A stretch of DNA of 64,000 bases from Kutzneria chonburiensis. Lineage in GTDB: Bacteria > Actinomycetota > Actinomycetes > Mycobacteriales > Pseudonocardiaceae. The notes under the pieces are model-generated. The model had not been told where the DNA came from. It did no database searches and saw only the letters and a list, made by a program, of their open reading frames with translations. The first letter of the stretch is position 1; the number at the start of each line of letters is the position of its first letter. The stretch is from contig NZ_CP097263.1 in assembly GCF_028622115.1 (NCBI RefSeq), positions 372,001-436,000 of the forward strand. The letters run 5' to 3'. The position numbers and the translations under genes were made by a program. This document shows, in pieces, positions 1-64,000 of the stretch.

Positions 1-1048
<1,048 letters not shown>

Positions 1049-1122
1049 CCGAATGCGCGGATGCCTCATAGGGCAGCGATCTCCTTTTATGGTGGGGATG
1101 TCGGGCAACGCCCGGGATGCTG

Positions 1123-1144
1123 TGGCTCACTGACCACTGAGCCA
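1123..1144 (+). promoter_or_regulatory. Small inverted repeat just before the ribosome binding site of the giant secreted protein
   Basis: TGGCTCA (1123-1129) and TGAGCCA (1138-1144) form a 7-bp perfect inverted repeat with an 8-base loop. It touches the GGAG that serves the GTG at 1155. It could be an operator or a hairpin that modulates translation; no function is shown by the sequence itself. Confidence 0.35.
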
Positions 1145-1154
1145 GGAGACATCC

Positions 1155-4100
1155 GTGATGCGAGCCGTTCGACGGCGCGCGGTGCTGGGCGGGCTGCTCG
1201 CGGCAGCCGTGCTCGGCACCACGCTGGTCGTACCCCCGCAGGCCTCGGCCGCCGCGATCGACGACAATGCGTTGGCCAACGTCCTTGTCGGCGACTACGT
1301 GCGCTTCGCCGACAAGGACCGGGACTACGCCAAGCACCTCGTCGCCAGCGCCGAGCTGCTCGACTACCGGGCCGCGCACCCCGACAAGGACGAGCAGGCG
1401 CTGGCCAAGCACCTCAGCGACGTGCAGCTGGCCATCGAGAAGGCCGTGCCGTCCTCGCTGGGCCAGGACTACGAGATCGCCGGTGCCGCGCTGGTCGCCG
1501 TGCACAGCGTCGCCGACGCCACGATGACCGGGCCACAGATCGAGAAGCTGCTGGTCGCGCTGACCGCGCGCGACATCCGCCCGCAGTCCGGCCTGATGGT
1601 CGACCGCCTGTCCGGTGAGTTGCAGGTGTACTCCTGGACCGTCGGCTACGAGAATGCGCAGGCCGATGTGTGGGCCGGCGTCGCCGGCTCGGCCCGGGCC
1701 GACGCCAAGTTCGACAACGCCTGGTTCTCCGCCCTCGGCGCGCAGGTCGGTGCCGGCGGGTTCCACGCCAGGTCGACGGCGCTGGACGTCTCCAAGATCC
1801 CCGAGTTCAAGCTGGCCTTCAACGCGGCCGACTACCTGGCGCTGCGCGACGATCCGACGCAGCTGAAGGTGTACACCGAGAAGAAGATGCAGGACCAGAT
1901 CGCGCAGACCGAGCTGGACATCAAGAACGGCAAGATCAAGCTCGAGGCGGCCAAGCCCGACGGGACGAAGACCAAGGAGCAGCTGACCAAGGAGCAGGAG
2001 GAGCGACAGCAGTACATCGACGGCGCCAAGTCCGCCTTCGACGGCCTGTCCTGGTTCCTCGGCGCGGTCGGCGACAAGGACGCGGCCCGCGACCTCAAGG
2101 CGTTCGGCAGCGGCGCGATCCAGGTCGCGACCGCGATCAACAAGTGCATCACCGCGTTCCAGGCCATCAACGCCGTGATGTCACTGGCCACGGTCGCCTT
2201 CACCGGCAACGTGATCGGCGCGATCAGCACGCTGGTCGGGCTGTTCGCCGGGGCCGGGCCGGACATGAACCTGCAGATCCTCCAGGAGATCCAGAACCTG
2301 CGGCAGGACATCCAGAACCTGCACAACGACATGCTCAAGCAGTTCGCCCGGATCGACCAGCGGCTGGCCGACATGACCCAGCGGCTCAACCTCCAGCTGG
2401 ACCACATGCAGGGCACGGTCGACCAGATCAAGAGCCAGGTCGGCACCATGATGACCAACCTGACCGCGATCGACGACACGCTGCGCAACATCGGGTCCAG
2501 CACCGCGGCCGGCTTCCAGGGCACGCAGGTCGCGCCGGTGCTCAAGCAGGCCAACACCGCGCTCGACGTCACGCTGACCCACCCCGACAAGACCGTGACC
2601 GAGCAGATGTACAAGGACGCCGAGCCGGAGTTCTACACCGCGGGCAACGACATCCCGGTCATGCCGTCGGTCTTCACCACCGACACCGCCTCCCTCGGCG
2701 ACCACACCACGCACACCGCCGTCGACCAGCTGGACAAGTACGGCCCGACCGGCAACATCACCTATCTCGCCGCACTGGCCAATTCCCGGTGGAGCGCGAA
2801 GATCCAGGTGCCCGACCACGTGGCCAACGCCGACATGTGGAGGTTCGGCTCGACCGCGTTCACCCTGCTCGACTTCCAGAACCCGGCGCTGGCCAGGGCC
2901 AACGGCAGCACGGTGTGGGCGAAGGACCTGCTCACCCGGGGCCACGACGTGGTCAACTCGGCGCAGGCGTTCGGCCAGGTCGGTCCGGACGGCGCGACCA
3001 GCCCGCTGTTCAACGGCCTGATGGGCGACTACAGCCGGGCGCTGGCCGGCTACTTCAACAGCCTGATCCCGCTGGAGAACGACGTCACGTCGACCAGCGA
3101 CCACTCCAACTACAACCTGTGGGCCGGGCCGACCCAGCCGACCTCGCTGCTGCCCGACACCGACGCGAACGACCAGATGGAGATGTGCAACAACGGCAGC
3201 ACCGACTTCCGGATCGCCCGGCCGGACAACATGAAGGCGTCCCAGCTGCCGCCGGCGACCATGTTCGCGCGCAACGTCTTCGGCGGTCACGCGGACGACC
3301 CGAAGCGGCCCGGCTACGGCGTCTGCTGGTACGCGACCTTCGAGAACGAGCACGACGTCCAGACACAGGGCGTCGAGTGCGGCCAGCAGGGCGAGCACCC
3401 GATCTACTGCACGCAGCACGACACGTACGCCGACCTGAAGGTGCGGGTGACCCAGTCGACCTGCTTCCCGGGGGTCAACTGCGGCATCGAGGGGGCCGAC
3501 CAGGCCTCCCGCGGCGGCACGATGATCGTGAAGCAGAACGTCCGCCTGCGGTGGTCCTGGGTCGGGGCCGACGGCACCGGGCGCGGCGGCGCGGACTTCC
3601 ACCTGGACCCGCGGGACCTGCTGAAGAAGGACTGGGACTCGACCTATCGCGGCATGTTCGAGCACAGCGCCGACGTCTGGGTCGCGGACGACGGCGAGGC
3701 CATCGCCAAGACGCAGGTGGAGAACTTCCTGCGGGCCAGCCAGGCCAAGTACTACGCCCGCGTGGCGGGCAAGGGCGATGACCCCGTCTTGGGGCAGTTG
3801 CAGGACTCGATCCGGCTGATGCGGGGCTACAGCGAGCTGGCGTTCCCGCGGTCGCTGCAGACCGACGACCAGTTCCGGGGCCTGCTCTACGGCGGCAAGT
3901 CGCTGCTGTCGAACTTCCTGGGCATGCCGGTGGACAAGGACAACGGGCCCCACCCCATGCTGAACGAGGCATTCGCGCGGGCCGCGGCCAACCTCAGGGA
4001 CAGCAGTCCGCGCCTGGCCTGGGATCAGGAGCAGTTCGACGGCGACGTCAGCAAGCCGTGCGGGCACGTGGACGGCATCTTCAGCGCCGACCCGTTCGCC

Positions 4101-5648
4101 AATTGCATGGCCTGGAGCGCGTCGCTGCGGCTGAACTCGCTGGCCGACCGGTACAAGGCGCATCTCAACCCGCATGCCGACGAGAGCCTGCCGGACGTGC
4201 AGAACCAGCTGCGCAACCTGTGGCTGGTCACCAAGTGGGTCTTCCCGAACGCCGGCGACCTCGGCGGGCCGATCGACCCGAAGCAGGACACCGTACAGGT
4301 CGACGCCGACTACGACGGCGACCACAAGACCGACAGCGCGTTCTGGCGGCCGTCCGACGGCATGTGGTCGGTGCGGCCCAGCACCGGCGGCCCGGTCCGG
4401 ACCGTCCAGCTGGGGCAGCCGGGTGACCTGCCGGTGCCGGCCGACTACGACGGCACGGGCAAGGCCGAGCCGGCGGTGGTCCGGCCCACGGCGAACCAGT
4501 TCTACGCCCGGCAGCTGCCCGGGGACACGCCGCCCGCGTCGCAGGAATGGCTGCGGCCGGACTACCAGCCCGTGCCGGCCGACTACGACAGGATGCAGCT
4601 GCTGGCCGGCCGGCTGACCCAGCTGGCGTACCAGTTCTCCAGCGGTGGCAAGGGTTCTGACGCGCCGATAGCGCAGACTGTGGCCCGGGACATCTTCCGC
4701 AAGCTGACCCAGGCCGACGCCCGCTACCGGTCGCAGCTGGCCAACGCGTCGGTCATCCTCGGCTCGTTCCTCGACGGCGCCGGGAAGAAGACCGAGGCAC
4801 TGGCCCCGACCCAGGAAGGCGTGGACATCTTCCGGGCGCTCGGCGACAAGCCGAACCTGGCCTGGGCGTTGACCAATCTCGCCTACCGCTTCTCGTCGGC
4901 CGGCCGGGTCACCGACGCCCCGCCGGCGGAGCGGGAAGCGCGGGACATCTATCGGGCGCTGGGCGACAAGCCGAATCTGGCCAACTCGTCGGTGCTGCTG
5001 GGGTCGTTCGACACGGGCGCCAAGTTGTACGACGAGTCGGTGACGGCGACGCAGGAAGGCGTCGACCTCTACCGGCAGCTCGGGGACAAGCCGCATCTGG
5101 CGTGGGCGTTGACCAATCTCGCCTACCGATTCTCGGCCGCGGGCAAGCCCGCCGACGCCCCGGCGCCGGAGCAGGAGGCCCATGACATCTACCGGTCGCT
5201 CGGCGACAAGGCGAATCAGGCCAACTCGGCCGTGATTCTCGGCTCGTTCCTGAGCGGCGCCGGACGGCACGACGAGGCGATCGTCGCGGCCAAGGAAGGC
5301 GTGGACGGCTATCGACAGCTCAACGACCAGGACCACCTGGGCTGGGCGTTGAACAACCTCGGCTATCGCTACGCCGCGGCCGGCCGGCCCGCCGACGCGG
5401 CGACCGCCGAACGGGAGTCGCGGGACATCTACCGCACCCTGGCCAAGACCGACCCGCGGACGTACCAGCCGCAGTGGGCCGAGGCCGCCTTCCTGCTCGG
5501 CAGCTGGCTGAAGCAGGCCAACCAGATCCCCGAGGCCCGGACCGCGGCCCAGGAGGCCGTCGACCAGTTCACCATCCTGGCCGCCGCCAACCCCGCCTAC
5601 AACGCCCGCCTCACCGACTCCCGCACCCTCCGCGCCTCCCTCGGCTAA
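1155..5648 (+). CDS. Giant secreted helical / FG-GAP / TPR protein
   Basis: A 1497-residue exported protein. Residues 1-33 are a signal peptide ([16 protein letters not shown] then ASAAA). Residues about 34-330 are helical. A Gly/Ala-rich hydrophobic stretch at about 333-372 ([18 protein letters not shown]) leads into a heptad-rich coiled coil at about 373-450. A Cys-rich part (about 676-775) follows, then FG-GAP/VCBS-like units ([23 protein letters not shown]) at about 1040-1145, and TPR-like repeats of an 80-residue unit to the C-terminus. The hydrophobic segment beside a long coiled coil recalls alpha-helical pore-forming toxins, which is inference only. GGAG precedes the GTG at 1155; the next codon is ATG. 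It stands alone, ending at a strong hairpin. Confidence 0.8.
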
Positions 5649-5649
5649 A

Positions 5650-5706
5650 ACGCTGGGAAGGGGGCCTTCCTACACTCCGAGTGCAGGAAGGCCCCCTTCC
5701 CAGCGT
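5650..5706. terminator. Long hairpin between convergent genes; member of a repeat pair
   Basis: Arms 5650-5677 and 5679-5706 pair over 28 bases with one mismatch. The arm contains GGGAAGGGGGCCTTCCT, which is itself nearly palindromic. It lies just past the TAA of the giant gene and 6 bases before the stop of the convergent XRE gene, so it can terminate both. A related core occurs in the inverted repeat at 8716-8780. Confidence 0.8.
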
Positions 5707-5711
5707 CCAAC

Positions 5712-7259
5712 TCAGGCGGTGCGGACGGCGCGGATGGCGTCCTGGCATTCGCGGACGGCGTGGAGCTGGCGGTACTGGGCCGACTCCGTGACGAAGTCCT
5801 GGAGCTTGCGCCGGACCCGACCCGACCGCAGCCGCACCACCATCGGCAGCACGGACTGGATCAGCTCGCACGCCGCCTCCGGCTCGCCGGTGGCCAGCCG
5901 GGTGCGGGCCAGGCCGATCACGTCGAACACCCGGCTGCGGGCCCGTGACGGGTCGCGCAGCGCCAGCGCCCGGCGGATGTGGCGCTCGGCCAGGGGAGCC
6001 TGGGTGGGGTCGTGCCGGGCCAGGTCACGCAGCCGGGCGCCGATCACCCCCTCCATCTCCGCCTCGTCGAACGAGGCCATCCAGTTCGGCTCCGACGACC
6101 GGTCCCGCGCGCCGAAGCACTCCTGCGCGTGGCCGACCGCCCGGTGGAACTCGTTGACCCGGCCCATCAGCGCGTACGCCCACGCCTCACGGGTGTGCAG
6201 CAGCGCCCGCAGCGCCGGCGTGGCCGTGCGGCGGGTGCCGTACTGGCCCAGCTGCACCAGCTCCAGCCCGTCCTCGGCCCGGCCGAGGTCGAACATCTGC
6301 CGGGCCATGGACGCCAGGCACAGCGCGCCGAACGGCTCGTTGCGGCTGGCCTTGGCCATCCGCACCGCCAGCACGTAGTAGCGCTGGGCCGAGTCGTGCA
6401 GGCCGGCGTCGAACGACATGCTGGCCGCCATCTTGGACAGCTCCGCCCCCAGCTGGAACGCCTGCTGGGTGGTGGGCGAGTCCGGCGCCCGGCGCAGCCG
6501 CTCGGCCAGCTCGTTGAGCTGCCCGAGCACGGCCTTGCGGGCGACACCGCCGCCGCCCGACCAGCCGCGCAGCCCGTCGACGACCATGCGCATCGCCGCC
6601 AGCTCATCGGCGCTGATGACGCCGCCCGCCGCCCACTTGGCCAGCGGTTGCAGCGGTGTCAGCCAATGCTGCATCGGTTCGACGAGAGAGGGTCCTACCG
6701 CTACCGCGGCGCCTGCGGTCAGCGCCGCTCGTCTGCTGAGAGTCAAGTCGCTCCTCGTCACCTCTTCGACGGACCGGGCAGTGCTCAGCGCGTCCCAGGA
6801 CGGGGTGAAGACGTCCTGGGCCGTGGAGCCCTCGGGGTCACGGGGTCGGGGAGGGCCCGTGCGGTCGAACCAGAGGCGTTCCGGTGGCACCCGGAGCACC
6901 TCCGCGAAGGCGCGCAGCTTGTCGATCCGGTCGATCGGGTTCTCCCCGTTCTCGTACCGGGACAGCTGTGCCTGGCTGATGCCCAGCCAGCCCGCCATCC
7001 GGTCCTGCGTTATCCGGTGCGGGTGCTGCGGGTGGTGTCGGTACGCGCCGATGAGGCCGCCCATGCTCTGGTCGGCGAAGGCCTCGGCGAGCACCGGGTG
7101 GTCCCAGAAACCCTCGGGCAACGGGGGCGGGCCGAACACCTCGTCCCGCGCGCCGCGGCGGCACGCGGTGCACAGGCGGTCGGAGTTGTCGGCCGCGATG
7201 CGGGCGCCACACGGACATGTTCGTCCGGTGCTGGCTTGCCGTAACCTGATCGGTTCCAT
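5712..7259 (-). CDS. XRE-family regulator with zinc-ribbon-like N-terminus and helical-repeat sensor
   Basis: A 515-residue regulator. It opens with a CPCG...CTAC cluster (C-x-C-x13-C-x2-C pattern) that may bind zinc. An XRE helix-turn-helix follows (MAGWLGISQAQLSRYENGE, about residues 88-110), then a linker with the hydrophobic Tat-like stretch LSRRAALTAGAAVAV, and a TPR-like all-helical C-terminal half. This architecture is common among Streptomyces/Pseudonocardiaceae regulators, whose ligands are mostly unknown. The ATG at 7259 is preferred over an in-frame GTG at 7271 because GAGG sits 5 bases upstream of it. It diverges from the gene at 7508. Confidence 0.85.
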   Translation of the reverse strand: MEPIRLRQASTGRTCPCGARIAADNSDRLCTACRRGARDEVFGPPPLPEGFWDHPVLAEAFADQSMGGLIGAYRHHPQHPHRITQDRMAGWLGISQAQLSRYENGENPIDRIDKLRAFAEVLRVPPERLWFDRTGPPRPRDPEGSTAQDVFTPSWDALSTARSVEEVTRSDLTLSRRAALTAGAAVAVGPSLVEPMQHWLTPLQPLAKWAAGGVISADELAAMRMVVDGLRGWSGGGGVARKAVLGQLNELAERLRRAPDSPTTQQAFQLGAELSKMAASMSFDAGLHDSAQRYYVLAVRMAKASRNEPFGALCLASMARQMFDLGRAEDGLELVQLGQYGTRRTATPALRALLHTREAWAYALMGRVNEFHRAVGHAQECFGARDRSSEPNWMASFDEAEMEGVIGARLRDLARHDPTQAPLAERHIRRALALRDPSRARSRVFDVIGLARTRLATGEPEAACELIQSVLPMVVRLRSGRVRRKLQDFVTESAQYRQLHAVRECQDAIRAVRTA

Positions 7260-7507
7260 GGCACCTCGCACCCGTCACTGAGCGTGTTCACAGTGTAATC
7301 GCTGGTGAGAGCCTGTCTATTCACCTCATGCATGAACCGGTCGACCCTTCATCCGGACCGGTGATGCAGCAGCCGGATAGAACCCATCCGGGTGCGGTTT
7401 GGCGGTGGCCCGGCGTGTCGGCGCACCCTGCTGGCACACAGGGCGCCCGGCGACGAACCCGCCGGTCACCGCCGCAGCGACCGCCCGACCCGGGAGGACG
7501 TCCGCCA

Positions 7508-8008
7508 ATGCGTACCTCGACCCAGCCGCCACGAGCCCCGCAGGCCGTCGTGCAACCGCCGCAGCCGCCCGAGAGCAGCTTCGGCCGGACCCTTGGCGAG
7601 GTCGTCGCCAACTACCGGATGCTCGGCTGGCGGGTCAACGTCACCGAGCAGGGCGTGCTGCTGCCGCTCGGGCCGACCACCACCGCGCTGGTGATGCCGG
7701 CCCGTATCGGCTCCGCCGTGCTGGCCGAGCTGCGGGCCCGGATGCTGGCCGGGCCGACCCTGGTCATCCCCAGCCCCCAGGAGAACTGGCTGTTCCTGGC
7801 CGAGCTGGTCGCCCTGCTGCCGGCGCAGCTGCGCACCCCGTCCGAGATCCGGTTCGTGAAGTCGCCCAGCAGCATCGTGCTGCCGCCGACCATGACGCCG
7901 TACGGGCGGGTGCGGTGGGCCAACGCCCCCTCCTTCAGCCGGCACTGGCTGCCGCCGTTCACCGCCGTGCTCGCGGTGGCGCGCACCATCGCCAGCTCGG
8001 CCAACTGA
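7508..8008 (+). CDS. Conserved hypothetical protein paired with the XRE regulator
   Basis: A 166-residue soluble protein with a Pro/Gln-rich N-terminal 22 residues and a compact alpha/beta remainder (GRTLGEVVANYRMLGWRVNV, VLPPTMTPYGRVRWANAPS). I do not recognise a named family. The ATG at 7508 is chosen because GGAGG lies 9-14 bases upstream; the open frame upstream to 7328 is Pro/Arg-rich and unconvincing. It is transcribed away from the XRE gene, so it is a plausible target of that regulator. A perfect terminator hairpin follows. Confidence 0.65.
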   Translation: MRTSTQPPRAPQAVVQPPQPPESSFGRTLGEVVANYRMLGWRVNVTEQGVLLPLGPTTTALVMPARIGSAVLAELRARMLAGPTLVIPSPQENWLFLAELVALLPAQLRTPSEIRFVKSPSSIVLPPTMTPYGRVRWANAPSFSRHWLPPFTAVLAVARTIASSAN

Positions 8009-8052
8009 CCCCCTGCCGCTGCCCTGCCCGCTGAGCCCTGTCGCGGGGAATC

Positions 8053-8087
8053 GGCGCCTACCCGCGTTCGGGGCGCGGGTAGGCGCC
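8053..8087. terminator. Rho-independent-type terminator hairpin
   Basis: A perfect 14-bp stem (8053-8066 with 8074-8087, GGCGCCTACCCGCG) and a 7-base loop, followed by TCTTTG. It lies 45 bases after the stop of the hypothetical protein. Confidence 0.85.
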
Positions 8088-8233
8088 TCTTTGTCGGAAT
8101 TCCGCATTCTCTGAGCAGATTCCGAGGTCCGAATTCCGGCCGATTCACAGGTGATACGGATGAACCCCTGATCTCACGGCCACGTGTATCTGGTGGACTG
8201 TGCCTTACCCACCACCTTGCACGGAGGCTTGTT

Positions 8234-8695
8234 TTGAAGACGCCCGAGGTCATCGCCAACCCGAACCGCCGCCAGGTGCTCTGCGGCCTGGTCGCCGCCC
8301 TGGTCGCCGGCGGCGCGGTCACGACGGCGTGCAGCAGCCCGTCCAGCGCCTCGGGCGGCACCACCACCGACAACCAGCCCAAGGCGGCCGCCGGCACCGA
8401 GATCGCCAAGCTGGCGTCCGTGCCGGTCGGCGGCGGCCTGCTGGTCGACGAGCCGGGCGGCAGCGGCAGCAAGCTGCTGCTGGTGCAGCCCAGTGCCGGC
8501 GAGGTCAAGGCGTTCAGCGCCATTTGCCCGCACCAGGGCGTCACGGTCGGTGTGCCGCAGGGCGGCACCATCACCTGCCCCGGCCACGGCAGCCAGTTCA
8601 ACGCGGCCAGCGGCGCCGTCACCCGCGGCCCGGCCACGACCGGCCTCACCGCGGTCAACGTGAAGGTCAACGGCGCCGCGGTCGTGCTGGCCTGA
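8234..8695 (+). CDS. Rieske [2Fe-2S] lipoprotein
   Basis: A 153-residue exported Rieske protein. The N-terminus has a twin-Arg (NRRQVLC), a hydrophobic stretch and a lipobox ending in TAC at Cys34, so it is probably Tat-exported and lipid-anchored. Cluster ligands are the pairs CPHQG and CPGHGSQF (C-x-H ... C-x2-H), both intact. Such small Rieske proteins act in electron transfer; the partner is not visible here. It starts at TTG 8234, decided by GGAGG at 8223-8227; no ATG or GTG nearby fits. It sits between the accessory block and uvrC. Confidence 0.9.
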   Translation: MKTPEVIANPNRRQVLCGLVAALVAGGAVTTACSSPSSASGGTTTDNQPKAAAGTEIAKLASVPVGGGLLVDEPGGSGSKLLLVQPSAGEVKAFSAICPHQGVTVGVPQGGTITCPGHGSQFNAASGAVTRGPATTGLTAVNVKVNGAAVVLA

Positions 8696-8715
8696 CGTGC
8701 CTCCCACACGCTTCG

Positions 8716-8780
8716 CCCGATGCAGGGAAGGACGCCTTACCTGCGCTGGATGCAGGTAAGGCGTCCTTCCCTGCATCGGG
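8716..8780. repeat. 29-bp perfect inverted repeat downstream of the Rieske gene
   Basis: Arms 8716-8744 and 8752-8780 are perfect reverse complements with a 7-base loop. They contain GGGAAGGACGCCTTACCT, matching the core of the 5650-5706 hairpin (consensus GGGAAGGnnGCCTTnC). It can act as a terminator for the Rieske gene, but the shared core suggests a dispersed repeat family. Confidence 0.85.
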
Positions 8781-8817
8781 TCGGCGACCGCGTGCGGGAA
8801 CTGTCGGACCACGGCCG

Positions 8818-8823
8818 TAGGCT
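8818..8823 (+). promoter_or_regulatory. Candidate -10 box for a leaderless uvrC transcript
   Basis: TAGGCT lies 6 bases before the uvrC GTG, and no ribosome binding site is present in between. This is the geometry of a leaderless mRNA. The same TAGGCT-to-start arrangement recurs at several other genes in the window. Confidence 0.5.
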
Positions 8824-8829
8824 GGACGG

Positions 8830-10776
8830 GTGGCCGACCCGTCGACCTATCGCCCAGCCCCAGGCACGATCCCCGACAACCCTGGCGTGTACAAGTTCCG
8901 CGACCAGCACCGCCGGGTGATCTACGTCGGCAAGGCCAAGAGCCTGCGCAGCCGCCTGTCGTCGTACTTCGCCGACGTGTCGACGCTGCATCCGCGCACC
9001 CGGCAGATGGTCACCACGGCGGCCAGCGTCGAGTGGACGGTGGTCAAGACCGAGGTCGAGTCGCTCCAGCTGGAGTACTCCTGGATCAAGGAGTTCGACC
9101 CGCGGTTCAACGTCCGCTATCGCGACGACAAGTCGTACCCGGTGCTCGCGGTGACGCTGAACGAGGAATTCCCTCGCCTCTACGTCTATCGCGGCCCGAA
9201 GCGCAAGGGCGTGCGCTACTTCGGCCCCTATTCGCACGCCTGGGCCATCCGGGAAACGCTGGACCTGCTGCTGCGCGTGTTTCCGGCCAGGACGTGCTCG
9301 AACGGCGTGTTCAAGCGGCACGGCCAGATCGGCCGGCCCTGCCTGCTCGGCTACATCGACAAGTGCTCGGCCCCGTGCGTCGGCCGCGTGTCGGCCGACG
9401 AGCACCGCGACATCGTGCTGGACTTCTGCGACTTCCTGGCCGGCAAGACCGACGGTCTGATCAAGCGGCTGGAACGGGAGATGCTGGCCGCGTCCGAGGA
9501 GTTGGAGTTCGAGCGGGCAGCCCGGCTGCGCGACGACCTCGGTGCGGCGAAGATGGCACTGGAGAAGCAGGCGGTCGTGCTCGGTGACGGCACCGACGCG
9601 GACGTGGTGGCCTTCGCGCAGGACGAGCTCGAGGCGTCCGTGCAGGTGTTCCACGTGCGCGGCGGGCGGGTCCGCGGCCAGCGCGGCTGGGTGGTCGACA
9701 AGGTCGAGGAGACCGACACGAAGGGACTGGTGGACCAGTTCCTCAGCCAGTTCTACGGCGACCAGGCGGACATGGCGGAAAACGCGGAGCAGACGGGCAG
9801 CGCGGTGCCACGCGAGGTGCTGGTGCCGGAGCTGCCCGACGACGCCGAAGCCGTCCAGGACTGGTTGTCCGGCCTTCGCGGCTCGCGAGTGCAGCTCCGC
9901 ATCCCGCAGCGCGGCGACAAGCGCGCGCTCATGGAGACCGTGCAGCGCAACGCCGCCGACGCCTTCACTCAGCACAAACTGCGCCGTGCCGGCGACCTGA
10001 CCGCCCGCTCGGCCGCGTTGCAGGAGCTCCAGGACGCGCTGGGCCTGGACTCGGCCCCGCTGCGCATCGAGTGCACCGACGTCAGCCACGTGCAGGGCAC
10101 GGACGTGGTGGCCTCGCTCGTGGTCTTCGAGGACGGCCTGGCCCGCAAGTCGGAGTACCGCCGGTTCGCCATCCGTGAGGGTGCCGAGGGCGGCGACGTC
10201 GGCTCGATCGCCGAGGTGGTCCGCCGCAGGTTCGCCCGCTACCAGCAGGAAGCCGCCGCCCCGGTCGACCCCGATCGGCCCGGCATCGACCCGGAGACCG
10301 GCAAACCGCGTAGGTTCGCGTACCCGCCGAACCTGCTTGTGGTCGACGGTGGCGCGCCGCAGGTCGCGGTGGCCGCCGACGTGCTGGCCGAGCTCGGCGT
10401 GACCGACGTGGCCGTGATCGGCCTGGCCAAGCGCCTTGAGGAGGTGTGGGTCCCGGGCGAACCCGATCCGGTGATCCTGCCGCGGACCAGCGAGGCGCTG
10501 TACCTGTTGCAGCGCGTGCGGGACGAGGCTCACCGCTTCGCCATCACCTACCACCGTCAGAAGCGCGGGCAGCGCATGACCGTCTCGGAGCTGGACCAGG
10601 TCCCCGGACTCGGCCAGACCCGGAAGGCGGCGCTGCTCAAGCACTTCGGCTCGGTGCGCAAGCTGCGCGAGGCCACCGTGGATGAGATCAGCGGTGTGCC
10701 CGGCGTGGGCCGGCGCACCGCCGAGGCCGTGTACACCACCCTGGCGAGTGCCGGGAAGGAAAGGGAAACGCCGTGA
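8830..10776 (+). CDS. uvrC: Excinuclease ABC subunit C
   Basis: UvrC makes the dual incisions of nucleotide excision repair after damage loading by UvrAB. At 648 residues it has full family length. In order: GIY-YIG nuclease ([23 protein letters not shown]) at residues 17-95; the UVR motif binding UvrB (about 205-235, [15 protein letters not shown]); the RNase H-like 5' nuclease domain from about residue 415 ([17 protein letters not shown]); and a C-terminal helix-hairpin-helix pair ([18 protein letters not shown]). The GTG start probably gives a leaderless transcript. Its stop overlaps rapZ by four bases. Confidence 0.98.
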
Positions 10777-11657
10777 ACGCACCCGCCAACAAGTCGGGCA
10801 TCGAGGTCGCCGTGGTGACCGGGCTGTCCGGCGCCGGCCGCAGCACCGCCGCGAAGTGCCTCGAGGACCTGGGCTGGTTCGTCGTGGACAACCTGCCGCC
10901 GGAGCTGATCGCCACCATGGTCGAGCTGGGCGCGCAGGCCCGTGGCGCGATCACCCGGGTCGCCGTCGTGATGGACGTGCGCAGCCGCGCCTTCACCGAC
11001 GACCTGGCCGCGATCATCAAGGACCTCGACGCCCGCGGCTACAAGCCCCGCGTGCTGTTCCTGGAAGCCACCGACGACGTGCTGGTGCGTCGCTTCGAGT
11101 CCGTCCGCCGCGGCCACCCGATGCAGGCCGACGGCCGGCTCGCCGACGGCATCGCCGCCGAGCGCCTGCTGCTGACCCCGCTGCGCGAGGCGGCCGACCT
11201 GGTGCTGGACACCAGCTCGCTGTCCGTGCACCAGCTGCGGGCCAAGATCGAGGACACCTTCGGGTCCGAGGCCAGCGCCCGCACCCGGGTCACCGTGCTC
11301 TCCTTCGGCTACAAGTACGGCCTGCCGATGGACGCCGACCTGGTGATGGACGTGCGCTTCCTGCCCAACCCGTTCTGGATCCCCGAGCTGCGCGAGCAGA
11401 CCGGCCTCGACGCCGACGTGCGCAACTACGTGCTGAGCCAGGAGGGCGCCGAGGAGTTTCTCGACCGCTACCACGAGCTGCTCAAGCTGATCGGCGCCGG
11501 CTACCGGCGTGAAGGCAAGCGGTACTTGACCTTGGCAGTGGGGTGCACCGGTGGTAAGCACCGAAGTGTGGCCATTTCCGAAGAACTTTCAGGACTGCTG
11601 TCGACGGAGGACGGGATGACCGTGAAGGTCGTGCACCGGGACCTGGGTCGCGAGTGA
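10773..11657 (+). CDS. rapZ: RapZ / YvcJ nucleotide-binding protein
   Basis: A 294-residue RNase adapter-type P-loop protein. The Walker [13 protein letters not shown] (about residues 18-29) carries Arg where many homologues have Lys, which is usual in actinobacteria. Other family blocks are [10 protein letters not shown] and the C-terminal [17 protein letters not shown]. In Enterobacteria RapZ senses GlcN6P and controls small RNA decay; in Gram-positives the role is less clear. The GTG overlaps the uvrC stop and its TGA overlaps the next GTG, so uvrC-rapZ-yvcK form an operon, as in Mycobacterium and Streptomyces. Confidence 0.96.
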
Positions 11658-12652
11658 TCCCCGTGCAGCCTTCCGGCGCGCATGACAAGCCCCTCCGGGC
11701 CGTCGCCCTCGGCGGCGGCCACGGACTCCAGGCGACCCTGCGCGCCCTGCGCCTGCTCACGCCGGACGTCACCGCCGTGGTCACGGTGGCCGACGACGGC
11801 GGCTCCTCCGGCCGTCTGCGCCGTGAGCTCGGCCTGCTGCCGCCCGGCGACCTGCGCAAGGCGCTGGCCGCGCTGGCCGCCGAGGACGACGCCGGTCGGA
11901 TGTGGGCGGAGGTGTTCCAGCACCGCTTCGGCGGCAACGGGGCGCTGGCCGGCCATGCCGTCGGCAACCTGCTCATCGCCGGCCTGCTGGAGACCCTCGG
12001 CGACCCGGTCGCCGTGCTGGACGAAGTCGCCCGGCTGATGGGCCTGCGCGGTCGGGTGTTACCGATGTGCAATGTTCCGCTGGACATCGAGGCGGACGTC
12101 ACCGGGCTGGACGAGGACGTCACCGCGGTTCGCCGGATCAGGGGACAGGTGGCGGTCGCCACCACACCCGGTCAGGTGCAGCGGATCCGGCTGCGGGCCG
12201 ACCGCAACGGGCCGCCGGCCGCCTGCCCGCAGGCCGTCACGGCGGTGCTCGACGCGGACGTCGTGCTGCTCGGACCTGGATCTTGGTTCACCAGCGTGCT
12301 GCCGCACCTGCTCGTGCCCGAGCTGCACGAGGCACTCGTCGAGACCGCCGCGTGCAAGGTCGTCGTGCTCAACCTCGTCCCCCAACCAGGTGAGACCGCC
12401 GGTTTCTCCCCCGAACGCCACTTGGACGTACTCTGCCAACACGCACCGAGACTGCGGGTCGACGCCGTTGTCGCCGACGTGGACTCGGTGCCGACCCCGG
12501 AGCGGCTGCGCACTGCCGCGGCCTCCCTGGGGGCAACGGCGCACCTGTCCACCGTGACGGCCGGGGGCGCCGCCGACCGGCACGATCCGGCGGCGCTGGC
12601 GCTGTCCCTGCGGGACGCCCTGCAGCTGCACGGACTGCACGACCGAGTGTGA
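11654..12652 (+). CDS. yvcK: Gluconeogenesis factor YvcK / CofD-like protein
   Basis: A 332-residue member of the CofD/YvcK family, which binds UDP-sugars and is needed for morphology and peptidoglycan homeostasis on gluconeogenic carbon. The N-terminal ALGGGHGLQATLRALR and VTVADDGGSSGRLRRELG (about residues 18-60) form the nucleotide-binding fold. LPPGDLRKAL and LLGPGSWFTSVLPHLL are further family blocks. The GTG start overlaps rapZ by four bases. It is followed after 23 bases by whiA, the classical triad. Confidence 0.95.
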   Translation: MIPVQPSGAHDKPLRAVALGGGHGLQATLRALRLLTPDVTAVVTVADDGGSSGRLRRELGLLPPGDLRKALAALAAEDDAGRMWAEVFQHRFGGNGALAGHAVGNLLIAGLLETLGDPVAVLDEVARLMGLRGRVLPMCNVPLDIEADVTGLDEDVTAVRRIRGQVAVATTPGQVQRIRLRADRNGPPAACPQAVTAVLDADVVLLGPGSWFTSVLPHLLVPELHEALVETAACKVVVLNLVPQPGETAGFSPERHLDVLCQHAPRLRVDAVVADVDSVPTPERLRTAAASLGATAHLSTVTAGGAADRHDPAALALSLRDALQLHGLHDRV

Positions 12653-12675
12653 AGTAGAGGCGGAGGAGACCACCA

Positions 12676-13671
12676 GTGGCGATGACCGGCGCGGTCAAGG
12701 ACGAGCTGAGCCGGCTGGCCGTGGCCAAGACCTGTTGCCGCCGGGCCGAGGTCTCCTCCCTGCTGCGGTTCGCCGGTGGGCTGCACATCGTCGCCGGGCG
12801 CGTGGTCGTCGAGGCCGAGCTGGACACCGGCGCGGCCGCGCGGCGGCTGCGCAAGGAGATCCACGACCTGTTCGGGCACCACTCGGACGTGCACGTGCTG
12901 ACCTCCGGCGGGCTGCGCAAGGGGACCCGCTGGGTGGTGCGCGTGGTCAAGGACGGCGAGGGGCTGGCCCGGCAGACCGGTCTGCTGGACCCGCGCGGCC
13001 GTCCGGTGCGAGGCCTGCCCGCGCCGGTCGTGTCCGGCGGCACGTGCGACTCCGAAGCCGCGTGGCGCGGGGCGTTTCTGGCGCACGGCTCATTGACCGA
13101 GCCCGGTCGCTCCAGCGCTTTGGAAGTTACCTGCCCCGGGCCCGAGGCCGCTTTGGCTCTTGTCGGCGCCGCGCGGCGGATGGGCATCCAGGCCAAGTCC
13201 CGTGAGGTGCGCGGGGCCGACCGTGTCGTGGTTCGTGACGGCGACGCCATCGGCGCGCTGCTGACCCGCCTCGGCGCGCACGACTCCGTGATGGCGTGGG
13301 AAGAGCGGCGGATGCGCCGCGAGGTCCGCGCCACCGCCAACCGCCTGGCCAACTTCGACGACGCCAACCTGCGTCGCTCCGCCCGGGCCGCCGTCGCCGC
13401 CGCCGCTCGGGTCGAGCGGGCGTTGGACATCCTCGGGCCGTCCGCGCCGACCCACCTCGTCACGGCGGGACGGCTGCGGCTGAGCAACCGTCAGGCGTCG
13501 TTGGAGGAGCTCGGCCAGCTGTCCGAGCCGCCGATGACCAAGGACGCCGTCGCCGGCCGGATCCGCCGGCTGTTGGCCATGGCGGACAAGCGCGCGCACG
13601 AGCTCGGTCTGCCCGACACCGAGTCCGCGGTGACTCCCGAGATGTTGGAGGTCGAGGAGGCCGACGTCTGA
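12676..13671 (+). CDS. whiA: Sporulation/cell-division regulator WhiA
   Basis: WhiA is a DNA-binding protein that, with WhiB, controls the switch from growth to sporulation septation in streptomycetes. The 331-residue product has the N-terminal LAGLIDADG-like degenerate homing-endonuclease fold ([15 protein letters not shown] near 18, [18 protein letters not shown] near 122) and a C-terminal helix-turn-helix ([33 protein letters not shown]). The GTG is preceded by GGAGG. Synteny with rapZ-yvcK confirms it. The following 133 bases hold no gene I can see. Confidence 0.97.
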
Positions 13672-13804
13672 CCGGCCCAGATTCCCTCCAGCACCGGCAA
13701 AGCACGCAATCCGGTCGCTGAGCGGGCGCCACCCGATCCAGACCTTGCCGCCCGGGCGGCGCTGCCGCGACCATGGCTGCGCTCGTCGCTGAGGGGAACG
13801 TGAC

Positions 13805-14545
13805 ATGACCGAGGACCGGTTAGGCGATCAGGTCCGCACCCTGCTGCGAAACTCCGGCCGCGCCCGACCGTTCCGGCGGGGCGAGGTGCTGATCGTGGAG
13901 GGCGCGCCCAGCGACGAGGTGCTGCTGATCGAGACCGGCAAGGTCAAGGTGGTGCTGCACGGCCCCAACGGCGCCGATTCCATTCTCGGCTTCTACGGCG
14001 CCGGCGAGCTGATGGGCGAGATGGGCGTGATGGGGGAGCGGCCGCGCAGTGCCGACGTCATCGCCCGCACGCCCGGCATCGCCCTGCACGTCGACGCGCA
14101 CACCTTCCGCACCCTGCTGCGCGATCACCCGGTGCTGGCCGCCTACGTCACCGACGTGTTGAGCAAGCGGCTGTTCCAGGCCGACCAGCGGCAGCGGCTG
14201 CACGCCTCGTTCGAGGTGTCGGTCCGGGTGGCCAAGCAGCTGTTGAGCTGGGCTCAGTCCTCCGGCGAGGCCGTCGCCGGCGGCGGGCTGCGGGTGAAGG
14301 GCCTGACCCAGCTGGAGATCGCCCAGTTCGTCACCGCCTCGGCCAAGACCGTCGACCACGTGCTCAAGCAGCTGCGCTCGGACAAGCTGCTGGAGACCGG
14401 CCGCCGCAGCTACCTGCTGCCCGATCCGTCGCTGCTGGAACGCTGCCTGGCCGACCCCGAATGGCGGCCCGGTCGGGGCGATGTCTCCCGCTTTTCCGGG
14501 AGACCGGACACCTTCGCCCAACCAGACTCCACACGTGCCTGCTGA
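13805..14545 (+). CDS. Crp/Fnr-family transcriptional regulator
   Basis: A 246-residue regulator. The cyclic-nucleotide-binding beta-roll spans about residues 18-130. Its phosphate-binding cassette region GELMGEMGVMGERPRSADV keeps the GE and RSA positions, so cNMP binding is plausible. A winged helix (LTQLEIAQFVTASAKTVDHV) follows at about 165-185. It begins the two-gene unit inserted between whiA and gap, and its partner, 19 bases downstream, is a nucleotidyl-cyclase-like protein. A regulator able to sense cNMP beside a cyclase suggests a local signalling circuit; that link is inference. Confidence 0.85.
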   Translation: MTEDRLGDQVRTLLRNSGRARPFRRGEVLIVEGAPSDEVLLIETGKVKVVLHGPNGADSILGFYGAGELMGEMGVMGERPRSADVIARTPGIALHVDAHTFRTLLRDHPVLAAYVTDVLSKRLFQADQRQRLHASFEVSVRVAKQLLSWAQSSGEAVAGGGLRVKGLTQLEIAQFVTASAKTVDHVLKQLRSDKLLETGRRSYLLPDPSLLERCLADPEWRPGRGDVSRFSGRPDTFAQPDSTRAC

Positions 14546-14564
14546 CGCGCAGCCTGGAGGAGCC

Positions 14565-15326
14565 GTGGAGTCGATCGTCCCCGAAATCCGGACCCTGCTC
14601 GGGGTCGACGTGATCGACTCGGCCCGGACCGCGCCGCACCTGCGGCCGCAGGTGCCGGCGGTGCTGGAGACGCTGCTCTCGGCGGGCATGGCCGCGGTCG
14701 GGATCTCCCGGGACGAGGCCGTGGACGCGCAGTACACCGGCGACGGCTGGCTGTACGCGTTCCCGATCGGGTTGCTGGGCCGGGTGGTCGACCTGGGTCA
14801 GGCGCTGGACGGGATCGTCGCCGAGCACAACAAGTGGAACAAGCTGGAGCTGCGGCTGCGGCTGGCCGTCGACGCCGGGCCGCTGCCCGACACCCAGGGC
14901 TTCCACGCCGCGAACATCGCCCGCGCCCGGCTGCTGGAGGCGCCGGCGTTCAAGCTGCTGGCCCGGGAGTGCATGGCCGCCCGCCCGGACGGCTCGATGA
15001 GCACGGCGATGATCATGTCCGACACCGCGTACCGGACCACCTTCGACGGGGCGTACGCCAAGGTCGCGCGGGCCACCGACTTCGCGTCGCTGGCCGTGAC
15101 CAACAAGGAGTTCACCGCCCGCGCCTGGGTCGCGGTGCCCGGTTTCGACGCCAGGACCCTCGCCGAGATGGCCGAGCAGGACGGCACGGCGGCATCTGCA
15201 CCGGTCGAGGAGAGCGAGCCCACACGCCGCGGCCGTGTGAAGAACACCATCAAATCGAACTCCGGCCACGCCGTGCAGGCCGACTCCATCACCGGCGGCA
15301 TCACCTTCGGCCGCGGCCCCCACTGA
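14565..15326 (+). CDS. Class III nucleotidyl-cyclase-like protein with Gly/Gln-rich C-terminal tag
   Basis: A 253-residue soluble protein. Cyclase-fold marks are VDVIDSARTAPH near residue 14 (first metal-Asp position), YTGDGWLYAFP near 58-68 (the GDG turn with the second metal Asp) and NIARARLLEA near 118, in the place of the N-x3-R transition-state motif. The last ~25 residues are an isolated tail, SGHAVQADSITGGITFG, resembling the short Gly-Gln motif at the N-terminus of the NB-ARC protein at 33704. The GTG at 14565 is fixed by GGAGGAG. It is coupled to the Crp/Fnr gene. Activity, and whether the product would be cAMP, cGMP or another nucleotide, is unknown. Confidence 0.75.
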   Translation: MESIVPEIRTLLGVDVIDSARTAPHLRPQVPAVLETLLSAGMAAVGISRDEAVDAQYTGDGWLYAFPIGLLGRVVDLGQALDGIVAEHNKWNKLELRLRLAVDAGPLPDTQGFHAANIARARLLEAPAFKLLARECMAARPDGSMSTAMIMSDTAYRTTFDGAYAKVARATDFASLAVTNKEFTARAWVAVPGFDARTLAEMAEQDGTAASAPVEESEPTRRGRVKNTIKSNSGHAVQADSITGGITFGRGPH

Positions 15327-15342
15327 CCCCCGCCGCCCACGT

Positions 15343-15373
15343 TTCCCGCTTGGCGCACAGCGCCTTGCGGGAA
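15343..15373. terminator. Hairpin after the cyclase-like gene
   Basis: TTCCCGC-TT-GGCGC (15343-15356) pairs with GCGCC-TT-GCGGGAA (15360-15373) around a 3-base loop, with a symmetric TT/TT internal mismatch. It lies 17 bases after the stop and separates the Crp-cyclase unit from the gap promoter region (15374-15570, which holds no gene). Confidence 0.6.
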
Positions 15374-15495
15374 TTTCCGCCGGCCTCGGTCTGGATCAAT
15401 TCACCACGGTTCCCTAGCCCGAACGGAGCAGTGTCTGCTGGCTCGATCAAGAAAGCTGCCATACCACTGTGACCAGCGCTACTTCGTAACGCTAG

Positions 15496-16575
<1,080 letters not shown>

Positions 16576-16589
16576 GAGGGCAACCGCAA

Positions 16590-17795
16590 GTGAAGACTCT
16601 CGACGACCTGATCGCCGAGGGCGTGGCGGGTCGGCACGTCTTGGTGCGTGCCGACCTCAACGTCCCGCTGGACGGCGACAAGATCACGGACGACGGCCGC
16701 ATCCGGGCGTTCCTGCCCACCGCGCGGCGCCTCACCGAGGCCGGCGCGCGGGTCGTCGTCACGGCCCACCTCGGCCGTCCCAAGGGCGAGCCGGACCCGA
16801 AGTTCTCGCTGGCCCCGGCCGCCGCCCGGCTGGGTGAGCTGCTGGGCGCCGAGGTCGCGCTGGCCGCCGACGTCGTCGGCGACTCGGCCAAGGCCGTGGT
16901 CGGCGCGCTCACCGACGGCGGCGTGGCGCTGCTGGAGAACATCCGCTTCGACGCCCGCGAGACCAGCAAGGACGCCGCCGAGCGCGAGTCGCTGGCCGAC
17001 GACCTGGTGTCGCTGGTCGGTGACAAGGCCGCTTTCGTGTCCGACGGCTTCGGCGTCGTGCACCGCAAGCAGGCGTCGGTCTACGACGTGGCCGCCAAGC
17101 TCCCGCACTACGCGGGCGGCCTGGTGCTGGCCGAGGTCGAGGTGCTGCGCAAGCTCACCGACGACACCGCCCGCCCGTACGTGGTCGTGCTCGGCGGCGC
17201 GAAGGTGTCCGACAAGCTCGGCGTCATCGCCAACCTGCTGACCAAGGTCGACCGGCTGCTCATCGGCGGCGGCATGGCGTACACGTTCCTCAAGGCCCAG
17301 GGCAAGGAGGTCGGCAACTCGCTGTTGCAGGCCGACCAGCTCGACCAGGTCAAGGGGTTCCTGGACGAGGCCGCCAAGCGCGGCGTCGAGCTCGTGCTGC
17401 CGGTCGACGTGCTGGCCGCGACGACGTTCGCCGAGGACGCCCCGTTCGAGGTCGTGTCCACCGACGCCATCCCGGCCGACCGGGAGGGCCTCGACATCGG
17501 CCCGGCCACCCGTGAGCTGTTCGCCGGCAAGCTGGCCGACGCCAAGACCGTGTTCTGGAACGGCCCGATGGGCGTGTTCGAGTTCGCCGCGTTCGCCGAC
17601 GGCACCCGTGCCGTCGCGCAGGCGCTGGTCGAGTCCGACGCGTTCACCGTGGTCGGCGGCGGCGACTCGGCCGCCGCCGTGCGCCAGCTCGGCCTGCCCG
17701 AGGACGGCTTCTCGCACATCTCCACCGGCGGCGGCGCGTCGCTGGAGTACCTGGAGGGCAAGGAGCTCCCCGGCGTGAAGGTCTTGGAGGACTGA
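16590..17795 (+). CDS. pgk: Phosphoglycerate kinase
   Basis: Transfers phosphate from 1,3-bisphosphoglycerate to ADP. The 401-residue product is full length: [14 protein letters not shown] near residue 17, [14 protein letters not shown] near 57, [16 protein letters not shown] near 207, [13 protein letters not shown] near 325, and [15 protein letters not shown] near 355. The start is GTG 16590, 14 bases after the gap stop; the same frame stays open far upstream inside gap but is a shadow there. Its TGA shares an A with the ATG of tpiA. Confidence 0.98.
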
Positions 17796-18580
17796 TGGCC
17801 CGCCTTCCGCTGGTCGCCGGCAACTGGAAGATGAACCTCAACCACCTCGAGGCCATCGCCCTGACGCAGAAGATCGCCTTCTCGCTGCCGGAGAAGTACT
17901 TCGCCAAGGTCGAGGTGGCGGTGCTGCCGCCGTTCATCTCGCTGCGCAGCGTGCAGACCCTGGTCGACGGGGACAAGCTGCTGCTCAAGTACGGGGCGCA
18001 GGACCTGTCCCCGCACGACTCCGGCGCCTACACCGGCGATGTGTCCGGGGCGCAGCTGGCCAAGCTGGGCTGCACCTACGTCGTGGTCGGGCACTCCGAG
18101 CGCCGCGAGTACCACCACGAGGACGACGAGCTGGTCAACCGCAAGGTCAAGGCCGCGCTCAAGCACGGTCTGACGCCCATCCTGTGCGTCGGCGAGCGGC
18201 TCGAGGTCCGTGAGGTCAACGGGCACCTCGAGCACTGCAACACGCAGTTGATCGCCGGGCTCAAGGGTCTCAAGGCGGAGCAGGCGGCCAAGGTCGTCAT
18301 CGCCTACGAGCCCGTGTGGGCCATCGGCACCGGCAAGGTCGCCACGCCGTCCGACGCGCAGGAGGTGTGTGCGTCGATCCGGTCCACGCTGGCCGACAAG
18401 TACGGCCAGGAGGTCGCCGACGTCGTGCGGGTGCTCTATGGCGGCTCGGTCAAGTCCGGCAGCATCGCCGACCTGATCAAGCAGCCCGACATCGACGGTG
18501 GTCTCGTCGGCGGGGCCAGCCTCGACGGCGACGAGTTCGCCAAGCTGTGTGCGCTGGCGGCCGGCGGGCCGCTGCCGTAG
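17795..18580 (+). CDS. tpiA: Triosephosphate isomerase
   Basis: Interconverts dihydroxyacetone phosphate and glyceraldehyde 3-phosphate. At 261 residues it has family length. GNWKMNLNH (substrate Lys) is at residue 9, [15 protein letters not shown] holds the catalytic His, [15 protein letters not shown] the catalytic Glu and loop 6, and [10 protein letters not shown] the phosphate loop. Start and pgk stop overlap by one base (TGATG), so the two are translationally coupled. Confidence 0.98.
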
Positions 18581-18595
18581 ATCGTTGTCGCAGGT

Positions 18596-18627
18596 CGGGG
18601 CCTCGCTCGCGTTCGGGCGGGGCCCCG
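18596..18627. terminator. Weak GC-rich hairpin between tpiA and secG
   Basis: CGGGGCCTCGC (18596-18606) can pair with GCGGGGCCCCG (18617-18627) with one mismatch and a 10-base loop. No T run follows. It may attenuate read-through from the glycolytic genes into secG. Confidence 0.4.
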
Positions 18628-18724
18628 GTTCCGTTTCCGTGACTGTTCCTTTCCGGACCGTGCGCCGAAGGCCGGGGTGGAGCAGGTAACCTGTAGCGTC
18701 TATACGCCTTACAGCGAGGGTGAG

Positions 18725-18961
18725 ATGAACCTGTTCCTGCAGATCCTGTTGATCGTCGCCAGCCTGCTGCTGATCCTGCTGGTGCTGCTGCACCGTGGTC
18801 GTGGCGGCGGTCTGTCCTCGCTGTTCGGCGGCGGCATGCAGTCGAGCCTGTCCGGGTCGAGCGTCGTCGAGAAGAACCTGGACCGGATCACGCTGTTCGT
18901 GGCCGCGATCTGGATCATCAGCATCGTCGGCATCGGTCTGCTGGCCAAGCTCGGCGGCTGA
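18725..18961 (+). CDS. secG: Preprotein translocase subunit SecG
   Basis: A 78-residue inner-membrane subunit that assists the SecYE channel. It has two membrane helices (FLQILLIVASLLLILLVLL at residues 4-22 and an isoleucine-rich helix at about 55-75) joined by the characteristic Gly/Ser loop RGRGGGLSSLFGGG. The ATG at 18725 follows GCGAGGGTGAG. The tpiA-secG-rbpA order is conserved in actinobacteria. Confidence 0.95.
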   Translation: MNLFLQILLIVASLLLILLVLLHRGRGGGLSSLFGGGMQSSLSGSSVVEKNLDRITLFVAAIWIISIVGIGLLAKLGG

Positions 18962-19018
18962 GTGCCGTCATCCGTCACTGGGGTTGTTCAACCACGTCTT
19001 GTGGGAGTGTGAGGGTCG

Positions 19019-19366
19019 ATGACTGGCGGTAACGCGATCCGCGGTACCCGAGTCGGATCGGGCCCGATGGGCGAGTCGGAGCGCGGCGAGTCCGCGCCCC
19101 GGCACCGGGTGTCGTACTGGTGCGCCAATGGCCACGAGTCGCGTCCGTCGTTCGCCCTCGAGGCCGAGGAGCCGGAGTCGTGGGACTGCCCGCGGTGCGG
19201 GCTTCCTGCCGGGCGGGACGAGAAGGCCCCGCCCGCGCCACCGCGCAACGAGCCGTACAAGACGCACCTGGCCTACGTGAAGGAGCGCCGCTCCGACGCC
19301 GACGGCGAGGCCATCCTGGCCGAGGCGCTGGCCAAGCTCCGGGCCCAGCGCGAGGGCGAGTTCTAG
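19019..19366 (+). CDS. rbpA: RNA polymerase-binding protein RbpA
   Basis: RbpA binds RNA polymerase and the primary sigma factor and stabilises the open complex; it is specific to actinobacteria. The 115-residue protein has the N-terminal tail NAIRGTRVGSGPMGESERG, a zinc-ribbon-like core (YWCANGH, WDCPRCGLPAGRDEK), the basic linker and the sigma-interacting C-terminal helix (AILAEALAKLRAQR). In streptomycetes rbpA can be under SigR control; I could not confirm a SigR site here. Confidence 0.96.
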   Translation: MTGGNAIRGTRVGSGPMGESERGESAPRHRVSYWCANGHESRPSFALEAEEPESWDCPRCGLPAGRDEKAPPAPPRNEPYKTHLAYVKERRSDADGEAILAEALAKLRAQREGEF

Positions 19367-19379
19367 CCCGATCCGACCC

Positions 19380-19424
19380 GAAAGGCCGCGCTGCCCCGGC
19401 AAGTCAGGGGCAGAGCGGCCTTTC
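19380..19424 (+). terminator. rbpA terminator hairpin
   Basis: GAAAGGCCGCGCTGCCCC (19380-19397) pairs with GGGGCAGAGCGGCCTTTC (19407-19424), 18 bp with one mismatch, starting 13 bases after the rbpA stop and ending in a TTTC. Confidence 0.85.
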
Positions 19425-19796
19425 CGCGCTTTCAGCCCTCCGTGGTCGCCGCCGCCCGCCCGACTTTCGGCGACGGCGGTCCGCCGGACTCTCGCCCACC
19501 GTGGACTGCCCGCCGAGTCCGGTCGCAGCGGTCCGCCTGCCGTGGTCGGTCGCCTCGGTCCGCTTGCCGCTGACCGTCCCGCTCTGCTGTTTCCGCCGGG
19601 CCTGCTCTGCGGTTCTGCCCGTCCGCTGGCCCGTTCTGCGCTGAGCTCTGCCGTCCTCTGGCGCTGCATTCCGCCCGGCCCGCAGGCTCACCGCAGGCAG
19701 TTCCGCCCCACGTCGGCCGCCTCGCCCGCCGCGTCCCGCCCTGCCGCACCTTTCCCTGCTCGCCTCCCCTTCCTTTTCCTTCCCGTCCCACCAACA
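19425..19796. other. Gene-less, strongly pyrimidine-biased stretch
   Basis: About 370 bases between the rbpA terminator and the histidine kinase terminator. The + strand is C/T-rich throughout, ending in an almost pure pyrimidine run at 19751-19789 (for example CCCCTTCCTTTTCCTTCCC). Near-repeats such as GGTCCGCCTGCCG and GGTCCGCTTGCCG occur. Open frames exist on both strands, but their products are Arg/Ala/Gly-rich low-complexity sequence without start signals. I see no gene. Confidence 0.5.
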
Positions 19797-19841
19797 CGAA
19801 AGCCGCTTTGCTCGCGACGTGCGCAAGCAAAGCGGCTTTCG
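19797..19841. terminator. Terminator hairpin of the histidine kinase gene
   Basis: CGAAAGCCGCTTTGC (19797-19811) and GCAAAGCGGCTTTCG (19827-19841) form a perfect 15-bp stem. On the minus strand it lies 60 bases after the kinase stop codon. The T/A-flanked ends allow use in both directions. Confidence 0.8.
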
Positions 19842-19901
19842 TTGCGTGGCTGATCAGGAGAGGGGAGTCCCGCGCCCGGCTTCCCCTCCGGCCCGACCCT
19901 C

Positions 19902-21224
19902 CTATGCGTGCTGGGGAGCCTGCGGCGCCGGCACACCGGGCAGGGCGAGCGGGAACCGTGAGGTCACCACGAACCCACCGTCCCGACTCGGCTCGGCATG
20001 ACAGCTGCCTCCCAGCAATTCGGCCCGTTCGGTGAGTCCGACCAGGCCATGGCCGCCAGAGGGCAGGGCAGGGGTCCGCTGTCCTCGGGGCCGTCCGTTG
20101 CGCACCCGCACCTCCAGTTCGTCCTCGCCCACCTGGACGAGCACGGACACGGCGGCCGACGGGGCGTGCTTGCCGACATTGGTCAGTGCTTCCTGCACCG
20201 TCCGGTACGCGGCGGCCGACACCGGCCGCGGGATGCTCTCGATGTCGCCGTCCACGTTGAGCGTGACGGCGAGGCCGCAGTCGGAGACCATGCGGCGAAG
20301 GTCGGTCAGGTCGGTAAGGCCGTCGTCATCGTCGCTGGTGGTCCGCAGAACGCCGACCAACTGGCGCAGCTCCTCCAACGTCTTGGTGGACAGCCGGCGA
20401 ATGGTGTTGGCGATCTCCCGCGAATCGGCGTCGGTGACGGTCATCTTCAGCGCGCCGGCCTGCATGGCGATCAGGGTGACCTGGTGCGACACGACGTCGT
20501 GCATCTCGCGGGCCAGCCGGGTGCGCTCCTCGGCGCGGATGGCCTGGGCCTGTAGCTGCTGCTTGCGCTCGCGTGTGGCGGCCAGCTCGGTGAGTCGGCG
20601 CACGAGCTCCTTGCGGGTGGTGACCAACAGACCCAGCGCCAGCGGCATGCCGGCGTTGATCACGGCCCACAGCAGGTTGAGCAGCTGGTGCCGCCAGTCG
20701 AGGCCGACGAACTCGGACAGCGGCCAGATGATGAACGCGCACAGCATCATCAGCACCGCGCCGGCCATGGTCTGCCAGTTCCAGGCCTTCTTCTTGGCCA
20801 GCGAGTACAGCGCGATCATGCCGGCGAGCTGGGACCAGCCGGCGAGGTAGCCGGGCACGGTGGCCAGCAGCACGAGGAACGGGTAGCGGCGGCGCAGCAC
20901 CAGCGCGAGGCAGGCCACGCCGGACAGGATGTGTGAGTACAGCTCGGCGTCCTTGGGGAACACCAGCAGCACATCGAGCAGGGCCAGCGCGATGGCACCG
21001 ACATCGCTCAGCGGCCCCGAGTGCCGGCGCACGAAGCGGCTGCCCCGGTCGCGCAGCTCGGCCAGCGGGCCGGGACGGTGCACGACAGTGCTCACGATGT
21101 CGGCCGCTTGCGCGCCGCTCATCGGCTGGCCGGTCCAGATCCTGTCGTCGTTGTCGCGCTGGGTCGGCACACCGACCTCGGACATGTCGGGACCGTTCAC
21201 GGCGTGGCGCGGCCGATTCGGCAC
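19902..21224 (-). CDS. Orphan DesK/NarL-type sensor histidine kinase
   Basis: A 440-residue membrane kinase. About five or six membrane helices lie between residues 72 and 205, followed by a linker helix. The HisKA_3 phosphoacceptor block AREMHDVVSHQVTLIAMQAG has His242. The ATPase shows the N-box TVQEALTNVGKHAP and a Gly box SGGHGLVGLTERAELLGG. Such kinases normally pair with a LuxR-type response regulator, but none is adjacent. The GTG at 21224 is chosen because GAGGAGGACGGAG precedes it; an in-frame ATG at 21185 lacks such a site. The C-terminal Pro/Ala tail is non-domain. Confidence 0.9.
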   Translation of the reverse strand: MPNRPRHAVNGPDMSEVGVPTQRDNDDRIWTGQPMSGAQAADIVSTVVHRPGPLAELRDRGSRFVRRHSGPLSDVGAIALALLDVLLVFPKDAELYSHILSGVACLALVLRRRYPFLVLLATVPGYLAGWSQLAGMIALYSLAKKKAWNWQTMAGAVLMMLCAFIIWPLSEFVGLDWRHQLLNLLWAVINAGMPLALGLLVTTRKELVRRLTELAATRERKQQLQAQAIRAEERTRLAREMHDVVSHQVTLIAMQAGALKMTVTDADSREIANTIRRLSTKTLEELRQLVGVLRTTSDDDDGLTDLTDLRRMVSDCGLAVTLNVDGDIESIPRPVSAAAYRTVQEALTNVGKHAPSAAVSVLVQVGEDELEVRVRNGRPRGQRTPALPSGGHGLVGLTERAELLGGSCHAEPSRDGGFVVTSRFPLALPGVPAPQAPQHA

Positions 21225-21563
21225 GGCTCCGTCCTCCTCGGGCAGGGCGAGTTGGTCTTGTGCTCTTAGACAGTCCTAACACTCGTTCGGGACGCGCCTC
21301 CCGAAACTTGTGTGCATCTGCACACGTCACGTGTCCACCCGTACACCCAACGTGACGTCTGACCTGCGGCTTTGTCGGAAGACTAACACGCCTCGTCACG
21401 CGCAGTACCGGTCGAACTACCTGTTAACGGTGTTCAGGATTAACCGAAAAGACCAGACCATCGGGGGTTGACCCAACGCGATCGATCGCGTTCGACCTCG
21501 ACACGCCCTCTCGCGACGGCCGGCGGTCGGCGCTGAGGCGAGGAACAGTCGGCCCGGCCGCTG
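21225..21563. other. Gene-less 339-bp region with stacked palindromes upstream of the kinase
   Basis: This stretch separates the kinase start from the stop of the next minus-strand gene. It has a lower GC content than its surroundings around 21400-21460 (GTTAACGG, GGATTAACCG) and several inverted repeats listed separately. No convincing open frame is present. It presumably holds the kinase promoter and operators. Confidence 0.5.
21310..21358. promoter_or_regulatory. Two adjacent inverted repeats, candidate operators
   Basis: GTGTGCA-TC-TGCACAC (21310-21325) is a perfect 16-bp palindrome apart from its TC centre. It abuts a second inverted repeat, ACGTCACGT (21324-21332) with ACGTGACGT (21350-21358), spaced by 17 bases. 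They lie 85-135 bases upstream of the kinase start and may bind a dimeric regulator. No specific regulator is implied by the sequence. Confidence 0.45.
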
Positions 21564-21962
21564 TCACTCCGTGACGAACCGTCGGCGATCGGGGACCGCG
21601 GCCAGGAACGCCTCCGTGTCGTAGAAGGCCCCGATCGGCAGTTCCTGCCACACGGCGTCCAGGAACCGGTCGACCGCCGCCCGTTCCTCGGCCGGCCAGG
21701 TCGGCAACACCTTGCCCAGCACGATGCCCGGGTCGAGCTCACCCGTGGTCACCAGACTCTGGAGCAGCGTCGGCAGCAACGCCTTCACGTCGGCCTCGGT
21801 GCCGACCGTGTTGCCCAGCTTGATCGTCAGCCAGAACAGGTCATGGTCGGCCACTCGGACGTCACCGCGGCAGTGCGGACAGCCTTCGAGCACGGCTCGT
21901 CGCGGGTAGGCGGCGAACACGGTCTCGATCTGGGCGAGTGCCTCCGTCAGCCGGGTGGTCAT
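21564..21962 (-). CDS. Conserved hypothetical protein with a CPHC motif
   Basis: A predicted 132-residue soluble, mostly helical acidic protein. A single CPHC pair (EGCPHCRGDVRVADHDLFW, near residue 27) could hold a metal or a thiol function, but there is no second pair. I do not recognise the family. The start is uncertain: ATG 21962 gives a compact protein but has no clear ribosome binding site, while the frame continues upstream to ATG 22004 and TTG 22031. It is probably separate from the kinase, given the 339-base gap. Confidence 0.55.
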   Translation of the reverse strand: MTTRLTEALAQIETVFAAYPRRAVLEGCPHCRGDVRVADHDLFWLTIKLGNTVGTEADVKALLPTLLQSLVTTGELDPGIVLGKVLPTWPAEERAAVDRFLDAVWQELPIGAFYDTEAFLAAVPDRRRFVTE

Positions 21963-22055
21963 GCCGTCATTGTGGGATGAGGCCAGCGCTGCTCGCCTCT
22001 CCATTCCGATCCCGGTCGGATGTACCTCCAAACGTTGCAGTGACCATCAGTGGTG

Positions 22056-22093
22056 CGAGACGCCCGCCGGGCTCACCGTCGACGGGCGTCTCG
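22056..22093 (-). terminator. Terminator hairpin of the nitrilase-like gene
   Basis: CGAGACGCCCG (22056-22066) pairs with CGGGCGTCTCG (22083-22093), an 11-bp perfect stem located directly after the stop codon of the minus-strand nitrilase-like gene at 22101. Confidence 0.7.
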
Positions 22094-22100
22094 TCGACCG

Positions 22101-23054
22101 CTAGAACCCGGCGCGATCCTGGCTACGCGGGTCGTCACGGATCAGGTGCGGCTCATAGAAGCCGGCGCGGGCGGTTCGCCGCCACGGCCGGGCCAGGTAC
22201 TCCACGTTGCCGTCCAGATCCGCGACGGCGATCGGGCCGTCGTCGGTGCGGGCGATCCACTGGCCGTCCGGCGAGATCACGCCGGAGCCAGCGTCGGAGG
22301 CATAGCCCACCCAGTAGCTGTTGGTCGCGGCGTGGGCCTGAGCCTCGGTCGCGAACACCTCGGTCGGCGCGGCGGTCGCGAACAGCACCGCGTCCACGTC
22401 CAGCCGCTCGTACTCCAGGAACAGCTCCGGGAAGTGCACCTCCATCCCCAGCGCCAGCCCGATCCGCACGCCGTCGACCTCGAAGGTCACCGGCGCGGCG
22501 CCGGGCGTGTACAGGAAACTGACCTTGGTGTTGGACAGCATCCGCTCGTCGTAGCGGGTGACCACCTCTCCCTTGTCGGACAACACATACAGGCTGTTGT
22601 GCGGACGGTTCGGCGGGGTCAGCCGGTGCACCGCCCCGACCACCGTCCACAGGCCGAGCTCCCGGGCCAGGTCGGCGATGCGGCCCAGCTCGTCCCGCAG
22701 CACCTCCCACTCGACCAGGCTCCAGTCGGCCGGTCCGACGCGGTTCGGGTCGGCCGACATGATGCGCTTGTGCGGCGAGCAGGTCGCCCCCTCCGGAAAC
22801 ACCACCAGCCGCGCGCCCGCCGCGTAGGCGTCACGCATCAGCCGGCGGATCTCCCGCCCGCTCTCCCGTACCAGATCCGCGTCCCGCGGGTCCTGCCGCA
22901 GCGTGGTGCGCGCCGCGGCCAGCCGCAGGGTTTTCGTCTTCGGCATCTCGTTTCCCGATATCGGGCGGAAGTGCCGAAGCGCGGTCGTGTACGACTGCCC
23001 GGTCTTGGCCGCGCGGGCCCTGACCCGTCGTTTGAAATTGCCTCTCGCGGTCAC
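22101..23054 (-). CDS. Nitrilase-superfamily protein without catalytic Cys, with basic N-terminal extension
   Basis: A 317-residue carbon-nitrogen hydrolase-fold protein. The Glu position is kept (VVFPEGAT, near residue 88), but the nucleophile block that normally reads like ICYD-x-x-FPE is LGMEVHFPE here, with Gly in place of Cys. The usual Lys region reads RYDERML. It is therefore probably not a working amidase or nitrilase and may be a binding protein. Residues 6-28 form a basic segment (KRRVRARAAKTGQSYTTALR), a short helical motif seen at the N-termini of assorted actinobacterial proteins. It stands alone; the family function is unknown to me. Confidence 0.75.
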   Translation of the reverse strand: MTARGNFKRRVRARAAKTGQSYTTALRHFRPISGNEMPKTKTLRLAAARTTLRQDPRDADLVRESGREIRRLMRDAYAAGARLVVFPEGATCSPHKRIMSADPNRVGPADWSLVEWEVLRDELGRIADLARELGLWTVVGAVHRLTPPNRPHNSLYVLSDKGEVVTRYDERMLSNTKVSFLYTPGAAPVTFEVDGVRIGLALGMEVHFPELFLEYERLDVDAVLFATAAPTEVFATEAQAHAATNSYWVGYASDAGSGVISPDGQWIARTDDGPIAVADLDGNVEYLARPWRRTARAGFYEPHLIRDDPRSQDRAGF

Positions 23055-23290
23055 GTCCTCGGCCTTCCACGTCCCGGATCAGCGATCCCCCAGCGATGCG
23101 CACGTCCGGAACGGACGGCTTCGGATGGCGACCCGAGACAGGAAGTCCCTTTGCCTCCGCGGGGAGCCGGGCTGGGGCCGGCTCGTGGAGGTGAGGCGTG
23201 GGTCACGCGCAGAAACACCGTAGCACGTGTCGAGGACGGTCCGTCGGCGCCGACCAGAGGGCAGGGAACCGAACAGAAGGAGTTGGCATC

Positions 23291-23824
23291 ATGGCGATCC
23301 GCGTGCACACCTCGATGACCCTCGACGGCTTCTCGGCCGACGAGAAGGGCTGGCCGGTGCTGCTGCACATGCCCGCATTCCAGTCCGGCGTCTCGTACGG
23401 ACACGAGGAGTTCTTCGCCCAGTGCACGGCCGTGATCATGGGCCGGCACACCTTCGAGCCCGCGCTGGGTGCGCAGAGCTGGCCGTGGCCCGGCAAGAAG
23501 GTCTTCGTGCTCAGCTCCGGCTCGGTGGACGTGCCGGTTGACCAGGACGTCACGGTCTGCGCCAATGTCGCCGAGGTGCTGGCCGCGTTGCCGGACGGCG
23601 ACGCTCAGCTGCTGGGCGGACCCAGCACGATCGCCGCCTTCCACCAGGCCGGCGCGATCGACCGGTTGGAGATCGTCCTGCTGCCTCTGTTGCTGGGCAA
23701 GGGAAAGCCGCTGTTCCCGTTGGGCGACGACACCGCGCCGCTGGCCTTCGACGAGCAGGTCGTCTATCCGGACGGCACGGTCAAGTTGTGCTACAACGTG
23801 ACGACGACCTTGCCGCGGGCGTGA
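23291..23824 (+). CDS. Dihydrofolate reductase-family (RibD C-terminal-like) protein
   Basis: A 177-residue soluble reductase-fold protein: HTSMTLDGFSADEKGW at the N-terminus, VIMGRHTFEPALG near residue 48, LLGGPSTIAAFHQAG near 106, and a C-terminal substrate-fold strand pair. Members of this RibD_C group use NAD(P)H on various small molecules, and this one's substrate is not evident. The ATG at 23291 follows AAGGAG. Its 3' end overlaps the convergent oxidoreductase pseudogene by 34 bases. Confidence 0.85.
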   Translation: MAIRVHTSMTLDGFSADEKGWPVLLHMPAFQSGVSYGHEEFFAQCTAVIMGRHTFEPALGAQSWPWPGKKVFVLSSGSVDVPVDQDVTVCANVAEVLAALPDGDAQLLGGPSTIAAFHQAGAIDRLEIVLLPLLLGKGKPLFPLGDDTAPLAFDEQVVYPDGTVKLCYNVTTTLPRA

Positions 23825-24746
23825 CCCTGTTGCACGTAGCGAATGGCGGCAACGGCTTCGGCCAGCGGGAAGGTGCGGTCGAGGACCGGCGTGACTGCTC
23901 CTTCCGCGATGAGCCGCTTGAGTTCGAGCAGGTCGGCGGGGTTTTCCGCGGTGGCGATCAGACCCTTGAGCTGGTGGCTCACGAATGGCGAGAGCAGGGC
24001 GGCGCGCAGGGTGCGGGCGACGCTGCCGACGAGCTTGCCGCCGCCTTCGCCGCCGACGATGACCAGTGTGCCCTTGGGCGAGAGGTGTTGGCGCAGTTGG
24101 GAAAGCGGTCGGTCGCCGGCGGTGTCCAGGATGACATCGTAGCGGCCGGTGATGGATTCCTTTTGTAGTCAACGATCTCGTCGGCACCGAGCATCTTGAC
24201 CAGGTCGGTCTTGGCCGTGCTGCACACCCCGGTCACGTGGGCCTGCCGGGCCTTGGCCAGCTGCACGGCGTAGCTGCCGACCCCGCCGCCGGCGCCGATG
24301 ACGAGCAGTCGCTGTCCGGACTGGACGGACAGTAGCCCCTTCAACGCGGTGCAGGCCGATACCGGCACGGCGGCGGCCTGGTCAAAGGCCAGATTGGCCG
24401 GCTTCGCGACGACCCTCGACGCCTTGGCGATCGCGTACTCGGCGAACGACCCGTCGGCAGTGCCGAAAACCTCGTCGCCCGGACGGAGGTCGGTGACGCC
24501 GGGGCCGATTTCCTCGATGGTGCCGGCAAGGTCGAGGCCAGGTACCAGTCTTCTCGGTCTGCGTAAGCCGAAGCCCAGCAGACGGATCAGGTACGGCTGG
24601 CCGCTGGTGAGGTGCCAGATGCTGGGGTCGACGCCGGCCGCGCGCACGCGGACCGCAACCTCTCCGGGGCCGGGCCGAGGCCGTTCGATGTCCTTGAGCT
24701 GCAACACATCCAACGATCCATAGCGGTCGCTCACGATGGCTCTCAC
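23791..24746 (-). pseudogene. Frameshifted MDR/quinone-type NADP-dependent oxidoreductase
   Basis: The N-terminal 190 codons read as a zinc-free medium-chain dehydrogenase (GPGEVAVRVRAAGVDPSIWH, PGLDLAGTIEEIGPGV, Rossmann GAGGGVGSYAVQLAK). After GADEIVDY near 24165 the frame turns into Ser/Pro/Ala-rich nonsense. The expected continuation (ESITGRYDVILDTAGDRPL, later VSHQLKGLIATAENPADL) sits one frame over and runs to the TAG at 23791. A single missing base in or next to the TTTT at 24161-24164 explains this. It could be real decay or a sequencing error. The GTG at 24746 has GGAGGGAG upstream. It follows the XRE gene without a gap (4-bp overlap). Confidence 0.85.
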
Positions 24747-24970
24747 GGTGAATCTCCCTCCGGGTACTGGAAAACGTCGTCGAGTGGCACCCCGAACACG
24801 CGGGCGATCTGGAACGCCACCTCGAGCGACGGCGAGTACTTGCCCTGCTCGATCGCGATCACCGTCTGCCGCGTCACGCCGATCCGGTCGGCCAGCTCGG
24901 CCTGGGTCATCTCGCCCTCGGCGAAACGCAGCGCGCGGATCGAGTTCGTCACCCTGGTCGGCTTCACCAT
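24743..24970 (-). CDS. Small XRE-family HTH regulator
   Basis: A 75-residue stand-alone helix-turn-helix protein (MTQAELADRIGVTRQTVIAIE, residues 21-41; then YSPSLEVAFQIARVFGVPL), the Cro/YozG-like size class. ATG 24970 overlaps the end of the upstream membrane protein, and its stop overlaps the oxidoreductase GTG by four bases. The three genes therefore form an operon. In this family a membrane protein plus small XRE regulator is a recurring pair, and the regulator often represses its own operon. Confidence 0.88.
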   Translation of the reverse strand: MVKPTRVTNSIRALRFAEGEMTQAELADRIGVTRQTVIAIEQGKYSPSLEVAFQIARVFGVPLDDVFQYPEGDSP

Positions 24971-25389
24971 GTCTGGAACCCCCGCCGGTAGCCGACGATG
25001 CGCGCTACCGAGCCCAGCACCGCTGACAGCGTGAAGGTCAGGTAGATGACGTTGGCGATCCAGAAGTGGTCCAGCCGGAACATCGCGAGGAACATCGCGA
25101 GCACCCCGCCGACCACCACGAACGACTGGCCGACGCGGTCGCCGAACTGCCCGATCTCCCGGTCGCGCTGGTCGCGCCGGCTGTCCTTGGGGTTGCGGAT
25201 CGACACCGCGATGGTCAGCACGATTGTCGTCACGATCGAGGCCGCCGTGACCCACAGCAGTGTTGCCACATAGGGCACCTGGGTCAGTGGTGTCGGTCCC
25301 GATCTGCCCAGCACCATCACGGCGTACACGGCATAGCCGATCGCCGACACCACCAGCATGATCCACGCGCGCTTCTCTTCGTAGGCCAC
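24964..25389 (-). CDS. Four-helix membrane protein paired with XRE regulator
   Basis: A 141-residue integral membrane protein with hydrophobic segments near residues 9-28, 39-62, 88-105 and 108-128, separated by a charged loop (RNPKDSRRDQRDREIGQFGD). I do not recognise a biochemical function. The GTG at 25389 is preceded by GGGGAGGAG at good spacing. It is first in the operon with the XRE gene (7-bp overlap) and the broken oxidoreductase. Confidence 0.8.
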   Translation of the reverse strand: MAYEEKRAWIMLVVSAIGYAVYAVMVLGRSGPTPLTQVPYVATLLWVTAASIVTTIVLTIAVSIRNPKDSRRDQRDREIGQFGDRVGQSFVVVGGVLAMFLAMFRLDHFWIANVIYLTFTLSAVLGSVARIVGYRRGFQTW

Positions 25390-25600
25390 GGCCGCGCTCC
25401 TCCCCGCTCGATGGCGTCAAATGTAAAGAAGCTTGGACATCGTGTCAAACATTCTTAACTTCACCCGGTCGGTGGGGCCATGCGCGGTGACATCACCGCG
25501 GATGTGGTCGCGCTCAGCGCCACTAACGGCACATTGGTGGCGCGGCGGTCTCCCGGCCGGTCTCCGCGAAAGTGTCAGACCCTGCCGGCACGATGACGGC

Positions 25601-26140
25601 GTGAACGTTGAGGTGGCGAGCAAGCGGCGGAGGTCGGCGTTCCCGGCGGACGTCGTGGTGGTGGATGTGACCTCGCGCGGGCCGGAGCCCTGGGTGCGGC
25701 TGAGCCCGTTCTATCCGCATGGCGGCATCCCGGTGCCGTTGTCGCCGGGCGAGGTCGGCACGTCGGTGGAAGGCATCTGGCAGGCGCTGAAGGTCTTTGC
25801 CGACAACGATGTGGACGCGTCGAAGCTGGCCGTCACGAGGATGACCGGTCTCAAGAGGACGGTTCGCCGGTTCGGGCCGGTGCTGGGGCATCGTGGGGGC
25901 CTGCGGGGGAGTGGCCTGCTGGACTACGAGACCGCGCGGCGGCGGATCTATCTGCCGGCGTACCGCTGGATGCTGGACAACTGTGTGCAGGACGAGCTTG
26001 CGGCGCTGAGGGCGATCGCCGCGGCGAAACCGTTGGTGCTGCTGGACTACACCACCAACGGGGACGTGGCGAACCTGGTCACGCCGCTGTCGCATGCCGC
26101 CCTCGTGGCCCGATACCTGACCGACCGATGGGACGAATGA
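25601..26140 (+). CDS. Conserved actinobacterial protein, DUF6939-like
   Basis: A 179-residue soluble protein with strong internal blocks: VVVDVTSRGPEPWVRLSPFY near residue 18, HGGIPVPLSPGEVGTSVEGI near 39, MTGLKRTVRRFGPVLGHRGG near 80, and RRRIYLPAYRWMLDNCV near 112. This pattern resembles the uncharacterised DUF6939 family, as I recall it; no function is known. The GTG at 25601 begins the conserved part; the open frame upstream (from 25433) lacks similarity and overlaps the promoter region. It has no operon partner. Confidence 0.75.
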   Translation: MNVEVASKRRRSAFPADVVVVDVTSRGPEPWVRLSPFYPHGGIPVPLSPGEVGTSVEGIWQALKVFADNDVDASKLAVTRMTGLKRTVRRFGPVLGHRGGLRGSGLLDYETARRRIYLPAYRWMLDNCVQDELAALRAIAAAKPLVLLDYTTNGDVANLVTPLSHAALVARYLTDRWDE

Positions 26141-26523
26141 GGAGTAGGTTGCGGGCGGTTGATTTTTCTGAAGCTGTTGTGCGGCAACGAGTTAATCGCA
26201 CTCGGAGGGTGACCGTGGGACGCTGTTGATCAGCGGATTGCGCATCGCGGGAAAACGTCCGGCGGGTGGAGTTGAATCGGCGGCATGAACACAGCACCGA
26301 CCGACGGGGACCGGATCCACCGCACCTACGACACCACCCGACGAGGCATGGACCGCCTACTGTTCGCCGACAACATCCTCGGCCTGATGCCCACCGGCCG
26401 GGAGTGGGACCGGGAGGACCCGTCGTCTGGCTGGCCGCAGTACCCGACCTGCGGCAGGGCCCGGCCGGTCGCCTGCGCAGCGCCGGCCCTGAAATCCGTT
26501 GGACCCGATGACATGATGGGGAG
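26141..26523. other. 383-bp interval with one doubtful small ORF
   Basis: Between the DUF6939-like gene and the S4 protein. The first ~140 bases are AT-richer than average (GATTTTTCTGAAGCTGTT) and carry no frame. The second part contains the doubtful ORF at 26285, described separately. No hairpin with a T run is evident. Confidence 0.4.
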
Positions 26524-26569
26524 GTGGAGTCCACCCGAGTGGACCGCTGGCTCTGGGCGGTCCGGCTGA
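26285..26569 (+). CDS. Doubtful small ORF, possibly a gene remnant
   Basis: A 94-codon frame (DTTRRGMDRLLFADNILG, then EDPSSGWPQYPTCG). Third-position GC is high, as in real genes, up to about 26490 and then breaks down, and the frame overlaps the S4 gene start by 46 bases. A ribosome binding site is poorly placed (GGAG about 14 bases upstream). It may be the 5' part of a decayed gene. I do not recognise it. Confidence 0.3.
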   Translation: MNTAPTDGDRIHRTYDTTRRGMDRLLFADNILGLMPTGREWDREDPSSGWPQYPTCGRARPVACAAPALKSVGPDDMMGRWSPPEWTAGSGRSG

Positions 26570-26889
26570 CCAAGACCCGTCCGGACGCCGCGGCGGCCTG
26601 CCGGGGCGGCCATGTGCGCGTGAACGACAAACCGGCGAAGCCGGCGACCGTGGTGTCGCCCGGCGACGAGGTGCGCGCCCGGGTCGGCGACCGGACCAAG
26701 GTCGTCGAGGTGGTGCGGGTGATCCAGAAGCGGGTGGGTGCCGCGGACGCCGCGACCTGCTTCATCGACCGCACGCCCGCGCCCCCGCCGGAGGCCGCCA
26801 TTCCGGTCGCCCGCCGTGAGCGGGGCGCCGGCCGGCCGACCAAACGGGAGCGGCGCGTGCTGGACAGGTTCCGTTCCGGCCAATTCTAG
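26524..26889 (+). CDS. S4-domain RNA-binding protein (Hsp15/RlbA-like)
   Basis: A 121-residue protein with an N-terminal S4 domain (RVDRWLWAVRLTKTRPDAAA; GGHVRVNDKPAKPATVVSPG, residues 5-45) and a basic C-terminal tail (RRERGAGRPTKRERRVLDR). This matches the heat-shock protein 15 type, which binds stalled 50S-peptidyl-tRNA complexes. The GTG at 26524 follows GGGGAG. Its TAG and the TAG of the convergent hydrolase share one CTAG (26886-26889). Confidence 0.9.
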   Translation: MESTRVDRWLWAVRLTKTRPDAAAACRGGHVRVNDKPAKPATVVSPGDEVRARVGDRTKVVEVVRVIQKRVGAADAATCFIDRTPAPPPEAAIPVARRERGAGRPTKRERRVLDRFRSGQF

Positions 26890-27634
26890 TCAAGGAACTC
26901 GTCCAGCAACGGGAGCAGCAGCTCGGACCGCAGCGTCACGTTCATGTGCGTGGTGTTCGGCAGCACCGCCAGGTGCGAGCCGGGGATCAGCCGCTTCATC
27001 AGTGCGCCGTGCTCGATGGTCGTGAAGTCGTGGTCGCCCAGCACCAGCAGCGTCGGCGCGGTGATGCCGGCCAGCTGGTCGTCGGTCCAGCCCTTGAGGT
27101 CGGCGGCCGAGGCCGACATCGTGGCCAGGAACTCGTCGAAGTGCTCCGGGTGCGGCGACAGCCGCTGGTAGGCGTCCCGGAAGTCGGCGAAGTCCTGCTG
27201 CGTCGGCAGCCGGTCGGAGGTCGCGTGCCGGGACGGGTCGAGCAGGTCCTCGTGCATGCCGTCGGGCCGGACGCTCGCGGAGATCGGCACCACCGAGAGC
27301 ACCCGGTCCGGGTGGCTGACCGCCAGCTCAAGGGCGACCGCCGCCCCCATGCTGTGGCCGAGCACGTGGGCCCGGTCGATGCCGAGATGGTCCAGCAGCG
27401 CCACCACGTCGCTCGCCAGCGCGGCCGGGGTGATCGCCCGGTCGATGTCGGCGGTGCGGCCGTGGCCCTGCATCTCTACGCCGATCACCTGGTGCTTCCG
27501 GGCCAGCGTAGGGATGAGGCCGGCGAAGTTCAGGTCGATGGTCAGCATGCCGCCGTGCAGGAGGACCAGGGTGTGCCGGCCTCGCCGTGCCGCTCGTAGT
27601 ACAGGTGCAGGCCGTTCACGTCGGCATAGCCCAT
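26886..27634 (-). pseudogene. Frameshifted alpha/beta hydrolase
   Basis: The start at 27634 (ATG after AGAGGAAAAC) encodes MGYADVNGLHLYYERHGEAG, a typical hydrolase N-terminus, then hits a stop. One frame over, the oxyanion-hole region LVLLHGGMLTIDLNF and everything downstream is intact: the nucleophile elbow GHSMGAAVALELA, the acid LVLGDHDFTT, and the His in PNTTHMNVT. One missing base in the GGG run around 27569-27571 (CCC on the coding strand) restores a ~249-residue enzyme. Without it, only an internal start would give a truncated, probably inactive protein. Substrate unknown. Confidence 0.85.
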
Positions 27635-27687
27635 GACCGTTTTCCTCTCAGCGCAACGTTCGTTGTCACCAGTGCGTCGAATGGAGG

Positions 27688-27715
27688 TTCACCCGGATCG
27701 ACACGTCCCTAGAGT
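27688..27715 (+). promoter_or_regulatory. Candidate leaderless promoter of the DUF4419 gene
   Basis: TTCACC (27688-27693) and TAGAGT (27710-27715) are spaced by 16 bases, and the GTG start lies only 5 bases after the -10 box with no ribosome binding site. A leaderless transcript starting at or next to the GTG fits this. Confidence 0.5.
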
Positions 27716-27720
27716 TTTTC

Positions 27721-29232
27721 GTGACGAGTTTTCGCGTCGATGACGTGCGTACCGCGACCGAGCCGCTGCCCACCCTGCCACTGGCCGAGGTGCAGGCCGA
27801 GTTGTTCGGCGAGGTGCTGGCCAGTGGTGGTGACCCCGATACGCCGGTGATCGAGCCGAACGGCGTGCACCCGTTGCTGGACGCCGTGTCCCGGGCGTTC
27901 GGTGAGCACCGGCCGCTGGTGCTGTCGCCTGATGCCGTGTGGCTGACCATCGCCCAGGGTGTGGCCCAGCACATCCGGCTCCACGCGGAGGAGCTGCGGC
28001 CGAAGCTGGTCGGGCGTCCGGGCCGCGAGGCCCTCGTGCTGGAGATGCTGGAGCCACCAGCCAATGCCGACGAGTGGCGTGCGGTGATCGAGCAGTTGGG
28101 AAAGGAGGTGGCGAGCCGGGCAGCAGGTGCGGACCTGTTCGAGTGCGACTTCACCACCAGCACGGAGGTCGAGCGGACAGCCAGCCGAGTGATCATGCTC
28201 GACGGCTACTCGCCCTACTTCTCGTACTGGATGAAGTTCGTGTGCGGCATCCCGCGGATCACGCTTACCGGCACGGTCGAGGACTGGCGGAAGATCCGCT
28301 CGCGGGTCGATCGCCTGCCCGAGTTCGGGTTGGAGAAGTGGGTCCGGTCGCTGGTGCCGATCGCCGACGAGTTCGTCCGGGCCGCGAGCGGCGAGCCGAA
28401 CCTGTGGTTCTGGCAGCGCATCTACAACCCGGCCGATGCCTATGGTGGTGCGGTGATCACGGGGTGGGCCGCGCGGTTCTACCCGTATCTGCGGGTCAGG
28501 GGCGTCAGTGACTGTTCGAATCCGCTGTTGGACCTGCCGATCGGTGAGCCGCGGAATGTCACACGCAACAGCTATGGCGCTGTCGAGAGCCCGTCGATCA
28601 CGACCGAGCAGGTCCCGGCCACGCTGTCCCAGGCAGTGGTGCGGATCAACAACATGGTGACCGGCGAGAACACGGCGGTGGCGCTCCACGGCGGCCTGGT
28701 CGGGGTGACTCAGGACCGCAACTGGCAGCTGCAGCCGATCGCCGGCTGGCACATCACGTTGGCGACTCCGGCAGTCGGTCCGGTGCTGGACCGCATCATC
28801 CGGGACCACGAGACGACGCCGCCGGTCGATGTGCCGCAGTTCTTTCCCGCTTCGGCCGAGTACATCGAGCTCTATCGGCGGATGGGTTCGGCCGGCTTGC
28901 ATGGCGGCGCGGCCCGGATCGTGCCGCATGAGGAACAGCGCAAGGTGTTTGCCGGTACCAGAGAGCGCACGCTGCTCGGTGTCGTCGAACTGGCCGACGG
29001 GCGGACCGTGGCCATGGCCACCGACACGGACGACATCCACTGGGTGCTGTGCCGGTTCGAGCCGGATACCGAGAACGAGCAGCCGAAGCGATGGCGGCTG
29101 GCCGAAAGTCGTGCCGACGCGCTTGACCTGGGCACGTCGCTGGCGATGGTGCTGGACGTCCTCCTCGACGGGGACGAGCTTGAGCGGTTGGAGGTGGGTC
29201 GGCTGAGCGACCTGGACTCAGGGGGTCTTTAG
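27721..29232 (+). CDS. DUF4419 family protein
   Basis: A 503-residue soluble protein. Family-like blocks include HPLLDAVSRAFGEHRPLVLS near residue 50, DAVWLTIAQGVAQHIRLHAE near 72, FTTSTEVERTASRVIMLDGY near 145, YFSYWMKFVCGIPRITLTG, and FWQRIYNPADAYGGAVITGW. DUF4419 proteins occur in bacteria and fungi with no known activity. The GTG start probably gives a leaderless transcript. The 3' end overlaps the convergent GNAT gene by 15 bases. Confidence 0.85.
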   Translation: MTSFRVDDVRTATEPLPTLPLAEVQAELFGEVLASGGDPDTPVIEPNGVHPLLDAVSRAFGEHRPLVLSPDAVWLTIAQGVAQHIRLHAEELRPKLVGRPGREALVLEMLEPPANADEWRAVIEQLGKEVASRAAGADLFECDFTTSTEVERTASRVIMLDGYSPYFSYWMKFVCGIPRITLTGTVEDWRKIRSRVDRLPEFGLEKWVRSLVPIADEFVRAASGEPNLWFWQRIYNPADAYGGAVITGWAARFYPYLRVRGVSDCSNPLLDLPIGEPRNVTRNSYGAVESPSITTEQVPATLSQAVVRINNMVTGENTAVALHGGLVGVTQDRNWQLQPIAGWHITLATPAVGPVLDRIIRDHETTPPVDVPQFFPASAEYIELYRRMGSAGLHGGAARIVPHEEQRKVFAGTRERTLLGVVELADGRTVAMATDTDDIHWVLCRFEPDTENEQPKRWRLAESRADALDLGTSLAMVLDVLLDGDELERLEVGRLSDLDSGGL

Positions 29233-30063
29233 CAGCAGGGCACGGGTGTAGAGGAGGTCGAAGCCGCGGCGCTGGACGTTCTGCTGGGACTTCGTGCCGG
29301 GGCCGGTGGTCACGGTGGCGATGTCGCAGCCGGCGGCCTTGGCCATGCCGAGACGGGAGGCGATGAGAGCGGTCTGCACGCCGCGACGGCGGTGCTGGGC
29401 CAGGGTGGCGGTGCCGGCGAAGTAGGCGACGCCGTCGGAGATACGGAGGGCGCCGGTGGCGACCGGGATGCCGTCGATGAGGGCGAGGTAGCGCCGGGTT
29501 CCGGCGGCGTCCATGTCGCGGATGGCGTTGCGGAGGGCGTCGCGTGGGAAGTCCTCGTCGGTGGCGGCACCCTCGGTGTCGGGGGTGAGTACGGCCTCCA
29601 ACAGGAGGTCCAGCGCGGTCTCGGACTCGTCGTCACGGCAGGGCCGAACCTCGACGCCGACCGGAGGCTCGACAGCGGGCAGGTCCGCGAGGGCGATGCC
29701 GAGCACGTTCTCGTAGCCGGCCAGGCGGTAGCCGCGATCGGTGAGGAACTGGCCGACGGCCGGTTCGGCAAGGTTGGACAGCTCGACCTGGACGGGGGCG
29801 CCGAGGTCATGGAAGGCCTGCTCGACCTGAGCCAGCTCGTCCGTCTCGGGCACGCCGGCGAAGCCGAGGCCGGCGACCTTGTTGAACGGCGAGTCAGGCT
29901 CGGCGTAGCAGGCGATGCCGCCGGCGATCGCGCGCGCGAAGGCGACCTGGTCGCCGCGGCGGGCGGTCGTGGCCTCGGTGGCCTTGGCCATGAAACCGGC
30001 TTCGACGCGTTCGAGCCGCTGGGCCAGGTCGGTGCCGCAGAACAAGGGTGTCCGAATCGTCAT
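29218..30063 (-). CDS. GNAT family N-acetyltransferase
   Basis: A 281-residue protein whose C-terminal half is a GNAT fold. The acetyl-CoA loop is AQHRRRGVQTALIASRLG near residue 224, preceded by YLALIDGIPVATGALRISDG. The N-terminal half looks like a degenerate second GNAT-like domain (DDLAQ-type helix start, then LSNLAEPAVGQFLTDRGYR). The substrate cannot be predicted. The ATG at 30063 is preferred because the frame extension to 30132 overlaps the divergent gene start; the ribosome binding site is weak. It diverges from the glycosyltransferase-like gene at 30131. Confidence 0.8.
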   Translation of the reverse strand: MTIRTPLFCGTDLAQRLERVEAGFMAKATEATTARRGDQVAFARAIAGGIACYAEPDSPFNKVAGLGFAGVPETDELAQVEQAFHDLGAPVQVELSNLAEPAVGQFLTDRGYRLAGYENVLGIALADLPAVEPPVGVEVRPCRDDESETALDLLLEAVLTPDTEGAATDEDFPRDALRNAIRDMDAAGTRRYLALIDGIPVATGALRISDGVAYFAGTATLAQHRRRGVQTALIASRLGMAKAAGCDIATVTTGPGTKSQQNVQRRGFDLLYTRALLLKTP

Positions 30064-30130
30064 GGTGCTCGCAGTCTCGTGATCGGCGTGCCCGCGCGGC
30101 AACCGGTTTTCGTGTGGAAGTCTGCTGCAC

Positions 30131-31264
30131 ATGCGAGTGGCCGTCGTTGCCGGGCCGGACGCCGGTCACGTCTTTCCCGCGGTCGCGCTGTGCCTGCGCT
30201 TCGCGGCGGTCGGCGACGAGCCGGTCCTGCTCACGGCGGACGGCTGGCGTGATGCGGCGGTGTCGGCTGGGGTCGAGGCGCCGCCGTTGGAATGGCTGAA
30301 GTTGCGGGCCGAGGCCGACATCGGGCAGTGGCTGTACGAGCGGGCGGCGGGGTTGGCGCGACAGCTTGTGCCGACGCTGGAGGCGTTGCGCCCGGACATC
30401 GTCGTGTCGGATGTGTTGGCGAAATGCGGTGGCATGGCGGCCGAGTTGCTGGGGCTGCCGTGGGTCGAGTTGTCGCCGCATCCGCTCTACTTGCCGTCGC
30501 GGGGTCTGCCGCCGATTGGCAGTGGGCTGGCCCGAGGTGTCGGCGTTGGTGGTCGGCTGCGGGACGCCGTGCTGCGGGGCTTCACCGCTCGATCGCTGCG
30601 TCAGGGACGGCGGCAGCAGTTCGCCGCCCGTACGGGAATCGGTTTGCCGGCAAGGGATCCCGGCCCGGCCGCGCGGTTGATTGCCACGCTGCCGGCGCTG
30701 GAGGTGCCGCGTCCGGACTGGCCGCGTCGGGCGCACGTCGTCGGGCCGCTGCTGTGGGATCCGCTGCCGGTGGGGCTCGAGCCACCGCCCGGTGCTTGGC
30801 CGCTGGTGGTGGTGGCGCCGTCCACTGCGGCGAGCGGTGCCGCCGATATGTTGTCCATAACCCTTGCCGCGCTTGACGGTCTTGATGTCCGGGCGGCGAT
30901 CTCCACGTTTCGGCCGCCGGATGGTCTGCCGTCGTGGGTCACTGCTGGGGCCGGCGGTCAGGACGACCTGCTCCGGCAGGCGTCCGTTGTGGTGTGCGGT
31001 GCCGGGCATGGCTTGCTGGCCAAGGCTTTGCTTGCCGGTGTGCCGGTTGTCGCCGTGCCCGGTGGTGGCGACCAGTGGGAGCTCGCCAACCGTGCCGCGA
31101 GGCAGGGGAGTGCCGTGATCGTCCGACCGCCGGATGTCGCGGCTGTGCGCGCGGCGGTACGGAAAGTATTGGCAGATCCTGATTTTGCCGCCGCGGCGGC
31201 CGAGGCTGGCAAAACCGTCGCCGATGTGGCCGATCCGGTCACGGTGTGCCGAGCCGTGCTCTAG
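30131..31264 (+). CDS. GT1/MGT-like glycosyltransferase
   Basis: A 377-residue two-domain GT-B-like protein: the N-terminal VVAGPDAGHVFPAVALCLRF (residues 4-24) and C-terminal VVVCGAGHGLLAKALLAGVP and VPGGGDQWELANRAARQGSA (about residues 285-325), which match the nucleotide-sugar-binding half of macrolide/UGT-type glycosyltransferases, including the Asp-Gln position in GGDQ. There is no signal peptide. Acceptor unknown; nothing nearby indicates a natural-product cluster. It runs toward the small hypothetical gene at 31276. Confidence 0.8.
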   Translation: MRVAVVAGPDAGHVFPAVALCLRFAAVGDEPVLLTADGWRDAAVSAGVEAPPLEWLKLRAEADIGQWLYERAAGLARQLVPTLEALRPDIVVSDVLAKCGGMAAELLGLPWVELSPHPLYLPSRGLPPIGSGLARGVGVGGRLRDAVLRGFTARSLRQGRRQQFAARTGIGLPARDPGPAARLIATLPALEVPRPDWPRRAHVVGPLLWDPLPVGLEPPPGAWPLVVVAPSTAASGAADMLSITLAALDGLDVRAAISTFRPPDGLPSWVTAGAGGQDDLLRQASVVVCGAGHGLLAKALLAGVPVVAVPGGGDQWELANRAARQGSAVIVRPPDVAAVRAAVRKVLADPDFAAAAAEAGKTVADVADPVTVCRAVL

Positions 31265-31267
31265 GCT
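31262..31267 (+). promoter_or_regulatory. Candidate -10 box, leaderless start
   Basis: TAGGCT lies 8 bases before the GTG at 31276 and overlaps the stop codon of the glycosyltransferase-like gene. No ribosome binding site is seen between them. Confidence 0.4.
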
Positions 31268-31275
31268 CCCCCGGC

Positions 31276-31701
31276 GTGGCTGCCCCGACGCTGATTCCCA
31301 TTGCCTGCGAGCCTTATCGCACAGAGACGATCGGCCGGTATCGCGACGGCCAGTTCTTCGCCAAGATCCTCAGGGCCGGTCGGCCCAACGGCTGGTACGT
31401 GTACATGCATCTGTTCGACCACGAGGGGAACTACGTCTCCTCGGACATCACGATGGTCGGCGAGGCGGATGTGCTCCAAGGCGAAATGCGCGAGCGGGCG
31501 GAGCGGCGGCTGGCGGAACTGGTGGCGGGGCTGCCGGAGCGGGAGTTCTGCGACATCGCGATCCGGCTGTTCGAATTCGATCACGACGGCGTGCGGTTCG
31601 CTCTGGTCGACGAGTCCGAGCCGGAACGGGGCGACTGGGTGGAGCTCTATCCCGAGCGGTACGGGTTCCACGAGCCGTGGGACGGCCTGTACGACACGTG
31701 A
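31276..31701 (+). CDS. Hypothetical protein
   Basis: A 141-residue acidic, aromatic-rich soluble protein (GRYRDGQFFAKILRAGRPNG; FDHEGNYVSSDITMVGEAD; VELYPERYGFHEPWDGLYDT). I do not recognise the family. The GTG at 31276 begins 11 bases after the upstream stop, behind a TAGGCT box and without a ribosome binding site. The regular composition and high third-position GC support a real gene. Confidence 0.65.
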   Translation: MAAPTLIPIACEPYRTETIGRYRDGQFFAKILRAGRPNGWYVYMHLFDHEGNYVSSDITMVGEADVLQGEMRERAERRLAELVAGLPEREFCDIAIRLFEFDHDGVRFALVDESEPERGDWVELYPERYGFHEPWDGLYDT

Positions 31702-31718
31702 GCGGGCAGGATGACCGG

Positions 31719-32623
31719 GTGACCGAATACCGACTTGATCCCAGCGCCGACACCGTCACCGACGTCTTCGACCGTGACCGGCCGTCGGTTCTGACCGTGG
31801 ATCCGGGGGACACGCTGGTCGTCCGGAGCCTCAACGCACACGGGTATCTGGGCGCGGACCGGCACGGCGAGAAGCTGATACCGGATCGCCGGGGGCACTG
31901 CCTGACGGGACCGATCGCGGTCCGCGGGGCGGAGCCGGGGATGATGCTGGCGGTGCGGCTGGGTCACTCCAGCCGGACGATTGGGGCTTCACGGTGACCG
32001 GGGCGGACACTCCGCTGAACCGACGGCTGAACACGGTGTCGGACGAGCGGACGTGGCTGCACTGGGACATCGCGGACGGGAAAGCGGTCAACAACCTGGG
32101 GTTCGCGGTGCGGCTGGCGCCGTTCCTCGGGGTGATCGGCTTGCCGCCGGAGGAAGCGGGGGAGCACTCGACGATCCCGCCACGACCGTGTGGCGGCAAC
32201 ATCGACTGCCGTGAGCTGGTCGCGGGCTCGACGCTGTATCTGCCGATCACGGTGCCGGAAGCGTTGCTGTGCCTTGGCGACGGGCACGGGGCGCAGGGCG
32301 ACGGGGAAGTCTGCGGCACGGCGGTGGAGTGCGGCATGACCACGCGTCTGGTGCTGGACCTGGTGACGGACCCGCCGATCCGGACGGCCCACGCGACGAC
32401 GCCGGCGGGGCGGGTGACCTTCGGGTTCGACAGCGACCTCAACGAGGCGTCGGCGCAGGCGCTGTCGGCGATGCTGGACTGGATGGCGGTGAGCTACCAG
32501 GTCGACCGGACCACGGCCCTTGCACTGGCCAGTCCGGCGGTCGACCTGCGTATCACGCAGATCGCCAACGAGACGTGGGGTGTGCACGCCGTGCTGGCCG
32601 ACGACGCCCTGCTCAAAGGCTGA
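31719..32623 (+). pseudogene. Frameshifted acetamidase/formamidase
   Basis: The first frame (GTG 31719) reads TVDPGDTLVVRSLNAHGYL and MMLAVRLG, then loses the frame. The second frame continues with DTPLNRRLNTVSDERTWLHW, PPRPCGGNIDCRELVAGSTL and GDGHGAQGDGEVCGTAVEC, the hallmark blocks of the FmdA/AmdA family that hydrolyses short amides to ammonia and the acid. One missing base in GGTCACTCCAG (31962-31972) accounts for the break and would give ~302 residues. No ATG re-initiation produces a whole enzyme. Confidence 0.85.
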
Positions 32624-32757
32624 TTCGCGATCACGGTGGCGGCAGGCTGACCAGCGCGTGAACGCTACTGGCGGGCCTACCGGAGTCACGCGTGAGCTGC
32701 TACTCGTAGTGATCGCTTTGCCTCTCGTCCGCTATGCCTTCGAAGACGGAGACAGCC

Positions 32758-33546
32758 ATGCGTCGTCTGGCCCTGCTGCTCGTCCCTGTGATCGCGATCC
32801 TGTTGCCGGCCACGGCCGCCGCCGCGCCGGCGGCGACCGCCAAGTACGTGGCGCTCGGTGATTCCTACGCCGTGGGCGTCGGCACCTACACCTACGACGA
32901 CCCGAACGACGCGTGCCGCCGCGGGCCGTTGGCCTACAGCCGGCTGTGGGCGGCCGCGCACCCGTCCACCACCTACGTCGAGGCGTCCTGCTCCGGGGCG
33001 GAGGTGGCCGACGTCGTCAACCAGAGCGCGGCCCTGACGCCGGACACCTCGCTGGTCACCGTGCAGGTGGGCGGCAATGACGTGGGCTTCGTCAGCACCT
33101 TGGAGACGTGCATCCTCAACCTGCCCGACTCCACCTGCATCAACGCCGTCAACACCGCCATCAGCACCGGCCGCTCGGTGCTGCCCGGCGGCTTGGCCAA
33201 CCTGTACTCCGGGATCCGGGCCAAGGCCCCGTCGGCACAGGTCGTCGTGATGGGCTACCCGCGGATGTACAAGATCGGCGGCAACTGCCTCTTCGGGCTC
33301 AGCGACACCAAGCGCACCGCCCTGAACAACGCCGCCGACGTGCTCGACGGCATCATCCAGACCGCCGCCGCCAACGCCGGCTTCCGCTTCGTCGACGCCC
33401 GTACCGTGTTCGCCGGCCACGAGATCTGCTCCGGCAACTCGGTGTGGATGACCAGCCTCCAGTGGGACAAGCTCAACGAGTCCTACCACCCGAACGCCAA
33501 CGGCCACCAGGGCTACTTCGGCGCGCTGAAGGCGATCACCGGCTGA
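32758..33546 (+). CDS. Secreted SGNH/GDSL esterase-lipase
   Basis: A 262-residue exported hydrolase. Signal peptide about 1-22 (LALLLVPVIAILLPATAAAA). Block I ALGDSYAVGVG contains the nucleophile Ser, block III VQVGGNDVGF the oxyanion Asn, and block V YHPNANGHQGY the catalytic His. Three Cys pairs fit secreted Streptomyces-type single-domain lipases. The ATG at 32758 is chosen because ACGGAGACAGCC precedes it and the signal peptide begins there; an upstream in-frame start at 32734 adds only MPSKTETA. Confidence 0.92.
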   Translation: MRRLALLLVPVIAILLPATAAAAPAATAKYVALGDSYAVGVGTYTYDDPNDACRRGPLAYSRLWAAAHPSTTYVEASCSGAEVADVVNQSAALTPDTSLVTVQVGGNDVGFVSTLETCILNLPDSTCINAVNTAISTGRSVLPGGLANLYSGIRAKAPSAQVVVMGYPRMYKIGGNCLFGLSDTKRTALNNAADVLDGIIQTAAANAGFRFVDARTVFAGHEICSGNSVWMTSLQWDKLNESYHPNANGHQGYFGALKAITG

Positions 33547-33555
33547 TTCCCTTGT

Positions 33556-33583
33556 GGTGGAGGGCAGGCCGCTGCCCTCCACC
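33556..33583 (+). terminator. Terminator hairpin of the esterase gene
   Basis: GGTGGAGGGCA (33556-33566) pairs perfectly with TGCCCTCCACC (33573-33583) around a 6-base loop, 10 bases after the stop codon. No T run follows, as is common at high GC. Confidence 0.75.
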
Positions 33584-33703
33584 GTCCAGGGCGACGGTCA
33601 GTCCGCGAGGACGACGTCGGACCGGCCCCGGCGGGGTAGTCCGTGGGGGTGATTCGGCGGTCGGGCCAGCCTGCCGTCGACGTTTCCACAACAAACTGCT
33701 GGT

Positions 33704-35797
33704 GTGGCTGAGCCTGCCGATGTGCGCAACGACCTTGGCGGCACGGTGCACGGGCCGGCGTTGCAGATCGGGGCCATGCACGGTGTCGTGATGACCGGCG
33801 CCGCCACGACCACCGAGCGGCCACGGCAACTGCCGTTGGCGATCGGGCAGTTCACCGGGCGCGTGACGTACCTGGAAGCGCTGAACGCACTCGTTCCGGG
33901 CGATGCCGTGGTCATCACCGCGATGGACGGCACCGCCGGCATCGGCAAGACGATGCTGGCGGTGAGCTGGGCGCACAGCGTTCAGGACCGGTTCCCCGGC
34001 GGCACTCTGTTCGCGAACCTGCGTGGCTACGGTCCCGGTGCGCCGGCCACCCCCGAGGAGGTGCTGGACGGCTTCCTCCGTGCGCTCGATCCGGCGTCGG
34101 ACCGGATCCCCGTCGGCGTGGAGGCAAAGGCGGCGCGGTTCCGTTCGTTGCTGTCCGGACGACAGGTGCTGATCGTGCTGGACAACGCCGGTAGCGCGGA
34201 ACAGGTGCGGCCGCTGCTGCCGGGTGAGCCCGGATCGATGGTCGTTGTGACCAGCCGCGACAGCATGCGCGGCTTGGTCGTGACGGAGTCGGCACACCGG
34301 CTGACCGTCGGACTGCTGCCGGAATCCGAGGCGGTGGAACTGGTCGCACGTATCGTCGGACCGGCCCGCGCCGCGCACGAACGGCAGGCCGTGACGTCGC
34401 TGGTCGAGCTGTGCGGACGGTTGCCCCTGGCAGTGCGGATCGCGGCGACCAGGGTCGCCGCGTCGCCGTACAACACGGTCGCCGGTGTCGTGGCCGAACT
34501 CGCCGACGAGCGTGGTCGGCTGGACGTGCTCAGCCCGGACGGTGACGAGCGGGCCGCTGTGCGGGCCGTGCTGGGCTGGTCCTACCGGCGTCTTCCCGAC
34601 GACCAGGCCATTCTGTTCCGCCGCCTGGGTTTGCACCCCGGCCCCGAGTTCAGCGTGCACGCCGCTGCCGTCGTCGCGGGCCTCGAACCGCCGTCGGCGC
34701 GGCGACTCGTCGAGGCCTTGGCTGCGGCCCACCTGATCGAGCCGGTGGCGCCGGACCGCTACCGGTGCCACGACCTGCTCCGTGCCTACGCGGCGGAGCT
34801 GACCGAACAGAACGACAGCCCGGTGGTTCGCCGAGCAGCGATCGCCGCGTTGGCCATGTGGTATGCCCGGATGGCCTGGGAGTGCGACCGCCTGGCCTTT
34901 CCCGGCACTTTCCGGCTGCCGTTCGACGCTCCCTACGTCGGACCGGCGATTGTCGACGGCCTTCGGGCGTTGGACCGGCTCGATACCGAGCGGTCCAATC
35001 TCCGTGCGCTGCTGCACATGGCCGACCGGCACGGTCTGGGCGCGGAGGTTGTGCGTCTGGCCGAGGGCGTGCGGTTTCTCTGGATGAGAGGCACGGTGGA
35101 GGATGCCGTCGAGCTGACCGGTCTCGGGATGCGCGCCGCTCGGCGCGTAGGCGACCGCCTCGCCGAGTTCTGGTTCTGCATCAGGCAGTCGGAGAACCAT
35201 TACCGCGGCCATGACTGGAGCGAGGCAACGGCGCTCGTCGACCGTGCCGCGGAGTTGGCCGTGGGGTTGGCCGATCCCGTGCTTCGGGGCATCGCGTTGG
35301 ACAACCGTGCGTGGCTGCACGTCTATCGGGGCGACTTCGCCGACGCACTCGCATGTGCCCAGCAGGCGCTGTCGCTGGTGCAGGGCAGCGGCCGTTCAGA
35401 GGCCGTCGCCAGAGAGGCTTTGGCCTGGGCGCTCAACGGACTCGGCCGGCATGAGGAAGCCCGTCGCCAGGCCGAACTCGGCCTGGCGTGGCGGCAGGGG
35501 CGGGATCCGATCGGTGCGGCCCAGGCGATGCACCAGGTGGGGGTGGCGTGGCAGGGCCTCGGCGACGACCACAAGGCCATCGACATCCTGCGGGAGGCGA
35601 TCGCCCGCGGCCGGGCCTTTGGTCACCTGGAGGAAGCCGTCGCGGCGCCGCTGATGACCATGGCCGCGTCGTTGCGGCGCGTGGGCCGGGAGGACGAAGC
35701 CGTGGCCTGCTGGCAGGAAGCGGCTGAGTTGTACGACGACTACGGCCGTCCGTGGCACGCGGCACAGGCCCGACAGAGCATCCAGGGCCTCAGCTGA
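33704..35797 (+). CDS. NB-ARC (STAND) ATPase with TPR-like C-terminus and Gly-Gln N-terminal motif
   Basis: A 697-residue STAND protein. Residues about 7-27 carry the short motif LGGTVHGPALQIGAMHGVVM. The NB-ARC core shows Walker A DGTAGIGKTML near residue 76, Walker B VLIVLDNAG near 154, sensor VVVTSRDSMRG, and GLPL-like GRLPLAVRIAATR near 245. A winged-helix region (LGWSYRRLPDDQAILFRRLG) and helical TPR-like repeats (WYARM to the C-terminus) follow. It resembles AfsR-type regulators but lacks the DNA-binding SARP domain. STAND proteins act as ligand-triggered switches in regulation or phage and conflict defence. The GTG start has no strong ribosome binding site. Confidence 0.88.
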   Translation: MAEPADVRNDLGGTVHGPALQIGAMHGVVMTGAATTTERPRQLPLAIGQFTGRVTYLEALNALVPGDAVVITAMDGTAGIGKTMLAVSWAHSVQDRFPGGTLFANLRGYGPGAPATPEEVLDGFLRALDPASDRIPVGVEAKAARFRSLLSGRQVLIVLDNAGSAEQVRPLLPGEPGSMVVVTSRDSMRGLVVTESAHRLTVGLLPESEAVELVARIVGPARAAHERQAVTSLVELCGRLPLAVRIAATRVAASPYNTVAGVVAELADERGRLDVLSPDGDERAAVRAVLGWSYRRLPDDQAILFRRLGLHPGPEFSVHAAAVVAGLEPPSARRLVEALAAAHLIEPVAPDRYRCHDLLRAYAAELTEQNDSPVVRRAAIAALAMWYARMAWECDRLAFPGTFRLPFDAPYVGPAIVDGLRALDRLDTERSNLRALLHMADRHGLGAEVVRLAEGVRFLWMRGTVEDAVELTGLGMRAARRVGDRLAEFWFCIRQSENHYRGHDWSEATALVDRAAELAVGLADPVLRGIALDNRAWLHVYRGDFADALACAQQALSLVQGSGRSEAVAREALAWALNGLGRHEEARRQAELGLAWRQGRDPIGAAQAMHQVGVAWQGLGDDHKAIDILREAIARGRAFGHLEEAVAAPLMTMAASLRRVGREDEAVACWQEAAELYDDYGRPWHAAQARQSIQGLS

Positions 35798-35839
35798 CCA
35801 GGTCGGCCAGTTGACGGACGACGTCGTCGAGGACCCTGG

Positions 35840-35938
35840 TCAAGCGCGGGCCCATTCGATGGCCTGGCGCAGCCGGGGCAGGTGGCTGGGAGCGGAGTCG
35901 AAGGGCAACGCCATGGCCAACAGGGCGGTTTCAGCCAT
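35840..35938 (-). CDS. Possible small coupled ORF after the hydrolase
   Basis: A 32-codon frame (MAETALLAMALPFDSAPSH, then LPRLRQAIEWARA) whose ATG overlaps the end of the hydrolase gene (CATGGCTGA), so it could be made by translational coupling. One frame over, the sequence continues as an amphipathic helix (LTRVLDDVVRQLADLVS) to a TGA that sits in the palindrome TCAGCTGA holding the NB-ARC stop on the other strand. A single missing base near 35843 would thus give a ~49-residue protein. Not recognised. Confidence 0.35.
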   Translation of the reverse strand: MAETALLAMALPFDSAPSHLPRLRQAIEWARA

Positions 35939-36737
35939 GTAGGAACTCGACCACGTCGAGAATACGGTCCAGGGCCGAGATGTGACCGTCCGAAGGGGAC
36001 GGACGGAGGGTGGCGTCGGGCAGGTGGCGGGTGAGCCACTGGGCGTGGGAGAAGGGGATGACGCGGTCCTGCTCGCCGTGCAGGAGCAGCACGGGGCGGC
36101 GGATGTCGGCGACGGAGAAGCCCCAGGGGGTGACGTAGGCGAGGTCGTCGTCGATCATGCCGTCGAAGCCGTTGGCGGTGGCGAGCTCGGCGTTGCGGCC
36201 CAGGTCGGACCACGCGCCGGTGGCGGAAGTGGCGGCATGGTCGGCGGGGGTGAAGGCGTTGGGATCGAACAGGCCGGTGGCGAGCTGCTTGGCCAAGGCC
36301 TCGCGGCCGGCGACGGTGGCGCGGAGTTCCTCGGGCGCGACCATGCCGGCCCACCAGTCCAGGTCGTCCGGTTCGAACGGGGCCAGGGCGCCGACGGTCA
36401 CGCAGCGGGTGACGCGGTCGGGCAGCAAGGCGGCGCAGGCCAAGGCGTGGTTGGCGCCACCGGAGTGGCCGAGTACGGAAAACTGGGAAACGCCAAGGGA
36501 ATCGGCGATGGCGGCGACGTCGGAGGCGGCCGAGGCGATGGTGCGGCCGGGGTGAGCGGTGGAGCCGCCGTAGCCGGGACGGTCGTAGGACAGCCAGCGA
36601 ATCCCCGGCAGGGCAAGGAGAGGCGCGGGCACGGCGCCGATCTGCGGGGTGCCGTGATGCCAGAAGACCGGCGTGCCGGTGCCGGTGTCGTAGAGGTGCA
36701 GCGTGCGGCCGTCGGCGAGGACGAGGTCGGTCTCCAT
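35931..36737 (-). CDS. Alpha/beta hydrolase
   Basis: A 268-residue alpha/beta-hydrolase-fold enzyme with the oxyanion region VFWHHGTPQIGAVP near residue 26, the strand-turn YDRPGYGGSTAHPGRTI, the nucleophile elbow VLGHSGGANHALA near 92, the acid HGEQDRVIPFSH near 214 and the final His in PSDGHISALDR. The substrate is unknown. The start is ATG 36737, with a TAGGCT box 7 bases upstream and no ribosome binding site, so a leaderless transcript is likely; the long upstream frame extension is Arg-rich shadow of the gap and pgl. Confidence 0.85.
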   Translation of the reverse strand: METDLVLADGRTLHLYDTGTGTPVFWHHGTPQIGAVPAPLLALPGIRWLSYDRPGYGGSTAHPGRTIASAASDVAAIADSLGVSQFSVLGHSGGANHALACAALLPDRVTRCVTVGALAPFEPDDLDWWAGMVAPEELRATVAGREALAKQLATGLFDPNAFTPADHAATSATGAWSDLGRNAELATANGFDGMIDDDLAYVTPWGFSVADIRRPVLLLHGEQDRVIPFSHAQWLTRHLPDATLRPSPSDGHISALDRILDVVEFLHG

Positions 36738-36744
36738 GGAACGG

Positions 36745-36750
36745 AGCCTA
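36745..36750 (-). promoter_or_regulatory. Candidate -10 box, leaderless hydrolase transcript
   Basis: On the minus strand TAGGCT lies 7 bases before the ATG at 36737 with no intervening ribosome binding site. It follows directly after the terminator of the pentose phosphate operon, so the hydrolase probably has its own promoter. Confidence 0.45.
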
Positions 36751-36767
36751 GCCGTGGGGTATGACAA

Positions 36768-36794
36768 ACGGCCCCCGGCGGAGCCGGGGGCCGT
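36768..36794 (-). terminator. Terminator of the tkt-pgl operon
   Basis: ACGGCCCCCGGC (36768-36779) pairs perfectly with GCCGGGGGCCGT (36783-36794) around a GGA loop. On the minus strand it begins 14 bases after the pgl stop and is followed by TTTGTC, a good intrinsic terminator. Confidence 0.88.
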
Positions 36795-36808
36795 CAGCAC
36801 AACAAAGC

Positions 36809-37534
36809 TCAAGACAACTTGGCCGCGGCGGCGGAGTCCAGCAGCCACAAGGTGCGGTCGGTGCCACGAGCGCCGGCCGCGGGGATCTCGATCGGGGAAG
36901 CGCCGGCAAGGGCACGGGCGACGGGGTCGGCCTTGGCCTCGCCGGTGGTCATGAGCCACACCTGGCGGGCGCGGCGGATGGCGGGCAAGGTCAGGGAAAC
37001 CCGGGTCGGCGGGGGCTTGGGGCAGTCGCGGACGGCGACGACCGAGCGCGAAACCTCATGCACGGCAGGGGAATCGGGGAAGAGGGAGGCGGTGTGCCCC
37101 TCCTCGCCGACGCCCAACAGCAACACGTCGAAAGCGGCGGAGCCGATGACGGAGGCGTAGTCCGAGGCAGCGGCGTCGGGGTCGTCGCCGAAACGGCCGT
37201 CGGAAGGCTCCATGGCGTGGACACGAGCAGGGTCCACACCAACATGGTCCAACAGCGCCGCGCGGTTCTGGGTCTCGTTGCGGTCGGCGTGCCCGGCGGG
37301 CAGGAAACGCTCGTCGCCCCAATAGAAATCGACCCGGGACCAATCGACGGCCTGAAGAGCCGGACTGGAGCGAACGTGCTCCAGAACGGCATTGCCGGTA
37401 CGACCGCCGGTCAGACCGAGGGACGCGACGCCGTGATCGGCCTGGGCGTCCACCAGGGCGGTGATCAGACGGGCCGCAGCGGCGGCGGCCAGAAGGTCGC
37501 CGCCGCTGTGGACCACAACATCGGAACGGGTCAC
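36809..37534 (-). CDS. pgl: 6-phosphogluconolactonase
   Basis: Hydrolyses 6-phosphogluconolactone in the oxidative pentose phosphate pathway. 241 residues: LGLTGGRTGNAVLEHV near residue 38, DWSRVDFYWGDERFLP near 63 (family signature), LLLGVGEEGHTASLFPDSPA near 128, with the HTASLFP block, and TLPAIRRARQVWLMTTGEAK. The GTG at 37534 overlaps the opcA stop by four bases. It is the last gene of the six-gene operon. Confidence 0.95.
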   Translation of the reverse strand: MTRSDVVVHSGGDLLAAAAAARLITALVDAQADHGVASLGLTGGRTGNAVLEHVRSSPALQAVDWSRVDFYWGDERFLPAGHADRNETQNRAALLDHVGVDPARVHAMEPSDGRFGDDPDAAASDYASVIGSAAFDVLLLGVGEEGHTASLFPDSPAVHEVSRSVVAVRDCPKPPPTRVSLTLPAIRRARQVWLMTTGEAKADPVARALAGASPIEIPAAGARGTDRTLWLLDSAAAAKLS

Positions 37535-38604
37535 GAGTCAGCCTTGGCGGTCGCCTTCTTCGAAGAAGACGCACGCTTGGGCTTGTCCTCCGCCGGAGCC
37601 TCGGCCTTGGGCTTGGCGGCCTTGGCCGGCGCCTTCGCGGCAGCGGGCTTCGCGGCAGCGGACTTGGCCGCCGGCGTCGCCACCCGACCCTTGGTGACCT
37701 TCGGGACGGCCATCAGGGCGTCCTTGTAGATCTCGTCGGGGTCGAGCCGACGCAGCTCCTCGGCCAGGCAGTCCCGAACGGAACGGCGCTGCAGCGCGAT
37801 CCGCCGGTCGGGCTGGCCGGGCTGCGTCAGGGTGCCGGTCTTGGCATCCGGCCGAACCAGGTCGACGGCGCCGGACCGACGCTGCAAGGTCACCTGCACG
37901 ATGCCCTCGCCGCTCGACGCCTTGGACCGACCCACCGGCACGCCCAGCCGCGAGGCGAACCAACCGGCCAACAGCTCGGACGACGGCGAGTCGGCCTCAC
38001 CGACCACGTTGGCCGCGGTGACCTTCTCGTGCGGCGGCAGGTCGAGCGCCGCCGCGAGCTGGGCCCGCCAGTTGGTCAACCGGGTCCAGGCCAGGTCGCT
38101 GTCACCGTCCGAATAGGACTTGCGCCGCTGCTCCAACGCCTTGATCGGGTTCTTCTCGGCGGCGGAGTCGGTGATCCGGCGGGTGGCCAGCTGCCCGATG
38201 GAGTCCTCGGCCGGCACGTCCGGCGCCTCGGACGGCCACCACGCCACCACCGGCGCGTCCGGCAGCAGCAGCGGCACCACGCAGCTGGCGGCCTGGTCGG
38301 CCAGCGGCCCGTAGAGCCGCAGCACGATCACGTCGCTGGCGCCGGCGTCGCCGCCGACCCGGATCTGGGCGTCCAACCGGGCCGCGGCCTTGCGGGCCCC
38401 GCGGGCCAGCACGATCACCCGGCACGGGTGCTCGCGGCTGGCCTCGTTGGCCGCCTGGATGGCGTCCTCGGTCTTGGCGCTGTCGTCGGTGACGATGACC
38501 AGCGTGAGCACGCGGCCGAGGGCCACCGCCCCGCCGGTCTCGCGGACCTCCACCAGCTTGCTGTTGACCTGTGCGGTCGTGGTGGACGGCAGGTCGATGA
38601 TCAC
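37531..38604 (-). CDS. opcA: Glucose-6-phosphate dehydrogenase assembly protein OpcA with histone-like tail
   Basis: OpcA associates with and activates glucose-6-phosphate dehydrogenase in actinobacteria and cyanobacteria. 357 residues: LTLVIVTDDSAKTEDAIQAA near residue 33, LLPDAPVVAWWPSEAPDVPA near 108, and ALDLPPHEKVTAANVVGEAD near 188. The last ~55 residues are an Ala/Lys/Pro-rich tail (for example AAAKPAAAKAPAKAAKPKAE) not expected for the family core and similar in composition to histone-H1-like tails. The GTG at 38604 follows GGAGG and overlaps the zwf stop. Confidence 0.93.
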   Translation of the reverse strand: MIIDLPSTTTAQVNSKLVEVRETGGAVALGRVLTLVIVTDDSAKTEDAIQAANEASREHPCRVIVLARGARKAAARLDAQIRVGGDAGASDVIVLRLYGPLADQAASCVVPLLLPDAPVVAWWPSEAPDVPAEDSIGQLATRRITDSAAEKNPIKALEQRRKSYSDGDSDLAWTRLTNWRAQLAAALDLPPHEKVTAANVVGEADSPSSELLAGWFASRLGVPVGRSKASSGEGIVQVTLQRRSGAVDLVRPDAKTGTLTQPGQPDRRIALQRRSVRDCLAEELRRLDPDEIYKDALMAVPKVTKGRVATPAAKSAAAKPAAAKAPAKAAKPKAEAPAEDKPKRASSSKKATAKADS

Positions 38605-40139
38605 GGGCGCCTCCAATGACGACCGGTGCGGGTGAGCATCTGGTCGGCCGAGGGCGGACCCCAGCTGCCGGGGGCGTAGCCCTCGGGCATGCCCTGCTTG
38701 GCCCAGTGGTTGAGCACCGGGTCCAGGATCTGCCAGGACAGCTCGACCTCTTCGTTCATCGGGAACAGCGACGGCTCGCCCAGCAGCACGTCCAGGATCA
38801 GCCGCTCGTAGGCCTCGGGCGACGACTCGGTGAACGCGTGGCCGTAGCCGAAGTCCATCGTGACGTCCCGGACCTCCATGGTGTTGCCCGGCACCTTGGA
38901 GCCGAACCGCATGGTCACGCCCTCGTCCGGCTGCACCCGGATGACCAGGGCGTTCTGCCCCAGCTCCTCGGTCGCGGTGGAGTCGAAGGGCAGGTGCGGG
39001 GCCCGCTTGAAGACCACCGCGATCTCGGTGACCTTGCGGCCGAGCCGCTTGCCGTGCCGCAGGTAGAACGGCACACCGGCCCAGCGGCGGGTGTTGACCT
39101 CGAGCGTGATGCCGGCGTAGGTCTCGGTCTTGGAGTCCGGCGCGAAGCCGCCCTCCTCGAGCAGGCCGAGCACCTTCTGGCCGCCCTGCCACCCGCCGAC
39201 GTACTGGCCGCGCGCGCAGGTCTCGTCGTACGGCCCGGGCACCCGCGCCGCCGAAAGCACCTTGATCTTCTCGGCCCGCAGCGCCCGCGGGTGGAAGGAG
39301 ACGGGCTCCTCCATCGCGGTCAGCGCCATCAGCTGGAGCAGGTGGTTCTGGATCACGTCGCGCGCCGCGCCGATGCCGTCGTAGTAGCCGGCGCGACCAC
39401 CGAGACCGATGTCCTCGGCCATGGTGATCTGCACGTGGTCCACGTAGTTGGCGTTCCAGATCGGCTCGAACATCTGGTTGGCGAAGCGCAGCGCCAGGAT
39501 GTTCTGCACCGTCTCCTTGCCGAGGTAGTGGTCGATGCGGAACACCGACTCCTCGGGGAAGACGTCGTTGACGACGTTGTTGAGCTCCTTGGCCGACTTG
39601 AGGTCGTGGCCGAAGGGCTTCTCGATGACGACCCGGCGCCACTGCTCGGCGTCCTGGTCGGCCAGGCCGGCCCGGGACAGCTGCTTGGTCACCACCGGGA
39701 ACGCGCTCGGCGGGATCGACAGGTAGAACGCGTGGTTGCCGCCGGTGCCGCGCTGCTCGTCGAGCTCTCGCACCGTCTTGGCCAGGTTGTCGAAGGCGTT
39801 GTCGTCGTCGAACGTGCCCTGGACGAACCGGATGCCCTCGGACAGCTGGTTCCACACCTCGGCCCGGTACGGCGTGCGGGCGTGCTGCTTGACCGCCTCG
39901 TGCACGACCTCGCCGAAGTCCTCGTTGGCCCAGTCCCGCCGGGCGAAGCCGGTGAGCGCGAAGCCCGGCGGCAGCAGACCCCGGTTGGCCAGGTCGTAGA
40001 TGGCCGGCATCAGCTTCTTGCGGGACAGGTCGCCGGTCACCCCGAAGATCACCAGGCCGCACGGCCCGGCGATCCTGGGCAGCCGCTTGTCGCGCTCGTC
40101 CCGCAGCGGATTGCGCCACGTGCGCAGAGGGCTGCTCAC
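38601..40139 (-). CDS. zwf: Glucose-6-phosphate 1-dehydrogenase
   Basis: First step of the oxidative pentose phosphate pathway, producing NADPH. 512 residues: nucleotide-binding VIFGVTGDLSRKKLMPAIYD near residue 30, the active-site RIDHYLGKETVQNIL near 200, and EKPFGHDLKSAKELN before it. The start is GTG 40139, overlapping the pgi stop by four bases. Larger upstream frames are shadows of pgi. It is coupled to opcA, whose product it needs. Confidence 0.97.
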   Translation of the reverse strand: MSSPLRTWRNPLRDERDKRLPRIAGPCGLVIFGVTGDLSRKKLMPAIYDLANRGLLPPGFALTGFARRDWANEDFGEVVHEAVKQHARTPYRAEVWNQLSEGIRFVQGTFDDDNAFDNLAKTVRELDEQRGTGGNHAFYLSIPPSAFPVVTKQLSRAGLADQDAEQWRRVVIEKPFGHDLKSAKELNNVVNDVFPEESVFRIDHYLGKETVQNILALRFANQMFEPIWNANYVDHVQITMAEDIGLGGRAGYYDGIGAARDVIQNHLLQLMALTAMEEPVSFHPRALRAEKIKVLSAARVPGPYDETCARGQYVGGWQGGQKVLGLLEEGGFAPDSKTETYAGITLEVNTRRWAGVPFYLRHGKRLGRKVTEIAVVFKRAPHLPFDSTATEELGQNALVIRVQPDEGVTMRFGSKVPGNTMEVRDVTMDFGYGHAFTESSPEAYERLILDVLLGEPSLFPMNEEVELSWQILDPVLNHWAKQGMPEGYAPGSWGPPSADQMLTRTGRHWRRP

Positions 40140-41752
40140 CTCTTGACCTCCTGGACGGCCTTGGTCAGCTCGACCAGGCCGGCGGCCCGGTCGGTCAGGT
40201 GCAGGCGCAGCACCGGACGCCCGTGCTCGGCCAGCACGGAGCCGTCGCCAAGGGCCTGCGCGTGCTGGAGCACGCCCAGCGTGTACGGGCGGTCCGGCAC
40301 GTCGAGATCCTGCTCCACCACACCGGTGATCTGCAGGAACACGCCGTTCTGGTGACCGCCCTTGTGGTACTGGCCGGTGGAGTGCAGGAACCGCGGGCCC
40401 CAGCCGAACGTGGTCTGCAGCCGGCTGGCCCGGGCGACGGCGGGCCGCAGCACGGCCGCGGAGGCGTCGTCGAGCCGGTCCAGGTACGCCTGCACGGCCA
40501 CGTACCCGTGATCGGGGGCGGCGGCCAGGAAGGCGTTCAGCACATCGGCCAGCGTGGTGGCGGTGGCCGGCAGCCAGTCGCCGCTCTGGTGCACCTCGAC
40601 CGAGCCGACGGTCAGCGCCGGAGCCGCCTCGGGCTCGCCGCCGACCGGTTTGTCGAGCAGGGCACGCGCGGCGACCTTGGCCGCCTCCACGTCCGGCTGG
40701 TCGAACGGGTTGATCCCGATCAGCCGGCCGGCGATGGCGGTGGCGAACTCCCACAACAGGAACAGGCCGCCGAGCTCGCCTGCGGTGCTCATGAACGCGG
40801 CGTCGACGTCCGGGCCGATGGCGATCGGAGTGGCGTCGGTGCCGGCGGTGACGAAGCCGGGCGCGTCCGCGTTCTCCACGGCCACCGGCAGCAGGCCGAT
40901 GCCCTCCTTGCCGGTGGACTCGGCGATCAGCTGCTCCGCCCAGTCGGGGAAGCCCTTCACGCCAGAGCCGGTGTCGGCCAGGATGACCTTCTCCGCACCG
41001 TTCGCGTGCGCCGCGCCCCACGCCGCACCCAGCCACAGGGCCGGGTTCTGGTCGTCGTCACGCGACAGCAGCTCGAACGCCGCGGCGGCGTCGTTGAGCA
41101 GCGTGTTGATGTCCACACCGGCCAGGCCGGCCGGCACGAGGCCGAACGCGGTCAGCGCCGAGTAGCGGCCGCCGACGTGCGGGTCGGCGGTGAACACCTT
41201 GCGGTAGCCCGCTTCTTCCGACATCTTCTGCAGCGGCGAGCCCGGGTCGGTGACGACCACGATGCGGCTCTTGGCGTCGATACCGGCCTCGGTGAAGGCC
41301 TTCTCGAAGATGCGGCGGTGGCTGTCGGTCTCGACGGTGCCGCCCGACTTGGACGACACCACGATCACCGTGCGGGACAGGTCGCCGGCCAGCGCGTCGG
41401 CCACCTGGCCGGCGTCGGTGGTGTCCAGCACGACCAGCGGCACACCCGCGGTCGCGGTGATCACCTCGGGGGCCAGCGACGAGCCGCCCATGCCGGCCAG
41501 CACGACGCGGTCGATGCCCTCGCCGGCCAGCTCGGCCGACAGCGCCTCGATCTCACCGACCAGCGGCCGCGAGCTCTCGTGCAGCGTGGTCCACGACAGC
41601 CGGATGGACGACTCGGGCTCGGCCTCCGGCCCCCACAGCGTCGCGTCCTTCGCGGCCAGCCGGGACGCGACCTTGTCCGCGATCAGCTGGTCCACCAGCG
41701 GACGCGCCTTCTCGGCGAGTCCGTCGTGGACGATGTCGACGGAGATCCCCAC
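40136..41752 (-). CDS. pgi: Glucose-6-phosphate isomerase
   Basis: Interconverts glucose 6-phosphate and fructose 6-phosphate. The 538-residue protein is divergent from the E. coli type but shows SIS-fold marks: VVLAGMGGSSLAPEVITATA near residue 84, VVSSKSGGTVETDSHRRIFE near 131, HVGGRYSALTAFGLVPA near 193 and STGQYHKGGHQNGVFLQITG near the C-terminus. This form, next to tal and zwf, is typical of actinobacteria. It starts 10 bases after the tal stop. Confidence 0.92.
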   Translation of the reverse strand: MGISVDIVHDGLAEKARPLVDQLIADKVASRLAAKDATLWGPEAEPESSIRLSWTTLHESSRPLVGEIEALSAELAGEGIDRVVLAGMGGSSLAPEVITATAGVPLVVLDTTDAGQVADALAGDLSRTVIVVSSKSGGTVETDSHRRIFEKAFTEAGIDAKSRIVVVTDPGSPLQKMSEEAGYRKVFTADPHVGGRYSALTAFGLVPAGLAGVDINTLLNDAAAAFELLSRDDDQNPALWLGAAWGAAHANGAEKVILADTGSGVKGFPDWAEQLIAESTGKEGIGLLPVAVENADAPGFVTAGTDATPIAIGPDVDAAFMSTAGELGGLFLLWEFATAIAGRLIGINPFDQPDVEAAKVAARALLDKPVGGEPEAAPALTVGSVEVHQSGDWLPATATTLADVLNAFLAAAPDHGYVAVQAYLDRLDDASAAVLRPAVARASRLQTTFGWGPRFLHSTGQYHKGGHQNGVFLQITGVVEQDLDVPDRPYTLGVLQHAQALGDGSVLAEHGRPVLRLHLTDRAAGLVELTKAVQEVKR

Positions 41753-41762
41753 AGTTATCCCC

Positions 41763-42875
41763 TCAGCCCTTCGCCTTGTCCAGCTGCGACTGCACCGTCT
41801 CGAGCAGCTCGGCCCACGACTTGTCGAACTTGTCCACGCCCTCGGTCTCGAGCACCTCGTAGACGTCGTCGATGTCGATGCCGGCCTGCTCCAGGGAGTC
41901 GAACAGCTCCTGGGCCTGCTCCTCGGTGCCGGAGACGGTGTCGCCGCGCAGGTTCGCGTGGTCGGCCACCGCGTCCAAGGTCTTCTCCGGCATGGTGTTC
42001 ACCACGTTGTCGACCACGAGCTCGTCGACGTAGCGGGTGTCGGAGTAGGCCGGGTCCTTGACACCGGTGGACGCCCACAGCGGACGCTGCGCGTGCGCGC
42101 CGGCCGCGGCCAGCTCCTGCCAGCGCGGCGTGCTGAACGCGCCGACGTAGGCGGCGTAGGCCAGACGGGCGTTGGCGATCGCGGCCTCGCCCTTGAGCGC
42201 CTCGGCCTCGGGCGTGCCGATGGCGGCCAGGCGCTTGTCCACCTCGGTGTCCACACGGGACACGAAGAACGACGCCACCGAGTGGATCTGCGAGATGTCG
42301 TGGCCGTTGGCCCTCGCCTGCTCGATGCCGGCGATGAAGGCGTCCATCACGTCCAGGTAGCGCTGCACCGAGAAGATCAGCGTCACGTTCACGCTGACCC
42401 CCTCGGCCAGTGTGCGGGTGATCGCCGGCAGGCCCTCGACGGTGGCCGGGATCTTCACCATCAGGTTCGGGCGGTCGACCGTCTTCCACAGCTCCAGCGC
42501 CTGCGCGACGGTGCCGTCGGTGTTCTTGGCCAGGCCCGGCTCGACCTCGATGGACACCCGGCCGTCCTTGCCGCCGGAGGCCTGGTAGGTCTCGCGGAAC
42601 ACGTCGCACGCGTTGCGCACGTCGGTCGTGGTCAGCTCGCGCACCACGGCGTCGACGTCGGCGCCGCGGGCGGCCAGCTCACGCACCTGCTCGTCGTAGG
42701 CCTCGCCGTGCGACAGCGCGTTGGCGAAGATGGTCGGGTTGGTGGTGACCCCGACCACGTGCTTGTCCTTGATCAGGCCGACCAGGCTGCCGGTCTGCAG
42801 CCGGCTCCGCGACAGGTCGTCGAGCCAGATCGACACGCCGGCCTCGCTGAGCGCGGCCAAGTTGTTGGCGCTCAT
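41763..42875 (-). CDS. tal: Transaldolase
   Basis: Transfers the dihydroxyacetone unit between sugar phosphates. 370 residues, the long actinobacterial type. [19 protein letters not shown] near residue 12, [20 protein letters not shown] near 36, [18 protein letters not shown] near 108, [20 protein letters not shown] near 138 with the Schiff-base Lys, and [20 protein letters not shown] near 161. GGAGGG within the end of tkt serves the ATG at 42875, two bases beyond the tkt stop. Confidence 0.96.
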
Positions 42876-42877
42876 GA

Positions 42878-44974
<2,097 letters not shown>

Positions 44975-45270
44975 GGACCTGAGCTCCCACTCTTCACGTC
45001 AGGCAGGTGGGGGTGTGGCGGCGCTGGTCGAACGGCTCTTGATCGATACCGTAAGCCGACCGTGCCCAGCCCCTCCCGCTCGCTTCGCTCGTCGTCGGCA
45101 AGCCTAGTCCCGACGTCTCGAATATGTGATCTCAACATGGCTGAGTGAGTCGTGACGGACCTCGCAACGACCCCACAAGAGCGCGTCGGCGGCACGCGGT
45201 TACGATTCATGCGATCGGTGGGACGCCCGCCGGTCCCCATTCTTGTCAACTGTCCGATTCGAGGAGCGAG
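44975..45270. promoter_or_regulatory. Divergent promoter interval tkt / ctaB
   Basis: 296 bases between two divergent transcription units. I see no gene and no strong hairpin. The central part is less GC-rich (GATACCGTAAGCCGACC, GAATATGTGATCTCAACATG), where promoters for the two directions are likely, but I cannot assign -35 and -10 boxes confidently. Confidence 0.5.
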
Positions 45271-46236
45271 ATGCCGCCGGTGAGCCCCGCCAAGGGAATG
45301 CCTGGCAGCACCGCCGTCGACGCCACCACCACATCCGGTCGCTCCGTGCGCGCCGTGCTCGGGGCCTACATCGCCCTGATGAAACCGCGCGTGATCGAAC
45401 TGCTGCTGGTGACGACGATCCCAGCGATGTTGCTCGCACAGCGTGGAATTCCGTCGGTGTGGCTGGTGTTGGCCACCCTGCTCGGCGGCACCATGGCCGC
45501 CGGCAGCGCCAACGCGCTCAACTGCGTCTGGGACGCCGACATCGACGCGGTGATGAAGCGCACCAAGGCCCGGCCGCTGGCCAAGCACTCGGTGCCGGTG
45601 CGCAACGCGCTGATCTTCGGGCTGGCCCTCGGCGTCGCGTCGTTCGCCTTCCTGTGGCTGACCACGAACCTGCTGTCCGCGGTGCTGGCCGTGGCCACGA
45701 TCATGTTCTACGTCCTGATCTACACGATGGTGCTCAAGCGGCGCACCGCGCAGAACATCGTGTGGGGCGGGGCGGCCGGCTGCATGCCGGTGGTGATCGG
45801 CTGGTCCGCGGTGACCGGCACGGTGGGCTGGCAGCCGCTGGTCATGTTCGGCGTGATCTTCTGCTGGACTCCGCCGCATTTCTGGGCGCTGGCCATGAAG
45901 TTCAAGGACGACTACGCCGCGGTGAACGTGCCGATGCTGCCCGTGGTGGCAACTCGGGAACAGGTTTCGCGACAGATTGTCGTCTACTCCTGGGCCATGG
46001 TCGCGCTGTCGCTGCTGTTGCTGCCGGCGACCAGTTGGATCTACGGCGTGTTCGCCGTCGTGTTCGGCGCCTGGTTCCTGGTGTTCGCCCACCGTTTGCA
46101 CAATGAGGTGCGGCGGGGCCAGGAGGGCAACCCGATGAAGCTGTTCCATCTCTCCAACACGTATCTGATGCTGGTGTTCGTGGCGCTGGCGGCGGACGCC
46201 GTCGTCGGCCTGCCGGTCATCGGCCTGCCGTTCTGA
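45271..46236 (+). CDS. ctaB: Protoheme IX farnesyltransferase
   Basis: Makes heme O for cytochrome c oxidase by farnesylating heme B in the membrane. 321 residues with about eight to nine membrane helices. Prenyltransferase motifs are [20 protein letters not shown] near residue 82 (the N-x3-D-x2-D-x4-R type block) and [20 protein letters not shown] near 206. Start ATG 45271 follows GAGGAGCGAG; the upstream frame from 45145 lacks support. Neighbouring tkt is the normal actinobacterial context, but ctaA is not visible beside it. Confidence 0.95.
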
Positions 46237-46246
46237 CGGACGCACA

Positions 46247-46278
46247 AAAGGGCCATTCCGTTCACGGAATGGCCCTTT
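46247..46278. terminator. Bidirectional terminator
   Basis: AAAGGGCCATTCCG (46247-46260) pairs perfectly with CGGAATGGCCCTTT (46265-46278) around a TTCA loop. It lies between the convergent ends of ctaB and the sigma-partner gene, with A and T flanks usable from both sides. Confidence 0.92.
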
Positions 46279-46284
46279 CGCGTG

Positions 46285-46740
46285 TCAGAGCGTGATGGAC
46301 GGCGTGGTGAGTGACACGTCCGTGGCGCTCACGACCAGGTGGGCCGGGCCGTGGCGAAGTCCGTTGATGGTGAACCGGCCGTGCACATCGCTGCGGGTGC
46401 ACAGGCGCTGGTCGTCGGTGCGCAGCTCGACGTCGTGGCTGCCGGGCGGGGAGAGCCGGCCGTCCATGCGCACCGTTCCGTCCCGGTTGACGCCGACGCT
46501 GAGGCTGATGGTCAGCTCGTCGCTGTCGAAGGTGATGCGGCCGAGGTCGTCGGAACCGGTGCGCTGCCGGCACACCGCGACCGACGGCGGGCCCAGTCTC
46601 AGGCCGTGCAGCGCGACCGCGCAGCGCACCCGCTCGACCAGGTCGGCCGGCGGCGGGTCGGCCGCCGACCACAGGTCGCGAACGGCGGCCAGGATGCGCA
46701 GGTCCAGCTCGTCGATCGGGTCGTCAGGGCGCGGGGTCAT
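46285..46740 (-). CDS. Sigma-factor partner protein with C-terminal beta-sandwich
   Basis: A 151-residue soluble protein with a helical N-terminus (DLRILAAVRDLWSAADPPPA, then LVERVRCAVALHGLRLG) and a C-terminal beta-rich half (DGRLSPPGSHDVELRTDD, GRFTINGLRHGPAHLVVSA) like carboxypeptidase-regulatory/transthyretin folds. The ATG at 46740 overlaps the sigma gene stop (ATGA), so the two are coupled. It is the position where an anti-sigma factor would be expected, but it has no zinc motif or membrane helix; an anti-sigma role is only a guess. Confidence 0.7.
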   Translation of the reverse strand: MTPRPDDPIDELDLRILAAVRDLWSAADPPPADLVERVRCAVALHGLRLGPPSVAVCRQRTGSDDLGRITFDSDELTISLSVGVNRDGTVRMDGRLSPPGSHDVELRTDDQRLCTRSDVHGRFTINGLRHGPAHLVVSATDVSLTTPSITL

Positions 46741-47393
46741 CCCCACTCTCCTTCCGGGTCGGCGATCAGCAGTTCCCGTAACTTCGCCAGGCACCGGCCG
46801 CGGGTCGGGCCGATGCTGCCGCGCGGCATACCCAGCCGGTTCGCGACCAGGCCGTAGTCCGGGCGGGGCGTGAAGGCGACCACCCGCAACAGCTGTTGGC
46901 AGCGGGTGGACAGCTGGTCGACGGCCCTCCACAGCCGTCGCCGTTCGTCGGTGGCCATGGCCCGCTCGTCCGGGCCGTCGGCCGCGTCCAGCAGGTCGGC
47001 GAACGCCTCGTCGCTGGCCACGATCTCCTGCCGGTGCGCGTCCTTGGCCCGCCACGCCTCCCGTTTCGTGGCGGTCACCAGCCAGGCCGTCAGCGCGGCC
47101 GGGGTGTGGATGTCGGCCAGCGAGCGCAGCAGGTTCAGCCAGGTCGTCTGCACCACGTCGGCGCAGTTGGCGGCGTCGAGTCCCTGGGCCCTGGCCACGT
47201 GCCAGAGCAGCGGCGTGAGCTCGACGATGAGCTGGTCCATGCCGCCGCGCGGGTCGGCGCGGGCGGCTTCGAGCAGGTCGGCGATCTGTTCGTAGCGATT
47301 GTTGGGGTCCCCGTTGCCGGAGTCCCCGCTGGTGTCCCCGTCACCCATGTCGGTCGGTGGCCTGCCCGGTCCGTGCCGCGGGTGTCCCACCAT
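46737..47393 (-). CDS. ECF-like sigma-70 family factor
   Basis: A 218-residue sigma factor: region 2 at about residues 55-110 (LLWHVARAQGLDAANCADVV, QTTWLNLLRSLADIHTPAAL), a linker, and region 4 at about 160-215 (VDQLSTRCQQLLRVVAF, RLGMPRGSIGPTRGRCLAKL). The start is ATG 47393, decided by AGGAGG at correct spacing; a TTG at 47417 and an ATG at 47348 are alternatives without such a site. Coupled to the beta-sandwich protein downstream. Target promoters unknown. Confidence 0.85.
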   Translation of the reverse strand: MVGHPRHGPGRPPTDMGDGDTSGDSGNGDPNNRYEQIADLLEAARADPRGGMDQLIVELTPLLWHVARAQGLDAANCADVVQTTWLNLLRSLADIHTPAALTAWLVTATKREAWRAKDAHRQEIVASDEAFADLLDAADGPDERAMATDERRRLWRAVDQLSTRCQQLLRVVAFTPRPDYGLVANRLGMPRGSIGPTRGRCLAKLRELLIADPEGEWG

Positions 47394-47485
47394 CCACCCC
47401 CTCCTCTCGTCCTTCAATCAGGGACGGCCGGGCCGGGTGGGGATACCTGGCGGTAGGTCACGAACAGGTAACGCGGCGGGCCCGT

Positions 47486-47491
47486 TAGGCT
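47486..47491 (+). promoter_or_regulatory. Candidate -10 box, leaderless FKBP transcript
   Basis: TAGGCT lies 8 bases before the ATG at 47500; TCGCGGACC in between offers no ribosome binding site. Confidence 0.5.
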
Positions 47492-47499
47492 CGCGGACC

Positions 47500-48036
47500 A
47501 TGCGCACTGCCGGCCTCGCGGCCCTGATCCTCGCCACCCTGCTCTCGGCGGCCGCCTGCGGCGGCTCCTCCACCGCCGGGTCCCAGACCACGTCCACCGG
47601 GCCGACCAAGACGTGCACCGCGGACGACATCCAGGTCAGCGGCGCGTTCGGCGCCAAGCCGACGATCACCCTGCCGACCACCTGCCTGCCGCCGAAGCAG
47701 CAGCTGAGCAAGGACCTCACGCCCGGCACCGGCGCCGAGGTCAAGGTCGGCGACTCCGTCGCCACCTACTACGACCTGATCACGTGGTCGGACAAGCAGG
47801 AGGTGGACTCCTCCTGGGCCCACCAGCCGTTCCAGCCGTTCCCGGTACAGCCGGTCGGGCAGGCGCCGGTCATCCAGGGCTGGAACGACGGCCTGGTCGG
47901 CATGAAGCAGGGCGGCCGGCGGCTGCTGATCATCCCGCCCGACAAGGGCTACGGCCCCGACGGCAACTCCGGCATCAAGGGCAACGAGACCCTGGTGTTC
48001 GTCGTCGACGCCGTCACGGTGACGTCGGCCTCCTGA
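47500..48036 (+). CDS. FKBP-type peptidyl-prolyl isomerase lipoprotein
   Basis: A 178-residue exported lipoprotein: signal and lipobox at residues 1-20 (LATLLSAAACGG), a Ser/Thr linker, then an FKBP domain (DLTPGTGAEVKVGDSVATYY near 82; APVIQGWNDGLVGMKQGGRR near 125; LLIIPPDKGYGPDGNSGIKG). Probably a prolyl isomerase assisting folding of secreted proteins outside the membrane. ATG 47500 fits both the lipoprotein signal and the TAGGCT -10 box. Confidence 0.92.
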   Translation: MRTAGLAALILATLLSAAACGGSSTAGSQTTSTGPTKTCTADDIQVSGAFGAKPTITLPTTCLPPKQQLSKDLTPGTGAEVKVGDSVATYYDLITWSDKQEVDSSWAHQPFQPFPVQPVGQAPVIQGWNDGLVGMKQGGRRLLIIPPDKGYGPDGNSGIKGNETLVFVVDAVTVTSAS

Positions 48037-48081
48037 GCTGGGAGAACGGCACCTGCGGTCCGGTCGGTTCCGGCCGGACCG

Positions 48082-48087
48082 TATGGT
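48082..48087 (+). promoter_or_regulatory. Candidate -10 box, leaderless start of the CxxC gene
   Basis: TATGGT lies 6 bases before the GTG at 48094, with no ribosome binding site between them. Confidence 0.4.
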
Positions 48088-48093
48088 GCGCTC

Positions 48094-48303
48094 GTGACCG
48101 GAGACGATGAGGAGGCCGAGTTCGTCGCGGACTCGGTGGCCGAGCAGATGTACACCGTGTGCCACCAGTGCGGTGGCATCGGCGAGGTGCCCATCCCGGT
48201 GCTCGCGGTGCTGGGCGGCGTCGGCCGCACCGCCACCGCCAACCGCACGTGCCACGTGTGCGACACCAACGGCCGGCTGACCGGCATGGTGCCGCCGATC
48301 TGA
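48094..48303 (+). CDS. Small protein with two CxxC motifs
   Basis: A 69-residue acidic protein with CHQCGGIGEV near residue 23 and CHVCDTNGRL near 53, a DnaJ-like zinc-ribbon spacing of two C-x2-C pairs about 30 apart. It could bind one zinc ion; no other domain fits. The GTG start is likely leaderless. It lies upstream of the glyA riboswitch. Function not recognised. Confidence 0.6.
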   Translation: MTGDDEEAEFVADSVAEQMYTVCHQCGGIGEVPIPVLAVLGGVGRTATANRTCHVCDTNGRLTGMVPPI

Positions 48304-48423
48304 CGGTTGTCCACAGCCCCCGAGTTGTCCACAGGCGGCGGGTTTGCAAGATCAACTTGGGGTCGGGGCGGGTAGAATGGTGCTGGGGCGGCCACCCCAG
48401 GGAGGGCGGGGGTTTAGGATCAC

Positions 48424-48512
48424 TCAGCGTCGCGACTGGCGTGTTGGGGTGGAATCGACCACCGGGGAGCGACTGGAAACGGTGGCGTCGCGCGCCTGGG
48501 TGTCAGCTGCCA
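48424..48512 (+). ncRNA. ZTP (pfl) riboswitch upstream of glyA
   Basis: The leader shows the conserved pfl-motif blocks in order: GTCGCGACTGGCG (48429-48441), a short stem GGTGG/CCACC (48448-48452 with 48459-48463), CCGGGGAGCGACTGG (48462-48476), a variable linker, and the second half CGCGCGCCTGGGTG (48489-48502). This class binds ZTP/ZMP, the signal for low 10-formyl-tetrahydrofolate, and commonly controls glyA in actinobacteria. The aptamer ends about 22-30 bases before the start codon, so translational or attenuation control is plausible. Confidence 0.88.
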
Positions 48513-48534
48513 CAACCGACATGGGAGTTTGACG

Positions 48535-49797
48535 ATGCATCAGCCCGCACTCAACGCCCTCACCGCGGCCGATCCCGAACTGGCCGGACTGGTCGAGTCC
48601 GAGGCCAAGCGGCAGCACGACAAGATCCGCCTGATCGCCTCCGAGAACTATGTCTCCACCGCCGTGCTCGAGGCCACCGGCACGGTGCTGACCAACAAGT
48701 ACTCCGAGGGCTACGCCGGCAAGCGCTACTACGAGGGCCAGCAGTTCATCGACCCGATCGAGCAGCTGGCCGTGCAGCGGGCCAAGGACGTGTTCGGCGT
48801 CGAGCACGCCAACGTGCAGCCGTACTCGGGCTCGCCGGCCAACCTGGCCATCTACCTGGCCTTCCTCAAGCCGGGCGAGACCGTGATGGGCATGGGCCTG
48901 CCCTCGGGCGGCCACCTGACCCACGGCTGGACGGTGTCGGCCACCGGCAAGTGGTTCAACGCGGTCCGCTACGGCGTGACCAAGGAGACCGGCCGCGTCG
49001 ACATGGACGAGGTGCGCGACCTGGCCCTGGCCGAGCGGCCGAAGGTGATCTTCTGCGGCGGCACGGCCATCCCGCGCACCATCGACTTCCCGGCCTTCGC
49101 CGAGATCGCCCGTGAGGTCGGGGCGGTGCTGGCGGCCGACATCGCGCACATCGCCGGCCTGATCGCCGGCGGCGCGCACCCGTCGCCGGTCGGCCACGCC
49201 AACGTGATCTCCACGACCACGCACAAGACGCTGCGCGGCCCCCGTGGCGCGATGCTGATGTCCGACGCCGAGCACGCCTCCGCGCTGGACAAGGCGGTCT
49301 TCCCGGGTCTGCAGGGCGGTCCGCACAACCACACCACGGCGGGTATCGCGGTGGCGCTGAAGGAAGCCGGCACCGACGACTTCCGGACGTACGCGCACAC
49401 CATCGTGGCCAACGCCAAGGCGCTGGCCGAGGCGCTGGTGGAGCGGGGCTTCGACCTGGTCTCCGGCGGCACCGACAACCACCTGCTGCTGATCGACCTG
49501 ACGTCCAAGAACGTGGCCGGCAAGCCGGCGGCCAAGGCGCTGGACCGGGCCGGCATCGAGCTGAACTACAACACGGTGCCGTTCGACCCGCGCAAGCCGT
49601 TCGACCCGTCCGGAATCCGCCTCGGCACGGCCGCGATCACCACCCGCGGCCTCGGCGTCGAGCAGATGCCGCAGCTGGCCACGTGGATCGACCGGGTCGT
49701 GACGGCCGCGGCCGAGGGCGACGAGTCCGTGGTCGACGCCACCGCGGCCGAGATCTCGGAGCTGCTGGCCGGCTACCCGATGCCGGGCTGGGCCTGA
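48535..49797 (+). CDS. glyA: Serine hydroxymethyltransferase
   Basis: PLP enzyme converting serine and tetrahydrofolate to glycine and 5,10-methylene-THF. 420 residues: IRLIASENYVSTAVLEATGT near residue 30, YYEGQQFIDPIEQLAVQRAK near 64, and the PLP-Lys block HANVISTTTHKTLRGPRGAM near 222. The ATG at 48535 has GGGAG at good distance; a TTG six bases upstream is in frame but less likely. Controlled by the ZTP riboswitch, linking folate one-carbon status to expression. The helicase gene follows after 4 bases. Confidence 0.97.
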   Translation: MHQPALNALTAADPELAGLVESEAKRQHDKIRLIASENYVSTAVLEATGTVLTNKYSEGYAGKRYYEGQQFIDPIEQLAVQRAKDVFGVEHANVQPYSGSPANLAIYLAFLKPGETVMGMGLPSGGHLTHGWTVSATGKWFNAVRYGVTKETGRVDMDEVRDLALAERPKVIFCGGTAIPRTIDFPAFAEIAREVGAVLAADIAHIAGLIAGGAHPSPVGHANVISTTTHKTLRGPRGAMLMSDAEHASALDKAVFPGLQGGPHNHTTAGIAVALKEAGTDDFRTYAHTIVANAKALAEALVERGFDLVSGGTDNHLLLIDLTSKNVAGKPAAKALDRAGIELNYNTVPFDPRKPFDPSGIRLGTAAITTRGLGVEQMPQLATWIDRVVTAAAEGDESVVDATAAEISELLAGYPMPGWA

Positions 49798-49801
49798 CCA
49801 C

Positions 49802-52003
49802 ATGTCCGGGGAGTCTCTCGGCTACGCCGTGGTCGAGGGCTCGCTGGAGCGCATCACCTACGCCAACGAGGAGACCGGGTACACCGTCGCCAAGGTCGAC
49901 ACCGGCCGCGGCGGCGGTGACCTGCTGACCGTCGTCGGAGCACTGCTGGGCGCGCAGCCGGGGGAGAGCCTGCGGCTGCGCGGCCGGTGGGGCAGCCATC
50001 CCCAGTACGGCAAGCAGTTCCTCGTCGACTCGTACAGCACGGTGCTGCCGGCGACCGTGCAGGGCATCCGGCGCTATCTGGGTTCCGGGCTGGTCAAAGG
50101 CATCGGGCCGCGGATCGCCGACCGGATCGTGGAGCATTTCGGGCTGACCGCGTTGGACGTCATCGAGACCGACGTCGGCCGGCTGATCGAGGTGCCGGGG
50201 CTGGGACCCAAACGCACCAAGCTGATCGCCGGCGCGTGGGAGGAACAGAAGGCCATCAAGGAGGTCATGCTGTTCCTCCAGGGCGTCGGCGTGTCGACCT
50301 CGCTGGGCGTGCGGATCTACAAGACCTACCGGGACGACTCGATCCGGGTGGTCAAGGAGGAGCCGTACAAGCTGGCCGCGGATGTGTGGGGCATCGGCTT
50401 CAAGACCGCGGACGTGCTGGCCAAGGCCGTCGGCATTCCGCACGACAGTCCGCAGCGGGTCAAGGCCGGCATCCAGTTCACGCTGTCGCAGGCCTCCGAT
50501 GACGGCAACTGCTTTCTGCCGCAGGATGAGTTGATCGCCAAGGCGGTGGAGATCCTGGAGGTCTCCAGCGTGTTGGTGGGGGACTGCCTGCGGGAGCTGG
50601 TTGTTGAGGAAGGGGTCGTCCGGGAGGAGATCTTCGAGGGCGACCCGGCGGCGATCTACCTGGTTCCCTTTCACCGAGCCGAAATCTCACTGGCTAATCA
50701 ACTTACTCGGCTGTTGCGGTCCGATGTGGACAGACTTGACGCCTTCGCTTCGGTGGACTGGGGCAAGGCGCTGGACTGGCTGCGGCGGTCGACCGGCACG
50801 ACGCTGGCCCCGGAGCAGGAGCTGGCCGTTCGGTTGGCGTTGACGGAAAAGGTCGCCGTGCTGACCGGGGGACCGGGCTGCGGCAAGAGTTTCACCGTGC
50901 GTTCCATCGTGATGCTGGCGAAAGCCAAGGGGGCCAAGGTGTTGCTGGCCGCGCCGACCGGACGGGCGGCCAAGCGGCTGGCCGAGCTGACCGGCGTGGA
51001 CGCGGCGACCGTGCACCGGATGCTGGAGCTCAGGCCCGGTGGTGACGCCGCGTACGACCGTGATCGGCCGCTGGACGTCGATCTGCTGGTCGTCGACGAA
51101 GTGTCGATGCTGGACCTGTTGCTGGCCAACAAGTTGCTCAAAGCCGTGCCGCCCGGCGCGCATGTGCTGCTGGTCGGCGACGTTGATCAGCTGCCCAGCG
51201 TCGGGGCCGGCGAGGTGCTGCGGGACCTGTTGGCGGCCGAGCCCGTGCCGCGGGTCCGGCTGACCCAGATCTTCCGGCAGGCCCAGCAGTCCGGTGTCGT
51301 CACCAACGCGCACCTGATCAACTCCGGCCGTCAGCCCGTGACCGACGGCCTGCCCGACTTCTTCCTGTTCGCCGAGGACGACACCGAGACCGTCGCGTCG
51401 CTGACCGTCGACGTCGTCGCCAACCGCATCCCGCGCAAGTTCGGCCTCGACCCTCGCCGTGACGTTCAGGTCCTTGCCCCCATGCACCGCGGTCCCGCCG
51501 GCGCCGGGGCGTTGAACACCTTGCTCCAGGAGGCTTTGACCCCGTCCAAGCCCAACCTGCCCGAGCGCCGCTTCGGCGGCCGCGTGTTCCGGGTGGGTGA
51601 CAAGGTCACCCAGATCCGCAACAACTACGACAAGGGCGTCGCCGGCGTCTTCAACGGCACCGTCGGCGTGGTGACCGCGCTGTCGGCCGAGGAACAGACC
51701 CTCACCGTGCGGACCGACGAGGACGAGGACGTCGACTACGAGTTCGGCGAACTGGACGAATTGGTCCATGCCTACGCCATCACCATCCACCGCTCGCAGG
51801 GCAGCGAGTACCCGTGCGTGGTCATCCCCATCACCACCAGCGCGTGGATGATGTTGCAGCGCAACCTGCTCTACACCGCCGTCACCCGGGCCAAGAAGCT
51901 CGTCGTGCTCGTCGGCTCCCGCCGCGCCATCCAGCAGGCCGTCCGCACCCCGTCCACCGGCCGCCGCTACACCGCCTTGGCCCACCGCATCCGCACGGCC
52001 TGA
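49802..52003 (+). CDS. RecD2-like SF1B ATP-dependent DNA helicase
   Basis: A 733-residue helicase of the stand-alone RecD (RecD2) type: an N-terminal OB-like start (YAVVEGSLERITYANEETGY), helix-hairpin-helix region (IRRYLGSGLVKGIGPRIADR near residue 84; LIEVPGLGPKRTKLIAGAWE), then motor motifs: Walker A LTGGPGCGKSFTVRSI near 354, DEVSMLD near 433, GDVDQLPSVGAGEVLRDLL near 460 and C-terminal TIHRSQGSEYPCVVIP near 660. RecD2 unwinds 5' to 3' and helps replication and repair. The ATG lies 4 bases after glyA. Confidence 0.95.
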   Translation: MSGESLGYAVVEGSLERITYANEETGYTVAKVDTGRGGGDLLTVVGALLGAQPGESLRLRGRWGSHPQYGKQFLVDSYSTVLPATVQGIRRYLGSGLVKGIGPRIADRIVEHFGLTALDVIETDVGRLIEVPGLGPKRTKLIAGAWEEQKAIKEVMLFLQGVGVSTSLGVRIYKTYRDDSIRVVKEEPYKLAADVWGIGFKTADVLAKAVGIPHDSPQRVKAGIQFTLSQASDDGNCFLPQDELIAKAVEILEVSSVLVGDCLRELVVEEGVVREEIFEGDPAAIYLVPFHRAEISLANQLTRLLRSDVDRLDAFASVDWGKALDWLRRSTGTTLAPEQELAVRLALTEKVAVLTGGPGCGKSFTVRSIVMLAKAKGAKVLLAAPTGRAAKRLAELTGVDAATVHRMLELRPGGDAAYDRDRPLDVDLLVVDEVSMLDLLLANKLLKAVPPGAHVLLVGDVDQLPSVGAGEVLRDLLAAEPVPRVRLTQIFRQAQQSGVVTNAHLINSGRQPVTDGLPDFFLFAEDDTETVASLTVDVVANRIPRKFGLDPRRDVQVLAPMHRGPAGAGALNTLLQEALTPSKPNLPERRFGGRVFRVGDKVTQIRNNYDKGVAGVFNGTVGVVTALSAEEQTLTVRTDEDEDVDYEFGELDELVHAYAITIHRSQGSEYPCVVIPITTSAWMMLQRNLLYTAVTRAKKLVVLVGSRRAIQQAVRTPSTGRRYTALAHRIRTA

Positions 52004-52010
52004 GCACGGG

Positions 52011-53012
52011 TCAGGCCGGGGTAGGGCCCGTCGAGCGGCGGATGCTCAGCGACAGCGGGGCGGTGACGTGGGTGGGGGCGGTGCCGTCGATGTCGGCGAG
52101 CAGGGCCTGGACGGCCAGACGGCCGAGGTCCTCGGCGGGGATGGCGACGGAGGTGGCCTCGGGGGCGAGGTAGCGGGCGAGGTCGACGTCGTTGAAGCCG
52201 ATGAGCGAGAGGTCGGCGGGGATGGCGACGTGGAGCTGGGCGCAGGCCCGGTAGAGGGCGGCGACGAGGATGTCGTCGTCGCAGAAGATGGCGGTGACGG
52301 GGGTGCGGCGCAGGAAGCGGGCGGCGGCGGTGGTGGCCTCGGTGATGGAGAAGGGCGAGCGGTAGCGCGCCGCCGGGGGAAGGCCGAGGCGGGAGAGCTC
52401 GGCGGCGAGGTGGTGCTCGCGGAGCTGGAAGGTGCTGCGCCGGAGATCGGCCTGGGCGTGGCCGATGTGGCGGTGGCCGAGGTCGGCGAGGTGGGTGACG
52501 ACGTCGCGCATGGCGGCGGCAATGTCGATGTCGACGGACGAGCGGCCGGCGGGGTCGGGGCACTCGATGAAGACGACGGAGTCGAGGTCGGCGGCCAGAC
52601 GGGCGGTGACGGGGGCGGGCTCGGCGTAGACGATGGCGCCGGCGAACAGGCCGACGCGGCTCATGTCGACCAGGCGGTCGGTCCAGGCCGGGTCGGCGGC
52701 GGTGTCGACGAGCAGCACGGCCAGGTCGGACTCGCGGGCGGCCTGCTCGGCGCCGAGCAGCACGCGGGCGAAGTACGGATTGCGCACGTCGGGCACGGCG
52801 AGGGCGAGCACCTGGGGCCGGCCGCCGCGAAGCACCCGGGCGGGGCCGGAGGGCACGTAGCCGAGCTCGGCGGCGGTGGACTCGACCAGCTCGCGGGTGC
52901 GGTCGGAGACGCGGCCGGCGGCCCGGCCCGAGAACACCAGGGACACGGTGGTCTGCGAGACGCCGGCGGCCCGGGCCACGTCGACGCTGGTCACGGACCT
53001 ACGTCTGGTCAA
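52011..53012 (-). CDS. LacI-family transcriptional regulator
   Basis: A 333-residue repressor: N-terminal HTH (VTSVDVARAAGVSQTTVSLV) with the LacI hinge (LGYVPSGPARVLRGG), then a periplasmic-binding-protein-like effector domain (VLALAVPDVRNPYFARVLLG; VTAIFCDDDILVAALYRACA; LIGFNDVDLARYL). The TTG at 53012 is chosen for GAGGAGGACACACC upstream. It diverges from the SAHH-like gene, with a perfect palindromic operator between them, so autoregulation and control of that gene are likely. The ligand could be a nucleoside or thioether, an inference from the target. Confidence 0.9.
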   Translation of the reverse strand: MTRRRSVTSVDVARAAGVSQTTVSLVFSGRAAGRVSDRTRELVESTAAELGYVPSGPARVLRGGRPQVLALAVPDVRNPYFARVLLGAEQAARESDLAVLLVDTAADPAWTDRLVDMSRVGLFAGAIVYAEPAPVTARLAADLDSVVFIECPDPAGRSSVDIDIAAAMRDVVTHLADLGHRHIGHAQADLRRSTFQLREHHLAAELSRLGLPPAARYRSPFSITEATTAAARFLRRTPVTAIFCDDDILVAALYRACAQLHVAIPADLSLIGFNDVDLARYLAPEATSVAIPAEDLGRLAVQALLADIDGTAPTHVTAPLSLSIRRSTGPTPA

Positions 53013-53051
53013 CGGTGTGTCCTCCTCGGCGAGCCCGTGCTAGCTTGCCAC

Positions 53052-53065
53052 GTACTACGTAGTAC
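53052..53065. promoter_or_regulatory. LacI-type operator palindrome
   Basis: GTACTACGTAGTAC is a perfect 14-bp palindrome with the central CG typical of LacI-family operators. It lies 39 bases upstream of the LacI TTG and 18 bases upstream of the SAHH-like ATG, and covers the shared promoter space. Confidence 0.8.
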
Positions 53066-53083
53066 CCAACGTGAGGACCCGCC

Positions 53084-54229
53084 ATGACGGCCACCCGGAT
53101 CGACTGGACGCGCGAGCACTGCCGGCTGCTGCACAGGATCCGGGAGGAGTTTGCCCGGACCCGCCCGTTCGAAGGCCGGACCATCGGCACCGGCATCCAC
53201 ATCGAGGCCAAGACGGTGGCGCTGCTGACCACGCTGCGCGCGGGCGGCGCGGCGGTGGTGGCGACCGGCAACCTGAACAGCACCCAGCCCGAGGCGGTCG
53301 AGGCGCTCCGGGCCGAGGGCGTCACGGTGATCGGCGAGCCGACCAAGGACGAGCACGAGCACCGCGGCTACCAGCGCCAGCTGCTGGCCACCCGCCCGGA
53401 CCTGATCTTGGACAACGGCGGCGACCTGTTCGCGCAGTATCTCGACGACCCGTACCCGGGGCTGCTGGGCGGGACCGAGGAGACGACCTCGGGCCGGATG
53501 CGCCTCGCCCCGTTGCGGGACAAGCTGAACCGGCCGATCCTGGTGATCAACGACAGCCCGATCAAGCAGTTCGCCGAGAACCAGCACGCCGTCGGTCAGA
53601 GCACGCTGGAGTCGTTGCTGCGCTTGACGAATCGGGCAACTAACGGTCTGCGCGTTACTGTCTTCGGCTACGGCGCCTGCGGCCGTGGCGTCGCCGACAA
53701 CTTCCGCGGCGCACACGCCAAGGTCTCCGTCGTCGAGGTCGACCCGGTCACCCGCCTGCGGGCCCACCTCGACGGCTTCGACACCCCGTCCCGAGACCAG
53801 GCCGTCGCCACCGCCGACGTGATCATCACGGTCACTGGCGCCCGGGACCTGATCACCGCCGATGATCTGCCGCTGCTGCGGGACGGCGTGATCCTGGCCA
53901 ACGCCGGTCACTTCCCGGTCGAGATCGACGCCGACGGCCTGCTCGCGGCCGCCGACGCCGTGCGCGAGTACCAGGACGACCTGGCCACCCTGGAGCTCGC
54001 CGACGGTCGCCGCATCCATCTCGTTGCCCGTGGCCACATGGTCAACCTCGCCGGCCCGCGCGCCCTGGGCAACTCCATCGAGTCCATGGATCTCGGCTTC
54101 GCCTTGCAGGCCCGCTGCCTCGAAGCCGTTGCCCTGGGCCAGGTCGACGCCGCCAGCAGCGTGGTTCCGGTGCCCGCGGCGATCGACGCCCAGGTGGCAA
54201 ACGCTTACCTGGCCGACCGGTATCAGTAG
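53084..54229 (+). CDS. Short divergent S-adenosylhomocysteinase-like protein
   Basis: A 381-residue NAD-dependent SAHH-fold protein. Conserved blocks: TGIHIEAKTVALLTTL near residue 37, LILDNGGDLFAQYL near 108 (DDGGDL in classical enzymes), GGTEETTSGRMRL near 125, INDSPIKQFAENQHAVGQST near 150 (Lys kept, the following Asp position is Glu), FGYGACGRGVADNF near 188, and ILANAGHFPVEID near 268. It ends about 20 residues after VPVPAAIDAQVA and lacks the classical C-terminal HYRY tail that completes the neighbouring subunit's NAD site. It may act on another nucleoside thioether. GAGG precedes ATG 53084. Confidence 0.8.
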   Translation: MTATRIDWTREHCRLLHRIREEFARTRPFEGRTIGTGIHIEAKTVALLTTLRAGGAAVVATGNLNSTQPEAVEALRAEGVTVIGEPTKDEHEHRGYQRQLLATRPDLILDNGGDLFAQYLDDPYPGLLGGTEETTSGRMRLAPLRDKLNRPILVINDSPIKQFAENQHAVGQSTLESLLRLTNRATNGLRVTVFGYGACGRGVADNFRGAHAKVSVVEVDPVTRLRAHLDGFDTPSRDQAVATADVIITVTGARDLITADDLPLLRDGVILANAGHFPVEIDADGLLAAADAVREYQDDLATLELADGRRIHLVARGHMVNLAGPRALGNSIESMDLGFALQARCLEAVALGQVDAASSVVPVPAAIDAQVANAYLADRYQ

Positions 54230-55296
54230 CGGACGTCCGAGGCCAACAGCGGTGGGTACACAGTGGACTCCACACCGTCCACAGTGGTCCCGGCGAACTG
54301 GAGCATCGCCTGCTGGGCGCCGTGCATGGGGGCGGGATAGTCGAGCGTCGGGGCGGAAATCTCGTCGAGGACACGGAGGTGCTCGTCGGTCAGCACGACA
54401 TCCAAGCCGGCCAGGTTGTCGGTGAGGTGCTCCAGCCGGCGCGCCCCGACGATCGGCACGACAGTGCCCCGGCGAGCCCGGAGCCAGGCCAACGACACGG
54501 CAGCGGAGGTGGTCTCGAGCTCCTCGGCGATCACAGCCACGGCCTCGATCACCTCGTACTCCTCCTCGGTCGGGCCACCGACATAGGCGGTGCGCTCGGA
54601 GTCGGCGACCATGGTGCCGCGGCGGTACTTCCCTGACAGGAAGCCGTTCTTCAACGGGCTCCATGGCGTCAATGCCATGCCCTGGTCCACCGCGAGCGGC
54701 GCGAGTTCGCCCTCGACGGTCCGCGCCAGCAACGAATACTCCACCTGCAACGCGATGATCGGCGTCCAGGACCGCAGGAGCGCCATGGTCTGGGCTTGCG
54801 CGGTGACCCACGCGGGCGTGTTGGAGAAGCCGATGTAGCGAATCTTGCCGGCGGCGACGAGGTCGTCCAGCGTCCGCATGGTCTCCTCGATCGGCGTGTG
54901 CCGGTCCCAGTTGTGCAGCCAGTACAGGTCGAGGTGGTCGGTGTTGAGCCGCCGCAGGCTCTCGTGCAGCTGCGCGATGATCGACGCCCTCCCGGCGCCG
55001 CCGCCGTTGGGGTCGCCGGGATACATGTTGCCGAAGAACTTGGACGCCACCACCACGTGCTGGCGGCGACGGCCGAGGAAGTCGCCGACGATCTTCTCGG
55101 AGTGGCCGTTGGCGTAGAAGTTGGCGCAGTCGATGAAGTTCCCGCCACGTTCGAGATACGCGGCCATGATCTTCTCGGACTCGCCGACGTCGCAGCCGGC
55201 CGAGCCGGGATCGGTGCCGAAGGTCATCGCGCCCAGGGCGAACGGGCTGACCCGCAGCCCGGAGCGGCCGAGGGTGACGTAGTGGTCGAGCGGCAT
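54223..55296 (-). CDS. Aldo/keto reductase
   Basis: A 357-residue NADPH-dependent AKR: LGRSGLRVSPFALGAMTFG at residue 9, FIDCANFYANGHSEKIVGD near 54 with the catalytic Asp and Tyr, HVVVASKFFGNMYPGD near 80 with the Lys, LDLYWLHNWDRHTPIEE near 121 with the His, and TPWSPLKNGFLSGKYRRG for cofactor binding. Substrate unknown. ATG 55296 follows GGGGAG. Divergent from the AraC-type gene, a frequent AKR-regulator pairing; its 3' end overlaps the SAHH-like gene by 7 bases. Confidence 0.92.
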   Translation of the reverse strand: MPLDHYVTLGRSGLRVSPFALGAMTFGTDPGSAGCDVGESEKIMAAYLERGGNFIDCANFYANGHSEKIVGDFLGRRRQHVVVASKFFGNMYPGDPNGGGAGRASIIAQLHESLRRLNTDHLDLYWLHNWDRHTPIEETMRTLDDLVAAGKIRYIGFSNTPAWVTAQAQTMALLRSWTPIIALQVEYSLLARTVEGELAPLAVDQGMALTPWSPLKNGFLSGKYRRGTMVADSERTAYVGGPTEEEYEVIEAVAVIAEELETTSAAVSLAWLRARRGTVVPIVGARRLEHLTDNLAGLDVVLTDEHLRVLDEISAPTLDYPAPMHGAQQAMLQFAGTTVDGVESTVYPPLLASDVRY

Positions 55297-55453
55297 GGTC
55301 GGGCTCCCCGATCTTCTCGGATGTGGTGACCGCTCCATGACACCGCCCGAGGCCGGTCGACCGGTAGGTCGATCCGACCCGGCTCTTGCCCGATCCTGCC
55401 GTTCTCGCCGCGATCGGGTTGCCGGCGCGGCCGGCCGGTGCTGTCCTGGTGGC

Positions 55454-56341
55454 ATGGCGCTCGACGAGATCCGGGACCTGATCGCCCGGCATGCCCGGCC
55501 GGACATGGCTTCCCCGATCGACGGCCTCCAGGTGTCCAGTGTGGACAGCACCGAGGAGCACCACTCGCTGACCGAACCGCTGCTGGTCGTGCTGGCGCAG
55601 GGTGGCAAGCGTTTGCTGCTGGGCGACGAGGTGCACGAGTACCGCACCGGCGACTGCCTGGTGGTCAGCGCCGAAGTGCCGGTGAGCGGCCATTTCTTCG
55701 ACATCGGCAAGGACCGGCCGGCGCTGGGTGTCGGCTTGGCCCTGCGCCCCACCGTGATCGCCCCGCTGCTGCTGGCCGCGCCGGCCGATCGCCGGGCCGC
55801 GCCGGCGATTGCCACCGGCAAGGCCGAGCCGGCGCTGCTGGACGCCGTGCTGCGCATGCTCCGGCTGCTCGACCACCCGAGCGACGCGCGAGTGCTGGCC
55901 CCGCTGTACGAGCAGGAGATCCTGTGGCGGCTGCTGACCGGTCGGCACGGGCCGCTGGTCCGCCAGATCGGGCTGGCCGACAGCGGACTGTCGCTGGTCG
56001 GCCGGGCCATCCGCTGGATACGGGAGAACTACGCCGAGCCCATCCGGGTGGCCGACCTGGCCCGGCTGGCCGGCATGAGCGAGTCGGCGTTCCACCGGCA
56101 CTTCCGCGCGGTCACCACGATGAGCCCGATCCAGTACCGCAAGATCATCCGGTTGCAGGAGGCGCGGGCGCTGCTGGTTGCCCGTCCGGGCGATGTCGCC
56201 GGCATCGGGCATCTCGTCGGCTACGACAGCGCGACCCAGTTCAGCCGCGAGTACCGCGAGCTGTTCGGCGCGCCGCCGGGCCAGGACGCGGCCCGGCTGC
56301 GGGCCGACGCCGGCACGTTCGGGCAGCACCGGCTCCCTTAA
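55454..56341 (+). CDS. AraC-family transcriptional regulator
   Basis: A 295-residue regulator: an N-terminal cupin-like sensor of the AraC_N type (SLTEPLLVVLAQGGKRLLLG, VHEYRTGDCLVVSAEVPVSG) and a C-terminal double HTH (VADLARLAGMSESAFHRHFR near residue 200; MSPIQYRKIIRLQEARALL; VGYDSATQFSREYRELFG). This subtype is commonly divergent from an oxidoreductase, here the aldo/keto reductase 158 bases away, which it probably controls. The ribosome binding site of the ATG at 55454 is weak (GGTGG). Confidence 0.88.
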   Translation: MALDEIRDLIARHARPDMASPIDGLQVSSVDSTEEHHSLTEPLLVVLAQGGKRLLLGDEVHEYRTGDCLVVSAEVPVSGHFFDIGKDRPALGVGLALRPTVIAPLLLAAPADRRAAPAIATGKAEPALLDAVLRMLRLLDHPSDARVLAPLYEQEILWRLLTGRHGPLVRQIGLADSGLSLVGRAIRWIRENYAEPIRVADLARLAGMSESAFHRHFRAVTTMSPIQYRKIIRLQEARALLVARPGDVAGIGHLVGYDSATQFSREYRELFGAPPGQDAARLRADAGTFGQHRLP

Positions 56342-56380
56342 TCGGTGGACGCCGCCGGAAATGCCGGTTTCACTGGCCCG

Positions 56381-57285
56381 ATGCGACTTCCCGACGGCTA
56401 TCGGACGCTGCGACCGGCGCTGGCCGACGTCGACGAGATCCTCGACCTGGTGCACGCCACCGAGGAGGTCTACCTCGGCTACCGCGACTACGAGCGCAGC
56501 GAGGTGGTCGACGCGCTCACCGGCCCCGGCGTCGACCTGAACGCCGACGCCTGGCTGGTGCGGGACGGCGACGACCGGCTCGTCGGCTGGGGCCAGCTGT
56601 ACCCGTCGGGGCCGTTCTGCGACGCCTACGCCCGGCCCGGCGAGGGCCCGTCGGTGCAGGCGTACCTGATCGAGGCGCTGCTGGACCGTGTGGTCGAACG
56701 GGCCGACGGCAAACCGCTGGTCAAGGCCGGTGCGTTGCAGACGGAGGAGCAGTACATCGGCGTGCTCGCCGAGGCCGGCTTCGAGTTCAATCACCTCCAC
56801 GCGCGGATGACGCGGCCGCTGACCGGCGACGAGCAGCCGCCCGCACCGGTCCCCGGCTACACGATCCGCCCTCCCGCCGAGGAGGAACTGCCCGCCGCCG
56901 GCGACGTGCTGCGCGCGGCGTTCACCGATCAGCACGACTACGAGGGCACGCCGAGCCTGGTGTTGGCCGAATGCCTGGTCGCCGCAGCGGAATCCGGCGA
57001 GCTGGGCGGCGTGCTGCTGGCATCCGCGCCGTCCGAGGTCACGGGCGAGGGCTGGGTGAAATGGCTCGGCGTGCATCCCGATCACCGCCGCCGCGGCCTG
57101 GCCGCGGCGCTGCTGACCACGGCGATCGCCGCGAATGCCCGACTGGGTCGGCCGTTCGTCGGATTGGGCGTTGACACCGACAGCCTGACGCGGGCCTTCG
57201 ACCTGTACGAGCGGCTCGGCTTCACGGTGAAGTACCGGGCCAACGACTACCGCGTCGATCTTGGGCCGCGCATGATCGGGGATGA
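56381..57285 (+). CDS. GNAT family N-acetyltransferase, 3' end uncertain
   Basis: About 300 residues with two GNAT-like halves. The C-terminal half shows the acetyl-CoA loop WLGVHPDHRRRGLAAALLTT near residue 230 and the closing DSLTRAFDLYERLGFTVKYR. The frame does not stop after the expected end (YRVDLG) but runs on through shadow sequence into the methyltransferase gene. A TGA at 57283-57285, overlapping the methyltransferase ATG, lies one frame away, so a missing base near 57265-57280 may hide the true stop. ATG 56381 has no clear ribosome binding site. Substrate unknown. Confidence 0.7.
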
Positions 57286-57880
57286 GGTTCATACCCCGCC
57301 GGACGGACATCCGGCCGCGCCACCCCGAGGACTTCGACGAGATCTACGCCGACCGGGCGCCGTGGGACGTCGGCCATCCGCAGCCGGCGATCCGCGCGCG
57401 GGCCGGCGAGTTCGCCGGGCGTGTGCTGGATGTCGGCTGCGGGACGGGGAACACGCGCTGCTGGCCGCGAGTCTGGGACTGGCGGCGACGGGCATCGACA
57501 CCTCGCCCGTGGCCATCGAACGGGCCCGGGCCAAGGCGGCCGAGCGCGGGCTTGAGGTCCGTTTCGAGGTGGGCAACGCGCTGGAGCTCACCGGCGAGTT
57601 CGAGACCATTGTGGACAGTGCGCTGTTCCACGTGTTCGAGGACGACGACCGGATCCGCTACGTGGCCACGCTGGCGGCGGTGACCCGGGCCGGGGCCCGC
57701 CTGCACCTGCTGTGCTTCAGCGACCGGCAGGAGGGCGAGTGGGGGCCGCGGCGGATCAGCGAGGCCGAGATCCGCGCCGCCTTCGCCGACGGCTGGCACG
57801 TCGACTCGATCGAACCGTCCACAATGGACCTCGCGGGCGGCACGGTCGAGGCGTGGCTGGCCTCGATCTCCCGGCTGTGA
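57282..57880 (+). pseudogene. Frameshifted class I SAM-dependent methyltransferase
   Basis: Starting at ATG 57282 the frame reads RHPEDFDEIYADRAPWDVGH and the SAM motif VLDVGCGTG. It then breaks at GGGG 57446-57449. One frame over it continues EHALLAASLGLAATGIDTSP, DSALFHVFEDDDRIRYVATL and RRISEAEIRAAFADGWHV, typical of small methyltransferases, to the TGA at 57878. One missing G restores a 200-residue enzyme. As written, the downstream half is accidentally fused in frame to the GNAT reading frame. Substrate unknown. Confidence 0.85.
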
Positions 57881-57885
57881 CAGAA

Positions 57886-57910
57886 GGGGGTGTGCCGGAG
57901 GCACACCCCC
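57886..57910. terminator. Bidirectional terminator
   Basis: GGGGGTGTGCC (57886-57896) pairs perfectly with GGCACACCCCC (57900-57910) around a GGA loop, between the convergent methyltransferase and beta-helix genes. Confidence 0.88.
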
Positions 57911-57917
57911 ATCTGCC

Positions 57918-60239
57918 CTAAGCGAAGGCGAAGTAGTCCAGGTTGGCCACGCCCGGCGACGAGCCCAGCGCCACCAGGTACACGTCGTGCACGCCGGCGG
58001 TCGGCGTGATCGGCATGGACTGGTCGGTGTAGGTGTCGAAACCGCCGGTGGACAAGGCGGTCACGGTAGTGATCACCGGTCCGGTGAGGCTGTCCAGGCG
58101 GACCTGGAACTGGCGGCCGGCGTAGGCCGGGTCCTCGCCGACGCTGCCGTGGAACCAGGTTCGCCCGCTGCCGAAGTCGACGGCGGTGTACTTGGCCCAG
58201 TCGCCGCCGTCGAAACTGCCGAGCACGACACCGGTTCCGGCGGCATGCCGGGCAACGCCGCTGTTGTCGGCGTAGCGCTCGGCCTGCACGGTGGTGCGGT
58301 CGCCGGGCGCGCCGGCCGACCACTTCGGTGCGCCGTACTGGTACGCGCCGGCGCTGGGCTTGCGGTCGCGGTAGCCGTCGGTGGCCGGCGGGCGCACCAC
58401 GCCGAAGTTGCGGGCCGGCGAGCCGGACTGGAGCGAGTAGTCGTACGCCGATGGGTTGGCGAACAACGGATCCGTGGAATACGGCAGGTTGTTGGTCACC
58501 GTGGCCCCGGCCCGCACGTCCACGTCGCCGATGTTGTTGGCGAACTCGCTGTTCGGGTAGCTGCTGCCGAACAGCGACACCGCCTTGGGATCGGTGCCGG
58601 ACGTGTTGTTGTAGATCTTGTTGCCGGTCGAGGAGTCGCCGTTGAGCAGCACCACGCCATAGGTGTTGTGCCAGGCCACATTGTCGTACGCGGTGGCGTT
58701 GTACGCGCCGTTATCCAGGTAGATGCCGGGCGTCAGGTTGTTGTTGGGCGTGGCCGCCGGGTCGTGCAGCAGGTTGTGGTCGAACACCGTGCCGGCGAGG
58801 TTGTTGTGGCAGCACACGTAGATCGCGCCGCCGTCGTTGACCAGGTTGTTCCAGTCGGAAAGGTCGTTGTACGAGACCGTTTCGCCCGGCACGGTCTGGC
58901 TGGTCATCTTGTCGTCGATGTTGACCGGGGTACGGCCGACGCTCGAGACCGTGTTGTGCGTGACGGTCTCGTACGGGCCGATGATGTTGATGCCCGAGGC
59001 GTAGCTGGCCATGTAGTCGGTATGCAGAATGGTGTTGCCGGTGACCGTGTTGTGCGAGCCGCCGACCACCACGCCGTTGCCGGCGCTCCAGTCGATCGTG
59101 CTGTTGCGCAACGTGTTCTGCGTGCCCATGAGCATGACGCCGGAGGTGCTCTCGCCCGCGGTCAGGAACGCGCAGTCGTCCGGGTTCTCCACCATGTTCG
59201 GGTCCGGCGCGATGTCGTCGTACGCCGACAGGTAGCGCCCGGTCAGGCCGTCGATGACGTCGTGGGTCGAGGTGGCCGAGGTCTGCACGGTGGTGCCGCG
59301 CACGCCGAGGTTCTTCAGCGTGGTGTACGACCTGCCGGCCAGATCGAAGCCCAGGTTGCGCTGCTTGGCCTCCACGGCGTGGCCGGCCGGCGAGTCGCCG
59401 TCCAGCGTCCACAGGTAGAGGGAACCGTTGGTGTAGAACCATTCGCCGGCGTGGCCGAGCAGTTCGAGGCGGCCGCTGAGCGAGTACGTCTCGACGCCGT
59501 TCGGGGCCAGACCCACACAGTTGTGCCAGCCGTCGGCGGTGACACTGCCGACCGCGGAGGCCGTCACGGTCTCGGTCTCGGTGATGAACCAGTTGCGGGC
59601 GGTCAGCCGCGCACCGATCCAGTAACCGTCGGGTTGCGTGAGGGCGCTGTCGGACAGGCTCTTGGCGGTGCCGCCCTGGGCCGTGCCCAGGTTGGGGTGC
59701 ATGGGATTGGTGCCGGGGTAGACCAGCGCCGCCTGGGCACTGAGCGCGCCGTCGACGAAGACCTGATTGCCGGGCAGCTTCGGGTTGAGCGTGACCGGCG
59801 CGCGGTAGATGTGGCCGGCGTTGACGCCCGCGGCGAAGGGAGAGCCGGGGATGTGGCTGTCGCCGGCGGCGAGTGTGGCCAGGTCACCGGCGGTGACCTG
59901 GGCCCAACCGGTGACCGGGTCGGTGCCGTCGACCGTGACGGCCGCGCCGGGGGCGGCGGTGTAGGTGATGGGGGAGTTCGCGGTGCCGCTGTTGGCCGGG
60001 GTCACGGTCTCGCGGTACGTGCCGGCGGCGATCACGCAGGTGTCGCCGGCGGTGAGCACCTTCGCGCACTGCTGGACGTGCTGGAAGGGCTTGGCCGAGC
60101 TGCCGGCGTCGCTGTCGTTGCCGGTCGTGCTGACGTAGAACGTGCGGCCGTGCTGGGCGGGGGCGGCGTGTGCGGTCGCGCTGGTGACCAGCAGGGCGAC
60201 GGCGACCAGGGACACCAGTCCCGATCTCGAGGGCGTCAT
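57918..60239 (-). CDS. Secreted parallel beta-helix protein with C-terminal carbohydrate-binding module
   Basis: A 773-residue exported protein. Signal peptide 1-26 (LVSLVAVALLVTSATAHAA), then TFYVSTTGNDSDAGSSAKPF at the start of a right-handed beta-helix with many Asn/Gly turns (NTLRNSTIDWSAGNGVVVGG; NTVTGNTILHTDY; VFDHNLLHDPAATPNNNL), and a C-terminal CBM6/35-like domain (VQAERYADNSGVARHAAGTG; VDFGSGRTWFHGSVGEDP). The fold is that of polysaccharide lyases and some glycosidases; the substrate is not evident. ATG 60239 gives the signal peptide directly. It diverges from the GntR gene and shares operator-like motifs with the ABC importer. Confidence 0.85.
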   Translation of the reverse strand: MTPSRSGLVSLVAVALLVTSATAHAAPAQHGRTFYVSTTGNDSDAGSSAKPFQHVQQCAKVLTAGDTCVIAAGTYRETVTPANSGTANSPITYTAAPGAAVTVDGTDPVTGWAQVTAGDLATLAAGDSHIPGSPFAAGVNAGHIYRAPVTLNPKLPGNQVFVDGALSAQAALVYPGTNPMHPNLGTAQGGTAKSLSDSALTQPDGYWIGARLTARNWFITETETVTASAVGSVTADGWHNCVGLAPNGVETYSLSGRLELLGHAGEWFYTNGSLYLWTLDGDSPAGHAVEAKQRNLGFDLAGRSYTTLKNLGVRGTTVQTSATSTHDVIDGLTGRYLSAYDDIAPDPNMVENPDDCAFLTAGESTSGVMLMGTQNTLRNSTIDWSAGNGVVVGGSHNTVTGNTILHTDYMASYASGINIIGPYETVTHNTVSSVGRTPVNIDDKMTSQTVPGETVSYNDLSDWNNLVNDGGAIYVCCHNNLAGTVFDHNLLHDPAATPNNNLTPGIYLDNGAYNATAYDNVAWHNTYGVVLLNGDSSTGNKIYNNTSGTDPKAVSLFGSSYPNSEFANNIGDVDVRAGATVTNNLPYSTDPLFANPSAYDYSLQSGSPARNFGVVRPPATDGYRDRKPSAGAYQYGAPKWSAGAPGDRTTVQAERYADNSGVARHAAGTGVVLGSFDGGDWAKYTAVDFGSGRTWFHGSVGEDPAYAGRQFQVRLDSLTGPVITTVTALSTGGFDTYTDQSMPITPTAGVHDVYLVALGSSPGVANLDYFAFA

Positions 60240-60253
60240 TGCCGATCCAATCG

Positions 60254-60265
60254 GTAATCGATTAG
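60254..60265. promoter_or_regulatory. GntR-type operator candidate before the beta-helix gene
   Basis: GTAATCGATTAG contains the palindrome TAATCGATTA and the 9-mer ATCGATTAG (60257-60265). It lies 15-26 bases upstream of the beta-helix start. The reverse complement of the same 9-mer is found before the sugar-binding protein gene. Confidence 0.6.
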
Positions 60266-60305
60266 TGGCCGGACGGTAGGCAGCGAGGCCCGCCGGTGTC
60301 AATGG

Positions 60306-60318
60306 CTATCGGTTATCG
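60306..60318. promoter_or_regulatory. Weaker operator-like site before gntR
   Basis: CTATCGGTTATCG differs from the CTATCGATTAG site at 61077-61087 (minus orientation) at two of the first eleven positions. It lies about 34 bases upstream of the GntR ATG and could mediate autoregulation. Confidence 0.4.
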
Positions 60319-60351
60319 TTTGATCTCGACGACGATCAGGGGGAGGGCGAG

Positions 60352-61020
60352 ATGGCCTCGATGCCCGAGGAGGCGCTGCCGCGGGTGCTGCTGTCCGACC
60401 AGGCCTACGAGCTGGTGCGCCGGTGGATCCTGGACGGCACCCTCGAGCCGGGTGACCGCATCGTCGAGTCGGAGATCGCGCGGCGGCTCGGGGTGAGCCA
60501 GGCGCCGGTCCGCGAAGCGGTGAAACGCCTGGCCCACGAGGGTTTGATCACCTCGCTGCCGCGGCGCGGCAGCTACGTGACGCAGATCTCCACCGAGGAC
60601 GTGGATGACGCCCGCGAGGTGCGAGCGATGCTGGAGGAGGCGGCCGCCCGCGAGGCGGTGACCCACTTCGACCCGCCGGCCCGGCAGCGGCTGGAGGGCT
60701 TCGTGGACGGCATGCGCCGGGCCGCCGAAGCGCTGGACTTAGCCGCGTTCCGGGCGGCCGACATGGGCTTCCACCGCAGCGTGGTCGAGCTGTCGGGCAA
60801 CGTCTACCTGCCCAGGCTGTGGGACGTCATGGAGTCGCGGCTGCTCAGCCTGCGGGTGGTCGGCGACCCCGGTTTCACCGGCAGCTGGGCCGAGATGGCC
60901 GAGGCCCACCAGGACCTGATCGAGCTGCTGGCCAGCGGAAACCGCGGTCGGGCGGCGGCCGCGTTCCATGATCACGCGGCCGGCCGGGAGCTGCCGGGCC
61001 GGCCCAACCGGGACGGGTAA
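60352..61020 (+). CDS. FadR-type GntR transcriptional regulator
   Basis: A 222-residue regulator: winged HTH (LSDQAYELVRRWILDGTLEP; SEIARRLGVSQAPVREAVKR, residues 14-62) and a C-terminal all-helical FCD effector domain (EVRAMLEEAAAREAVTHFDP; ADMGFHRSVVELSGNVYLPR, with metal-type Asp/His positions). FCD regulators sense sugar acids or organic acids. The ATG follows GAGGGCGAG. Position between the beta-helix gene and the ABC importer, with related palindromes in front of both, indicates local control of the whole locus. Confidence 0.9.
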   Translation: MASMPEEALPRVLLSDQAYELVRRWILDGTLEPGDRIVESEIARRLGVSQAPVREAVKRLAHEGLITSLPRRGSYVTQISTEDVDDAREVRAMLEEAAAREAVTHFDPPARQRLEGFVDGMRRAAEALDLAAFRAADMGFHRSVVELSGNVYLPRLWDVMESRLLSLRVVGDPGFTGSWAEMAEAHQDLIELLASGNRGRAAAAFHDHAAGRELPGRPNRDG

Positions 61021-61076
61021 CGGCTCCGTCACGAGGGTTGACGGCGGCCGCCTCCCCGTCTTTCGATGGTTCATCG

Positions 61077-61087
61077 CTAATCGATAG
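61077..61087. promoter_or_regulatory. GntR-type operator candidate before the importer genes
   Basis: CTAATCGATAG carries CTAATCGAT, the reverse complement of the 9-mer ATCGATTAG at 60257-60265. It lies 18-28 bases upstream of the binding-protein ATG. Confidence 0.6.
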
Positions 61088-61104
61088 ACGATTGAAGGTG
61101 TCCC

Positions 61105-62358
61105 ATGAGACGCACACACCGCGGTGTGCTGGCGGTCGCCGTGCTCCTGCTGGCGACTGCCTGTGGGGGTGGCTTCCAGCAGTCCGGCGAGTCCGGTTCG
61201 ACGACGTCGGCGCAGCTCAGGATGCTGGTCAACATCACGCCGGTGCTGACCAAGCAGTTCTACGCCGACCTCGTCGCCCCGTACGAGAAGGCCCACCCCG
61301 GCGTCAAGGTGACGGTCGAGGCCCCGACCGCGGCCGACGTCAGCGCCACGCTCCAGCAGGAGCTGGCCGCCGGCTCCGCGCCCGACCTGGTCACCGGCAG
61401 CCTGTCCACGGCGATCGTGCCGCAGCTGACCGCACTGCCGAACGAGCCGTGGGTCACCGACGCGCCCTATGCCGTGCAGTCCAAGGTCGGCGGCCAGATC
61501 TGGCAGGTCGGCAGCGGCACCCAGGCGCAGTCGATCGTCTTCTACAACAAGGACGCCTTCGCGAAGGCCGGCATCGCGGCGCCGCCCAAGACCTTCGACG
61601 AGTTCACCGCCGACCTGGTCAAGCTCAAGGCCGCCGGCTACGTGCCGACGCAGACCGCCGGCGACTGGGTCACCGGGGCGCAGGCGCAGATGATGGCCAA
61701 TCCCAACGTGTTGAACACGACGGCGGACTGGTTCGCCCAGCGGAACAAGACTTCCGTGACCTTCGCCGACAGCAACTGGACCAAGGTGCTCGGCGTGTAC
61801 CAGAGCTGGATCGGGCAGGGGCTGACCTCGCCCAACGCGATGGGCCTGAAGTACCAGGACTCGATCGACCAGTTCGTGGCCGGCAAGTCCGGCACGTACA
61901 TCATGGGCAGCTGGCTGGTGCCCACTTTGGACAGTGCCAGGCTGCCGTTCCAGGCCGGCGTGTTCTCGATGCCGACCTTCGACGGCTCACCGGCGCCGCT
62001 GGCCGGCGGCCCGTCGGTGCCGTGGTCGATCCTCAAGTCGTCCAAGAACCAGGCGGCCGCGCTGGATCTGGTCAAGTACCTGGTCAGCGACAAGGCCGCG
62101 GTGACCGCCGAGCTGGCCGCCGAGGGCAACTTCCGTACCGGCTTCGACTACCCGGCTTCGGCGCTGAACAAGGAGGTCGGCGCGATCGTGGCCGCGGCCA
62201 GGACGACCGTCGTCGCTTCGGCCGGGCAGGGCGACAACTCCGCGCCGACCGGGTTCGGCGACGAGGTCAACAAGCTGGTGCAGGGCTTGTACGTCGGGCA
62301 GACGGCGCCGCAGGTGATCACCGCACTCGACGACTGGTACACCGCCAATGCGAAGTAG
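61105..62358 (+). CDS. ABC sugar transporter solute-binding lipoprotein
   Basis: A 417-residue extracellular binding lipoprotein: signal and lipobox at 1-18 (VAVLLLATACGGG), then the family-1 fold (LVAPYEKAHPGVKVTVEAPT; APDLVTGSLSTAIVPQL; IVFYNKDAFAKAGIAAPPKT; GTYIMGSWLVPTLDSA). It delivers an oligosaccharide or sugar to the two permeases encoded next. The ATG has AAGGTG upstream. It overlaps the first permease by 11 bases. Confidence 0.94.
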   Translation: MRRTHRGVLAVAVLLLATACGGGFQQSGESGSTTSAQLRMLVNITPVLTKQFYADLVAPYEKAHPGVKVTVEAPTAADVSATLQQELAAGSAPDLVTGSLSTAIVPQLTALPNEPWVTDAPYAVQSKVGGQIWQVGSGTQAQSIVFYNKDAFAKAGIAAPPKTFDEFTADLVKLKAAGYVPTQTAGDWVTGAQAQMMANPNVLNTTADWFAQRNKTSVTFADSNWTKVLGVYQSWIGQGLTSPNAMGLKYQDSIDQFVAGKSGTYIMGSWLVPTLDSARLPFQAGVFSMPTFDGSPAPLAGGPSVPWSILKSSKNQAAALDLVKYLVSDKAAVTAELAAEGNFRTGFDYPASALNKEVGAIVAAARTTVVASAGQGDNSAPTGFGDEVNKLVQGLYVGQTAPQVITALDDWYTANAK

Positions 62359-63202
62359 CGCGCAGCGGGCGCTGATGCTCGGGCCGGCGCTGGTGCTGCT
62401 GGCGGTGTTCATGCTGGTGCCCATCGCCATCGCCGGCTACCTCAGCTTCACCGACTGGGACGGGCTCACGCCGAACCCGAATCCCGTGGGCTGGGCCAAC
62501 TACCAGCGCCTGCTGTCCGATGTGGACGTACGGAACGCGGCCGTGGTGACGCTGGTGATCACGGTCGTCGGCACGATCGGCTGCAACGCCGCCGGGCTCG
62601 GGCTGGCGCTGTTGCTCAACCGCCGCAACCGTTTCACCAGTCTGCTGCGGGCCGTGGTGTTCTATCCGTACGTGGTCGGGCCGATCATCATCGGCTTCCT
62701 GTGGTCGGCCATCCTCGGCGCGGACGGCGTGATCGCCAACGCGGTGATCCCCGTGCCGTTCCTGTCCGACCCGGTGTGGGCGGTCGGCAGCATCACGTTC
62801 GTCGTGGTGTGGTCCCAGTTCGGCGTGAACGTCGTGCTGTACCTGGCCGGGTTGCAGACCGTGCCACCGAGCCTGCTGGAAGCGGCCACTGTGGACGGTG
62901 CCGGGCGGTGGCAGACGTTCCGGGCGGTGACGTGGCCGGTGTTGGCGCCCTCGGTGACCGTGAACATCGTGCTGGTGCTGGTCGGGTTGCTGCGGGTGTA
63001 CGAGATCGTGCTCGCCCTGACCGGCGGTGGCCCGGCCGGCCGGACCAGCACCTTCGCCTTCCTGATCCTGTCGAGTTCGTTCCGCAGCAACCAGTTGGGC
63101 TACGGGGCGGCGCAGGCGATCACGTTGATGGTGGTGATCGGCGCGCTGGCCCTTGGCGTGACGGCGTTGCGGCAGCGGGCCGAGAAGGCGGTGGCGGCAT
63201 GA
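62348..63202 (+). CDS. ABC sugar transporter permease 1
   Basis: A 284-residue membrane protein with six helices (ALMLGPALVLLAVFMLVPIA near 9; VVTLVITVVGTIGCNAAGL; VVFYPYVVGPIIIGFLWSAI) and the cytoplasmic EAA loop LLEAATVDGAGRWQTFRAVT near residue 176 that contacts the ATPase. MalF-type. ATG 62348 lies within the last codons of the binding-protein gene, and its stop overlaps the second permease by four bases. Confidence 0.95.
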   Translation: MRSSAQRALMLGPALVLLAVFMLVPIAIAGYLSFTDWDGLTPNPNPVGWANYQRLLSDVDVRNAAVVTLVITVVGTIGCNAAGLGLALLLNRRNRFTSLLRAVVFYPYVVGPIIIGFLWSAILGADGVIANAVIPVPFLSDPVWAVGSITFVVVWSQFGVNVVLYLAGLQTVPPSLLEAATVDGAGRWQTFRAVTWPVLAPSVTVNIVLVLVGLLRVYEIVLALTGGGPAGRTSTFAFLILSSSFRSNQLGYGAAQAITLMVVIGALALGVTALRQRAEKAVAA

Positions 63203-64000
63203 TCCGACGCCTCATCCTGCTGCCGGTGGTGATCTTGATGGTGGTGCCGGCCTACCTGCTGGTCGTCAACTCCTTCAAGTCACAGCAGGACATCACCCAG
63301 GAGCCGTTCGGCATCCCGCTGCCGCGGCTGTCGGTCGACTACCTGCTCGGCGCGCTCAACTCGCCGGACTTCTCCTTGGTCAAGGCCTATATCGTGACGG
63401 CGTTGTTCGCCGTCGGGGTGAATGTGCTGTCATTGCTGGTCAGCGGCCCGGCGGCGTACGTGATCGCCCGCGGCACGCGGATCGGGCATCGGGCGCTGCT
63501 GGTGCTGTTCCTGGTGGGTATGTTCATCCCGAGCCAGGTTCTGGTGATCCCGGTGATCTACGTGCTCAAGACGCTGGGCCTGATGGGCACGGTGCCGGGA
63601 TTCCTGTTGTTCGAGACCACGCTGACCCTGCCGATCTCCATGTTCCTCTACGTCTCGTACATCAAGACGCTGCCGCGGGAGCTGGACGAGGCGGCGCGGA
63701 TGGACGGCGCGGGGCCGTTCACCACGTTCTGGCGGATCATCTTTCCGCTGATGAAGCCGGCGGTGGTGACGGCGATCGTGTTGCACACCATCGGGGTCTG
63801 GACCGACTTCGTCAACCCGCAGATCATCCTGGGGCCGGCGTCGAGCCTGTACACCGTGACGACCAGCGTGTACGCGGCGATCGGCAAGTACTCCACCGAC
63901 TTCACCGTGGTGTACCCGAACCTGCTGGTCGCGGTGGTGCCGGTGTTGGCGTTCTTCGTGTTCCTGCAACGGAACATCGTGTCCGGGCTGACGACGGGGG
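63199..64000 (+). CDS. ABC sugar transporter permease 2, 3' end outside window
   Basis: A MalG-type permease open to the window edge (267 codons visible). It begins MIRRLILLPVVILMVVPAYL, and has the substrate-side SFKSQQDITQEPFGIPLPRL, membrane helices, and the EAA loop ELDEAARMDGAGPFTTFWRI followed by IFPLMKPAVVTAIVL. Only the last few residues seem to be missing. The ATG overlaps the stop of permease 1 (ATGA). No ATPase gene is seen; such importers often share a housekeeping MsiK-type ATPase encoded elsewhere. Confidence 0.93.
   Translation, partial: MIRRLILLPVVILMVVPAYLLVVNSFKSQQDITQEPFGIPLPRLSVDYLLGALNSPDFSLVKAYIVTALFAVGVNVLSLLVSGPAAYVIARGTRIGHRALLVLFLVGMFIPSQVLVIPVIYVLKTLGLMGTVPGFLLFETTLTLPISMFLYVSYIKTLPRELDEAARMDGAGPFTTFWRIIFPLMKPAVVTAIVLHTIGVWTDFVNPQIILGPASSLYTVTTSVYAAIGKYSTDFTVVYPNLLVAVVPVLAFFVFLQRNIVSGLTTG

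Follow-up and report, generated by a model that had tools for sequence, protein, structure and literature searches.

A peptide tag shared by a class III-like cyclase family and NB-ARC/STAND proteins in Kutzneria chonburiensis, and its candidate role in receptor-to-cyclase signalling

In the BASS systems (Dyrka et al., 2020) a short amyloid motif is found at the N-terminus of NLR receptors and at the C-terminus of effectors, as set out in the main text of PMC7889193. The effectors named in that text and in those of PMC8086366, PMC9815663 and PMC12261475 are the Bell, CHAT and TIR proteins; those linked to bacterial NLRs are presented as putative cell-death or degradative effectors, with a signalling outcome left for exploration (main text of PMC7889193). 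The mammalian RHIM and the fungal PP/HET-s motifs likewise pass a signal from receptor to effector by way of a common short motif (PMC7889193), although they have another sequence and their partners are RIP kinases or HeLo-type cell-death proteins. The locus described here resembles BASS in that the same short motif occurs within one genome at the N-terminus of NLR/STAND proteins and at the C-terminus of candidate effectors. The original prediction had pointed to tags of this sort on actinobacterial STAND and effector proteins, and the tag type is indeed in print for bacterial NLRs (main text of PMC7889193). The locus differs from BASS in having a cyclase and a CRP-family regulator where BASS has Bell, CHAT or TIR, and in that the receptor linked to the relatives of the cyclase is a P-loop protein, at a guess STAND-like, rather than an NB-ARC NLR. 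The adjacency of receptor and effector seen in BASS recurs in 14 genomes with this partner, whereas the two tagged genes of the window, by which we mean the whole 64,000-nucleotide stretch analysed, lie 18 kb apart. None of the main texts of PMC7889193, PMC8086366, PMC9815663, PMC12261475, PMC12881547 and PMC10907252 contains the word 'cyclase', though the original BASS paper may list one. As judged by titles and the starts of abstracts, we found no report of an amyloid-tagged cyclase with a CRP regulator in the open-licence literature, where the coupling of this known kind of motif to such an effector is apparently unreported.

Pycsar systems consist of the PycC cyclase and an effector. The present locus shares with them a class III-related cyclase adjoining a gene with a cyclic-nucleotide-binding domain, and the binding domain of the window CRP matches the PADLOC models PycTIR (E 4.8e-18) and PycC (E 6.1e-10). 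However, the neighbour in Pycsar is a TIR or membrane effector, while here it is a DNA-binding CRP regulator and the cyclase carries a candidate assembly tag. We rejected membership in Pycsar on the basis of this CRP neighbour and of 0 PADLOC matches for three family cyclases at E<=1. Kaur et al. (2020, PMC7159879) also describe cyclase domains of the cNMP type in vWA-MoxR-VMAP and kindred conflict systems, and such domains are mentioned for further systems (Kaur et al., 2021, PMC8195603), and some actinobacterial peptide systems have a linked CRP-like gene (Kaur et al., 2020). In the systems of PMC7159879 the cyclase is fused to the VMAP or vWA components, in contrast to the stand-alone cyclase considered here; the available text of that paper describes neither a stand-alone crp-cyclase-STAND operon nor a tag, and 'amyloid' occurs in it 0 times.

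The crp-cyclase unit and its linked partner gene

The core of the locus comprises the following features:

13805..14545, + strand: CRP/FNR-family regulator with a cNMP-binding domain and a Crp-type HTH (Pfam PF00027, E 3.2e-21; PF13545, E 7.2e-10)
14565..15326, + strand: cyclase-like protein P0001, 253 aa, with a class III-like domain (about residues 1-200), a linker and a C-terminal tag
15231..15311, + strand: C-terminal tag of P0001, GRVKNTIKSNSGHAVQADSITGGITFG (residues 223-249 of 253), supported by family alignment, own-genome profile search and a reversed control

The crp gene is the first of a conserved unit and ends 19 bases before the cyclase gene. By its sequence the product is assigned to the CRP family, with the cNMP domain, its cassette and the Crp-type HTH all recognisable. 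The cassette of a CRP-family cNMP domain is the part that holds the cyclic phosphate. Its GE and Arg are kept in 29 of 29 aligned CRP copies, the Arg appearing as RSA or RTA in 28 of them and as RSS in L086 (loci are given by L numbers). The region upstream of crp showed no CRP-type palindrome or operator. The K. chonburiensis genome has nine places, the one in the window included, that encode CRP-like relatives at E<=1e-3. A paralogue 54% identical to the window CRP lies at 1.199 Mb (L199), flanked by two genes that read like aldo/keto reductases and with no cyclase match there.

The pairing of the two genes is conserved: in 20/20 family loci crp immediately precedes the cyclase and shares its strand, and it lies upstream of it in 13 of the 14 loci L073-L086 (the exception is L083; some genomes are in both locus sets). 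For the distant Streptomyces cyclases, crp is upstream in 7/9, with a gap of about 1 kb in six, and the remaining two lie near a contig end. The window segment 12676-16575 places the crp-cyclase pair between whiA and gap-pgk, as do the corresponding loci of four Kutzneria relatives; a fifth (L051) has gap at a distance of about 6 kb. In the fetched loci of other genera neither whiA nor gap was matched close to the pair.

As a single query, P0001 has no match at E<=1 in Pfam, NCBIfam or PADLOC and 0 matches at E<=1 in the PDB, and the cyclase family as a whole lacks a Pfam, NCBIfam or PADLOC name at credible scores. Searched against the PDB, profile A5 of the cyclase family hits class III cyclases of solved structure, with 5d0g as the best hit (E 1.8e-4), other Ma1120 entries at E 7.5e-4 to 1e-3 and a natriuretic peptide receptor at E 0.01; the narrower profile A4 recovers the same Ma1120 entries at E 0.0011 (5d0g) to 0.023. 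The match is local and weak, and the matching region lies around G-D-G, a place at which the profile alignments give ESQGDG for the 5d0g chain and KSQGDG for the other Ma1120 chains. By this sequence relation, weak as the match is, P0001 appears to be a divergent class III nucleotidyl cyclase. Among 26 cyclase-family proteins, D15, D60, R99, R122, K181, E182 and W188 are invariant (26/26); by analogy with class III enzymes we take D15 and D60 to be metal-binding aspartates and R122 to be the transition-state Arg. Residue 56, which precedes the G of GD by three positions, is E or Q in 22/26 of these proteins. In class III enzymes a Lys at this position is typical of adenylyl cyclases and a Glu of guanylyl cyclases. 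By the same analogy it is possible that the substrate of P0001 is GTP or has another base.

The position corresponding to the Asn of class III cyclases, a role that we assign by analogy, is N in only 5/26 of the family proteins. Since it varies, it is possible that P0001 has a dead nucleotide-binding domain. The domain would then sense or sequester a nucleotide, assembly through the tag would move or expose it, and the CRP would answer to a nucleotide made elsewhere. Such an account is consistent with the weak class III similarity, the variable Asn position, the E or Q found in 22/26 proteins where adenylyl cyclases have Lys, and the inactive cyclase domains described in the text of Kaur et al. 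(2020, PMC7159879) for other conflict systems. It sits less well with the putative metal-binding D15 and D60 and with R122, all invariant in 26/26, with a regulator bearing a cNMP cassette next to the cyclase in 20/20 loci, and with the search of the genome with the Pfam class III models, which found no other class III cyclase at E<=1e-3. We regard a dead domain as rather unlikely and hold that P0001 probably makes a cyclic-nucleotide signal.

In a subset of the loci a third gene directly follows the cyclase (7/20 and 11/14 loci, amounting to 14 distinct genomes), whereas 13/20 family loci lack an adjacent partner gene. Its product has about 660 aa and a P-loop segment resembling GxGTGRT. Pfam gave nSTAND3 at E 0.05 for one of two partners scanned and no match for the other; because of this weak match and the layout, our guess is that the protein is STAND-like. 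Its N-terminal tag is recognised by profile in 12/14 genomes, weakly in L074 and L081; the tag of the L079 partner was seen by eye and that of the L086 partner is divergent. Where the third gene is absent or divergent, no further shared, tagged or NLR-like gene was found downstream by eye (18 loci). In the relatives the linked tagged partner of the cyclase is this STAND-like P-loop protein, with crp upstream of the cyclase, and it is distinct from the NB-ARC protein of the window; the conserved operon is better supported than the pairing of the two window proteins. Weak relatives of the partner (E 1e-12 to 1e-14) also lie downstream of distant cyclase-like genes in Streptomyces (L094, L095), so the arrangement of three genes could predate a single family.

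In K. chonburiensis itself the partner homologue is encoded 2.1 Mb from the window cyclase. Among seven Kutzneria genomes, a partner homologue at E<=1e-30 was detected in three and not in the other four, while the cyclase is present in six of the same seven. Since the STAND-like partner is unlinked or not found, the Kutzneria cyclase is probably served by an unlinked STAND-like partner or by unlinked tagged NLRs. In one relative (G087) the partner homologue is in two pieces in different open frames (L171, L172) and may be decaying.

A tag family at the N-termini of STAND proteins and the C-termini of candidate effectors

Relatives of P0001 at E<=1e-6 were found in 69 of 200 genomes of the taxonomic family; the family alignment consists of the 30 best-scoring fetched proteins, P0001 included, drawn from the 69 genomes with a match. 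These proteins have a common layout, with the domain extending to about residue 200, then a variable linker, then the terminal tag. The tag spans about 26 residues, with the consensus G-x-V-x-N-x-V-x-G-x-M-x-G-V-Q-A-G-x-I-x-G-G-x-x-F-G. Read by eye, it is recognisable in 29/30 aligned proteins, down to about 35% identity, and its central Gln is kept in 27/30. L032 is without a tag of such form, and the Gln is replaced by Met in L006 and by His in L020. Beyond the aligned 30, the L083 cyclase has a short form of the tag, and in L086 (Pseudonocardia acaciae) the central Gln is lost in both the cyclase tag and the partner tag. The tails of the distant Streptomyces relatives (L087-L095) are G/V-rich in other ways and do not match the tag profile.

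We searched the 10.41-Mb, single-contig K. chonburiensis genome with a profile (A2) built from 19 cyclase C-terminal tags, without NB-ARC rows; five divergent tags of A1 and the P0002 row were omitted. It gave 14 matches at E<=10. We took 11 of these as real, all with E<0.2 and the cyclase among them, whose own match is to be expected as its tag is a row of A2; the other three (L044, L045 and L046, E>2) are probably noise and were not counted. Seven of the 11 stand at the N-terminus, borne by four NB-ARC proteins, one NACHT-type protein, one iHD-CE protein and the homologue of the STAND-like partner. The same tags reversed gave three matches in this genome, the best at E 0.9, which speaks against the tag family having arisen by chance or from composition.

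With the P0002 subtype added, a wider profile returned 26 matches at E<=1 in the same genome; 12 of them are rows of the profile itself (A6) by construction, the remaining 14 (L146-L159) are new, and the reversed control pertains to A2 and not to A6 or A7. Eighteen of the 26 sit at the N-terminus of NB-ARC, NACHT, AAA, iHD-CE or STAND-like proteins, three are N-terminal on small or membrane proteins, four are C-terminal (on the cyclase, L141, L152 and L155), and one (L156) was set aside as probable noise. NB-ARC proteins account for 14 of the 26, 13 by Pfam above cut-off and L042 by its likeness to P0002, and for 9 of the 14 new matches. The other N-terminally tagged proteins include one each with a NACHT/NPHP3_N domain, an iHD-CE domain and, below the Pfam cut-offs, an AAA domain, as well as the partner homologue. 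The opposition between a C-terminal tag in one protein and an N-terminal tag in the other, first remarked for the window pair, extends across this wider set, and the searches bear out the suggestion of a tag resembling an assembly module, present at numerous loci and found mostly on switches of the STAND/NB-ARC type. Pfam recognised no CHAT, TIR or protease domain in 20 tagged stretches, the long ones being covered over about 500 residues beginning with the tag. In six of the seven Kutzneria genomes the wider profile has 10 to 20 matches at E<=0.01; the seventh, of 4.7 Mb, has none at that threshold.

The second tagged protein of the window is represented by two features:

33704..35797, + strand: P0002, a 697-aa NLR-like STAND protein with NB-ARC and TPR domains (Pfam NB-ARC, E 6.2e-10; TPR_12, E 2.3e-14)
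33716..33793, + strand: N-terminal tag of P0002, ADVRNDLGGTVHGPALQIGAMHGVVM (residues 5-30), an eroded subtype that is one residue longer

Only P0001 and P0002 match the tag profile convincingly in the window, and no second tagged gene was found near P0002 within it. Both peptides from which the likeness was first noticed are present in the sequence. The one was correctly placed at the C-terminal end of the cyclase; the NB-ARC peptide, LGGTVHGPALQIGAMHGVVM, occupies residues 11-30 and not 7-27. The pattern G.A[VL]Q.[GD].[IM].G matches exactly these two places when all open stretches of at least 60 codons in any of the six reading frames of the window are considered; a shuffled window yields 0.002 matches, a contrast that is overstated as the pattern was drawn from both peptides. 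Scored directly, the two tags reach 23, which is no better than shuffles (p~0.20), and P0002 ranks 20th of the 21 N-terminal tags of its own genome in likeness to the P0001 tag; the best matches for the latter are L142, L039, L042 and L146 (400 shuffles each; p floor 0.0025). The P0002 tag is also absent among the own-genome matches of the cyclase-only profile: it scores 0.5 bits with a profile that leaves P0002 out and is matched once its subtype enters the profile. A direct partnership of P0001 and P0002 is not borne out by the comparison with shuffles. What survives of the original prediction is the tag family, which is real, and not the specific link between the two proteins chosen to represent it.

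P0002 is part of a large NB-ARC repertoire, partly tagged, with 58 matches to it at E<=1e-50 in its own genome. Its four nearest tagged relatives (L107 at 68% identity, L108, L113 and L109) have cleaner tags of the form NDLSGxVxGxVVQxG. An N-terminal tag is present in 8/30 P0002-like loci of Kutzneria genomes, P0002 included, and missing in 22/30. Retention of the tag in close homologues is hence a feature of the cyclase family (29/30) and of the nearest P0002 relatives, and not of most P0002-like proteins.

That the pair does not exceed shuffles would be in keeping with the tag being a mere sticky tail without a signalling role, in which Gly/Gln/His-rich ends are favoured and the likeness is one of composition. 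Yet reversed tags of identical composition reach a best E of only 0.9, the tag alignments have position-specific N, G, Q and G columns, and cognate tags co-vary, as described below; we consider a sticky tail very improbable.

Co-variation of cognate tags and a proposed mechanism

The 14 partner-bearing genomes, taken from L047-L066 and L073-L086 with L079 and L086 included and L094 and L095 omitted, allow each cyclase tag to be compared with the partner tag of its own and of other genomes. Every cyclase was represented by its 45 C-terminal residues and every partner by its 75 N-terminal ones, and these fixed stretches were scored against each other in all combinations. Cognate pairs have a mean score of 68.5 and non-cognate pairs one of 53.6. 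After double-centring, the cognate excess is +13.9, with a permutation sd of 2.7; it is positive in 14/14 pairs, and p=5e-5 is the floor of the 20,000 permutations. The signal persists in smaller sets: with 10 genomes, one per genus by name, the excess is +13.1 (p=5e-5); with 8 genomes, in which no two cyclase domains exceed 57% identity, it stays at +13.7 (p=5e-5); and with 6 genomes it is +10.7 (p=0.0019). The set of 8 drops L053 and L074, the latter ('Nocardia' S-836) having a cyclase domain 78% identical to that of Lentzea, and the set of 6 further drops L060 and L086. An earlier version with 12 pairs and profile-found tags likewise gave p=5e-5. In 18 comparisons of control stretches the excess ranged from -1.1 to +3.0, with 5/18 at p 0.003 to 0.05.

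The likeness of cognate tags is a statistical tendency and falls short of a strict pairing: by raw score the cognate ranks first in 3/14 rows (4/10 in the smaller set), and after centring in 5/14 rows (6/8 in the 8-genome set). Kibdelosporangium offers an example, with NGPMSGLQAN in both the cyclase and the partner tag. If the tags split before the genera did, there would be no reason for likeness within a genome, gene conversion aside, unless matching is required. Because cognate tags co-vary, we infer that they would act by contact of tag with tag, with no third partner.

The tag might alternatively be a docking peptide for a common third protein, such as a chaperone, scaffold or protease adaptor, with both tags fitting the same groove rather than each other. 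Like docking peptides, the tags are terminal, adjoin linkers of variable sequence and accompany domains that are unrelated to one another. However, cognate tags drift together genome by genome, as in Kibdelosporangium, and a third partner would have to drift along with them; nor was a further shared gene recognised adjoining the unit among the downstream ORFs of 18 loci. We judge docking to be unlikely.

With moderate confidence, we favour the reading of the tag as a homotypic, NLR-associated assembly motif of the BASS-like kind, with the cyclase as one of its effectors, feeding the CRP regulator. A tagged STAND/NLR protein would bind a trigger through its C-terminal sensor and oligomerise, and the N-terminal tags of the receptors would serve as nuclei of a cross-beta (amyloid-like) stack. 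The cyclase could join this stack through its own C-terminal tag, whereby the cyclase domains would be crowded and dimerised, as class III enzymes need. The activated cyclase would produce a cyclic nucleotide, and the neighbouring CRP-family regulator would bind it and change transcription, conceivably towards a stress or anti-invader programme. In this chain the cross-beta form, the catalysis, the identity of the nucleotide, the trigger and the outcome are what we infer, and the BASS and RHIM systems serve as the model for the sensor, for the trigger and for what the stack would physically be. More tentatively, and short of an even chance, a prion-like (cross-beta) step might gate a second messenger, with scattered STAND receptors converging on one cyclase and its dedicated CRP.

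A tagged cyclase beside a cNMP-binding regulator would provide an output that can be measured, both as a cyclic nucleotide and as a regulon, and could unite the fields of amyloid signalosomes and nucleotide second messengers. The co-varying cognate tags would constitute natural specificity pairs for cross-seeding. If the proposal is true, amyloid signalling controls gene expression besides cell death.

Further tagged proteins and motifs

An iHD-CE/HD-CE protein at 5.675 Mb of the K. chonburiensis genome (L037; Pfam PF24401, E 1.1e-60) has the N-terminal tag QAHTINGGVHL, which closely resembles those found on other cyclases from Kutzneria. Small proteins of about 130 aa with a C-terminal tag are encoded at 5.653 Mb of the same genome (L152, with no Pfam match at E<=0.1) and at L179 and L187, the latter two with a hydrophobic N-terminal stretch; in size and layout the three recall the Bell effectors described for BASS. 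The cyclases of L020 and L022 have an additional VQIGDGNTQ motif resembling the BASS3 peptide VDLRDAKGVQVGDGNVQINRF given in the text of PMC8086366. This second, BASS3-like motif, VQIGDGNTQHVD, comes after the usual tag region at their C-termini, placing two kinds of motif in one protein.
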